This document shows, piece after piece, positions 1 through 51,423 of a stretch of 51,423 nucleotides of DNA. Within the stretch, counting starts at the first letter, position 1, and each line of letters opens with the position of its first letter. The stretch is from the NCBI GenBank assembly GCA_030432435.1, contig JAUIGX010000003.1:1-51423 (forward strand), given 5' to 3'. Position numbers and translations under genes: made by a program. The notes beneath the pieces are model-generated. The model was not told where the DNA came from. It saw only the letters and a program-made list of their open reading frames with translations, and searched no databases. The stretch is from Alphaproteobacteria bacterium. Its GTDB lineage: Bacteria; Pseudomonadota; Alphaproteobacteria; Rhodospirillales; Rhodospirillaceae.

Positions 1-63
1 GCAGGGGCGCGGCAGATCGCAGCTTGAAGCCCTAGAGTTGAAGGCACGGGCCGGGCGCCGCAA

Positions 64-105
64 ACAAAAAAAACGCCGGACACACACAGTGTCCGGCGTT
101 TTCTT
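64..105 (-). terminator. Rho-independent terminator, probably bidirectional, downstream of the TPR gene
   Basis: Inverted repeat AACGCCGGACAC-acaca-GTGTCCGGCGTT flanked by an A-tract on the left and a T-tract on the right. Confidence 0.85.
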
Positions 106-121
106 CAACACTCTCTTGAGG

Positions 122-1366
122 CTAAATGGAGCCTTTTAGGGTCCAGAGAGCCGCAATCTTCGACTCCGGACTCCCGGCAGAAATCTTCTTAAACGCAGCG
201 TTCGCATTTGACTTATCGCCGGCACCTAGAAATGCCAAGCCCAGTCGCAACTGCGCTTCGTCCATATTCTCGACGCCCTTATCAATACCGCGCTGCACCG
301 CTTTAACTGACGCGTCGTATTCACCGTAGGTCCAATACGCTTCGCCGAAACGCACATCAGCATCGCCGGTCGGCATCGCTGCGGCTTCGCTCTCACCGGC
401 TGCCAAATTCGCCTTATCAGGCGCTGCCTGCTCGACCGCCATCGTCATCAGACGTTCGTGCCGGCCTGCTTGCGGGCCTTCGCCGATCACACCGGCTTCC
501 TTGCCGTGCTCCAGCGCCCGTTTGGCATCGCCCGGCAAGCCTTCCTGCAGCGCCAACTCGGCCATATCCGTGTAGTCTTTGGCATTTTGCATTGCGCCGC
601 TCGAAAGTCTGAACCTGAGCAAATCTAGCGCCGTTTTGGTTGAGCTACCGCGAAGGTCCTTCTCAACCAATGACAGGTAATCGCGCCAATAGCGGTCCTT
701 CGGATGATACCGGATCAGGTCTTCAAGAGCATCGCGAACGCCAGCTTCATTGTTCTGCTCATACTCAATGCTCATCAACAACTGGAGCCAAGTCTCGTTG
801 ACTTTGCCGCTGCGTTTCGCGTTGTTGACCACCTTCTTCATCATATCGCCGGCTGGCTTGTACTGCTTTTGCAGATAATAGCTTTGGCCGACGATCACCA
901 TTGTATCGATGTCGTTGCTCGCGCTTTGTAGATACCGCTGACCGTATTCAACAGCCTTGCCGTAATTTTTTTCCTGATAGTAGATTTGGCCGAGAAGTTT
1001 GACACGGGCGGTCGCGTCTTCTGCCGACAGCTGGCCGGTACCCAGCGAGGTTTCAAGAGCACCTGCGGCATTCGAGTATTGCCGTGTTTGCAAATAAAGC
1101 GAGCCTAGAATCTCGTTAACCATATAGGTTTCGTATTCCGACTTCTTGCTAATCGCAGCAGCTTCTTTCGCCTTTGCGATAGCCTCATTAAACTTTTTCT
1201 CCCCTGCGAGTTTCTGCGCTTCTTGAAGCGGTCGCCCGACTTCCGGCGACACACTCTGTGCCGCTTCAACACGGCTTGGACCAACAAGCACCGTCGCAGT
1301 TCCGACAGCACCCGTCGCCAGTACCAGCGACAATGCGATCACGGAAACAACATTTTGTTTCTTCAT
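122..1366 (-). CDS. Secreted tetratricopeptide-repeat protein, last gene of the TonB/ExbBD operon
   Basis: 414-aa ORF with N-terminal signal-like segment and TPR-like helical repeats; same strand and adjacent to exbD genes. Confidence 0.85.
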   Translation of the reverse strand: MKKQNVVSVIALSLVLATGAVGTATVLVGPSRVEAAQSVSPEVGRPLQEAQKLAGEKKFNEAIAKAKEAAAISKKSEYETYMVNEILGSLYLQTRQYSNAAGALETSLGTGQLSAEDATARVKLLGQIYYQEKNYGKAVEYGQRYLQSASNDIDTMVIVGQSYYLQKQYKPAGDMMKKVVNNAKRSGKVNETWLQLLMSIEYEQNNEAGVRDALEDLIRYHPKDRYWRDYLSLVEKDLRGSSTKTALDLLRFRLSSGAMQNAKDYTDMAELALQEGLPGDAKRALEHGKEAGVIGEGPQAGRHERLMTMAVEQAAPDKANLAAGESEAAAMPTGDADVRFGEAYWTYGEYDASVKAVQRGIDKGVENMDEAQLRLGLAFLGAGDKSNANAAFKKISAGSPESKIAALWTLKGSI

Positions 1367-1487
1367 AATAGCTACCCTCTCAGACGAAAGAGGAACGCCA
1401 GCGAATACTCTACTGGCGCCCCCCTAATTCTACACGATTTAAGCGTCGTCGGTTACCCTGGCAATAATGTGGCAAAAACCAAACTTA

Positions 1488-1910
1488 TTAGAGGTATTGC
1501 TCGTTGCCAACGAAACCGATTTTCCGCACTCCAAGCCGCTGGGCGAACGCTAGCACCTTCGCCACTACGTCGTACTTTGCCAGCCGATTAGGTCTCAAGT
1601 GAACTTCCGGCTGGGGTTCTTGTATCGATATTGATTGGAAATAGCGCTGTAACTGAGCCGTGGAGGTTACAACAGAACCATTCCACAAAATCGTACCGTC
1701 AAAATCCACATCGAGCTGAATTACTGTCGGCGGCTCACTCTGCTCCGCATTATTAGGACGCGGCATATCAAGTTTGACAGCGTGGGTTTGGACGGGAAGA
1801 CTAATGATGAACATGATGATCAGCACCAACAAAACGTCGATGAGAGGAATCACGTTCATCTCAGCCATTTCTTCCGCTTCACCCGAAGCCGGACCAACAC
1901 TTGCACCCAT
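1488..1910 (-). CDS. exbD: Biopolymer transporter ExbD
   Basis: 140-aa ORF; MNVIPLIDVLLVLIIMFIIS single-TM motif typical of ExbD/TolR. Confidence 0.9.
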   Translation of the reverse strand: MGASVGPASGEAEEMAEMNVIPLIDVLLVLIIMFIISLPVQTHAVKLDMPRPNNAEQSEPPTVIQLDVDFDGTILWNGSVVTSTAQLQRYFQSISIQEPQPEVHLRPNRLAKYDVVAKVLAFAQRLGVRKIGFVGNEQYL

Positions 1911-1929
1911 GGTTTAAATACTCCGTAGC

Positions 1930-2373
1930 TTAGTAATTGAAGCGCTGAACCACTGCGCCTTGCTCGGGGTCGGTAATGAAGCCCACCTTCATGATGCCGC
2001 TTCTCTGACTAATCGCCATCAGACGCCCGACATGCTCAAAACGGCCTTCTTTATCACCGCGAATGTGAACTTCCGGCTGAGGAACCCTCACCGCTTCCGT
2101 TTTCATCAGCTCGAACATCTCTTCGAGTGACACAGGAGTGTCATTCCAAAAAGCCTGCCCCTCTGAATCCACCGCAATGATAACGTTTTCCGGCTTCGTT
2201 TCGGTAGCCTCGTTAGAGACCTCCGGCAAGTCCACCGGAACGGTCTTAATAGCGACGGGGATAGTGATGAGGAAGATGATGAGCAACACCAACATAACGT
2301 CCACCAACGGGATCACGTTCATGGTGGTGTTGACTTCGTCTTCCCCACTATCGGACATAACCTGTCCAGCCAT
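1930..2373 (-). CDS. exbD: Biopolymer transporter ExbD (second paralogue)
   Basis: 147-aa ORF; MNVIPLVDVMLVLLIIFLITIPV motif. Confidence 0.9.
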   Translation of the reverse strand: MAGQVMSDSGEDEVNTTMNVIPLVDVMLVLLIIFLITIPVAIKTVPVDLPEVSNEATETKPENVIIAVDSEGQAFWNDTPVSLEEMFELMKTEAVRVPQPEVHIRGDKEGRFEHVGRLMAISQRSGIMKVGFITDPEQGAVVQRFNY

Positions 2374-2406
2374 GCTTCCTAGCCTCCTTAAAGCAGATAG
2401 AAAAGA

Positions 2407-3378
2407 CTACTCAGCTGCCTGACTACCTTGATTGTTGCTCAACAGCACAGCGTGGATATCTGCGGCAAAGTTCCGCACGCGCTCCAGCAGCACCTTGTTG
2501 CGACGCACAAAGAAGTTGTAGGCCAACACAGCCGGCACGGCGACGAACAGACCGATAGCCGTCATGATCAGCGCTTCACCCAGCGGACCAGCAACAACGT
2601 CGATGGACACTTGGCCCGACACGCCAATTGCGATGAGCGCGTTCAAGATACCCCAAACGGTGCCAAACAGACCCACGAACGGAGCAACTGAACCCACGCT
2701 GGCGAGGAACGCCAAGCCGCTTTGCAGCTTGTAGTTCACGACATCGGTCGACCGTTGAAGCGACATCGTAATCCACTCATTAAGATCGATCGCGTCAGTG
2801 ATCTTGCCTTCATGGTGCTCGGCGGCTTTCAAGCCGTCGTCCACAATAGTACGGAACGCACTGTTAGCCTCGAGCTTGGCCATACCTTCTTTCAGGCTGC
2901 CTGCGCTCCAGAAATTTTTCTGGGCCGCGTTGGCTTGTCTGGCAAGGATCGACGTGTCGATCAAGCGAACCACCATGATGTACCAGGAACCAACGGACAT
3001 GATCACCAGAATACCGAGCACGCCAAGGATGACAAAGTCACCGTGCTCAATGATTGCCTCGATACCGTAAGGATTGATCTCAGGCTCGGCGACCGAGTCA
3101 TCCCCTTCGAGGACATCCATGGGATTTCCGGCCGACATACCGTCTTCGCCAGCCATCATGCCGGCGTCTTCGCCGCCCATCATGCCGGCATCTTCGCCGC
3201 CCATCATGCCGGCGTCTTCACCTGGCGCCATGCTTTCCATTGCCGGCATCGCATCTTCAGCCGGAGCTGCGCCTTCATCTTGCGCAAAGATAGCCGGCGC
3301 GAAACCTACCGCTGCAACAAATGCAACTGCGGGCAACAGGGCCGAGAGTTTCGAATAAAAATTCAATCGGGTGCTCAT
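2407..3378 (-). CDS. exbB: MotA/TolQ/ExbB proton channel family protein with N-terminal signal peptide and acidic/Met-rich repeat
   Basis: C-terminal TolQ/ExbB pattern (LAFLASVGSVAPFVGLFGTVWGI, GPLGEALIMTAIGLFVAVPAVLAYN); start set at MSTRLNFYSK, internal to the 2407..3513 ORF. Confidence 0.88.
   Translation of the reverse strand: MSTRLNFYSKLSALLPAVAFVAAVGFAPAIFAQDEGAAPAEDAMPAMESMAPGEDAGMMGGEDAGMMGGEDAGMMAGEDGMSAGNPMDVLEGDDSVAEPEINPYGIEAIIEHGDFVILGVLGILVIMSVGSWYIMVVRLIDTSILARQANAAQKNFWSAGSLKEGMAKLEANSAFRTIVDDGLKAAEHHEGKITDAIDLNEWITMSLQRSTDVVNYKLQSGLAFLASVGSVAPFVGLFGTVWGILNALIAIGVSGQVSIDVVAGPLGEALIMTAIGLFVAVPAVLAYNFFVRRNKVLLERVRNFAADIHAVLLSNNQGSQAAE
3143..3214. repeat. 24-bp tandem repeat, 3 copies plus a degenerate fourth, encoding GEDAGMM(G/A) units
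   Basis: tcttcgcc(a/g)(g/c)ccatcatgccggc(g/a) repeated with exact 24-bp period inside exbB. Confidence 0.9.
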
Positions 3379-3484
3379 ATTGTGATCCTCACTACCACTC
3401 ATGTCTCGTTGATAACTTACTTCTGGTTCTTGTTGCCGCACTCGACAACCCGTCATCGCGTCGTTTTGAGTGCGGTTTCTAATT

Positions 3485-4114
3485 CTATTGGTCGATTTTG
3501 AAAGTAACGGCAAATTTGTACTGCATCGTCGAAGCCTTACCGTTGATTGTGCCTGGGATCAGACGCCAACGGCGTGTCGCTTCAGAAATTGCAGCTGCAT
3601 CAAGTCGCTCAAAACCGCTGCTCTTGTCGACCTTCGCCTCAAGAACACGTCCGTTCTCGTCAACCGTCAACAGGAGGATAACTTGGCCCTCCTCACCCAA
3701 GCGACGTGACATCGTCGGGTAATCAGGTTGCGTAATGGGGCGCCTTGGGTTGGAGCGTGGCGGCACCACCTGCGGCGGCGGCGGCGGCGGCGGCGGCTTT
3801 TTCACAGCCGTTACGTTGGAAATCGTGTTTGAAGGCGCAGGCGCATCAATCGAAATGTCCGGCATCGGAATAAATTCCGGCGGCGGCGCATCCAACTTTG
3901 GCGGCGGCGGCGGCAACTCGTTCGATTCCGTCGCGATCTCTTCGATCAATCTCGTTTCGATGGGACCAGTAATCGTGTCCAGCACGGAGCCTGCCAAACC
4001 TGATTTCAGCGCGTAAAATGCGCCGACATGGAAAAGCACGACAATAACTAATCCCACCGTACGGGCGGAACTTGATTTAACATTAGCTTTAGACTTCGAA
4101 AAAGTAGGTTGCAT
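3485..4114 (-). CDS. tonB: Energy transducer TonB
   Basis: N-terminal TM, Pro-rich linker (PPPPPPPPQVVPP) and TonB C-terminal domain (YPTMSRRLGEEGQVILLLTVDENGRVLEAKVDKSSGFERLDAAAI); start chosen at MQPTFSKSK. Confidence 0.9.
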   Translation of the reverse strand: MQPTFSKSKANVKSSSARTVGLVIVVLFHVGAFYALKSGLAGSVLDTITGPIETRLIEEIATESNELPPPPPKLDAPPPEFIPMPDISIDAPAPSNTISNVTAVKKPPPPPPPPQVVPPRSNPRRPITQPDYPTMSRRLGEEGQVILLLTVDENGRVLEAKVDKSSGFERLDAAAISEATRRWRLIPGTINGKASTMQYKFAVTFKIDQ

Positions 4115-4889
4115 GCGCTCACTCGAAAATGGGCTGGCGTTGCGGTCGACCCCGTTAGTGGGAAAGCGCCGTGGGTCTAACAGGACGGGTGCTCGAAGGC
4201 AACATCCTACCAAAACAGGTCCGGCACACTTTATGCCGCACCCAATACCCCCGAAACATCCCCCAAGAATCAGACCCACAGGATGCGCCTAAACAAATGC
4301 ATGAGCATCGCAGTGTCAAGCCAGGAATGTCCGTTAGATAAAATTATCACACGAATAACAGAGCGGTGTCATCGTGCACTGCGAACAACAGATAACGCAG
4401 CGCACATTAGAAACTTCGCAATACGAATTGTTTTTCCTCTAGAATTCAATGACCACTAGACACCTGTCGGCGAATGGCGGCGCCATGCAAAGTACAGCGC
4501 AAAGAAATTTTTCGTACTTCTACAACGATTTAGTGAATTTCGAGCGGCGCATTAATTATCCAAATGCGTTGCACATTTTGCTCGGGCGAGACTGAATTTA
4601 TTCAAACAGAAAACTCAGTCCTGTGGATTACTTTAGGGCCACGCCGAATCATCGCCGAATCATCGTGAAAAACGAATCCGAAAAGCGATTTCCATACGGA
4701 CACGCCGCACGTAGTGAGAAACCGCACCGCCTTATCGGGACTACCCAGTACATAAGCGCCCGATAAACCCGGCCTTTTAGCGACCGTAAGACCCAGCATC
4801 CGGTGCCCGCAGATTCATGTTCTATCAACACCCTCCGCGTAACATGGGAATTATTGAGCATGGGCCGGCTTAAGACCGGCGGAGAACCG

Positions 4890-5843
4890 ATGACAGATCT
4901 TTCCCACATTGACACCGACGCCTTGCGCATTCTCGTGTTTGAGGACAGCGCCATGGATGCTGCCCTAATCAAAAAGTTTCTACGGACCGCTGGCGTTCGC
5001 GGGGCCCACATCTATCACGCCGACACGATCTCCTCTGCTCTGCAAGTCATGACTCGCACACCCATTGATCTATGTCTGGCCGACTATCACCTTCATCCAT
5101 ACACCGGCGTAGACTTGATGGAAGAAGCTCGGCGCAGCAATTTGGACATTCCGTTTATTGTTGTCACCGCCATCGATGACCGTTGCGTCGACGACGAGGT
5201 TCTCGCGCACGGCGCCTACGACTTCCTCGTGAAAGGTGATCTCACTGTTGAAGGTCTTGAGCGCTCAATCCGATATGCTCTTGCAAGTCATCGCCGAGAA
5301 CGAGTGCTCACACGCGCCGCTTATTTTGATCCGCTCACCGCTTTACCAAATCGGCTCTCGTTTCTGGAGCGCCTGACGCAAGCGGTTTCCGATAATCGCG
5401 CCGCAGGAGGATTGGTTGGCGTTGCGCTTCTCAATCTCGACGGCACCAAGCTCATCAACACCCGGCTTGGTCATGATGTTGGTGACGAAGTGCTCAAGAC
5501 AGCGGCCGCGCGCCTGTCACCCATAAAAAAAGACACTGACTTTCTGGCCCGCATTGGCGGAGATGAATTTGCCTTGCTGATGAATGGCGTTCTGCTCGCT
5601 GGCCACGCGCTCAAAGAAACTCGCGCATTTGCCGATGCCTTGACCGGACCCATAGATACAGATCAAGGCCCGCACATCATCACCGCCACATGCGGTGTCG
5701 CAGTGCGGGAAATAAAGAAGCGCGACAACGCCATCAACATTGCGCAAAAACTGTTGCTGAATGCCACACACGCAATGTTTGACGCGAAAGTCTCAGGTCG
5801 TCGGCGCAACACCTCCAATGTAGCCCTCGCCCGTATTCATTAA
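4890..5843 (+). CDS. Response regulator receiver domain fused to GGDEF domain
   Basis: N-terminal receiver-like domain (ILVFEDSAMDAALIKKFL, DLCLADYHL), C-terminal RIGGDEFALL; start chosen at MTDLSHID within the 4803 ORF. Confidence 0.85.
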   Translation: MTDLSHIDTDALRILVFEDSAMDAALIKKFLRTAGVRGAHIYHADTISSALQVMTRTPIDLCLADYHLHPYTGVDLMEEARRSNLDIPFIVVTAIDDRCVDDEVLAHGAYDFLVKGDLTVEGLERSIRYALASHRRERVLTRAAYFDPLTALPNRLSFLERLTQAVSDNRAAGGLVGVALLNLDGTKLINTRLGHDVGDEVLKTAAARLSPIKKDTDFLARIGGDEFALLMNGVLLAGHALKETRAFADALTGPIDTDQGPHIITATCGVAVREIKKRDNAINIAQKLLLNATHAMFDAKVSGRRRNTSNVALARIH

Positions 5844-5969
5844 CATCGTCGCTCTGGTTGTATTTTGGTCGTTCTATGAAACCGGTGAGCTTGCTGATTT
5901 AGACTCGGTGTTTTTGCCGAGCGTGCTAGTGTTTTCTCGCTTTCCAAACTAGCTGGCCTTGGACACAGA

Positions 5970-7097
5970 ATGAAAACCGACACCGACGTCGCCTGTAAAA
6001 ATGAAAGCATAAAAAGCGCGACGCCTATGCAGCGAACGTTGTTGATTGCCGCAGCGGTGCTTGTGGCTACCAGCAGCCTTTGGAGTGCGCGCGAGACCGG
6101 CGCACCTTCCACCATATTCGCGGCCTCTTTAACGCTCGTCATTGTGACCTTGGGCCTAGCGGCCCTGACCTTCTCTCGCAATGTGACGGTGCGCCTGATT
6201 GTAATCCCAAGTGCGGCCGCTCTCGTCTTCGGCACGTACATCAATACAGCCTATTCTGATCAAGCCGCTGTTTATTCCCTCTGTTTTACTTTGTTGGGGT
6301 TCTTTGTCGTTGGCGTAGCACCAAGACTGCGCGGCGCCGCATTGGCGCTCATTGTAGCGACCACATTTGGCGTAATCGGGGTCGCGTTCGCTCTACTGGC
6401 TACGGACGCAACCTTAGCCGCAGCGCCGCTTTTTTTACTGTGGCTGCCCGGCATAGCCCTCGCCGGGGGACTCGCGATAATACTAGAGCAAGCCCGGCGC
6501 AGGACACTCGCTTTAACATCCGAATTAGAACGTAGGGCGACCTCGGATGATCTGAGTGGGGTTTCAAACCGCGCCCATATTAATCTTCTCGCGCAAAACG
6601 AGTTTGCACGGGCGCGGCGATATCGCGAACCTTACGCATGTCTGATGCTGGAAATCGACGGCTTTGAGGTCTTGAAATCAACCTACGGCCTCCACACCAC
6701 CGATGTCATCGTGCAGGTTTTGAGCGGTTATTGCGTCGTCGTCATGCGCCATTGCGATAGCTTCGGCCGCCTTTCCCCGCAACGTTTTTTAGCGTTGCTC
6801 CCCGAAACGGAAGGGCACGGCGCCCTAACGCTGGCCAGCCGTATGTGCCAAGACATCGCCGCCCTCACCGTAAAAGCCAGTGGGCAAAACGTAGGCTTTA
6901 CGATCAGCATCGGTGCGTCAGAACTTCATCCATCCGACCGCTGGGTTGGCGACATGCTTCGCCGTACCGAGCAGGCCCTGGACGATGCGATCGAACGCGG
7001 TCGCAACAACGCCGTCCTAGCCGCCATGCCGCCAGAGTTCGCCGACACCGACGCTTCTCCCGATCCACACGAAACAACGGCCAACACAGCGTCTTAA
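5970..7097 (+). CDS. Membrane protein with degenerate GGDEF-like domain
   Basis: Multiple hydrophobic N-terminal segments, then GGDEF-fold-like sequence (DDLSGVSNRAHINLLAQNEFARARRYREPYACLMLEIDGFEVL) with SPQRF in place of GGDEF. Confidence 0.75.
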   Translation: MKTDTDVACKNESIKSATPMQRTLLIAAAVLVATSSLWSARETGAPSTIFAASLTLVIVTLGLAALTFSRNVTVRLIVIPSAAALVFGTYINTAYSDQAAVYSLCFTLLGFFVVGVAPRLRGAALALIVATTFGVIGVAFALLATDATLAAAPLFLLWLPGIALAGGLAIILEQARRRTLALTSELERRATSDDLSGVSNRAHINLLAQNEFARARRYREPYACLMLEIDGFEVLKSTYGLHTTDVIVQVLSGYCVVVMRHCDSFGRLSPQRFLALLPETEGHGALTLASRMCQDIAALTVKASGQNVGFTISIGASELHPSDRWVGDMLRRTEQALDDAIERGRNNAVLAAMPPEFADTDASPDPHETTANTAS

Positions 7098-7183
7098 CTT
7101 TTTCAGGTCCCGGCTCTTATTTCGGTCCCGATTATGGTCTCACCTTCTCCGGACACAGTCTCTAAGCGAGATATCCAAGCCAT

Positions 7184-7990
7184 ATGGGAAGTGCAATGAA
7201 CCCCAGCTCAAAATCCAATACTTGGAATCCCAAGACATACCTTGAGTTCGCGGCCCACCGTACCCGTCCCGTGGAAGACCTTATTCCGCGCCTTAAGTTG
7301 GAGGTTCCAGGAGCCATATATGATCTAGGTTGCGGCCCAGGCAACGTGACAATGAAACTCCGGACCCGCTGGCCGGACCGAACTGTCATCGGGATAGACG
7401 CCTCGCATGAAATGCTGAGCGATGCTAAAGCCGCATACGGCACGCAAACCGTTACTTGGATACAGGGCGACATCGAGCAATGGTCTGCGGATCAGCCTGC
7501 CGCGCTCGTCTTCGCGAATGCCTCGCTCCATTGGGTTGGCGAACACGACATCCTTTTTCCGCACCTCTTGCGTAACGTCGCACCGGGTGGCCTCATGGCG
7601 ATCCAAGTTCCCGTAACCGCGCAGGCGCCGTATCAAGACTGTATTCGGCAGGTCATCTCCGCGCCCAAATGGCGCGAGCGGTTGGCGGGCGTACACCCGC
7701 ACGATGATGTTTATTTGGCCGACAGATACTACGAACTCTTAAGCCCTCAGGCTGCAAACATCGATATGTGGGAAACCCACTATCACCACATTCTAAGTGG
7801 TGTAGAACCGGCCATCGCCTGGATGTCGGGGGCAGGTTTAGTGCCCTTTTTGACCCATCTAGATGGAGCCGACCGCCAGGCGTTCTTGGCAGACTATGCC
7901 GCGGCCATGAAACAACCCTACGCACCGCGAAGCGACGGCAAGACTATATTCACGATGAGACGACTTTTTATAATTGCGAAACGGGCATAG
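7184..7990 (+). CDS. tam: Trans-aconitate 2-methyltransferase-like SAM-dependent methyltransferase
   Basis: TWNPKTYLEFAAHRTRPVEDLIPRL...IYDLGCGPGNVT motif I and overall length typical of Tam; start could be 7196. Confidence 0.8.
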   Translation: MGSAMNPSSKSNTWNPKTYLEFAAHRTRPVEDLIPRLKLEVPGAIYDLGCGPGNVTMKLRTRWPDRTVIGIDASHEMLSDAKAAYGTQTVTWIQGDIEQWSADQPAALVFANASLHWVGEHDILFPHLLRNVAPGGLMAIQVPVTAQAPYQDCIRQVISAPKWRERLAGVHPHDDVYLADRYYELLSPQAANIDMWETHYHHILSGVEPAIAWMSGAGLVPFLTHLDGADRQAFLADYAAAMKQPYAPRSDGKTIFTMRRLFIIAKRA

Positions 7991-8013
7991 AAGATTGCCC
8001 TAGATATCGCTCT

Positions 8014-8271
8014 TTAGACAGCGTTGAGATCACGTACACGACGAACAGCATCGAACACTTCAAGCGGCGACAGATCCGGACGCACAGCCGCGACAGCCTC
8101 CGCCGCAACCCGGCTCTGCGCCATGTAGTCGCGGCCCGAAGCACGGGCGGTAGAAACAGCACGAACCACAATGCCCCGGACATCATCAACAGCTGACGGA
8201 ATGACCACAGCGGCTGTGCGCACCTTTCGCGCGGCGGCGACTGCTTGCGAGGCTGAGAATGTTTTTTCCAT
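8014..8271 (-). CDS. Small hypothetical protein, Ala/Arg/Val-rich
   Basis: ORF with start chosen at MEKTFSASQAV; no recognised family. Confidence 0.5.
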   Translation of the reverse strand: MEKTFSASQAVAAARKVRTAAVVIPSAVDDVRGIVVRAVSTARASGRDYMAQSRVAAEAVAAVRPDLSPLEVFDAVRRVRDLNAV

Positions 8272-8409
8272 GGCTTCGTATCTCCATTCACCGAGCACGG
8301 ATTGTAGCCATTATCCCGTAGAGCACCAGATATAGTATTAAAATGGCGGAAAGCCTGGCATCTTCATGCATCCTGTGAGGCTAATCACGGACACGGCGGG
8401 GGAATCGCT

Positions 8410-8649
8410 CTATCTAGGGGGTGTGCCGGTCAGGGGCTTCCAATCCTTACCGCGCGGCGTCATCGCCTTTGCACGATCCGCGCAAGCCTCCACAACAGCC
8501 CTTTTTTCATCAAGCGTCATTGCACGCCATGCGCCAATCTCTTTGAGTGTGCGCAAACATCCGATACACATGCCGCTGTTTTTATCGACCGTACACACAC
8601 TGATGCACGGCGAGGCGACTAGGTCGGTCGGTGTTGGTGTCTGAGACAT
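8410..8649 (-). CDS. DUF1289 domain-containing protein
   Basis: SPCISVCTVDKNSGMCIGCLRTLKEIGAWRAMTLDEKRAV matches the Cys-rich DUF1289 pattern. Confidence 0.85.
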   Translation of the reverse strand: MSQTPTPTDLVASPCISVCTVDKNSGMCIGCLRTLKEIGAWRAMTLDEKRAVVEACADRAKAMTPRGKDWKPLTGTPPR

Positions 8650-8795
8650 ATCTTTGACGTAAGGGTAAGCTCACGATCGAGCAAGACGAAATCGACGCGC
8701 GCATTTTGAGCGTTATTTCAAGCCTGGCTTTTGAGTGGGCACTAAAGCGCTTTTTGCGGCATATTTTCAAATAATTCGGCAATGGATACCTTGTT

Positions 8796-9257
8796 ATGAC
8801 AGACCGTTTCGAAAACCTGACACGCCTAGGCACTGACGCCGTTATTCCAGCCTCACCAGACGAAGCCGTGCTGGAAACCGTGCCCAATCCTCATCAGGAA
8901 ACGGACTATCTTATCCGCTTTAGCTGCCCGGAATTCACGGCGCTATGCCCCGTTACAGGCCAGCCCGATTTTGCCCATATCGTTATCGACTATGTCCCGG
9001 ACGAGGCCATCGTCGAGTCCAAGTCACTGAAACTCTACCTGGCCTCTTTCCGCAATCACGGTGGGTTTCACGAGGATTGCACAATTTCTATTGGAAAGCG
9101 CATTGTCGAAAGCGCCGAGCCTAAGTGGTTGCGGATCGGCGGATATTGGTATCCGCGGGGCGGCATACCCATTGATGTCTTTTGGCAAACGGGCATTGCA
9201 CCGGACGGACTGTGGACGCCAGATCAAGGCGTCGCCCCGTATCGCGGACGAGGCTAG
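8796..9257 (+). CDS. queF: NADPH-dependent 7-cyano-7-deazaguanine reductase (preQ1 synthase)
   Basis: [54 protein letters not shown] catalytic motif of QueF. Confidence 0.95.
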
Positions 9258-9282
9258 AACCCGTCGCGCCGTACGAGGCGTG

Positions 9283-9687
9283 CTATTCGGACTCTTTCGC
9301 GCCTTTGAACGCCAGTGACAGCGAATTGATGCAGTAGCGCAGGCCTGTGGGTGCCGGGCCATCTGGAAACACATGCCCCAGATGTCCGCCGCAATTGGCA
9401 CAGGTTACCTCGGTGCGCACCATGCCATGACTGACATCCTGATGTTCGTCCACCGCAGCAGAATCCGCGGGTGTATAAAAACTCGGCCAACCCGAACCGG
9501 AATTATATTTTGCCCTAGACTCAAACAAGACGTGGCCGCACCCACCGCATTTAAAGGTGCCCTCACCCTTAAAATCGTTGTATTCGCCGGTAAATGGGCG
9601 CTCCGTGCCTTTTTCTCGGAGAACATGGAACTGCTCGGGCGTTAAGTCTTTGCGCCACTCATCATCGGATTTTTCGATCTTTGGCAT
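9283..9687 (-). CDS. msrB: Peptide-methionine (R)-S-oxide reductase
   Basis: [72 protein letters not shown]. Confidence 0.97.
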
Positions 9688-9754
9688 ACCGGCCCTCCTG
9701 CGACCTACGATTTAGCGGTAGCACTTTATATGGAAACATCTTCATAACCTTACC

Positions 9755-10642
9755 ATGCTTGCTCTGAGTTTTTCCGCCATAGCCCTTAGCGTTGCCTGCG
9801 CCATTGCCTTTTCGGGGTCCGATTACTTCCGCAAGGCCGTGCCTGCCGCCTGCTCGGTTCCACTGGTGCTCTTTTATATGGTGACCGGGCAAATACCGAT
9901 CTTGGCGCTTTGGCTATGGTTTAGCGGCGACTACAGCATTTCAGCCTCATACGTCCTGCCAGGCTTAACCGCTGCGGTCGCAGGGCTTGCAGCCAATCTA
10001 CTCTTCATCAGCGCGGTTCGATTGTCGCCCCTCAGCCTGATGGTCCCGCTGTTGGGCGCGATCCCGGCGGTCACAGCGCTCTTCGGCGGCATCATTCTTG
10101 GTGAGTGGCCGTCGGCTCTTCAGACGGTCGGCATCGTTTTGGTAACGGCAGGTCTGGTGACACTTTACGTCCCGAGCTTCGACACATTTAGTTTCGGCGC
10201 TCTGTGGACGAGTATTCGCCGGGAGCCGGGCGCAAAACCGATGCTCGGGGTTGTCTTCTTGTGGTCGTTGATGCCGCCAATCGACAAAATCTGTGTAGAG
10301 TTATCCTCTGTCGGGATGCATGGACTTCTCCAACTCCTCCTTATCGGGTTTGCTACCGCCCTGTGGTTACTTTTCACAGGAGGCCCAAAGGCCTTCTCCT
10401 TTCCACGTAACGCCGCCACACCATTGGTCGGTGCGGCCTTAACCGCCGGTATTGCCTATGGTTTTCAATTGGCCGCCTACCAAATTGCGTTAGTGGCTGT
10501 CGTTGAACTTTTCAAACGCTCGATCGGCATGGTGGGCTCGCTTATTCTAGGCCGCACCATGTTCGGTGAACCGCTCACCTCGCCGAAACTGACGGGCGTC
10601 GCCATTATGGCGATTGGCCTTCCCTTTGTGATTCTCTCATGA
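9755..10642 (+). CDS. EamA/DMT-superfamily transporter
   Basis: 295-aa polytopic membrane protein with two EamA-like halves. Confidence 0.8.
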   Translation: MLALSFSAIALSVACAIAFSGSDYFRKAVPAACSVPLVLFYMVTGQIPILALWLWFSGDYSISASYVLPGLTAAVAGLAANLLFISAVRLSPLSLMVPLLGAIPAVTALFGGIILGEWPSALQTVGIVLVTAGLVTLYVPSFDTFSFGALWTSIRREPGAKPMLGVVFLWSLMPPIDKICVELSSVGMHGLLQLLLIGFATALWLLFTGGPKAFSFPRNAATPLVGAALTAGIAYGFQLAAYQIALVAVVELFKRSIGMVGSLILGRTMFGEPLTSPKLTGVAIMAIGLPFVILS

Positions 10643-10679
10643 GACCAACGCACTCTGCGTATTCGTGCGGCTAGCTGAC

Positions 10680-11105
10680 TTAGATCAAACCTAGACGACT
10701 AAGTTCTCGGCGCATTTCGGACGGCATAGCCGGATCAACGCTCGCGTCCGACGCGAGCGCCATATCAGGCGGCGCGGAGTCTGCCGGAAGGTAGCGCCAC
10801 CCCTGAAAGGGCCGACGTGCGGTGGGCCGAACCAAAACATGCACGTCATCTAGCTCGATAATGCACACCCCGCGCCCTTCATCATCCACATCCTCGCGGA
10901 GCGCGATGATCGGTTGGCGCACGAGGATAGAACCGCGAATCACCCAGTACATGGACCCGCCGCCGAGCACCTCGACCTTACGGCGCGGAGTCATCCGTGT
11001 TCGGTGATGCAGGTTACCCTTGATCTCGCGGAAGGATCGTTGCCGCTCTCGAAGATGATCGACATCGTCGATGCCGACTGCCAGCTTTATGAGATGCAGC
11101 GGCAT
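10680..11105 (-). CDS. DUF1489 family protein
   Basis: LHLIKLAVGIDDVDHLRERQ...HHRTRMTPRRKVEVLGGGSMYWVIRGSILVRQPI resembles DUF1489. Confidence 0.8.
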   Translation of the reverse strand: MPLHLIKLAVGIDDVDHLRERQRSFREIKGNLHHRTRMTPRRKVEVLGGGSMYWVIRGSILVRQPIIALREDVDDEGRGVCIIELDDVHVLVRPTARRPFQGWRYLPADSAPPDMALASDASVDPAMPSEMRRELSRLGLI

Positions 11106-11108
11106 AGA

Positions 11109-13289
11109 CTAAAGACTTTTTTCCGTCGGCAGAAACTTAACGACAACAAGCGTAATATCGTCGCGCTGCGGCACACCATCGGAAAACCGATGCAAAGTTT
11201 CCACGATCTTATTGCAGATTTCCTCGGCCGAAAGATGCGCGACCGCACGCACAACGGCTTTCAGCCCTGCCGTCCCGAAGGACTGTCCTTCCGGATTGGA
11301 AGTTTCCCAAATTCCATCCGTGCCCATGATCAACAAGCCCGGCGCCGGCCAATCGGTGCGAACACATTCCTGATAGGACCAACTCGTTTTCACACCCAAA
11401 GGAATATCGTGCACGGCAAGTTCTTCAAACTGATCGCGGCCAACATCGTAGACCAGGTTGGGACCATGACCGGCGCTTACCCAACGAATACTGTGGGCGG
11501 CAGGGTCAATCACCAAGTACAGCAAGGTGACGAACCGGCCGCCTGCTGAATCGGCCGCAAGATAGCGATTAACCGCATCCATTGCCGAACGCAGATCACG
11601 TCCATCTCCGGCGTGGCTGCGCAGAAGTGCCCGCACCGACGTCATCGTCAAAGCTGCCACCACGCCATGCCCCGCCACGTCGCCGACGAAGACACCTACG
11701 CGTTGCGCCTGAGGGCCTTCGCCGAAGCGAACAAAGTCGTAGTAATCCCCGCCGACGTCCTCGCTGTAAACACAGCGGCCAGCGAACTCGAAACCGGGCA
11801 ATGCCGGCGCCGATGTCGGTAGTAATTTTTGCTGAACTTCCCGCGCCAACGACAATGATTCCATAACCGAAATATGGTTGCGCAGTTGAGGAATCATGGC
11901 GTTGAAAGCGGTCGCCAGTTCTTTGACTTCGTCGGAACCTTTAACTTTCGCGCGAGCGTCTAAATTTCCGCCTGCGAGCCCCCGTGCCGTCACGACCAGT
12001 GCGCGAAGCGGTCCTGTCACCGAACGTGCCGCAAGCATGGCGAGCACAGCGACGACGGCGATCAAAGTTATCGAGGCGACTCCAGCCAGACGCACTTGAT
12101 CGAAGATAGCTTGACTAACATCAAGCTGAGACTGGGCTGCAATGCTTTCGATGTCATCAACAGGCACGATGGAAAGTAGCGCCGAGTTCACCTGCTCCAG
12201 TCCACCGTAGACCCACAATGATTCGCGCCCGTTGTGAGGCATACGGCGCACGCCATCGCGGCCAGCAATCAAATCATTGATGGTTTGCTCGATGTCCGAA
12301 CCCTGCCCGGACAACAGCTGCGGCGCTTCGGGCGTGGTGTCCCAGGCCAGTCCGGTATCAGTGTAGGCACTTGAGGCCATGACCCGCACGACGGGGTCTC
12401 CTACCGATACGTCCGGCACAAATGGCGCGCCGCCTTGATCGGTTACAGCGACGATATAACTCTCCGCGTTACCACCAACCTGAACACGCCCGTGGATATC
12501 ACCGAGCACCTTCAGAATATCGATATCGATGGCCGTGACGCCGGCTTTTTCGCCGTCCGCGGCGTGCACGGGCATCGCCGCTGTCAACAACAAGCGGCGT
12601 GTAGCCGCATCGAGAAAAGGTTGAGTCCATATCAGATCATCCGCAGCCATCGCGCTTGTGTACCAAACACGCTTGCGCGGATCATAAGCTTCAGGATAGC
12701 CGCCGTGACCGGGATAGACCGAATGCAGCCCCTCCTTGAGGCTTACGTACTGCCAATAAAACAGGCCGGCGCTGGTTCTGTTGATTTCACGGTAAGTAGC
12801 AACGAGCGGCATCAACCGACGTATCGAGCCCTCTACGGTCGGGCGGGCAACTCCTGGTGCAACAAGGAAGGCTTGGTTCTGGCGCGATACCGGCACAGCC
12901 TGAAAGGCGCCTTCAGGTGAAGAAATCGCGTGATCCAACGTAAGCTCGGTGTCCACCGGCCACATTCTCGGATCGTCGAAGTCCGTTGCCAGATAGATTT
13001 GCTCGGGTTCGATGCTTGGCGCAGGGTCTGATAGAAGCCTTGCAGCCGTAGAGGCTTGTAGGCGCAATGCGAGTTCGACTTGGCGTTGCTGCGCGGTCAA
13101 TAAATCGGACGAATACGCGACAGCCTGACTCAGCTGGTTTTCGATTTCCCGAACAACCGCCGCCTGGCCGCGTTCAACAATCGCCTCACCAAGGTTTTCG
13201 GTGGCCCGCTCACTGCGCCAACTAAGCGCAACAAGCGGTCCGATCGCAATGACGAGCAAAAGAAGGAAAAGCTTGGTTTGGATGCGCAC
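11109..13289 (-). CDS. RsbU/SpoIIE-type PP2C phosphatase with extracellular Cache-like sensor and HAMP domain
   Basis: N-terminal TM, extracytoplasmic region, TM plus HAMP (RSVTGPLRALVVTARGLAGGNLDARA), then GGDYYDFVRFG...VGVFVGDVAGHGVVAALTM. Confidence 0.9.
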   Translation of the reverse strand: MRIQTKLFLLLLVIAIGPLVALSWRSERATENLGEAIVERGQAAVVREIENQLSQAVAYSSDLLTAQQRQVELALRLQASTAARLLSDPAPSIEPEQIYLATDFDDPRMWPVDTELTLDHAISSPEGAFQAVPVSRQNQAFLVAPGVARPTVEGSIRRLMPLVATYREINRTSAGLFYWQYVSLKEGLHSVYPGHGGYPEAYDPRKRVWYTSAMAADDLIWTQPFLDAATRRLLLTAAMPVHAADGEKAGVTAIDIDILKVLGDIHGRVQVGGNAESYIVAVTDQGGAPFVPDVSVGDPVVRVMASSAYTDTGLAWDTTPEAPQLLSGQGSDIEQTINDLIAGRDGVRRMPHNGRESLWVYGGLEQVNSALLSIVPVDDIESIAAQSQLDVSQAIFDQVRLAGVASITLIAVVAVLAMLAARSVTGPLRALVVTARGLAGGNLDARAKVKGSDEVKELATAFNAMIPQLRNHISVMESLSLAREVQQKLLPTSAPALPGFEFAGRCVYSEDVGGDYYDFVRFGEGPQAQRVGVFVGDVAGHGVVAALTMTSVRALLRSHAGDGRDLRSAMDAVNRYLAADSAGGRFVTLLYLVIDPAAHSIRWVSAGHGPNLVYDVGRDQFEELAVHDIPLGVKTSWSYQECVRTDWPAPGLLIMGTDGIWETSNPEGQSFGTAGLKAVVRAVAHLSAEEICNKIVETLHRFSDGVPQRDDITLVVVKFLPTEKSL

Positions 13290-13395
13290 GCCGCATCACC
13301 CCGCGCTCGAATTGATGGTTAATAGGTTCTGGCAAAGGTAGGCCCAATTCATGCCGCTTTCCAGGGGCCTGCGGCAACAGGAGAGTACAGACTGA

Positions 13396-14634
13396 TCAGC
13401 CTGCTTTCTCTTTGAGCATATCGTCGATCAAGAAGCCCTGAAACATGTTGATGCCCATACGTGCGCCCACATCCAGCGCGCGCGCGTTATCCACCCGGAT
13501 AAGAACAGGCAGTACGTTACAATCGATCATGTACTTAATCGCGCGCTCGCGTTCTTGCAAAATCTCTTCCGCGCCGTTCCGCCAATGAATTTTGGCAATG
13601 GTGGCGCCGATGTAATCGACATCGACCAGCCCCACCGTCTGCGGGAATATTTGATCAACGGCGATGTGTGCGCCCTTTGAATTGATTAAGCCGCGCGCCA
13701 CCTGAAATTCGTCAAAATTCTCGACGATGTTCGATTGGCGAAATTCAAAAACCACTTGCGACAAAACATCGGCAGGTGTTCTTTCGATGAAATCCTCGAA
13801 AGCCTCGGTGAATACACTTTCGACATTAAGATTGACCGAACAACGTTCCTTCGTCGTATGCATCTCGTTGAATGCACGCAGCAAGATTTGATCGAGCACG
13901 AGCGTAAACTCATTAAACAGTCGGCCAGAGCCCCGCATTTCGACATCGACGAACAGCGGCTTGCGTAGCAAGTCCATGCTGATGAAGTATTCCGTCAGAA
14001 TTTTTTCGGGCTGCTTTCCGGTGATGTTCAGCATCACATCTTGCGTACGTACAAACGCCTTGATGAACTTCTCGTTGCCGAACTTTTCGTAGGCCCGCAT
14101 GACGTTTTTAATATCGGCCGTCGTAAGCGGCCGTAGTTGGCGCTCCTCGGCATCCGCGTCTTCGACCGCCTTCTGCGCCTGTTCAGCGTACTTCGCGAGC
14201 CGGTCGGCGGCTGAGCGATAATTATTTGTGAGATCGTAACTTAGGACCAGACGGCTCTGGTCGATGGTGCCGAAGCTCCCGGGGAAGGTTTTCTCAATCG
14301 TGCGCAGCATTTCGACTTTGAGGTCGCGCACCATGCCGATCAGGCCAGTCTCATTGAGCTTGACCAGAATTGCAAAGTCGCAATTTGACACCTGGTAGCA
14401 AGTCCCGCCCCGCTTCGCGCCGATAGCGGACACGCCGAGGCTCATTTGCTCAACCAGCTCTTCACTGCGTTTTGCTTCCGGCAATGCGCTCGCGGCACTC
14501 ACAATCACGAGATTGACGCCGCTTTCGGGAGCGTGGCGCCACTTGCCCATAGCTTCGACAAGGGCCCGCAGAAACTGGGGCCTCGCTGGCGGGGTATCAC
14601 CTCCACCGAAATCAGCTTGCGCGGAATCCGACAT
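13396..14634 (-). CDS. EAL-domain-like protein lacking the canonical EAL catalytic motif
   Basis: C-terminal EAL-fold-like blocks (CSVNLNVESVF, VVFEFRQSNIVENFDEF, DYIGATIAKIHW, ALDVGARMGINMFQGFLI) without EAL and DDFG motifs. Confidence 0.65.
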   Translation of the reverse strand: MSDSAQADFGGGDTPPARPQFLRALVEAMGKWRHAPESGVNLVIVSAASALPEAKRSEELVEQMSLGVSAIGAKRGGTCYQVSNCDFAILVKLNETGLIGMVRDLKVEMLRTIEKTFPGSFGTIDQSRLVLSYDLTNNYRSAADRLAKYAEQAQKAVEDADAEERQLRPLTTADIKNVMRAYEKFGNEKFIKAFVRTQDVMLNITGKQPEKILTEYFISMDLLRKPLFVDVEMRGSGRLFNEFTLVLDQILLRAFNEMHTTKERCSVNLNVESVFTEAFEDFIERTPADVLSQVVFEFRQSNIVENFDEFQVARGLINSKGAHIAVDQIFPQTVGLVDVDYIGATIAKIHWRNGAEEILQERERAIKYMIDCNVLPVLIRVDNARALDVGARMGINMFQGFLIDDMLKEKAG

Positions 14635-15034
14635 CCAAAATCAGTCCTGTTCGAAGCCTGCGGCCACTACATCGGCACACGACCACCCCCACGGCGGTGC
14701 AAAGCCCCAGAATTACAATGTTAAAACTATCTCGTTGTATTCCCAAGGTCAATTAAGGCCATGAAATGCTTGCATTTCTAGAGTGTGCTCCCCTCGGGCA
14801 ACCCTCATGAAGAGCAATCTCATCAGGCCCGCATCTTCGCTCGTATCGGTAAACTTCATACATCAGATTTTTAACCAACGCGCGAAATTTAGGCGCTCGA
14901 AAGGACGACAACGAGAGTTTTGATGAATATCAAGTCGGACCCTTCACTTATCCACTGGACCAAATCTGGCGGGGGCTTACCCTGCGCCGTTGGCGCTCGT
15001 AGATCAGCGGCGCGTAACCGTTAAGGACAGACAT

Positions 15035-15343
15035 ATGACCCTGGATGAGATTTTGAGCGAAATGAACGACCGGGCCGACAAACTTAAAGACCTCGGCCAC
15101 ACCGTGGTATTTGACCTTGGCGACGACGGTAAGGTTTTGCTGGACGCAACCGGTGACGAGGTCGTGATCACCCCAAATCCGGACGACGACGAGGCAGAAA
15201 CCACGCTCGTCCTCTCTACCGACAACATGGTGAAATTGATCAACGGCGATCTCAATCCGATGGTGGCCTTTACGATGGGAAAACTGAAGGTCTTTGGGTC
15301 CAAGGGCATCGCCCTGAAACTCTCGAGCCTGCTGGAAAATTAG
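15035..15343 (+). CDS. SCP2 sterol-binding/lipid-transfer domain protein
   Basis: VVFDLGDDGKVLLDATGDEVVI...LVLSTDNMVKLINGDLNPMVAFTMGKLKVFGSKGIALKLSSLL is a typical SCP2 domain; start set at MTLDEI. Confidence 0.88.
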   Translation: MTLDEILSEMNDRADKLKDLGHTVVFDLGDDGKVLLDATGDEVVITPNPDDDEAETTLVLSTDNMVKLINGDLNPMVAFTMGKLKVFGSKGIALKLSSLLEN

Positions 15344-15346
15344 CGC

Positions 15347-15374
15347 GTGCCGATGCGGAGTCGCGCATCGGCAC
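15347..15374 (+). terminator. Hairpin downstream of the SCP2 gene, possible weak terminator
   Basis: Perfect 11-bp stem GTGCCGATGCG/CGCATCGGCAC just after the stop codon; no strong T-tract. Confidence 0.45.
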
Positions 15375-15559
15375 CCATTTACCTGCTTTCCCAGCCCCAT
15401 TGAAAATGAGGTTCGCCGCCACCAAATCATCGGGCTAGCAGCGAAGGCTTTGAATCGCTACGATTTTTCACTACCGCCGACACGGAAGAAGCTTGCGGCG
15501 ACTGCGCAATGCCTAAGGCGCACGGACACCAGCCGCGAAGCAGACATTTAGGGACGTTT

Positions 15560-17275
15560 ATGGCTGCCACAGACGCTATCGGATCATCCTTCCCCTGGCT
15601 AAAGCACTATCCGGATTACGCCGACTGGTCGATGGCGTTACCGGAAGCCCCTGTGTTCAAGCTTCTTCACGATGCCGTCGACAAGTTTCCTGACAACGTC
15701 TGCATGGAATTTCTCGGCAGAGAGTGGACTTACGCCGAAACGGGCAAAATGGCCGCACAAGCCGCCAAGGGATTCCAGGACCTAGGCGTAGGCAAAGACA
15801 CTCGTGTCGGCCTTCTTCTTCCGAACAGCCCTTATTACATCGCTGCTTTCTTCGGCGTGACTATGGCCGGCGGCACCGTTGTGAACATGAACCCGCTTTA
15901 CGCCGCGCGCGAACTAGAGGGTATGGCTACGGACGCAGATATCGATGTGGTGGTCACAATGGATTTGACCGCCATGTATCCGAAGGCTCTCAAGCTATTG
16001 GATACTACCTCTGTAAAAAAGCTCGTCGTGTGCTCGATGTCGAAGGCGCTGCCGCTCGGCACATCGATACTTTTCAATTTGTTCAAGCGCTCCACCATCT
16101 CCGACGTAGAAGACGGAAAACGGCAGGTTTGGTGGGACGAACTCACGGACAACGACGGGACATTTACGCCCGCGGACATAGACCCGCGAAACGATGTTGC
16201 CGTTTTGCAGTATACCGGAGGAACCACAGGCTTACCCAAAGGCGCGATGCTGACCCATGCTAATCTGACGGCTAACGCCCGGCAGGTCGCCTGTTGGAAC
16301 AGCGCTCCCGAATACGGCAGCGAGTGCTTCCTTGCCGCGCTGCCGTTTTTTCATGTCTTCGCCATGACGGTCATCTTGCTGTGCGGCCTTGAGTATGGCG
16401 CTAGAATCGTGATGTTGCCGCGCTTCGATTTGAAAGATTGTCTAAAAACCATAGACCGAAAGAAACCAACGCTGTTCCCGGCGGTGCCGACTATATACAC
16501 CGCCATTAACAACGCCCCCAATGTCGAGAGCTACGATCTCACATCTCTCAAGCTCTGCATTTCCGGCGGAGCTGCGTTGCCGGTAGAAGTGAAGCGCTCC
16601 TTCGAAAAGCGCACAGGCTGCGTGGTTGTGGAAGGCTATGGTCTCAGCGAAACCTCGCCCGTTGTCTGCACCAACCCCACTGTCGGAGACAATAAACCGG
16701 GGTCGGTTGGTCTGCCCATGCCAGGCACCATTATTGAAATTAGATCTCTCGAAGACGACAGTGTACTTGGAATCGGCGAGAAGGGTGAGATCTGCGTGCG
16801 CGGTCCGCAAGTCATGAAAGGCTACTGGAACCGGGAAAAGGAAACGGCCGATGCCATGAAAGGCGGGGCTTTTCATACCGGCGACGTGGGATACATGGAC
16901 GAGGACGGCTATGTCTTCATCGTCGACCGCATCAAGGACATGATCAACGCATCCGGCTACAAGATATATCCCCGGGTCGTCGAGGAAGCTATTCAACAGC
17001 ACCCCGCCGTTGAAGAAGTTGTGGTCATAGGCGTCGAAGACCCCTATCGGGGGCAAACACCAAAAGCTTTCATTAAAGTGCGAAATGGCGGGCAGCTTAC
17101 GGAAGACGATTTAAAGTCCTTCCTGAAAGACAAGCTCTCGACAATCGAACGCCCGGAATTTTACGAATTTCGCGACGAGTTGCCGAAAACACTCATTGGC
17201 AAGTTGTCAAAGAAGGAACTGAAGGAAGAAGAGGCCGCCGCAAAACCCGGCACTGACAAACCCAGTAAGGGGTAA
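15560..17275 (+). CDS. fadD: Long-chain fatty acid--CoA ligase
   Basis: AMP-binding signature YTGGTTGLPKGAMLTH, GYGLSETSP, DRIKDMINASGYKIYPR; start chosen at MAATDAIGSS. Confidence 0.92.
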   Translation: MAATDAIGSSFPWLKHYPDYADWSMALPEAPVFKLLHDAVDKFPDNVCMEFLGREWTYAETGKMAAQAAKGFQDLGVGKDTRVGLLLPNSPYYIAAFFGVTMAGGTVVNMNPLYAARELEGMATDADIDVVVTMDLTAMYPKALKLLDTTSVKKLVVCSMSKALPLGTSILFNLFKRSTISDVEDGKRQVWWDELTDNDGTFTPADIDPRNDVAVLQYTGGTTGLPKGAMLTHANLTANARQVACWNSAPEYGSECFLAALPFFHVFAMTVILLCGLEYGARIVMLPRFDLKDCLKTIDRKKPTLFPAVPTIYTAINNAPNVESYDLTSLKLCISGGAALPVEVKRSFEKRTGCVVVEGYGLSETSPVVCTNPTVGDNKPGSVGLPMPGTIIEIRSLEDDSVLGIGEKGEICVRGPQVMKGYWNREKETADAMKGGAFHTGDVGYMDEDGYVFIVDRIKDMINASGYKIYPRVVEEAIQQHPAVEEVVVIGVEDPYRGQTPKAFIKVRNGGQLTEDDLKSFLKDKLSTIERPEFYEFRDELPKTLIGKLSKKELKEEEAAAKPGTDKPSKG

Positions 17276-17338
17276 GAGCGGCAAAATTCAAACACAAGTG
17301 TCCGGTTATTCGAGACACGGTACGAAGGGAGCCATCTA

Positions 17339-18475
17339 ATGACCAACGTCGTGATCGCGGGCTACAACCGCTCGGCTTTTACTTTGGCCAACAAGGGCGC
17401 ACTCCGGAAATCACGCCCGGACGATATCGTCGCCGCGGTGATCAAAGGACTGCTGGATAAGACAAAAGTAAAGCCGGAAGATATCGAAGACCTCGCACTC
17501 GGCTGCGTCTTTCCAGAGGCCGAGCAGGGTCTCAATATTGGCCGCAACGTCGTGTTTTTGGCTGGCCTTCCCAACAGCATCGCCGGCCAAACGATCAACC
17601 GTTTTTGCGGCTCGTCCATGCAGGCGATCCACCAGGCCGCCGGGGCCATCAAGATGGGCGCGGGTGATGTCTTCATATGCGCCGGGATTGAAAGCATGAC
17701 CCGTGTTCCTATTCCGGGCTTCAACCCCATGCCCAACCCGATCCTCATCAACGCCGGGCATCAGGCCTATATTGGCATGGGCGAGACCGCTGAAAACCTA
17801 GCCGAGAAATACAAAATTCCACGCGACAAGCAGGAAGCCTTCGCTCTTGAAAGCCAGAAGCGCGCCGCCAAGGCGCAAGCCGAAGGCAAATTCAAGGACG
17901 AGATCATTCCGGTGGAAGGCGAAGGCGGCATGGTTGATGCCGACGGATGTATTCGCCCGGACACGACCGCCGAAGGACTTGCGGGCCTCAAGCCTGCTTT
18001 TAAAGAAACAGGCACGGTCACGGCCGGCACTTCCTCCCCCCTCACGGACGGCGCTTCGGCGACCATTATCTGCTCTGAAGACTATGCGGCAAAAAACGGC
18101 CTCGACCCGATTGCCCGGATCGTTTCAGCGGCCCTGTCGGGCTGCGCCCCGGAAATAATGGGCATCGGCCCGGTGGAAGCTACCAATAAGGCGCTGGCGC
18201 GCGCCAAACTGAAGCTCGATCAGATTGATATCATCGAACTCAACGAAGCTTTCGCCGCGCAAAGTCTCGCCGTTGTCCATGACCTGAAGCTTGACTTGAG
18301 CAAGACCAATATCGACGGCGGCGCCATCGCCCTCGGCCACCCGCTCGGCGCATCCGGCGCGCGGATCACAGGCAAGGCCGCCTCACTGCTCCGGCGCGAG
18401 AAAAAGAAATACGCGCTCGCCACCATGTGCATGGGCGGCGGCCAAGGCATCGCTACCATCCTCGAAGCCCTTTAA
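17339..18475 (+). CDS. Acetyl-CoA C-acyltransferase (thiolase)
   Basis: NRFCGSSMQAIHQAAGAIKMGAGDVFICAGIESMTRVP, IDGGAIALGHPLGASGARI, CMGGGQG. Confidence 0.95.
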   Translation: MTNVVIAGYNRSAFTLANKGALRKSRPDDIVAAVIKGLLDKTKVKPEDIEDLALGCVFPEAEQGLNIGRNVVFLAGLPNSIAGQTINRFCGSSMQAIHQAAGAIKMGAGDVFICAGIESMTRVPIPGFNPMPNPILINAGHQAYIGMGETAENLAEKYKIPRDKQEAFALESQKRAAKAQAEGKFKDEIIPVEGEGGMVDADGCIRPDTTAEGLAGLKPAFKETGTVTAGTSSPLTDGASATIICSEDYAAKNGLDPIARIVSAALSGCAPEIMGIGPVEATNKALARAKLKLDQIDIIELNEAFAAQSLAVVHDLKLDLSKTNIDGGAIALGHPLGASGARITGKAASLLRREKKKYALATMCMGGGQGIATILEAL

Positions 18476-18489
18476 GGGAGGCACAGAGC

Positions 18490-20832
18490 ATGGCTGAAAT
18501 TAAAAAAGCAGCGGTGATCGGCGCTGGTGTTATGGGCGCGGGTATCGCCGCTCACATCACCAACGCGGGCATCCCGGTGGTTCTACTCGATATCGTCCCG
18601 AAAGACGGTAACAACCGCAATGCCATCGCCGAAGGCGCGGTCGCAAAAATGCTGAAGACTGAACCTGCCCCGTTCATGTCCACGCGCAACGCCAAGATGA
18701 TCACCACCGGCAACATCGAGGATAATCTCGACTTACTGGCGGACTGCGACTGGATCGTCGAAGCGATTATTGAACGCCTCGACATTAAACAGGATCTTTA
18801 TAAAAAGATCGAAGGGACACGAAAGAAAGGCTCGATTGTGTCGTCGAACACATCGACCATCCCGCTGAAGGAACTGACCGGCGGGATGCCGGCGACCATG
18901 GTGCCCGACTTTGTCATTACCCACTTTTTCAATCCGCCGCGCTATATGCGCCTCTTGGAAGTCGTGGCATCGGACAAAACCCGCAAAGACGCCGTCGAGA
19001 CTATCCGCACCTTTGGCGACATCGCGCTCGGCAAGGGCGTTGTCATGTGCAAAGACACACCCGGCTTTATCGCCAATCGCATCGGCAGTTACTGGATGCA
19101 GGCCGGCCTTAAATACGCACTCGAATACGGATTGACCGTCGAGGAAGCTGATGCCGTAGGCTCGCGACCTTTCGGCATTCCTAAAACGGGGTTCTTCGGC
19201 CTTATGGATTTGGTCGGCCTCGACCTCATCCCTCACGTGTCGAAATCGATGATATCTCTGCTCCCCAAAAGCGACGACTATCATCGCATCACAAGCGAGC
19301 CGCCCGTCATCACCACGATGATCAAAAACGGGTGGATCGGCCGCAAAGGCCCCGGCGGGTTTTACCGGCTGAAGAAAGAGGGTGGCAAAAGGATCAAGGA
19401 AAGTATTGATCTGCAAACGGCAGAGTACGCGCCTTCTGTTAAACCGCAACTCGACAGCCTAAGCGCTGCAAAGAAAGGCGGCCTGCAAGCGCTGGTCGAG
19501 ACCGACGACAAGGGCGGCAAATTCGCTTGGGCTATGATCAGCCAGGCATTGGTCTACACGGCCGGCCTTGTGCCTGAAATCGCCGACACGGTATTCGATG
19601 TCGATGAAGCCATGAAGGACGGCTACGGCTGGAACAACGGGCCGTTCGAGATGATCGACAACGTCGGCGCGGCCTGGCTCGCCGAGAAACTGACCGCCGC
19701 AAAAATCGAAGTTCCCGGACTTCTAAAACTCGCGGCGGAAAAGGGCGGCTTCTACCGGGTCGAGAACGGCACACGCCAATACCTCACTACCAAGGGCGAA
19801 TACACGAACGTTGTCCGGCCTGAGGGCGTCTTGAAGCTCTCCGATATCAAACTCGCATCCAAACCGGTGATTAAAAATCCATCCGCGAAAGTCTGGGACA
19901 TCGGCGACGGCGTTCTGTGCTTCGAGTTCACCTCTCGCGCCAATAGTCTCGATCCTATGACCATGGCCGCCTACAAGGACGTGTTAAAGCTTTTCAAAAA
20001 CGACAAAGACAAAAAATGGAAAGCCCTGGTCATTCATAACGAAGGCCCCAACTTCTCCGTCGGCGCCAACGTCGGCTTGATGCTGTTTGCCGCCAATATC
20101 GCGGTCTGGGGCGAACTTGAAAGCCAGGTGGAAGACGGCCAGAAAACCTACCTTGCCCTGAAACAGGCGCCCTTCCCGGTCGTAGCCGCGCCGCTCGGCA
20201 TGGCGCTCGGCGGCGGCTGTGAAATTCTGCTGCATTCCGATGCCATCCAGGCCCACGCTGAAACCTACACCGGTCTGGTTGAAGTCGGCGTCGGCGTTAT
20301 TCCGGGATGGGGCGGCTGCAAGGAAATGCTGCTGCGCTTTAAGAGCAACCCGAAATTGCCGCGCGGACCCATGCCGGCCGTCGCCAAGTCTTTCGAGATG
20401 ATCGGCACGGCCCAGGTGTCGCGCTCCGCTGCCCAGGCCCGCGAGATGGGCATCCTGCGACGTGAAGATGGCATCACGATGAACCGAGACCGCCTACTCG
20501 CCGATGCAAAGGCCAAGGCCTTAAAACTCGCGGAAAATTACGCCCCGCCGGAAGATGCGGAAATCTCCCTGCCCGGTCCTGGCGGCGCGGCAGGCCTGAA
20601 ACTAGCGCTCGACACCCTCGTGCTTCAGGGCAAAGCCACGCCGCATGACAAAGTGGTCGCGACCGGCCTCGCCAAAGTACTAAGCGGCGGAGACACCGAT
20701 CACACGCAAACCATCACCGAAAAAAACTTGCTGAAACTCGAACGCGCGGTGTTCATGGAACTCGCTCGCAACGAAGCTTCGCTGGCGCGCATGGAACACA
20801 TGCTCGATACCGGCAAGCCCCTTAGAAATTAA
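18490..20832 (+). CDS. 3-hydroxyacyl-CoA dehydrogenase/enoyl-CoA hydratase bifunctional protein (FadB/FadJ-like)
   Basis: N-terminal Rossmann AAVIGAGVMGAGIAAHITNAG, 3HCDH domains, C-terminal crotonase-like region (PLGMALGGGCEILLHSDAIQAHAETYTGLVEVGVGVIPGWGG). Confidence 0.93.
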   Translation: MAEIKKAAVIGAGVMGAGIAAHITNAGIPVVLLDIVPKDGNNRNAIAEGAVAKMLKTEPAPFMSTRNAKMITTGNIEDNLDLLADCDWIVEAIIERLDIKQDLYKKIEGTRKKGSIVSSNTSTIPLKELTGGMPATMVPDFVITHFFNPPRYMRLLEVVASDKTRKDAVETIRTFGDIALGKGVVMCKDTPGFIANRIGSYWMQAGLKYALEYGLTVEEADAVGSRPFGIPKTGFFGLMDLVGLDLIPHVSKSMISLLPKSDDYHRITSEPPVITTMIKNGWIGRKGPGGFYRLKKEGGKRIKESIDLQTAEYAPSVKPQLDSLSAAKKGGLQALVETDDKGGKFAWAMISQALVYTAGLVPEIADTVFDVDEAMKDGYGWNNGPFEMIDNVGAAWLAEKLTAAKIEVPGLLKLAAEKGGFYRVENGTRQYLTTKGEYTNVVRPEGVLKLSDIKLASKPVIKNPSAKVWDIGDGVLCFEFTSRANSLDPMTMAAYKDVLKLFKNDKDKKWKALVIHNEGPNFSVGANVGLMLFAANIAVWGELESQVEDGQKTYLALKQAPFPVVAAPLGMALGGGCEILLHSDAIQAHAETYTGLVEVGVGVIPGWGGCKEMLLRFKSNPKLPRGPMPAVAKSFEMIGTAQVSRSAAQAREMGILRREDGITMNRDRLLADAKAKALKLAENYAPPEDAEISLPGPGGAAGLKLALDTLVLQGKATPHDKVVATGLAKVLSGGDTDHTQTITEKNLLKLERAVFMELARNEASLARMEHMLDTGKPLRN

Positions 20833-20845
20833 CAGGAGACCTGCC

Positions 20846-22645
20846 ATGGCCACATACACGGCACCTCTACGCGATATGAAATTCGTTTATCACGAGTTAT
20901 TCGGCGGTGATGAATTGCAAAAACTTCCCGGCTACGAGGACTTCTCCCCCGATGTGGTCGACGCCGTTCTGGAAGAAGCCGGAAAACTGGCTGCGGAAGT
21001 TCTCTTCCCGATCAACCGCTCGGGCGACGAGGAAGGCTGTACGTTTGAGAACGGCGTGGTGCGCACGCCCACCGGCTTTAAAGAGGCCTATGACCAATTC
21101 ACTGCCGGAGGCTGGACCGGCCTTGGTGCCGACCCGGCCTACGGTGGTCAGGGCGCGCCCAAAGCGCTCAATATGCTGGTCGAGGAAATGATCTGCTCGT
21201 CCAATATGTCGTTCGGTATGTACCCTGGCCTGACCCACGGGGCATACAACGCCTTAACCCTTTACGGCACCGAGGAACAAAAACAGCTTTATTTGCCCAA
21301 GTTTGTGGAAGGCACCTGGAGCGGCACCATGTGCCTGACAGAGCCCCACTGCGGCACCGACCTTGGCCTCATCCGCACCAAGGCCGACCCGCAGAGCGAC
21401 GGCAGCGTGAAAATCACGGGCACTAAAATTTTCATCTCCGCCGGGGAACACGACCTGACCGAAAACATTGTCCATCTCGTGCTCGCCAAACTTCCCGATG
21501 CCCCTCCAGGCGTTAAAGGCATCAGCCTATTTATTGTTCCAAAGTTTCTGCCCAAGGCCGACGGCAGCGTTGGCCCGCGCAATGGCGTGGCCTGCGGGTC
21601 TATCGAACACAAGATGGGCATCAAGGCCTCCTCCACCTGCGTCATAAATTTCGATGAAGCTCAGGGTTGGCTGGTCGGCGAGAAGCACAAAGGCATGCGC
21701 GCCATGTTCGCCATGATGAACACCGCCCGCCTCGGCGTCGGGGTTCAGGGCCTTGGGTTATCAGAGGCCGCCTACCAGGGCGCGTTACAATATGCCCGCG
21801 AGCGCCTGCAGGGGCGCGGGCTCAAAGGTGCCGTCCAACCGGACAAACCCGCCGATCCTCTGCTGGTCCATCCGGACGTGCGCAAGAACCTCCTCACCAT
21901 CAAGGCCCTCACCGAAGGCACCCGCGCCCTCGTGATGTGGGTGGCCATGGCCCAGGACAAATCCGAGAAGGCCGACAACGACGCCGACCGCCAGCGTCAC
22001 GACGATCTCGTGCAGTTGCTCACGCCGGTCGTGAAAGCATTCGGCACCGACGGCGGCTTCGACAACGCCAATCTCGGCGTGCAGATATACGGCGGCCATG
22101 GTTATATCCGCGAGCACGGCATGGAGCAGTATGTTCGCGATGCCCGCATCACGCAGATTTACGAAGGCACCAACGGCATTCAGGCGCTGGATTTCGTCGG
22201 CCGTAAAATGAGCGCCCACTACGGACGCTACCTGCGCGCCTTCTTCCATCCGGTGCAGCAATTCATCGAGGACAACGCGTCCGATCCGGCAATGGAAGAC
22301 GCTGTGCTCGCCCTCGCCAAAGCCTTCGGGCGATTGCAGCAGGCCGTTGGCGCTGTGGCCCAGAAGGGTATGTCCAATCCTAACGAAGCGGGTGCGGCGG
22401 CCACCGACCTCCTCAAACTCATCAGCTATGTCGCGGTAGGGTTCATGTGGGCACGGATGACCAAACTCGCGCTCGCAAAACAAAATGATGATCCGACTGG
22501 TTTTTACAAAGGCAAGCTCGCCACGGGCAGGTTCTATATGACTAAATTGCTGCCCCAGACTGGAGCCTTGCTGTCATCTATTCTCGCGGGCGGCTCATTA
22601 ATTATGGACATGGACGACGATCTGTTCGGCGCAGCAGCGGCGTAA
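20846..22645 (+). CDS. Acyl-CoA dehydrogenase with C-terminal extension
   Basis: 599 aa; CLTEPHCGTDLGLIRTKA, GGHGYIREHGMEQYVRDARITQIYEGTNGIQALD. Confidence 0.95.
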   Translation: MATYTAPLRDMKFVYHELFGGDELQKLPGYEDFSPDVVDAVLEEAGKLAAEVLFPINRSGDEEGCTFENGVVRTPTGFKEAYDQFTAGGWTGLGADPAYGGQGAPKALNMLVEEMICSSNMSFGMYPGLTHGAYNALTLYGTEEQKQLYLPKFVEGTWSGTMCLTEPHCGTDLGLIRTKADPQSDGSVKITGTKIFISAGEHDLTENIVHLVLAKLPDAPPGVKGISLFIVPKFLPKADGSVGPRNGVACGSIEHKMGIKASSTCVINFDEAQGWLVGEKHKGMRAMFAMMNTARLGVGVQGLGLSEAAYQGALQYARERLQGRGLKGAVQPDKPADPLLVHPDVRKNLLTIKALTEGTRALVMWVAMAQDKSEKADNDADRQRHDDLVQLLTPVVKAFGTDGGFDNANLGVQIYGGHGYIREHGMEQYVRDARITQIYEGTNGIQALDFVGRKMSAHYGRYLRAFFHPVQQFIEDNASDPAMEDAVLALAKAFGRLQQAVGAVAQKGMSNPNEAGAAATDLLKLISYVAVGFMWARMTKLALAKQNDDPTGFYKGKLATGRFYMTKLLPQTGALLSSILAGGSLIMDMDDDLFGAAAA

Positions 22646-22686
22646 CGCAAATTGATTGACGGCCAGCTGCAACGAGCGAGCACACA

Positions 22687-23205
22687 ATGACTATGATTTT
22701 CCGCCTCATGTGGACGTATATTTACGCCCTCATCGGACCGCGCTGCTCCGTCACGGAAGAAACTCGCTTGCCCTTTCGCTGTTGGTTTACCGATCTTGAT
22801 ATCAACATGCATATGACCAACACCCGCTACGCCAGTTTTATGGACCTAGGGCGTATGGACATGCTTTTTCGCAGCGGCGCTTGGAAAAGTATGCGGGCTG
22901 CAGGGGTATACCCCGTGCTCGGCTCGGCCACCGTACGCTTTCGGCGCTCGATCCTTCCGCTGCAAAAGTTCGAGCTCACCACCCGCATCGCCTCATGGGA
23001 CGACAAGTGGGTGTACTATGTGCAAACCATGGTGGTGAACGGCGAGGCCGCCGGCATCGGCATCGTCAAGAAAGCCTTCCTGGATAAAAACGGCCGCGTG
23101 CCCATGGACAAAATCATTGCGCTTCTAGGGTATGATGCTCCGAAGCCGCCAATCACAGCGCTGATCGAGAAGAAAAACGAGTTGGATATTGCGCTAAAGG
23201 CTTAG
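22687..23205 (+). CDS. Thioesterase-family (hotdog fold) protein
   Basis: CWFTDLDINMHMTNTRYASFMDLGRMDM resembles acyl-CoA thioesterase hotdog motif. Confidence 0.82.
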   Translation: MTMIFRLMWTYIYALIGPRCSVTEETRLPFRCWFTDLDINMHMTNTRYASFMDLGRMDMLFRSGAWKSMRAAGVYPVLGSATVRFRRSILPLQKFELTTRIASWDDKWVYYVQTMVVNGEAAGIGIVKKAFLDKNGRVPMDKIIALLGYDAPKPPITALIEKKNELDIALKA

Positions 23206-23228
23206 CGCTCGTCGCGTAAGGAGACACA

Positions 23229-24242
23229 ATGTCCGCACCTGGATTTACGGTAGGTGACAAAGCGAAAGGGGTCGCCCTCAAATTCGACCTCGTCGCGGGA
23301 GAGTTAACAGCAACATACGCGCCGAGTACAGAATCGTCCGTATTTCAAGCCATTCTACGCGTGCCTGAAGGGGATCTTCGTCAACGCCTAGAAGAACTCT
23401 GCAGAGGCGCAGCGGCATCACAAGAGGTGCGAGATGCCTCCGTAGACACCCGCCTTTCTCAGATGGCCGCGCGGGCGGGCTATAGCTTAAAGGCGGCGGG
23501 GCGCACCACACAGGCAGCGCTGGAATGGCTCTTGTATTCCAACGAGAACACTAACTGGACCTACGACCTGTCCCCGCGCAATTTGGCTCATCTCGCCAAC
23601 ATGATATCGGTTACTACGGCACAACCGGTTGACGACATTGCAGCGTACATCGCCGAACCCGACCAAGACGCAACGCTGAAAGCTCATATTTCCGAAACCG
23701 TCAATAAGCAGCCGGCCGCACGTACAGGACTTATCGATACCCACCCCCGATGGTGTCGCCGCCTAGGATGGTACGCCGTTGTGCGCGCCTTAAAACCGAA
23801 GCTGGTGATTGAAACAGGCGTCGACAAAGGATTAGGCAGCGTCCTTTTATGCGCAGCCCTAGCCCGCAACGCTGAAGAAGGACACGAAGGCCGATATCTC
23901 GGCACAGACATCAACCCTCGCGCGGGATATTTGCTTGGCGGGCCTTACGCACGATTTGGCGAAATTCGCTACGGAGATTCAATCGAAACACTCGAAACGC
24001 TTACAGATCCCGTAGATGTTTTGATTAATGACAGCGATCACAGTGCCGATTACGAATATCGGGAATATCAAACGCTAGCGCCTCTCTTTAGTGATCGAAG
24101 CGTCATTCTGGGAGACAACGCGCATTCAACAGATATGTTGATGAGGTTTGCGAGCGAAACCGGGCGAAAGTTCTTGTTCTTCCGCGAACTCCCTCAAGGC
24201 CATTGGTACCCAGGCGCCGGTGTTGGCTTCGCGTTTACCTGA
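23229..24242 (+). CDS. Class I SAM-dependent methyltransferase-like protein with uncharacterised N-terminal region
   Basis: LVIETGVDKGLGSVLLCAALA, GRYLGTDINPRAGYLL, DVLINDSDHSADYEYREYQTLAPLFSDRSVILGDNAH. Confidence 0.7.
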   Translation: MSAPGFTVGDKAKGVALKFDLVAGELTATYAPSTESSVFQAILRVPEGDLRQRLEELCRGAAASQEVRDASVDTRLSQMAARAGYSLKAAGRTTQAALEWLLYSNENTNWTYDLSPRNLAHLANMISVTTAQPVDDIAAYIAEPDQDATLKAHISETVNKQPAARTGLIDTHPRWCRRLGWYAVVRALKPKLVIETGVDKGLGSVLLCAALARNAEEGHEGRYLGTDINPRAGYLLGGPYARFGEIRYGDSIETLETLTDPVDVLINDSDHSADYEYREYQTLAPLFSDRSVILGDNAHSTDMLMRFASETGRKFLFFRELPQGHWYPGAGVGFAFT

Positions 24243-24248
24243 CAGGCG

Positions 24249-25844
24249 CTACCCCGCCATGTCCTCGCCTGCGATGGCCCGGTCCAACAGCGCGATGCTC
24301 TCCGGCACGCCGTATAGCGCAATGAATGAGCCCATGCGCGGGCCTTGGTCCTGGCCGAGCAACACCTGATACAGCGCCTTGAACCAATCACGCAGCGAGG
24401 CGAATGTCTCACCGTGGGCCTTGCCCACTTCATAAACCAGACTTTGCAGGCTCTCCGGGGTTGGCTCGCCGGCGAACGCCTTTAGCCCATCACGCAGTTG
24501 CGTAAACGCCGGCAGTTCTGCTTCGCTCGCCTTGCGGTAAACCTTCGCCGGCTTCACAAAATCCTGATAATAGGCAACCGCGTGCTTCACCAAGCTGTTC
24601 AGCAACGGGGCGCTATCCGGCGTGGCGCCCGGCACAAAACGCGAGATGTAATGCCACAACACGCCGGGCTCCTCCGCATGGCACACGCCGGCAAGGTTCA
24701 AGAGCATGCCGAAACTTACACGCAGCGTATCTTGCGGCGGATGGCCGCCGTGAATATGCCAGACCGGATTATTGATCTTGGCCTCTTCGGCTTCGCCCGC
24801 AAACTTCTGCAAATGGTCTAGGTACTCGTCCACCGCTTTGGGAATGACGTCAAAGTGAAGGCGCTTCGCCGTCTTCGGCTTTTGGTACATGAACAACGAC
24901 AGGCTTTCTGCGGGCGCGTACTTCAGCCATTCGTCCACGGTTAAGCCGTTGCCCTTGGACTTGGAAATCTTCTGACCGCCGTCGTCCAAGAACAACTCGT
25001 AGGTTAGGTTGGTGGGCGGCGTGCCCCCGAGAATGCGGCAGATGCGCCCCGATAGCTTCACGGAATCGATCAGGTCCTTGCCGGACATTTCATAGTCAAC
25101 GCCCAGCGCATACCAGCGCATCGCCCAGTCGCACTTCCATTGCAGCTTGCAGTGACCGCCGGTGACGGCCACTTCGACGTTCTTGCCGTCCTCGTCCTTA
25201 TAGACAATGCGGCCCGACGCCACGTCCCGGTCTACAATCGGCACCTGCAGCACCACACCCGTTTTTGTGCATACAGGCAGGAACGGCGAATACGTCGCCC
25301 GGCGTTCCGGCCCCAAGGTCGGCAGAACAACGTCGATCACTTCATCGTATTTTTCCAGAACGCGCAGCAAAGCGGCATCAAACTCTCCGGACGCATAGCT
25401 CTCGGTCGCACTCTTAAACTCATACTCAAAACCGAATGAGTCCAAAAACGCCCGCAGCCGCGCGTTGTTGTGATGTCCGAAACTTTCGTGGGTACCGAAC
25501 GGGTCAGGAATACGCGTTAAGGGCTTGCCGAGGTGCGGCGCGATCACTTCTGCGTTAGGCAGATTGTCCGGCACTTTACGCAAGCCGTCCATGTCGTCGG
25601 AAAACGCGAACAGCCGTGTTTTTACGCCGGGCACCAATGCTTCGAACGCACGCCGCACCATGGTTGTGCGCACCACTTCGCCAAACGTGCCGATATGCGG
25701 CAAGCCCGAGGGGCCGTAGCCGGTTTCAAACAGCACATAGCCGCGCTCAGGCGACTTTTCCTTCAGGCGTTCATCCCAAAGGGTACGGGCCTCGGCAAAA
25801 GGCCAGGCGTTGCTGTGGCGGGCGAGGGCGGCGAGATCGGTCAT
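24249..25844 (-). CDS. lysK: Lysine--tRNA ligase, class I
   Basis: N-terminal [25 protein letters not shown] (HIGH-like) and KISKSKGN (KMSKS-like); class I LysRS architecture. Confidence 0.92.
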
Positions 25845-26004
25845 GACGGCTACTTATACACGGCTATTGGCAGGAAGGCCGGACCCTATGTGCACGGCCC
25901 CCTTAAATCAATATAGGGAAAATCAATTCAGGTCCGCTGATTGCGCCCGCGCGCTTCCGGGGTTACAGGTCTGTAGTCTCGAATTTTCCCCGGCCCATCC
26001 CGAT

Positions 26005-28761
26005 ATGTCCCCCTCGTCCCGCTGCGTCCTCCTTCCTGAAGTTCCTGTGGTGGCCGCAGACTGGACCTCGGCCGCCGTTCTCAGCACCGCAGGCGAAATC
26101 AGCATCAAGCCATCAGCAGGCGCGGGCCAGCATCTCGCCTCAGCACGTCCCATTCTCTGCCATGCCCCGGCCATTGCCGCCCATTTGAAGGTCGACCGTT
26201 TCCAGGCCGCAGATGTACTGGAACTGTTCGCCTTCGTGCGCCCGGCGGCCTTCTCCTTGCCCACGATTGCGGGTCTTGCTGATGTTTTCGGTCTGCTGCG
26301 CCCAGCCAGCCTGGAGGACCAGCCCCTCACCCTTATCGCTGTCGTCAAAACGCTTCTGAGCGAGCTCACCCGCATCCCTGACATTGAAGCAAAAATGCTG
26401 GCCGGTGTGGCCGGGGCCATGTCGCGCGGCGGCTGGGCCTGGGGCCCGAGCGTACTTGCCGCCCTTGGCGGCGATCCTAATACCGCCAAAGGTTACGGCC
26501 CGGCAGCAGGACTTCGCGTGTGGATGAACCTGCCGGAATGGGAAGAACGCGCGCCGCCGCCGCCGCCGGGCAGCGAGCCCATCGCCCCGGAAGAAAGCGA
26601 AGCCCGCCTGGCCGAGCTTTTAGGCGGTGATGCGGAAATCCGCATGGCCCAGCGCACCTACACCCGCAACATCACCGCCGCGTTTCAGCCGCGCAATGAA
26701 CCCGATCAGCCCCTACTGGCCCTCGTCGAAGCCGGTACCGGCATCGGCAAGACCCTCGGCTATGTCGCGCCCGCCAGTCTGTGGGCACAGCGCAACGGCG
26801 GCGCGGTCTGGCTGTCCACATTTACCCGCAATCTCCAAAGACAACTCGATCAGGAATTGGACAAACTCTACCCCGACCCGGACAAAAAGCGCCGCAAGGT
26901 GGTTATCCGCAAGGGCCGTGAGAACTACCTCTGCCTGCTGAACTACGAAGAAGCCCTCAATCGCCTGCAAACCCAACCCCACGAAGCGATTGCGTTGGGC
27001 CTGCTCGCACGCTGGGCGGGTGCGACTCGCAACGGCGATATGGTCGGCGGCGATCTCCCCGGCTGGCTACCGGAAATCTTAAGCCGCGAGCGCACCCTTG
27101 GCCTCACGGACCGGCGCGGCGAATGTATCTACGCGGCCTGCAGCCACTATCAGAAATGTTTTATCGAACGCACCGTGCGCCGTGCCCGCCACGCCGAGAT
27201 CGTTGTTGCGAACCATGCCCTCGTTATGGCCCAGGCTGCCCTTGGCGGCCTCGACGATGCTGCGCGGCCCACCCGCTACGTCTTCGATGAAGGCCATCAC
27301 ATCTTTGCCGCCGCTGACTCTGCGTTCTCCGCCCATCTGAGCGGTCTTGAGACTGCGGATCTGCGCCGCTGGCTTCTTGGCGCCGAAGGTGCTGCAGGAC
27401 GCAGTCGCGCGCGGGGCCTCAAGCGCCGTGCGGAAGACCTGATGGCCGAGGGCAATGCGACTGGCGGCGCTCTCACCGCCGCTCTGGACGAAGCTTTGGC
27501 GGCGGCGCGCGCGCTACCCGGCCCCGGCTGGCGCAACCGGGTCAAAGATGATCAGCCGCGCGGACCAGCCGAATCCTTTCTCGCCTTCGTGCGCAAACAG
27601 GTGATCGCGCGCTCCGATGCCGGATCGCCCTATTCCCTGGAAACCGACATCACGCCGCCAATAGACGGGTTGTTGCCTGCCGCAAAACAGTTGGAGGGCG
27701 CACTCGCCCAGCTTGAAGGACCACTGCGGGGGTTGATGACGGGATTCACCCGCCTTTTGGATAGCGAGGCCTCTGAACTCGACAGCAACACCCGGGCACG
27801 CATCGAAGCGATTATCCGTACCGTGGAGCGACGCGGCCTTTTGCCGGTGACCGCGTGGCGATCGATGCTGGCGGCCTTGCGCGAGTCCACCCCGCCCGAG
27901 TTCGTGGATTGGTTCGCGGTCGAGCGCACCGACGGCTACGACCTTGATGTCGGCCTGCACCGCCATTGGGTCGATCCCACATTGCCCTTCGCGCGCGCAC
28001 TTGCCGATCATACCCACGGCCTTGCAGTCACCTCGGCAACCTTACTGAATGGCGATGCTGACGAAGAAGCCGACTGGGCCGGCGCCGAGCAACGGGTCGG
28101 TGCCAGCCACCTTGCCCCGCCAGTGGCGCGTGCCTCCCTCGCCTCGCCGTTCGATTACGCGAACTGCACCCGCGTCATCGTCATTACCGACGTGCGCAAG
28201 GACGACATGGCCCAGGTCGCTGCTGCCTACCGCGAACTATTTCTCGCCTCCGGCGGAGGTGCCTTGGGGTTGTTTACCGCCATCACCCGCTTGCGCGAAG
28301 TCCACCGGCAAATAGCGGCGCCCTTGGAAGAGGCCTCTCTTCCCCTGTATGCCCAGCATGTAGATGCCATGGACATCTCGACCCTCGTCGATATCTTCCG
28401 CGCAGAGGAAGACGCCTGCCTGCTCGGTACGGACGCTGTGCGCGAAGGCGTCGATGTCCCGGGACGATCGCTGCGCATGGTGGTCTTTGACCGCGTGCCC
28501 TGGGCGCGGCCCGATATTTTGCACAAAGCCCGCCGCGCAGCCTTTGGCAAACGCACCTATGACGACGCGATTACACGCCTACGCCTAAAGCAAGCCTTCG
28601 GCCGTCTAATCCGCCGGCAGACCGATCACGGCGTGTTTGTGCTGATGGACTCAATGATGCCGTCGCGCCTCAAAGGCGCTTTTCCAAAAGGCACGCCGTT
28701 CCTGCGTCTGGGCTTAAAGGATGCGGTCGAGCAAGTTCGGACATTTTTGGCACAGCCATAA
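26005..28761 (+). CDS. DinG/XPD-like superfamily 2 ATP-dependent DNA helicase
   Basis: Walker A-like VEAGTGIGKTLGY, Fe-S-type cysteines (C..CIYAACSHYQKC), VFDEGHHIF, C-terminal LLGTDAVREGVDVPGRSLRMVVFDRVPWARPD and LKQAFGRLIRRQTDHGVFVLMD. Confidence 0.9.
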   Translation: MSPSSRCVLLPEVPVVAADWTSAAVLSTAGEISIKPSAGAGQHLASARPILCHAPAIAAHLKVDRFQAADVLELFAFVRPAAFSLPTIAGLADVFGLLRPASLEDQPLTLIAVVKTLLSELTRIPDIEAKMLAGVAGAMSRGGWAWGPSVLAALGGDPNTAKGYGPAAGLRVWMNLPEWEERAPPPPPGSEPIAPEESEARLAELLGGDAEIRMAQRTYTRNITAAFQPRNEPDQPLLALVEAGTGIGKTLGYVAPASLWAQRNGGAVWLSTFTRNLQRQLDQELDKLYPDPDKKRRKVVIRKGRENYLCLLNYEEALNRLQTQPHEAIALGLLARWAGATRNGDMVGGDLPGWLPEILSRERTLGLTDRRGECIYAACSHYQKCFIERTVRRARHAEIVVANHALVMAQAALGGLDDAARPTRYVFDEGHHIFAAADSAFSAHLSGLETADLRRWLLGAEGAAGRSRARGLKRRAEDLMAEGNATGGALTAALDEALAAARALPGPGWRNRVKDDQPRGPAESFLAFVRKQVIARSDAGSPYSLETDITPPIDGLLPAAKQLEGALAQLEGPLRGLMTGFTRLLDSEASELDSNTRARIEAIIRTVERRGLLPVTAWRSMLAALRESTPPEFVDWFAVERTDGYDLDVGLHRHWVDPTLPFARALADHTHGLAVTSATLLNGDADEEADWAGAEQRVGASHLAPPVARASLASPFDYANCTRVIVITDVRKDDMAQVAAAYRELFLASGGGALGLFTAITRLREVHRQIAAPLEEASLPLYAQHVDAMDISTLVDIFRAEEDACLLGTDAVREGVDVPGRSLRMVVFDRVPWARPDILHKARRAAFGKRTYDDAITRLRLKQAFGRLIRRQTDHGVFVLMDSMMPSRLKGAFPKGTPFLRLGLKDAVEQVRTFLAQP

Positions 28762-28816
28762 TTTCACCGCAGCTTTCGGCGTGAACGCACAATGACCATG
28801 TGCTAACCATCAAAGC

Positions 28817-30676
28817 ATGACCGGAACTCGCGTTACCCCTCAACAATTATGGCAAATTATCGCGCAACCTATGAACGATGCGCAGCGACGGGCCGTCGGC
28901 GAAACCTGTGCAGCTCTCGTCTCTCAAAACCCGGATAGCCCGGAAGCGTTGACCCTATACGGCTTCTATCGCACGCGGCTTGGACACTGCACAGATGCCT
29001 TGCCGATGCTAGAGCGTGCACGAACTATACAGCCTGGATACGGGCCCGCGATGCATGCATTGGCGCTTACCTACGTTGGCCTTGATCGGCACGCCGAGGC
29101 TGACCCTCTGCTGCGCGCCTTGCTGACGAAAGATAATCCCGGCGGCACCCTCGCCATTTCATCAAGTAACTTGGATCTCGTGAGCGCGTTGGCCGCATCC
29201 GCTCTTTATCTTGGGCGCACCCAGGAAGCGCAATCGCTTTACGCCGGCATTATTGACTTAACCGCTGCGTTGTTGGCTGGACGGACGCCGACTAAACCGG
29301 CCAATGATAGACCATCCACAAACAAGCCACATCGCGCCGTCCATAATCTTCTATATCTTCCTGTCGAGGTCAGCGCCCGCGAACTCGACGCCAAGATTCT
29401 GATCGCTGCATTCGCCGCCCGCGAAGGCATGAACGTTGTCGTTGGCGCAAGCTCTATGCTGACTCGCTATGGGTTCGCCGATCTACCGCCCGGCGTTGTA
29501 CTGCTCAAGACATTCAATGCAATTGACGCAGGTATTATGCAATCGGCTATCGGCAAAGGTCACCTGGTCGCCGTCATAGACGAGGAAGCGGTCGGGAGAG
29601 CCAGCACCGACAGCGTGTATAGGTTTAACGTCGACCCCAAGGCTGCCGCCGCCGCCGACTTGATACTCATCCAGGGCGAAGAGCAGCAGGAGGTCATGAA
29701 AAGAATTTATCCAGAGACCGCAGCCAAAATGCGCGTCACGGGAAATCCAAAGACCGACGTGTTCAAACTTACATTTTCCGAGTCAAACGCGCCCGCGAAA
29801 ACAGAAGCCCCCATCCTTATCTGTCTGATGAGTGGCAACATCAATCCGAACGCCAGATCATTTGCGGAATGCGCCGCTTCAACACTTGGACTAAGCGGGC
29901 TTTCTACAAACTCGGACGTGGGCCAAGAATTCGTTGCTCTTTTTAAATCCTGCGTCTCCTTCGAGATTGCGATGGCGCCGCAGATTGCGGAAGCTGTGCG
30001 AACCTTGGCCAAAAACTTTCCCGAGCGGAAAATTATTGTGCGCCCCCATCCGGTCGAATCTCCCGGCTTCTGGACCAAGGCCTTTGCAAACTTTCCGAAC
30101 ATCACCGTTCGTGCCGACGGCACTTTGACCGAACGGCTTCACGATGCCGCCGCGCTTGTCTACATCTCCGGCAGCACGTCCGGCCTCGAAGGTTATCTGT
30201 CCGGCGTGCCGACGATCCGTTTTATCGGCGACGGCCGGGCGCTTGACCCCGCAAATAGTTTCTCAAGCCGTATTAACGTGCCCGCACGCACCGGCAGCGA
30301 GTTGGTCACGCTACTAAAACCGATACTGAACGGAGAGTCCGCTCCAGCCATGCGGGAAGTGGACCGCGATATGGTGTCTCGCTTTCTTCATCAACCTGAC
30401 GGACAACTTGCAAGCCACGCGGCGGCAAACGCGCTACAAACGCTACAGCATACGCACCCCGCAGCAGGCCGCACACCGTTAGAGGCTTTGCGAAACTACA
30501 ACGAACGACGCACAGAGCCCTTCAAACCACTGGAGTTTCATTTGCGCAAATTTCCAGAAATGGGCATAGGTGATTTCACAAAGCGACTGCACGACATCGC
30601 CGCCAAGGCTGGTATTACTCAAAACTTCGATATTGAAGCTATTGAGTTCAATAGCTTCCTAATTCGCGCGCGATAG
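28817..30676 (+). CDS. TPR-domain protein fused to a surface-carbohydrate-biosynthesis/capsule-synthesis-like glycosyltransferase domain
   Basis: N-terminal TPR-like repeats; LLYLPVEVSARELDAKILIAAFAAREGMNVVVG, RVTGNPKTDVF, KIIVRPHPVES, VYISGSTSGLEGYLSGVPTIRFIG. Confidence 0.7.
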   Translation: MTGTRVTPQQLWQIIAQPMNDAQRRAVGETCAALVSQNPDSPEALTLYGFYRTRLGHCTDALPMLERARTIQPGYGPAMHALALTYVGLDRHAEADPLLRALLTKDNPGGTLAISSSNLDLVSALAASALYLGRTQEAQSLYAGIIDLTAALLAGRTPTKPANDRPSTNKPHRAVHNLLYLPVEVSARELDAKILIAAFAAREGMNVVVGASSMLTRYGFADLPPGVVLLKTFNAIDAGIMQSAIGKGHLVAVIDEEAVGRASTDSVYRFNVDPKAAAAADLILIQGEEQQEVMKRIYPETAAKMRVTGNPKTDVFKLTFSESNAPAKTEAPILICLMSGNINPNARSFAECAASTLGLSGLSTNSDVGQEFVALFKSCVSFEIAMAPQIAEAVRTLAKNFPERKIIVRPHPVESPGFWTKAFANFPNITVRADGTLTERLHDAAALVYISGSTSGLEGYLSGVPTIRFIGDGRALDPANSFSSRINVPARTGSELVTLLKPILNGESAPAMREVDRDMVSRFLHQPDGQLASHAAANALQTLQHTHPAAGRTPLEALRNYNERRTEPFKPLEFHLRKFPEMGIGDFTKRLHDIAAKAGITQNFDIEAIEFNSFLIRAR

Positions 30677-30688
30677 GACTCTTCGCTT

Positions 30689-31333
30689 TTAGGTCGCGGG
30701 CTTCATAATCCCGCTCATATCGTAGCGCCCGCCTTTTTCCAGCGCGGTTTTATACGCGGGCCTATCGTGGATCCGATCCAGAAAATTTGTAATTCTCGGA
30801 TAGTTCTCTGTTGCGCCAAGAGCCGCACTCATTTCCAAGGGAAAGCTCATCTGAACGTCAGCCGCGCTTAAGCTGTCCCCTAGAAAGAACGGTGACTTCC
30901 CAAGTTCGGCTTCAATAAAATCAAGATGCAGGGCGAGCTGAGAGCGAACACGCGCGCGCATCGGCGCCATAGCCTCACCAAACCGCGCCGAATAGAACGT
31001 AAGTAGCACCGGGTTCATCAACGAGCCTTCGGCATAGTGGAGCCAGTAGAGATACCGGGGACGCTCAACCGCATCGGCTTCAGGCGCAAGCCGGCGCGCC
31101 CCATAGCGATCAGCGAGATATTCAACGATAGCGCCCGATTCCGGCAGGACCACGTCGCCGTCCTGTATGACGGGCGATTTTCCAAGCGGGTGAACAGCTC
31201 TAAGAGAGTCGGGCGCCAGGACAGTTTTGGCATCGCGCGCATATGGAATGATCGAGTAAGGTTCGCTCAGTTCCTCCAGTAACCACAAAATGCGTTGCGA
31301 GCGCGAGTTGTTGAGGTGATGAACTTCAATCAT
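30689..31333 (-). CDS. Glutathione S-transferase family protein
   Basis: HHLNNSRSQRILWLLEELSEPYSIIPY...LGKSPVIQDGDVVLPESGAIVEYLADRYG. Confidence 0.93.
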   Translation of the reverse strand: MIEVHHLNNSRSQRILWLLEELSEPYSIIPYARDAKTVLAPDSLRAVHPLGKSPVIQDGDVVLPESGAIVEYLADRYGARRLAPEADAVERPRYLYWLHYAEGSLMNPVLLTFYSARFGEAMAPMRARVRSQLALHLDFIEAELGKSPFFLGDSLSAADVQMSFPLEMSAALGATENYPRITNFLDRIHDRPAYKTALEKGGRYDMSGIMKPAT

Positions 31334-31878
31334 TCCTCGCCCTCATGAATAATATCAAAGCGCACAACGACAGGGCTAACGCCTATGGGCACATCCCGAC
31401 GCGTAAGGTAAATCTCTTCTTGAAAATCGACACAGCGGCCCTTGACGCCGCTGGGCAGCGCAAGATCGGCCAAGCCTTCGCGCGGGATACGTATAGACGT
31501 CACTGGCCGGGCCATCCCCCAGCTCGCTTCCCGTTCGCTATCGATAAACATCAACGTCCAGTGATCCGCCAGATGCAGCCAGTGCAACGCAGAGAAATGC
31601 TCGTACTCAAAGCCAAGTACCGCGTTCAATTCGAGTTCTGTAATCCCGGCGTCCAGCGCACAAACTTCAATCCACGGCCACTCTGTCAGCGGCGCTAAGT
31701 CCAAGGTCTCAGACCCGGACATCAGCGCGGTACGCATGTTTTTGTGAAAGGCCAATTCTTTCTTGGACTCAGGACCGCCGGTCTGTGTGTACAAGAAATA
31801 CATCGTGCCCGGGGCCAGCGTGAATAACAGCAGAAGCCCGATGACTTTCAGAAACGATGGTGACGGTGCAGCAGACAT
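31330..31878 (-). CDS. Hypothetical membrane-anchored protein
   Basis: Start at MSAAPSPSFLKVIGLLLLFTLAPGTMYFLY (single TM); 4-bp overlap with the GST gene suggests co-transcription. Confidence 0.65.
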   Translation of the reverse strand: MSAAPSPSFLKVIGLLLLFTLAPGTMYFLYTQTGGPESKKELAFHKNMRTALMSGSETLDLAPLTEWPWIEVCALDAGITELELNAVLGFEYEHFSALHWLHLADHWTLMFIDSEREASWGMARPVTSIRIPREGLADLALPSGVKGRCVDFQEEIYLTRRDVPIGVSPVVVRFDIIHEGEE

Positions 31879-31944
31879 GGAACGCCTTTGAACTTCTATG
31901 GTGATGATCTTCGTGCGCCATGATCGCGCCGAACGCAAGGCCAC

Positions 31945-31982
31945 ACAAAAAGAAAGGGCCGCACCCAAAGGTGCGGCCCTTC
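31945..31982 (-). terminator. Rho-independent terminator of groES-groEL
   Basis: 10-bp stem AGGGCCGCAC/GTGCGGCCCT followed on the minus strand by a T-rich tract (ttctttttg). Confidence 0.9.
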
Positions 31983-32008
31983 CATAAGCATAGTGGGAAG
32001 GCGCTGGC

Positions 32009-33685
<1,677 letters not shown>

Positions 33686-33708
33686 TTAAACTCTTATGGA
33701 CAGTGGGC

Positions 33709-33996
33709 TTATTGAATGATGCCCATGATGTCGGACTCTTTCATGATCAACAGCTCGTCGCCGTCGACCTTTACTTCAGTGCCCGACCACTTGCCGAAAA
33801 GGATGCGATCACCCTTCTTCACATCAAGCGCCTGAACTTTACCGTCCTCGCCCCGTACGCCGGAGCCGACAGCGATCACCTTGCCCTCCATGGGCTTTTC
33901 CTGAGCGGTATCAGGAATAATAATTCCGCCCTTGGTTTTGGTGTCGGAGTCGACCCGCTTCACCAGAACCCGGTCGTGCAATGGCCGAAATTTCAT
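33709..33996 (-). CDS. groS: Co-chaperonin GroES
   Basis: [46 protein letters not shown]. Confidence 0.99.
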
Positions 33997-34053
33997 TCAA
34001 TCCTCCATCAATAGATTGATATTAAACGTATTTATGTGAATACACGGCAGGTG

Positions 34054-34080
34054 TTAGCACTCCCCCATGTCGAGTGCCAA
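34054..34080. promoter_or_regulatory. CIRCE element (HrcA operator) upstream of groES
   Basis: TTAGCACTC-N9(ccccatgtc)-GAGTGCCAA; consensus TTAGCACTC-N9-GAGTGCTAA, one mismatch. Confidence 0.95.
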
Positions 34081-34162
34081 TGTAGGTAGTGTGGCCGCCA
34101 GGACGAGTCAAGGGGCGCGACAGTTACTTTTTTACGGATTTGAAGGACTTCCGCGATGCCGG

Positions 34163-34492
34163 TCAGCCCCTGTCGGGCCCAAGCAGCGGATGGGGCTTGC
34201 GGTCGCGGTAGATGAAATAGAGATTTCGGCTGTAAATAACGATACCGCCGAGCTGCGCGATGATGAACACCGGCTCTTCGATATAGATGGCATAGACAAA
34301 CGTCAGCACCCCACCGAGCAAGCTGAGATGCCAAAATGCCAGAGGAATGACGCTACGCTTCATCCGCTCACTTGCAATCCACTGCACAAAAAAGCGAGAG
34401 CCGAAAATCACCTGCCCCAACAGGCCGATGGATTTCCATATGTTCATGGTTAGGAACCACGTGAAAAACCAACTCATGGGAAGCTCCCTCAA
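34163..34492 (-). CDS. Lipid-A-disaccharide synthase N-terminal-domain-like membrane protein
   Basis: LGQVIFGSRFFVQWIASERMKRSVIPLAFWHLSLLGGVLTFVYAIYIEEPVFIIAQLGGIVIYSRNL. Confidence 0.88.
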   Translation of the reverse strand: MRELPMSWFFTWFLTMNIWKSIGLLGQVIFGSRFFVQWIASERMKRSVIPLAFWHLSLLGGVLTFVYAIYIEEPVFIIAQLGGIVIYSRNLYFIYRDRKPHPLLGPDRG

Positions 34493-34541
34493 TATTATAG
34501 TGCGAATTATAGTGGGGTAACGCGCGGGCCGGGGTCGGGGC

Positions 34542-35300
34542 TCACTCGCCGCGCGGACTAGCGGGTGAGTTTATCGTCGGCCGTGTATACCTGAGTTTTA
34601 GCCAGGCGATCCCCAACATATCGATGAGCCCGAGCACACCGCGCCGCCAGATCCCGTACTTCGACACACCTTTGTCCCGGGGGCGATGGCTCACCGGCAC
34701 AGACACAACGCGCCCGCCAGCACGAATGACAAGCGCCGGCATAAAGCGGTGCAAAGCGTCAAACCTCGGCAACCCTAGAAAAACACTACGCGGCAACAGC
34801 TTTAGCCCACAGCCGGAATCGGGCGTTTGATCGCCCAGAACAAACCGTCGAATGCCGTTCGCGATCCGCGAGACTACCCGCCGAGCAACACTGTCCTGCC
34901 GTGCAGACCGGTTGCCGATAAATAAGCTTTGGTCGGCATCTGCACCAGCGCGTGCCCGCGCCTCAATAAGTTTAAGAATATCGGCAGGCACATTCTGGCC
35001 GTCCCCGTCCAGCGTGGCGATCCATACACCGCGCGCAGCTAGACCGCCGCTGATTGTCGCCTGACTTTGGCCGCAGCATTTGGCGTGCCGCACCACCCGC
35101 ACATGAGCGCGGGAATGAGTTAGGGCATCAATCTCGTGGCCAGTTCCATCGTCTGAGCCGTCATCAACGATAATGACTTCATAGGCGAGCCGACCGGCCA
35201 GGGCGGCGTCTATTTCGCCGACCAGCGGCGCAATATTCCCGGCCTCGTTCTTCACCGGAACGATGACAGAAAGCTCGAGAATAGAAGTGGTTTCGGCCAT
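34542..35300 (-). CDS. Family 2 glycosyltransferase (polyprenyl-phosphate glycosyltransferase-like)
   Basis: LSVIVPVKNEAGNIAPLVGEI...EVIIVDDGSDDGTGHEI...IATLDGDGQNVPADI. Confidence 0.92.
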   Translation of the reverse strand: MAETTSILELSVIVPVKNEAGNIAPLVGEIDAALAGRLAYEVIIVDDGSDDGTGHEIDALTHSRAHVRVVRHAKCCGQSQATISGGLAARGVWIATLDGDGQNVPADILKLIEARARAGADADQSLFIGNRSARQDSVARRVVSRIANGIRRFVLGDQTPDSGCGLKLLPRSVFLGLPRFDALHRFMPALVIRAGGRVVSVPVSHRPRDKGVSKYGIWRRGVLGLIDMLGIAWLKLRYTRPTINSPASPRGE

Positions 35301-35467
35301 TCAGACTCCGTCGGCATCCACAATGGGTCGATTGGGGCGCCCATAGATTTTCCGCCGTATACACGCCCGGCCGCCCAAAGCAAAGTGACCACCGAAGGAC
35401 CCCGGCCTTGTACGCCAGGGTTTGATGGCCTAAATCCTAAGCTTTCCCACGCCGTAAGGTTACGTCT

Positions 35468-36535
35468 ATGTCGTCAAACCTGCCTGGTTCCTATACACGC
35501 CCTATTGCCTGGTGGCTCGTGATCTGCGCCGCGATGGTTTTCATCATGGTGATACTTGGCGGGGCTACACGCTTGACCGAGTCCGGCCTTTCGATGGTGG
35601 AATGGAAGCCTCTCACCATACTGCCGCCGATGAACGACGCCGACTGGCAGACGGAGTTTCAGAACTACCAGACATCGCCCGAATTTCAGAAAAAGAACTC
35701 CTGGATGACGGTCGAGGACTTCAAAGACATCTATTGGCTGGAGTTTATTCACCGTCTTTGGGGCCGTCTTATCGGCGTTGTCTTCGCCGTTCCGTTCGTG
35801 TGGTTCGTATATAAAAAGGCTCTCGATCGTCCTCTTGCTCTAAAGCTGGGCGGCCTATTTGTCTTGGGCGGCGCACAAGGCGCACTCGGGTGGTTCATGG
35901 TCGCCAGCGGCTTGCAGGAACGGCCGGACGTCAGCCAGTACCGGCTCGCGGCGCACCTCATACTCGCCTTTATCGTTTACGCGTTTATTCTTTGGATTGC
36001 GCTCGACCTATTCCGCAGTACCCGATCACGAAGTCTGCCCCTGTTTTCAAATACGCGCTTCGCGCGACTCACTCTTGGCGTTTCAGCTGCTGTACTGCTT
36101 GTGGCTCTATCCGGCGCCTTTGTGGCCGGCCTTAACGCCGGACTGATCTACAACACTTTCCCTCTTATGGATGGGCAGTTGATCCCAAGCGGCCTCTACA
36201 GTCCGCAGCCCTGGTATATCGCTATGTTTGAAGACATCATGACGGTACAATTCAATCATCGCGTACTCGCTGTTTCCGTCGTGGCCCTCATCGTCTTCAC
36301 GTGGTGGCAATCTCGCACGCTATATATCGGCAAACGGGCTCAGGCCCTTGTCAAACGACTTGTGATGATGGCCTTTTTGCAGGCCGCCCTCGGGATTTCG
36401 ACGCTTTTGATGGTTGTGCCCTTTGGCCTGGCTCTCGCCCATCAGGCGGGCGCATTGATTCTCTTCACGATTGCCTTATGTCTAGCTCATGAAGTGCGCA
36501 CCCCGGCGGCCGCCAAGCCTCCGGCTTCCACATAA
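35468..36535 (+). CDS. ctaA: Heme A synthase (COX15/CtaA family)
   Basis: VILGGATRLTESGLSMVEWKPLTILPPMNDADWQTEFQNYQTSPEF, EFIHRLWGRLIGVVFAVPF. Confidence 0.96.
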   Translation: MSSNLPGSYTRPIAWWLVICAAMVFIMVILGGATRLTESGLSMVEWKPLTILPPMNDADWQTEFQNYQTSPEFQKKNSWMTVEDFKDIYWLEFIHRLWGRLIGVVFAVPFVWFVYKKALDRPLALKLGGLFVLGGAQGALGWFMVASGLQERPDVSQYRLAAHLILAFIVYAFILWIALDLFRSTRSRSLPLFSNTRFARLTLGVSAAVLLVALSGAFVAGLNAGLIYNTFPLMDGQLIPSGLYSPQPWYIAMFEDIMTVQFNHRVLAVSVVALIVFTWWQSRTLYIGKRAQALVKRLVMMAFLQAALGISTLLMVVPFGLALAHQAGALILFTIALCLAHEVRTPAAAKPPAST

Positions 36536-36553
36536 ACCCTGCGGAGTAAATAA

Positions 36554-37987
36554 ATGGCCGATCTTAAAGTCACCGACTCGCTTTTCTTCGACAAGACCGG
36601 CATGGATAAAGGCTCGGTGGATCGCATCGTCTCCGACGCTTTGCAGGGCTGCGACGACGGCGAATTATTCATGGAATATTGCCAGTCGGAGAGCTTCTTG
36701 TTCGACGATGGCAAAGTAAAAAGCGCCTCCTTTGACACCTCGCAAGGGTTTGGGCTGCGGGCGGTCGCCGGAGAAACAACAGGCTTCGCTCATGCCTCGA
36801 ACCTGGACGAGCAATCCATCGCCCGCGCGGCCGACACAGTCAAAGCTGTGCGCAGCGGCGCCGGCGGCACCTTGGCCGCGCCACCCATCGGCACCAATCA
36901 GCAGCTTTATACCGACGAGAACCCTCTTCCGATGGTTCCGTTCGATGTGAAAGTAGAAACCCTTGCAGAGATTGATGCCTATGCCCGTGCCAAGGACCCG
37001 CGCGTCAAACAGGTGACCGCATCGCTCGGCGGGTCATGGCAGGCGGTGCACATAGTGCGGGCCGGCGGCGAAGCCGCTGCGGATATCCGCCCCCTCGTCC
37101 GACTGAATGTTAGCGTTGTCGTCGGCGACGGTACGCGTATGGAATCGGGCAGCTACGGCACCGGCGGGCGCGTAACCTATGAGGAGTTTCTGAAACCGGA
37201 AACGTGGCGCGCCGCCATCGACGAAGCGTTACGGCAAGCCCTCGTCAATCTCGAGTCCGTGGATGCTCCCGGCGGCGAAATGCCGGTGGTCCTCGGCCCG
37301 GGCTGGCCCGGCATTCTGCTGCATGAGGCGGTCGGTCATGGCCTGGAAGGCGACTTCAACCGCAAGAAGACATCTGCGTTCTCAAATCTTATGGGCAAAC
37401 AGGTCGCCGCCAAAGGCGTGACAGTGGTTGATGACGGCACGTTCACCGACAGGCGCGGCTCGCTCACAATTGATGATGAAGGCACACCCACATCTAAGAC
37501 CGTTTTGATCGAAGACGGCATTCTCACCGGCTATTTGCAAGACCGCCTTAACGCACGGCTTATGGGTATGAAACCGACCGGAAACGGACGGCGCGAGTCT
37601 CATGCGCATCATCCCATGCCCCGCATGACCAATACCTTCATGCTTAGCGGCGACAAGACCCATGACGAAATCATCAGCACTGTGAAGAAGGGCATCTATG
37701 CCGTCAGCTTCGGCGGCGGCCAAGTGGACATTACCTCCGGCAAGTTCGTGTTCTCGGCCACCGAGGCGTACATGATCGAAGACGGCAAGGTGACGCGCCC
37801 CGTTAAAGGCGCCACCTTGATCGGCAACGGACCGGATGTGCTGACCAAGGTCTCCATGATCGGCAACGATATGAAACTTGATCCCGGCATCGGCACCTGC
37901 GGAAAGGACGGCCAAGGTGTGCCCGTGGGCGTTGGCCAGCCGACCTTGAAAATCGAACAGCTTACGGTCGGCGGCACCGCGATTTAA
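36554..37987 (+). CDS. tldD: Metalloprotease TldD
   Basis: [47 protein letters not shown] (HExxxH) and C-terminal [30 protein letters not shown]-like motif (here GTCGKDG...). Confidence 0.97.
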   Translation: [477 protein letters not shown]

Positions 37988-38862
37988 GGAAATCGGTAGG
38001 TCAGTCGCAAGCCAGCGCTGGTATCGACGCTGGCGCGCGAAAAGCCGCGCACGGCATAAACCGTGACCGAAACGCTACGCGTAATGTCATAGGCTCCATA
38101 CATCACCAGTTCCCGGCCATCGCTCCCGCCTGCACGCGGCGATGTCCGCCAGTCGAATATCGCCCCGACGGCAAAGCGATCAGTTACCGACCGGCCGACA
38201 CCGACCGACACGCCTTGCACATCACGCCCGCCGTTCTCATGCGATCGCACCCCGTATGATCCAGAAAGCAGCAGCGACCATTTCCCGACAAGTTGCGTTA
38301 AATCGATTTGCACATCGCCGCTGACCTTGCCGTTGCCGAGCCCATTCGCGCGGCTTGCTGTCGGAAGTTTCACGCGAAGTCCCACATCGATAAACGTGCC
38401 GCTTTCAAAGCCCTCGAATGCGGCATAGCGCGCGCCGAGCACAACATCACCAATCCCGCTGACCGATATCGTATCCATATCAAGTCCAAGGGCCGTAATA
38501 TCATCCGGAGTCAGATCAAGAATAGAAGCGTAATCTACCGGACCTTTGACTTTGACGTAGCCGCTATCAACAGAAACAGCCCAGCGGCCGCGCCGGTAGC
38601 CCGCCCCGACCGGATAGTAGAAAACGTCGGTCGATTGGCGCGCGCCATACGTGCCGCGGCTGAAGTCGAAGCCGGCGCTAATATCGAACTGACCGGGCAA
38701 CGCGCCGCGTAATTCCGACAGTGTTTCTATGGCGAGTTCACCGGGATAAGCCTCCGCCGCCAACTGATCACCTAACGGATCGGCGGCGCTGGCGGGCAGG
38801 ATAAAAAAGAGAAGTCCGAAACATAAAGCAGCAGTGAAAGTGGTTTTAAGTGTGCGGCGCAT
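37984..38862 (-). CDS. Putative outer-membrane beta-barrel/transporter-like protein
   Basis: Signal peptide (MRRTLKTTFTAALCFGLLFFILPASA), alternating amphipathic strands, C-terminal aromatic residue (LTYRFP). Confidence 0.6.
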   Translation of the reverse strand: MRRTLKTTFTAALCFGLLFFILPASAADPLGDQLAAEAYPGELAIETLSELRGALPGQFDISAGFDFSRGTYGARQSTDVFYYPVGAGYRRGRWAVSVDSGYVKVKGPVDYASILDLTPDDITALGLDMDTISVSGIGDVVLGARYAAFEGFESGTFIDVGLRVKLPTASRANGLGNGKVSGDVQIDLTQLVGKWSLLLSGSYGVRSHENGGRDVQGVSVGVGRSVTDRFAVGAIFDWRTSPRAGGSDGRELVMYGAYDITRSVSVTVYAVRGFSRASVDTSAGLRLTYRFP

Positions 38863-38958
38863 TGTGCTGGTCCCCTTGGGTAGATAGTTAAATGTCCCCG
38901 TAAGAGCGGCGGACCCGACCGGCGTAAGCGGGGGTGCCGGGTCCGCGCTCCCTTCGCG

Positions 38959-39468
38959 TCAGTCGCCGCGACCGACACGAACCGATGTTTCTCCGCGCAC
39001 CGCACGATCAACGCGAGCAACTTCCCCCGCCTGCAAGCGACGGCGCTCGGTTGCCGCGTCATTGCCTTCTGCTGCGTTCAAGACTCTGCGGCGATTAGCG
39101 CCGACTTCATCCGCCCCGCCTGCGCTGAGGTAGCGTCGGCGGTTGGGATCTTGATCACTGCCACCTCCGCCGATAAGTCCGGCGTTGTAGAGACGTCGCA
39201 GCAAGTTGGGATAGTTACCGGACTGAATCGCGGCCCGGATGCGTTCGAGATTGATGTCGATACTCGCCTCCGGCACACCGCGAGCCCGTAAGCGGTCCGC
39301 GATTATTGTCGTGTCAATGGCGGCACGGGGGGTAACCCGTTCGACTCCGGGTATCGCCCGGTCCACACGGACCGTTGATCGATCAGCCTGCGCCATAGCC
39401 GTATTCGCCATGCCGAGAACCGATACAGTCGCTAAAAGCAAAAGGATGCGTTTCATGAGTTTCTCCAT
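38959..39468 (-). CDS. Small secreted Arg-rich repeat protein of unknown function
   Basis: Signal peptide (MKRILLLLATVSVLGMANTAMAQA) and repeated NRRRYLSAGG/NRRRVLNAAEG/ERRRLQAGE units; start at MEKL (39468) or MKR (39456). Confidence 0.6.
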   Translation of the reverse strand: MEKLMKRILLLLATVSVLGMANTAMAQADRSTVRVDRAIPGVERVTPRAAIDTTIIADRLRARGVPEASIDINLERIRAAIQSGNYPNLLRRLYNAGLIGGGGSDQDPNRRRYLSAGGADEVGANRRRVLNAAEGNDAATERRRLQAGEVARVDRAVRGETSVRVGRGD

Positions 39469-39526
39469 GTCTCCAACCTGGTTCTGGTGCCGGCGCGGCC
39501 TGGTTGGAGAGACCTTCGCCGTAGAT

Positions 39527-39543
39527 GTGGGTAAATAACCCAC
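39527..39543. promoter_or_regulatory. Palindromic putative operator 1 (GTGGGT-AAATA-ACCCAC)
   Basis: Perfect 6-5-6 inverted repeat in the divergent intergenic region. Confidence 0.75.
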
Positions 39544-39561
39544 TTCCATGAGCGACGATAT

Positions 39562-39578
39562 GTGGGTATATTACCCAC
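39562..39578. promoter_or_regulatory. Palindromic putative operator 2 (GTGGGT-ATATT-ACCCAC)
   Basis: Perfect 6-5-6 inverted repeat, same half-sites as operator 1, 35 bp start to start. Confidence 0.75.
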
Positions 39579-39602
39579 GTCAAGGGAAAAGCATCCGTAG
39601 AT

Positions 39603-39619
39603 GTGGGTATTTTATCCGC
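39603..39619. promoter_or_regulatory. Palindromic putative operator 3, imperfect (GTGGGT-ATTTT-ATCCGC)
   Basis: Same left half-site; right half has two mismatches; preceded by the same CCGTAGAT as operator 1. Confidence 0.65.
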
Positions 39620-39674
39620 ATCTAAAAAAGTCTATGTTTTGCAGAATGATAGAAAGGCGTGCCCGGCGACGGTG

Positions 39675-40571
39675 ATGACGGAAAAAGCGACACACGACGG
39701 ACCAGGCGGCCCCGGCGGCCCGCCCCAGGCATTTCTCAAGGCGCTTGATCGTCTGGCAGAACCGCTTGTGCGCGCCCTCATTTCTCTGGGCGTCACCTTT
39801 CCGCTATTTAGCCGGGTACTGAAACGAATCTATATCCGCGTCGCGACCAACGAGGCACGAGCGGACGGAGCACCTTTAACCGTCAGCCGCATCAGCGTCA
39901 TGACCGGGCTGCAGCGCAAGGACATCGGCCAGATCAAAGACCAGATCGAGCGCAAACTAGGTCCGCCTGCAAATGTTTCTCTTGGCGCGCGTCTGATTAC
40001 GATTTGGAACGGTGCAAAGTCCTTCACAGACTCGGACGGCAAGCCGTTACCCCTGCCCCGCTTCTCGGGGCCATCCCCGACATTTGAAGATCTTGTTCGC
40101 AGTGTCAGTACAGATGTCCGGCCGCGTGCGGTGCTTGATGAATGGCTGCGCCTCGGCGTTGTCGGTATCGACGACCAGGACCGCGTCCATATGCGTTCAG
40201 ACTCGTTTGTGCCGCGCCAGGGCTTTGAAGAGCTCTCATATTTTTACGGACGCAACCTCGCCGATCACATCGCATCATCCACCTACAATCTTCTTGGCGA
40301 AGGCGAGCCTCGTTTGGAGCGAGCCGTCTATTACGACAGGCTCACACCTGACTCCGCTGCGGCGCTCGAGAAATATGCGCGTGATGTCGGCGGTGAAGCT
40401 TTGCGTCAGATCAACCGTGAAGCTTTGCGCCTTGCAGACGCCGATGAAGGCAAACCGGACGCCGACCAGCGTATGAGCGTCGGCATCTATTATTATTCCG
40501 GACCCGACGAGGACTCGAACGAGAGTTCAAATACGGAAGCCGGCACAGAAACCGGCGATGAAGATGTCTAG
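39675..40571 (+). CDS. DUF6502-like protein, possible winged-helix regulator
   Basis: 322-aa ORF with likely start MTEKATHDG; helix-turn-helix-like segment PLTVSRISVMTGLQRKDIGQIKDQI; the GTG start of the track (39603) lies inside operator 3. Confidence 0.65.
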   Translation: MTEKATHDGPGGPGGPPQAFLKALDRLAEPLVRALISLGVTFPLFSRVLKRIYIRVATNEARADGAPLTVSRISVMTGLQRKDIGQIKDQIERKLGPPANVSLGARLITIWNGAKSFTDSDGKPLPLPRFSGPSPTFEDLVRSVSTDVRPRAVLDEWLRLGVVGIDDQDRVHMRSDSFVPRQGFEELSYFYGRNLADHIASSTYNLLGEGEPRLERAVYYDRLTPDSAAALEKYARDVGGEALRQINREALRLADADEGKPDADQRMSVGIYYYSGPDEDSNESSNTEAGTETGDEDV

Positions 40572-41847
40572 GCTGCACCTTTGGATTGCCATAGCGCTCG
40601 CTGGCGCTCTACTCGCCGGGTGCGCGGGTACACCCGATGCGCTTCAACCTAGCGCGCAACTCCAGTGCCGGCCCGCAGACGGTCTTGGCGGGACAGGTAT
40701 CACGATAGCCGACCGCGGCATGGGCGGAACCGGGATCGACCGGGGTATGGGCGGCACCGGCGTTTTGGCTCAGGACCGCGGCATGGGCGGCACCGGGATT
40801 CGTGTCGGGATCATCGGAACCGTCACCGGCTTCGGCAGCATTTGCGTCAATGGCGTCCACATCGCTTATGACACTGGTACACCGGTGAGCGAAAACGGCA
40901 GGCCGGTTAGTACAGAAACTCTTGCCCTTGGGCAGACGGTCGCAGTATCGGCGATCGAAAATAATGCGCAGCTCACCGCAGCCTCCATTTCACTGGCCCA
41001 CGCGCTGACGGGTCCCATCACGGACGCTCCTGATGCAACCGGCAGCTTTGCCGTTATGGGCGCGCCGATAAAATCAGCCTTTGCTGCCGGCGTTGACATC
41101 ACAACACTCAGTGTTGGCGACGTTGTCACCGTTGACGGACTCCGGCGCGCCGACGGCACCATAGACGCTACCCGCATTGTCAAAGCCCCGGCGGATGCGA
41201 CCGCATTCATTCGAGGCATGATCGAAGTGTCTACCGACGGCGTTCGTATCGGCACGGTGAGGCTCGTCCTACCTTCCAATCAACTGCCGGGCCTAGCCGC
41301 CATTAACGGACAGTGGGCGATCGCCGAAGGTATTTGGTCGAACGACCAATTCACGGCCAACACCTTTGCGGTTGGCTCCGACCTCAACCCCGCCGCTATT
41401 ACACGGTTGTCGGTAGAAGGCTATCTGATCGGCACGCCCGATACGGGCTACAAGGTTCGCGGCATTCCGATCCGCGAAGAGTTGGAACGACGGCTCGCGC
41501 GCACAACGCTCAATCGTCTTGCAAACGGGCAGCGGGTTCAGGTGATTGGAAATGTCGAGCGGGATGGAAGCTTACGTATCCAGACCATCGTCGTGCCCGA
41601 CTATCTCAACCCGCTTCAGGATAGCGCTGCATCCGATGCAACGCTCACACCCGAGGAAAGCCGGACCGCCGCACAAACGCGAGAGCAAGTACAGCAGGAA
41701 CGCGGCACCTACAGACCTGCTGTAACGCGCCCAGAAACACTGAACGAACGAGGACTTGATATCCGAAGCGAGTCACGCCCGAACCGGCCCGTACTTGATC
41801 AACGGCCGCCCATTCAGCGCCCGCCGCCGCCGCCAACCCGGCGTTAG
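40558..41847 (+). CDS. DUF5666-like lipoprotein with GMGGTG repeats
   Basis: Lipobox-like LAGALLAGC; GLGGTGI/DRGMGGTGI/DRGMGGTGV/DRGMGGTGI repeats; repeated GxVTGFGSICVNGVHI / GQTVAVSAI-type small beta-domain blocks; 14-nt overlap with upstream gene. Confidence 0.72.
   Translation: MKMSRLHLWIAIALAGALLAGCAGTPDALQPSAQLQCRPADGLGGTGITIADRGMGGTGIDRGMGGTGVLAQDRGMGGTGIRVGIIGTVTGFGSICVNGVHIAYDTGTPVSENGRPVSTETLALGQTVAVSAIENNAQLTAASISLAHALTGPITDAPDATGSFAVMGAPIKSAFAAGVDITTLSVGDVVTVDGLRRADGTIDATRIVKAPADATAFIRGMIEVSTDGVRIGTVRLVLPSNQLPGLAAINGQWAIAEGIWSNDQFTANTFAVGSDLNPAAITRLSVEGYLIGTPDTGYKVRGIPIREELERRLARTTLNRLANGQRVQVIGNVERDGSLRIQTIVVPDYLNPLQDSAASDATLTPEESRTAAQTREQVQQERGTYRPAVTRPETLNERGLDIRSESRPNRPVLDQRPPIQRPPPPPTRR
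40711..40800 (+). repeat. 27-bp coding repeats, three copies encoding DRGMGGTG(I/V)
   Basis: gaccgcggcatgggcggaaccgggatc at 40711-40737, 40738-40764 and 40774-40800 (9-bp insertion before the last copy). Confidence 0.9.
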
Positions 41848-41869
41848 CGGAACACCGTTCCGCAGATCG

Positions 41870-42271
41870 CTATCCGGACCGGTGCCGCAGCCATTTCACC
41901 GCGGACGATGCGACCAGAATGACGGCGTATTGATAGATGGGAATAACCACATAAACGATGGCGGCCTGAGCATCCGGCGGTCCCGAGAAACCGGCATCGT
42001 AGTAGATGGAAAAGGCAAAAATCGCGCCGACCGCCGACAGCGCCGAAAACACCCACACAAACGGCCAATCCACATTAAATGCAGTGCGCCAGTGTGCGAG
42101 CAGGTAAGGCCCTGATGCCCACGCCCCGACAACCACAAACCCGGCAAAATACATAGCGGCACGGCCCAAGCCGTCGCTCCATACGTTCCCCATAGACATC
42201 AAAATTATGAGGTGAGTTGCAGCCGTTAGAAGCAGGGTCAAAACCCGTGAAATCGAGAGATGTTTGGTCAT
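41870..42271 (-). CDS. Hypothetical four-TM membrane protein
   Basis: 133-aa ORF with several hydrophobic segments; no recognised family. Confidence 0.6.
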   Translation of the reverse strand: MTKHLSISRVLTLLLTAATHLIILMSMGNVWSDGLGRAAMYFAGFVVVGAWASGPYLLAHWRTAFNVDWPFVWVFSALSAVGAIFAFSIYYDAGFSGPPDAQAAIVYVVIPIYQYAVILVASSAVKWLRHRSG

Positions 42272-42468
42272 ATGAGCGTGCTGTAATCCACCTGGGCGCG
42301 TTAATCAAACTCAAGCCTTGCCAAAGCATTATTTCACAAGACGAATTGCGCCTAATACGAGGAATTAAACGACAACTTAGAACTTGGAGTTGAGTAAATC
42401 TGCAAACTCCTGCAAGATGATTATCCGTGCGGTCGATGGTCGCACATCCTGTAACCCACAGGACACCT

Positions 42469-43854
42469 ATGGCTCGCTGGCACGCTCTCTGGCTTAATCC
42501 GGCCCTCACGCCGGAAATCGAACGCGAAGTTAATATCGAGCGGTTGGTTATCATGTCACGGCATCAGCCGGTGGCAGCACTTGCACATTCCATAAATTCG
42601 GGCGTCCTGGTTGCCGCGGCCTGGCCTCACCTCGCTCACTGGCTGCTGCTGTCCTTCGCGGCTTTTTTTCAGGCTGCGGCTGCGTGGCAATTCTACGAAT
42701 GGTGGACTCACCGCCATCGCCGCCGGCCATCGGCGGTATCGGACCGCACCATAGGCCGGATAGTGCAGTGGGCATTGGTCTTGGGCGTTCTATGGGGCGC
42801 GTTTAACACCATGCTGCTGGCGACATCGCAGTCGGCGGAAGTCTACTTGCTTGTCATGATGGTTCTCGCCGGCATGGCCGCGGGCGGCACCATTATGTTG
42901 CACAGCATTCCAGCAGCGCTGTTCACTTTTCTTGCCGGAAGTGTCGCGCCGCCGTGGATTCTAATCGCGGCAAACGACGAGCTGCTTCCAGGTGCCATCA
43001 TCACTTTCGCCGTAGTCTATTTTGCGTTCCTGGTGGTATCCGCACGATTCGGATATCAAAACTTTGTAGAGGGTGTGCGGCTGCGCATGCAAAACGCGGA
43101 ACTCGCGTACAAGGCCGAAGCGGCCAATCGCGCCAAGTCTCGATTCCTTGCCAATATGAGTCATGAACTCCGCACGCCCCTCAATGCCATCATCGGATTC
43201 GCGGAGGTTATTCACAGCCAGTTCAAGGGACCGGTCGGCAATCCTCAATACATCGACTTCGCCCGGTCCATACACGAGAGCGGCCGGCATCTTGTGGGCA
43301 TCATCAATGACATTCTCGACTTATCCAAAGTCGAGGCCGGGCGCGTGGAACTGGAGGAGGATGCAACGACCATCATGTCGCTCGTCGATCAGGTGACCGT
43401 CCTGATGCACCATGCGATTGACGACGCCCAACTTAACCTTGAAATCGCAGTCGAACCCGGCATGCCGGAAGTGCTGGTGGACAGTCGCAAGCTCAATCAA
43501 GTTCTCATCAACGTGATGTCCAACGCGGTGACATTCACACCTGCTGGCGGACGTATTCGCATTGAAGGCCGTCGCACCGGTGATGGCGGCATCGCCATCC
43601 GCGTAACCGATACCGGCATCGGCATTCCCGAAGATGAAATCAAAGAAGTTTTAAAGCCGTTTGTCCAAAGCCGCGAAGCTGAACGGCGCAGCACGCAAGG
43701 GACGGGCTTAGGACTGCCTTTGGCCGATCAGTTTATGAAATTACATGGCGGCTCAATGACTCTCAGCAGTGAGCGCGAGAGTGGCACCACCGTGACACTT
43801 TATCTGCCTCCTTACCGCGTCTTGCAAAGAACGTCCGTGAAGGTTGCGGGTTAG
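42469..43854 (+). CDS. Membrane sensor histidine kinase
   Basis: N-terminal TM segments; H-box FLANMSHELRTPLNAIIGFAEVI, N-box LINVMSNAVTFTP, G boxes VTDTGIGIP and GTGLGLPLADQF. Confidence 0.93.
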   Translation: MARWHALWLNPALTPEIEREVNIERLVIMSRHQPVAALAHSINSGVLVAAAWPHLAHWLLLSFAAFFQAAAAWQFYEWWTHRHRRRPSAVSDRTIGRIVQWALVLGVLWGAFNTMLLATSQSAEVYLLVMMVLAGMAAGGTIMLHSIPAALFTFLAGSVAPPWILIAANDELLPGAIITFAVVYFAFLVVSARFGYQNFVEGVRLRMQNAELAYKAEAANRAKSRFLANMSHELRTPLNAIIGFAEVIHSQFKGPVGNPQYIDFARSIHESGRHLVGIINDILDLSKVEAGRVELEEDATTIMSLVDQVTVLMHHAIDDAQLNLEIAVEPGMPEVLVDSRKLNQVLINVMSNAVTFTPAGGRIRIEGRRTGDGGIAIRVTDTGIGIPEDEIKEVLKPFVQSREAERRSTQGTGLGLPLADQFMKLHGGSMTLSSERESGTTVTLYLPPYRVLQRTSVKVAG

Positions 43855-43998
43855 CCGCTCGTGGGTATCCATAACCGTGCCGCCAGTAGCGGATTAACTG
43901 TGATGTCGAAGGTACGCAATTGGAAAAACAGTCGGCGCCGAGCCGTTCGCTCTGTATGCTGATCTCTTTAGGCTGAGAAAATTATAGAAGGACGCCGT

Positions 43999-44892
43999 AT
44001 GTCGGATTCAATTTCACTGACCATCGCGCCGCGCCGCCGTGACCTGGGCGGGTTTGAAGTGTCTCGCATTCTTCCTATCGCGAAGAAACGCAACGTCGGC
44101 CCCTTTGTGTTTTTCGATCACATCGGCCCGGCCGACTTCGCCCCCGGCAAAGGTATTGATGTTCGCCCGCATCCGCACATCGGCCTCGCAACAGTTACCT
44201 ATCTCTTTGACGGAGAGATTCTGCACAAGGACAGTCTGGGCTCCGTTCAGCATATTCGACCCGGCGATGTAAACTGGATGGTCGCCGGTAACGGCATCGT
44301 TCATTCCGAGCGTACGGGTGCTGAAACGCGCGCGGCCGGCCATCGCCTCCACGGCATACAATCTTGGGTCGCGCTGCCGAAGTCCGCCGAGGAAACATCC
44401 CCAGGTTTCTTCCATCATCCGGACACGACGTTGCCGGAAGTTGAGCGCCCCGGCGTGCGACTGAAGATTATCGCAGGCGCCGCCTTTGGCGTGAAATCAC
44501 CCGTCAAAGTGCACAGCGAAACCCTGTACGTTCATGCTGACTTAGAGGCTAGCGCCCGCTTGACTCTTCCCGCTGATCATACCGAGCGCGCCGTCTATGT
44601 AGTAAGTGGCGAGATCGCCATCGACGGAGCACCGCTCAAAACCATGGAGATGGGAGTGCTCACCGAAGGGAAGGATGTAGCCATCACTTGCACGCAAGCG
44701 GCTTCACTCATGCTTCTGGGCGGAGAGCCGCTCGACGGGCCGCGCACTATTTGGTGGAATTTGGTGGCCAGTGATCAAGCTCTGATAGATGCAGCGAAAT
44801 CCGATTGGACAGCCGCCCCTGGTCAGAAATGGCAAGGCCGGTTCAAACTGCCCCCGGACGAAGGTGAGTACATCCCCTTACCCGAGGAGTGA
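43999..44892 (+). CDS. Pirin family protein
   Basis: GPFVFFDHIGPADFAPGKGIDVRPHPHIGLATVTYLFDGEILHKDSLGSVQHIRPGDVNWMVAGNGIVHSER. Confidence 0.97.
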   Translation: MSDSISLTIAPRRRDLGGFEVSRILPIAKKRNVGPFVFFDHIGPADFAPGKGIDVRPHPHIGLATVTYLFDGEILHKDSLGSVQHIRPGDVNWMVAGNGIVHSERTGAETRAAGHRLHGIQSWVALPKSAEETSPGFFHHPDTTLPEVERPGVRLKIIAGAAFGVKSPVKVHSETLYVHADLEASARLTLPADHTERAVYVVSGEIAIDGAPLKTMEMGVLTEGKDVAITCTQAASLMLLGGEPLDGPRTIWWNLVASDQALIDAAKSDWTAAPGQKWQGRFKLPPDEGEYIPLPEE

Positions 44893-44914
44893 CGCGATAG
44901 CATGAGTGCAGGGC

Positions 44915-46072
44915 TTACCCGGCCGCACGAATCGCTATCGTCACCGCTGCGTCCAAAGCGTCGATATCGACGTCTAAATCACCGAATAGCGGCTCTTTTT
45001 CGTTGCCGATAAAATCGCCGACAACGCAAGCGTAGGAATGTCCGGCAGCGCAGGCAACCTCGTGATAGGTCCACACCACGCGCTTGGTATGTGTTAGCTC
45101 CACCACAGCGCCGCCCGGCGCCATGAACATGGTATTGGTCAGCCCAGCGCCGTGCGGCCCGACAACGATGGAGGCGTCCGCAAACAACTCTATCTGTTTA
45201 TCCAAGCTCATTTTGCCGGGATTAACAGACGTGAACCCGTGCGAGGCCAGAAGCTTTTCGACCGCGGCCTCATTGATCACGCGGCGACGCGGAACCTCGC
45301 CCCGCGCCACATAAAGCCGCTTTGCACCTCGCGCGCGACCGTCGAGCCCAAATCGTCGGCGCAGCCACTCCACCTTCCATGGACTCGCGCCGGTGTCACG
45401 CCTCGGGAATATGATCTGCGGGCAATACAACAGGGTTCCGTCGAACGCCTGAATGTCTCCGGGCGCAATGCCCGTCCGCTGCAATGCTTCGTCCATAAAA
45501 GAGTGGCTCGAACCCAGCGGGTACCCGCTCACAATGGACTTCGATATCCGCGCAAGCGGCACACGCTCGCGCCAGTGCATCTGGCCCAAGGCGTCCAGCA
45601 GGAAATGAAAATAGTTGTTCGTTGAAAACCCATTCGCAGAAAATACCGGACCGCCCGCCTGCGCCCAGGGAATATGCTTGCCCGGCAACTGCTTTTGAAA
45701 GTGCCCGAAGCTATACTCCAGCGACGCGCCGTCAAGTTTAACAGCCGACTCGCGAATCAAGCGGCCCGTGGGCAAAACAACATACCCGAACGGGCCCATC
45801 AGAAAGCAATTTTGCACGGCACACACCATCGGCGAGTGGCGGTGCACCTGGCCAGCGGGAAACATTTTCGCGAATTCAGGCCGATTGAGGAACACCGGCG
45901 CCGTCAGCGTCAAGGGAGGAGAATCCTCGGCGACCGCATAGGCAAACTGATCGCCGCTGAACCCCAGCTCCGATAGCGGAATCTTTTTTCCCGAGGTTTC
46001 CATGTCGAAAAGATGAAGAATTTTTTCGCCGCTCATTCGCTCATCATGGCAGACCTTTTGCGCCGGCTCCAT
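44915..46072 (-). CDS. Glycosyltransferase family 61-like (DUF563) protein
   Basis: FADASIVVGPHGAGLTNTMFMAPGGAVVELTH and RLYVARGEVPRRRVINE motifs; start may be MSGEKILHL at 46036. Confidence 0.82.
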   Translation of the reverse strand: MEPAQKVCHDERMSGEKILHLFDMETSGKKIPLSELGFSGDQFAYAVAEDSPPLTLTAPVFLNRPEFAKMFPAGQVHRHSPMVCAVQNCFLMGPFGYVVLPTGRLIRESAVKLDGASLEYSFGHFQKQLPGKHIPWAQAGGPVFSANGFSTNNYFHFLLDALGQMHWRERVPLARISKSIVSGYPLGSSHSFMDEALQRTGIAPGDIQAFDGTLLYCPQIIFPRRDTGASPWKVEWLRRRFGLDGRARGAKRLYVARGEVPRRRVINEAAVEKLLASHGFTSVNPGKMSLDKQIELFADASIVVGPHGAGLTNTMFMAPGGAVVELTHTKRVVWTYHEVACAAGHSYACVVGDFIGNEKEPLFGDLDVDIDALDAAVTIAIRAAG

Positions 46073-46119
46073 AGACCCGCTCCATGCAATGTCCGTTCTC
46101 TAAAATGAAGGAGGCTCTC

Positions 46120-47748
46120 ATGGACATTCTCGGCCCGCCCTCTTATCGTCCGCACACGTTCTGTTCGCCGGGAGACTCTTCAGCCATGGCTTCGCATCGC
46201 CCACGCCCTTCCTCACCTTTCGTTGTCGCCGCTGCAGTCGCCGCCGCACTGCTTATAGCGCCCGTCTTTCTGGCGAGTGCCCTCGCACAGGACCAAGGTG
46301 ACAAAGCCGCCAATGCGCGCGCGGAAAAGCCAAAAGAAGACCTGAAACCGAAGATATTCACCAAGGAGTTCTCCGGAACCTTCAACGGTCAGCGCCTTGC
46401 TTATACCGTGACGGCCGGTGAAACCTTTCTCAAGAACGACAAGGACGAAAACACCGCCAGCATCTTCACGGTTTCGTACACCAAAGGCGGAACGGTGGAC
46501 CCTGCCACGCGCCCGGTGACATTTGTGTTCAACGGCGGGCCGGGATCGGCATCCCTCTGGCTGCACATGGGAGTCTTCGGCCCCAAGCGCATTCAAGTGC
46601 CCAGCGATGCCACCTCGGCTGGCGCACCGCCCTACATTCTGGAAGACAACACTCTCAGCATCCTAGACGTCACGGACCTTGTGTTCATCGACCCGGTCGG
46701 CACCGGCTATTCACGCCCGCTCGGCGATGCCAAGGGTCAGGACTTTTGGGGGCTGCGCGAAGATGCCCGTTCGATCGCCGAGTTCATCCGCGTCTGGATC
46801 ACCGAGCAGGAGCGCTGGAACTCGCCCAAGTACATCGCCGGCGAAAGCTACGGCACCACCCGCGCCGCGCAGTTGGTGGCCGAGTTGCAGGGCGGATACA
46901 CCGGCGTCGCCCTCAACGGTGTTATTCTCATCTCGTCCATTCTAGATTTTCATACGGTGGACAACGCACCGGGCAACGACATGCCCTACATCGCGTTCCT
47001 GCCCACCTATGCCGCAGCGGCCTGGTACCACGGCAAGGTTGATCCGCGGCCCGATAGCTTGCCGGCGTTCTTAGACGAAGCTCGCGACTTCGCCCGCAAC
47101 GAGTACTCCGTAGCCTTGTTGAAAGGCGCGGCCCTCAGCGATGAGGACCGCGAAACTATCGTAAAAAAATTGGCGCACTACACCGGCCTTTCCGAAGCCT
47201 ATGTTGAACGCGCCAAGTTGCGCGTGAACGAATTTCGCTTCATGAAAGAGTTACTGCGGGACGATGGCCTAAGTGTCGGGCGCTACGATGCCCGCTATAC
47301 CGGCGAGGACTACGACTCCGCTGGTGAGAGCTACGATAACGATCCATCGGCCTACGGCGTCAGCGGCGCGTTCGTCGCCACCATCAACGACTACCTGACT
47401 CGCATTCTGGATGTGGATATGGGCCGCAGGTATAAAATTCTCGATAGCGAGCCCATCCGGAACTGGAAATGGACGAGCGAGAACGACCGCTCGCCTTTCG
47501 TCAATGTCGCACCCCACCTAGGGCAAGCGATGCGCGAGAACACCGACTTTCGCGTCTTTGTCGGCAATGGCTATTACGACCTGGCGACCCCGTTTTTTGC
47601 CACCGAGACCACCTTTCTCAACAATGGAATCAATCCGGACCGCGTCACCCTCGCGTATTACGAGGCGGGCCACATGATGTACACACACCACCCCTCGCTG
47701 CAAAAACTGACCGACGACGTCAGGTCCTTTATCCAGTCCGGCCCCTAA
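46120..47748 (+). CDS. Secreted S10-family serine carboxypeptidase-like protein
   Basis: VTFVFNGGPGSASLWLHMGVFGPKRI, DPVGTGYSRPLG, YIAGESYGTTRAAQL, YEAGHMMYTH; start uncertain (46084/46120/46186). Confidence 0.9.
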   Translation: MDILGPPSYRPHTFCSPGDSSAMASHRPRPSSPFVVAAAVAAALLIAPVFLASALAQDQGDKAANARAEKPKEDLKPKIFTKEFSGTFNGQRLAYTVTAGETFLKNDKDENTASIFTVSYTKGGTVDPATRPVTFVFNGGPGSASLWLHMGVFGPKRIQVPSDATSAGAPPYILEDNTLSILDVTDLVFIDPVGTGYSRPLGDAKGQDFWGLREDARSIAEFIRVWITEQERWNSPKYIAGESYGTTRAAQLVAELQGGYTGVALNGVILISSILDFHTVDNAPGNDMPYIAFLPTYAAAAWYHGKVDPRPDSLPAFLDEARDFARNEYSVALLKGAALSDEDRETIVKKLAHYTGLSEAYVERAKLRVNEFRFMKELLRDDGLSVGRYDARYTGEDYDSAGESYDNDPSAYGVSGAFVATINDYLTRILDVDMGRRYKILDSEPIRNWKWTSENDRSPFVNVAPHLGQAMRENTDFRVFVGNGYYDLATPFFATETTFLNNGINPDRVTLAYYEAGHMMYTHHPSLQKLTDDVRSFIQSGP

Positions 47749-48046
47749 GTCTGCCGGATCGGCGCCGCTACCCACAACATATTGAAGCCACAAGAATTTG
47801 CGGGCCGGCAGCACAACGGCTGGCTGTGGAAAATTCTGAATTTTCTTGACTCATCAAGGGCGCAGCCTTTTTGATTGCGGTGCAATCGAGTTTTGACCCT
47901 GATCTTGCCGGCTACGCCACCAGCTTTGCGGCCTTCGGCCTATCCTGGAGGACGCACTTTCAAGACACACAAATCTCGTTGTCGGACGTTGCGCGACGTG
48001 CCGTGACACATCGCGTCATTGAGAGCACAACTACGGAGACCAAGGC

Positions 48047-48250
48047 ATGGCGACAGGAACTGTGAAGTGGTTCAACAAAGTTAAGGGTTACGGTTTCATC
48101 CAACCCTCGGACGGCGGCAAAGATGTATTTGTCCATATTACTGCGGTCGAACGCGCAGGCATGGATTCACTGACGGAAGGCCAGACAGTCAGTTACGATA
48201 TGGTGGAGGAACGCGGCAAGACGGCCGCCGCCAACCTCAAGGCTGAATAG
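48047..48250 (+). CDS. cspA: Cold-shock protein
   Basis: MATGTVKWFNKVKGYGFIQPSDGGKDVFVHITAVERAGMDSLTEGQ. Confidence 0.98.
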   Translation: MATGTVKWFNKVKGYGFIQPSDGGKDVFVHITAVERAGMDSLTEGQTVSYDMVEERGKTAAANLKAE

Positions 48251-48293
48251 AACTTTATGGCGGAGCGTTTAGCCCCGCCGCCAAGTTTTCTAG

Positions 48294-48337
48294 GAACGGC
48301 GGCATACTTGATCGGTGTGCCGCCGTTCTCCTTTTTA
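48294..48337 (+). terminator. Rho-independent terminator downstream of cspA
   Basis: 14-bp stem GAACGGCGGCATAC/GTGTGCCGCCGTTC (one mismatch) followed by tcctttttag. Confidence 0.85.
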
Positions 48338-48411
48338 GAGTTTAGCTATACAAAGTGCGCCGCTACAGATGATCGCTTGAGGCCGAGTTGAAATAGCCCG
48401 ATACGTGCGGC

Positions 48412-48984
48412 TTAAAAATTATTTTCGAGAATTTGCTTCGCCAGCATTTCTTCCATGATGCGGCGAATGGATTTGTCCGGGCTTGAATGCCGAACGGAGA
48501 TTCCAAAACTGACGTCTCCGATGGCCACTGCCACACCGTCGCCCCAGTACAAGGATTGGTCACCGTAGGGCAGCGGTTCAGGTGCGCTGGGAATAACATG
48601 CGCATCCGCCGCCTCGTGGAAGGACTCTAAAAAATGCTTCGGGCCGTCAGTACCTTCCGGCCAGAACATGGCATTGAGGATGGCATAGGTACCCCCTTCC
48701 TCGGGCACTTCGCTTGTGCCCCAGTAGCATGTAGAGGAATAAGCGCCGTCGCGGGTGACGCCGTCATCCTGCCGGTCACCTTCCCTTACCGAAACTCCAA
48801 TAACCCTTTGCACTTCGGCAGCGCTGAGCATGTTGCAAGCGTCGATCTGTGCCGACCCGCCCCCTGCGGCGCCATCGCCCGTGCCCGGCTGAGCCACTAG
48901 AGCTACCGCAAGACCCGTGCCCGCCAAGCCCGCCACCACCAGAATTGCCGCGATACCGCGCAACTGCATCTTAAAACCCTCCAA
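48412..48984 (-). CDS. Hypothetical exported protein, DUF3558-like
   Basis: Signal/TM N-terminus, then DACNMLSAAEVQRVIGVSV and CYWG typical of small exported DUF3558-like proteins. Confidence 0.55.
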   Translation of the reverse strand: MEGFKMQLRGIAAILVVAGLAGTGLAVALVAQPGTGDGAAGGGSAQIDACNMLSAAEVQRVIGVSVREGDRQDDGVTRDGAYSSTCYWGTSEVPEEGGTYAILNAMFWPEGTDGPKHFLESFHEAADAHVIPSAPEPLPYGDQSLYWGDGVAVAIGDVSFGISVRHSSPDKSIRRIMEEMLAKQILENNF

Positions 48985-49106
48985 AGACAGAAATTATTCG
49001 TGCTTTAGTATAGTCTCACTGTAGGACAAAAGGCGACACTGGCAACCGTGCCCGCCGCCCGCAGCTTTGCAAACACCATCAGGCCTTCATTTATAGCTTA
49101 CCCGAC

Positions 49107-51423
49107 ATGTTGAACACCTTTGCTCGCACTCTTGTTGGTTTCAGCCGGTGCCGTCCCTGGACAGTGCTCGGGGCGGCGGTTCTTGCGGCCCTTCTCGCGC
49201 TGGCCGGCGCCGCCGAAACGCTGACCTTTAACACCGACACCCGGGCGCTGTTTGACCGCGATTTGCCCTTCCGAATTTCTGAACGCAATTTCGAGGTCCA
49301 ATTCCCCCGCGAGTACGACCTCACTGTTGCTGTTATTGATGGGCCGACCGCGCAAGGCGCACAAACCGCTGCGAACCGCCTCGCAGCCGCCTTGGCCCCG
49401 CATACGGACATTTTCGAATTCGTGCGCAACCCTACCGGCGGCCCGTTCTTTGAAAAAAACGGCTTCCTCTATCTCTCAACCACCGAGTTGGATGCCCTCG
49501 CCGCCGATCTCGCCCTTGCACAGCCGTTGCTGGGCGCGATTGCCACCGATCGCAATGCCCGGGGCCTCCTCCGCCTGCTTGACCTTGCCTATACAGCAGC
49601 GGCGGAAGGAGAGGAGGCGACCATCGCCTTCGCACCCGCCGCCTCTCAAGCAACCGATGTCATCGACAACGTCCTAAGCGGCGCGGACGCGAGTATGAAC
49701 TGGGAAAGCCTGTTCACGGCTCTTGCCCCGCCTGGTCAATCGGCACGCGCCATGATCGTTTCCAAACCCGTCTTAGACATCTCGGCCCTTCAGCAAGGCG
49801 AGGCGGCGGCATCACTTATCCGCGCAACGGCAAACGAGCTTGGCATCACGCCCGACAACGGCTACCGGCTGCGTCTTACGGGGCAAATTCCTCTCAACGA
49901 CGAGGAATTCGCAACAGTTGCAGAAGGCACAAGCATTGCCGGAATTGTGGCGATGACACTGGTTGCTCTGCTTTTGTTCTTGGCCCTTGGCTCAGGCCGC
50001 GTGGTCGCAGCGGCAGTCGTCACACTCCTCATCGGTCTCCTTCTCACCCTTGGCTGGGCCGCCCTTTCCATCGGCGAACTCAACCTTATCTCCGTTGCCT
50101 TCGCCATCATGTTTGTCGGCCTCGCGGTGGATTTCAGCATCCAGTTCTGCACACGCTACCGCGCCGAACTGTACGGCAAATCAAGCGACATCGACGAGCG
50201 CGGTACCGCGCTGGAAAACACCGGCGCCGTCATGGCAAAACCTCTTCTGCTTGCCGCCGTCGCCACAGCGCTCGGATTCTTTTCATTCCTGCCGACCGAT
50301 TATCGCGGCGTCTCACAGCTTGGTGTCATTGCCGGCGGCGGGATGCTGATCGCGGTTGCCCTTAGTTTCACCGTGCTCCCTGCCCTTCTGACCCTTGGCC
50401 GCCCGCGCGCTGAAGCCGCTCACGTCGGGTACCTATGGGCCGCCCCTATCAACCGCGCCCTAATCGCCAAGCGCCGCGCGGTTCTCATTGTCGCGGCGCT
50501 CGCCGGTCTCATCGCCCTCGCGGTATTGCCGCGCCTTGTGTTCGACTTCGACCCTCTCAAACTTAAGGATCCGGAAACGGAATCCATGTCCACCGCCCTG
50601 GAACTCATGGACGATCCGCTGGTCAATCCCAACACCCTTAACGTGCTGGTTGAAAATGAAGCTGACGTCCGGCCGCTGGCGGAAAAATTGAATGCCCTAC
50701 CCGAAGTCGGGCACACCGTCAGCGTATTTGACCTCGTCCCGGAAGACCAAGACACCAAGCTCACCATATTAGATGACCTTTATCTCATTCTCGGTCCCGC
50801 GCTGGACCCCGGTGCCGACGCACAGCCTTTGCCCGATGATATTCGCACCGCCGCTACCAAAACCTTGGGCAGTGTGCGCAGCTATCTTGCATCGGAGTAC
50901 GCAGCAGGTGAGTTGCAGCAAAGCGCCGAACGGCTAGCGCCTCTCCTTGACCGTCTGGTGAACGAGGCAGATGACAGCACGCTGCAATCCCTCTCGCGCG
51001 CCCTTCTCGCAGGTTTCGACGACGCCCTCACCCCGCTCAAGACAGGGTTGGAAGCCGCTCCTATTACGATCGACGACCTGCCGCGAGATTTGCGCGACAC
51101 CTTCATCGCTCAAGACGGTCGCTACCGTATTCAGATCGCGCCAGCCGACCTTACGCCAGACATCGCCACCCTCACTCGCTTTGTTCAATCCGTACGCACA
51201 GTCTCGCCGAACGCCAGCGGCGACCCTGTGGTGATTTATGAGACGGGCGGTCTGGTTACCGGCGCCTTCGCATCGGCAGGCCTCTTTGCCATTGTCGCCG
51301 TCAGCATCTTGTTGATCTTTGTGATGCGGCGGTTCGGTGATGTTCTGCGTGTGCTGGCGCCGCTTGCGCTTGCGGCAATTCTTACCCTCGGCACCTGTGC
51401 AGCCATCGGGCTTTCTCTGAACT
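49107..51423 (+). CDS. hpnN: RND/MMPL transporter, HpnN (hopanoid transport)-like, truncated by window end
   Basis: Open frame from ATG 49107 to the window end (not in the ORF track): MLNTFARTLVGFSRCRPW..., TFNTDTRALFDRDLPFRISERNF, NLISVAFAIMFVGLAVDFSIQFCTRYRAE, RLVFDFDPLKLKDPETES. Confidence 0.85.
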   Translation, partial: MLNTFARTLVGFSRCRPWTVLGAAVLAALLALAGAAETLTFNTDTRALFDRDLPFRISERNFEVQFPREYDLTVAVIDGPTAQGAQTAANRLAAALAPHTDIFEFVRNPTGGPFFEKNGFLYLSTTELDALAADLALAQPLLGAIATDRNARGLLRLLDLAYTAAAEGEEATIAFAPAASQATDVIDNVLSGADASMNWESLFTALAPPGQSARAMIVSKPVLDISALQQGEAAASLIRATANELGITPDNGYRLRLTGQIPLNDEEFATVAEGTSIAGIVAMTLVALLLFLALGSGRVVAAAVVTLLIGLLLTLGWAALSIGELNLISVAFAIMFVGLAVDFSIQFCTRYRAELYGKSSDIDERGTALENTGAVMAKPLLLAAVATALGFFSFLPTDYRGVSQLGVIAGGGMLIAVALSFTVLPALLTLGRPRAEAAHVGYLWAAPINRALIAKRRAVLIVAALAGLIALAVLPRLVFDFDPLKLKDPETESMSTALELMDDPLVNPNTLNVLVENEADVRPLAEKLNALPEVGHTVSVFDLVPEDQDTKLTILDDLYLILGPALDPGADAQPLPDDIRTAATKTLGSVRSYLASEYAAGELQQSAERLAPLLDRLVNEADDSTLQSLSRALLAGFDDALTPLKTGLEAAPITIDDLPRDLRDTFIAQDGRYRIQIAPADLTPDIATLTRFVQSVRTVSPNASGDPVVIYETGGLVTGAFASAGLFAIVAVSILLIFVMRRFGDVLRVLAPLALAAILTLGTCAAIGLSLN

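Follow-up and report, generated by a model that had tools for sequence, protein, structure and literature searches.

A conserved palindromic operator array upstream of DUF6502 genes, probably bound by the DUF6502 protein

Three short palindromes occupy the space between two divergently transcribed genes in the window, by which we mean the whole 51,423-nucleotide stretch of DNA analyzed here. An arrangement of this kind raises the question of which protein binds the palindromes and what becomes of the two genes when it does. The gene to the right encodes a member of DUF6502 (PF20112), a family that Pfam annotates only as being of unknown function. We asked which features of the array are shared with other genomes and whether they point to the adjacent protein as the binder.

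The array and its flanking genes

The preliminary description had placed the three sites in the divergent promoter, with an invariant left half, an A/T-only 5-bp center, and a 15-bp direct repeat nearby, and each of these features was recovered at exactly the positions given (Table 1). All three sites have GTGGGT as the left half and are inverted repeats of the form GGGN7CCC. The arms of sites 1 and 2 match perfectly over 6 bp, and the right arm of site 3 (ATCCGC) carries two mismatches. The right arm at this position is likewise degenerate in close orthologs (TATCCCC, TGTCCGC), perhaps through double use as promoter sequence. Across the window there were seven matches to GTGGGTAWWWWACCCAC with up to three mismatches, six of them being the three sites read on both strands; shuffling gave an expectation of 0.35, and no shuffle reached seven. 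A scan of the organism's own 3.31-Mb assembly, which the preliminary description had proposed, confined the exact palindrome to sites 1 and 2.

Table 1. Coordinates of the features discussed in the text (positions are those of the window unless a locus is named)
Feature	Position	Strand	Remarks
Phenol_MetA_deg-family (outer-membrane-like) protein gene	37984..38862	-	second gene of leftward unit; E 8.2e-8
Small exported protein gene	38959..39456	-	first gene of leftward transcript; ATG at 39456 or 39469
15-bp direct repeat CCGTAGATGTGGGTA, copy 1	39519..39533	+	contains left arm of site 1
Operator site 1, GTGGGTAAATAACCCAC	39527..39543	.	predicted at ~+6 to +22 of leftward transcript; register conserved, offset 40 from -35 start
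Leftward -10 hexamer TATCGT	39555..39560	-	17-bp spacer; promoter pattern search and comparison of loci
Operator site 2, GTGGGTATATTACCCAC	39562..39578	.	covers last base of leftward -35 hexamer and 16 of 17 spacer bases
Leftward -35 hexamer TTGACG	39578..39583	-	promoter pattern search and comparison of loci
15-bp direct repeat CCGTAGATGTGGGTA, copy 2	39595..39609	+	contains left arm of site 3
Operator site 3, GTGGGTATTTTATCCGC	39603..39619	.	degenerate right arm; overlaps predicted -35 region of DUF6502 promoter
Predicted DUF6502 -35 TTTTAT	39610-39615	+	assumes 17-bp spacer; inside site 3
Probable DUF6502 -10 TATGTT	39633..39638	+	orthologs have TATATT/TATAGT at similar distance
DUF6502 (PF20112) gene, 298 aa	39675..40571	+	proposed operator-binding regulator; Pfam E 1.5e-25
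DUF5666 exported protein gene	40558..41847	+	GMGGTG repeats; overlaps end of DUF6502 gene
Predicted structured RNA, own genome	L009:2439-2643 (G000:C41)		divergent from H-type DUF6502 array; alignment of 37 loci

The distances to the gene starts had also been estimated about right, with 55 bp between site 3 and the DUF6502 ATG and 70 or 57 bp between site 1 and the left ATG. The rough symmetry of the array between the two genes, as claimed earlier, holds for distance but not for function: site 2 falls within the leftward promoter, whereas site 3 lies on the rightward one. The 15-bp direct repeat was not found in the orthologs and is therefore lineage-specific. Relative to its counterparts in orthologs, site 3 of the window is displaced outward by ~10 bp, about one helical turn, and one local duplication may explain both the repeat and the outlying site.

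Pairing of DUF6502 with DUF5666 is conserved, with a GxGGTG-repeat DUF5666 gene directly downstream in most loci and across phyla. The window DUF5666 protein carries DRGMGGTG repeats, and similar GxGGTG repeats are seen in the downstream partners across phyla. On the leftward side, the small exported protein matched no Pfam family; it has homologs on the divergent side in the closest orthologs, and several loci of the window type encode small exported proteins divergently from DUF6502. Phenol_MetA_deg-family genes are neighbors in many DUF6502 loci. A different arrangement was seen in gammaproteobacterial loci L156, L159, L161, and others like them, where DUF6502 and the gene for a GxGGTG exported protein are divergent and a single palindrome lies upstream of the DUF6502 gene.

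The window protein scored 90 bits against PF20112 (gathering cutoff, 27), which places it in the family. Its AlphaFold2 model (pLDDT 86.7; pTM 0.76) predicts a helix-turn-helix (HTH) at residues 70 to 88, formed by helices 70 to 77 and 81 to 88, with the motif TGLQRKD at residues 77 to 83. A second winged helix is possible at residues 137 to 173. The model had no full-length match among solved structures or viral models, and a sequence search of solved structures gave marginal matches only. A search of a literature library found no paper on DUF6502, PF20112, or the operator; we propose both the DNA-binding role and the operator here.

Conservation and co-occurrence with DUF6502

DUF6502 genes were present in 39 of 198 related genomes and at 525 places in a genome collection, mostly in Proteobacteria, 80 of which were fetched. 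From these we assembled 105 nonduplicate DUF6502 loci and compared the 250 bp upstream of each start with an in-gene control of equal length, using the motif GTGGG-N7-CCCAC with an A/T-rich center. This footprinting had been set beforehand as the comparison able to overturn the operator reading. When at most zero, one, or two mismatches were allowed, the palindrome was found upstream in 67, 87, and 93 loci, respectively, versus 0, 0, and 4 of the 105 in-gene controls. The loci with upstream palindromes span the Alpha-, Beta-, Gamma-, and Deltaproteobacteria/Myxococcota; some DUF6502 loci (e.g., L023, L024, and the Nitrosomonas loci L190 to L192) had no recognizable site. The three palindromes of the window are thus real and represent an operator, GTGGGWWWWWWWCCCAC, that is conserved in front of DUF6502 genes across Proteobacteria and Myxococcota.

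What is conserved across loci is the primary sequence GTGGG/CCCAC, beyond mere complementarity, and this argues against the palindromes being RNA hairpins or inverted repeats of chance or structural origin. Site 1 would be part of the 5' leader of the leftward transcript and could fold there into a small hairpin, but sites 2 and 3 belong to promoter DNA that precedes both starts, and we regard this explanation as highly improbable.

The operator also tracks the gene. Exact GTGGGWWWWWWWCCCAC was present in 34 of 39 DUF6502-positive relatives versus 1 of 159 DUF6502-negative relatives, counts that are not independent, as the genomes are related; the latter frequency is no higher than that of a reversed-pattern control. 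Four of the five positive relatives without an exact copy had near-matches, and the fifth had a truncated gene.

A second line of evidence comes from the paralog. The organism's own genome has two DUF6502 genes, the second on contig C41. When two mismatches were allowed, the assembly contained just one further pair of palindromes, GTGGGAATAATTCCCAC and GTGGGAATATTTCCCAC, which lies directly upstream of this second gene. The sites next to the two genes are paralog-specific variants, GTGGGT..ACCCAC in the window and GTGGGA..TCCCAC on C41, and the recognition-helix motif differs as well: the window protein has TGLQRKD, the C41 paralog TGVHRKD. The same match is seen more widely: proteins with TG[VIL]HRKD (H type) go with GTGGGA sites. 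Of 108 sites belonging to TGVHRKD proteins, 99 had A at operator base 6 in both halves, while TGLQ[RK][RK]D proteins had T, C, or G at this base and never A. On the tree, one residue change (H/Q) and one base-6 change fall on the same branch. This switch is a single evolutionary event, so residue 80 is not singled out by it, and other residues changed on that branch could account for the switch in base 6.

Together, the co-occurrence, the site variants peculiar to each paralog, and a recognition helix that changes with them favor a DUF6502-like protein as the binder, as had been guessed from the window sequence, and suggest that DUF6502 is very probably a transcription factor family with a definable operator. 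It is conceivable instead that the palindromes are bound by some other regulator, encoded elsewhere, which has DUF6502 as just one of its targets, and extra sites away from DUF6502 do occur in a few genomes. Such a regulator, however, would be expected neither from the near absence of the motif in DUF6502-lacking relatives nor from variants that differ between paralogs in step with their HTH, which one outside protein could hardly explain; we consider it very unlikely.

As for the sites away from DUF6502, we found no regulon elsewhere in the organism's own genome, where near matches were no more frequent than those of the reversed-pattern control; three of them were TTCGAA arms resembling those of tRNAs, and the rest were weak and scattered. 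Three relatives have window-type (GTGGGT) sites away from DUF6502 (L100 to L103, L111, and L112), near genes for a di-heme oxidoreductase (DHOR), a CCP_MauG peroxidase, an exported dioxygenase, a DUF1800 protein, and a CoA-transferase. In several relatives, H-type sites lie between a gene for a Cys/Met-metabolism pyridoxal phosphate (PLP) enzyme and a ureidoglycolate-lyase-like gene (L099 and L104 to L110), a locus that is a possible second target of the H-type paralog.

Promoter register and proposed mode of control

The sites overlap promoter elements of both genes, clearly and in a conserved manner on the leftward side and more weakly on the rightward side. The leftward promoter pattern, TTGACG-N17-TATCGT in the window, was present in 57 of 103 upstream regions versus none of the 103 in-gene controls. 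The predicted transcription starts of the window are at about 39548 (leftward) and 39645 (rightward). Site 2 has the same register in the window as in eight further three-site loci that carry this promoter (L012, L013, L014, L021, L022, L054, the gammaproteobacterial L141, and the Nitrosomonas L172): its first base is base 6 of the -35 hexamer, and it fills the spacer, which is 17 bp in all three-site loci having this promoter. Site 1 starts 37 to 41 bases from the start of the -35 hexamer in these same nine loci. The spacing between sites is nearly fixed, most three-site loci having about 35 plus 29 to 32 bp. The usual position of site 3 in these loci is about -23 to -27, compared with -36 in the window. 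Loci with only two sites lack site 2 and retain the outer two, sites 1 and 3; their proximal site is just upstream of the divergent -35.

Our preferred explanation, to which we assign a probability of roughly 0.8, is that the palindromes are operators of the adjacent DUF6502 protein, which would repress both its own gene and the divergent one. The basis is comparative: the sites are conserved next to DUF6502 genes, occur in step with the presence of DUF6502, differ between paralogs, and keep their register relative to promoter elements. Each 17-bp palindrome would be bound by a DUF6502 dimer through the N-terminal HTH, and residue 80, the Q or H that opens the recognition helix, would be linked to operator base 6. 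With the protein on site 2 (within the 17-bp spacer) and on site 1 (at the leftward start), RNA polymerase would be blocked at the leftward gene; with it on site 3, the DUF6502-DUF5666 promoter would be blocked. The outcome would be an autorepressed switch, shared divergently by genes for envelope or exported proteins and presumably released by some signal. That the layout is one of repression, with both directions shut, is suggested because operators fill an optimal spacer, sit at a transcription start, and sit on the regulator's own promoter. The promoter geometry likewise lends support to the earlier proposal that both genes are controlled from the array.

The same protein on the same sites could instead work predominantly by activation, either of its own gene or of the leftward one. 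This may be suggested by the DUF6502 promoters, in which the proximal site overlaps a poor -35, an arrangement like that of class II activation, and by the proximal site just upstream of the divergent -35 in two-site loci. In the window, however, the optimal 17-bp spacer filled by site 2 adjoins a good TTGACG, and site 1 is located past the leftward start; both positions would obstruct polymerase. We therefore think predominant activation unlikely, although activation of the DUF6502 promoter itself is a possibility because site 3 overlaps a weak -35.

If repression by DUF6502 is correct, it would give the family a first function, as a DNA-binding autorepressor and gene regulator, and a defined operator from which its regulon could be predicted by sequence. 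It would also link DUF6502 to DUF5666 and other exported proteins. The cell envelope is suggested as the target of the switch by the downstream DUF5666 genes, by the small exported proteins encoded divergently, and by the genes near the extra window-type sites of the three relatives, which are possible further targets.

Structured RNA at paralogous loci and comparison with known systems

At the H-type paralog loci, including that on C41, the divergent transcript is a predicted conserved structured RNA of ~200 nt with a terminator hairpin. In an alignment of 37 loci, compensatory changes were observed in 11 of 21 predicted pairs. The RNA was present in 37 of 198 relatives, all of them DUF6502 positive, and matched no Rfam family. 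Second copies lie away from DUF6502 at G023:C10:256601 and G044:C25:31766. An S-adenosylhomocysteine (SAH) riboswitch and 6S RNA were considered as identities and rejected because Rfam gave no match and in several carriers (e.g., G002, G004, and G006) a normal 6S gene is present separately, on a different contig. The paralogous array on C41 is predicted to drive a previously undescribed structured RNA. Taking the two loci together, we lean toward the broader view that DUF6502 is an unrecognized, widespread proteobacterial transcription factor family with its own residue 80/base 6 code, in which the paralog controls the structured RNA from a homologous array, giving a module of regulator, envelope protein, and small RNA; this is somewhat better than an even bet.

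Among known regulators, the cyanobacterial heterocyst regulator HetR resembles the proposed system in being an autoregulated dimeric HTH protein of ~300 aa with a G-rich 17-bp palindrome. Its operator consensus is gggN5ccc (PMC4649674), in contrast to the GGGN7CCC of the DUF6502 sites. HetR was the best fold match (E 0.031) of a first, low-confidence DUF6502 model (pTM 0.40), but this weak match to its three-domain fold was gone with the pTM 0.76 model. Profile comparison did not support homology either, with an hhalign probability of 0.1% for a HetR profile of three near-identical sequences, and a Pfam scan of 50 DUF6502 members at E values up to 10 gave no match to PF03574 (HetR). The HetR query sequence was checked against solved-structure chains. 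The HetR side of the sequence comparison is weak because no further relatives for a larger profile were found among plasmids, phages, and viral contigs.

MraZ boxes are direct repeats of TGGGN, and TGGG half-boxes are contained in the DUF6502 sites; these, however, are inverted repeats adjoining the gene of an unrelated protein family. MerR-type operators also sit in a promoter spacer, but in an overlong one of 19 to 20 bp rather than 17 bp. A further likeness is to TetR/TetA-type arrangements, in which autorepressors act at divergent promoters through multiple operators. As in those systems, the operators described here lie between divergent genes, overlap both promoters, and adjoin the regulator gene, and the repeated intergenic palindromes are conserved in orthologous loci, as expected of an autoregulated divergent operator array. 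The DUF6502 array differs in belonging to another protein family and in its three near-fixed sites, of which site 2 fits exactly into the 17-bp spacer.
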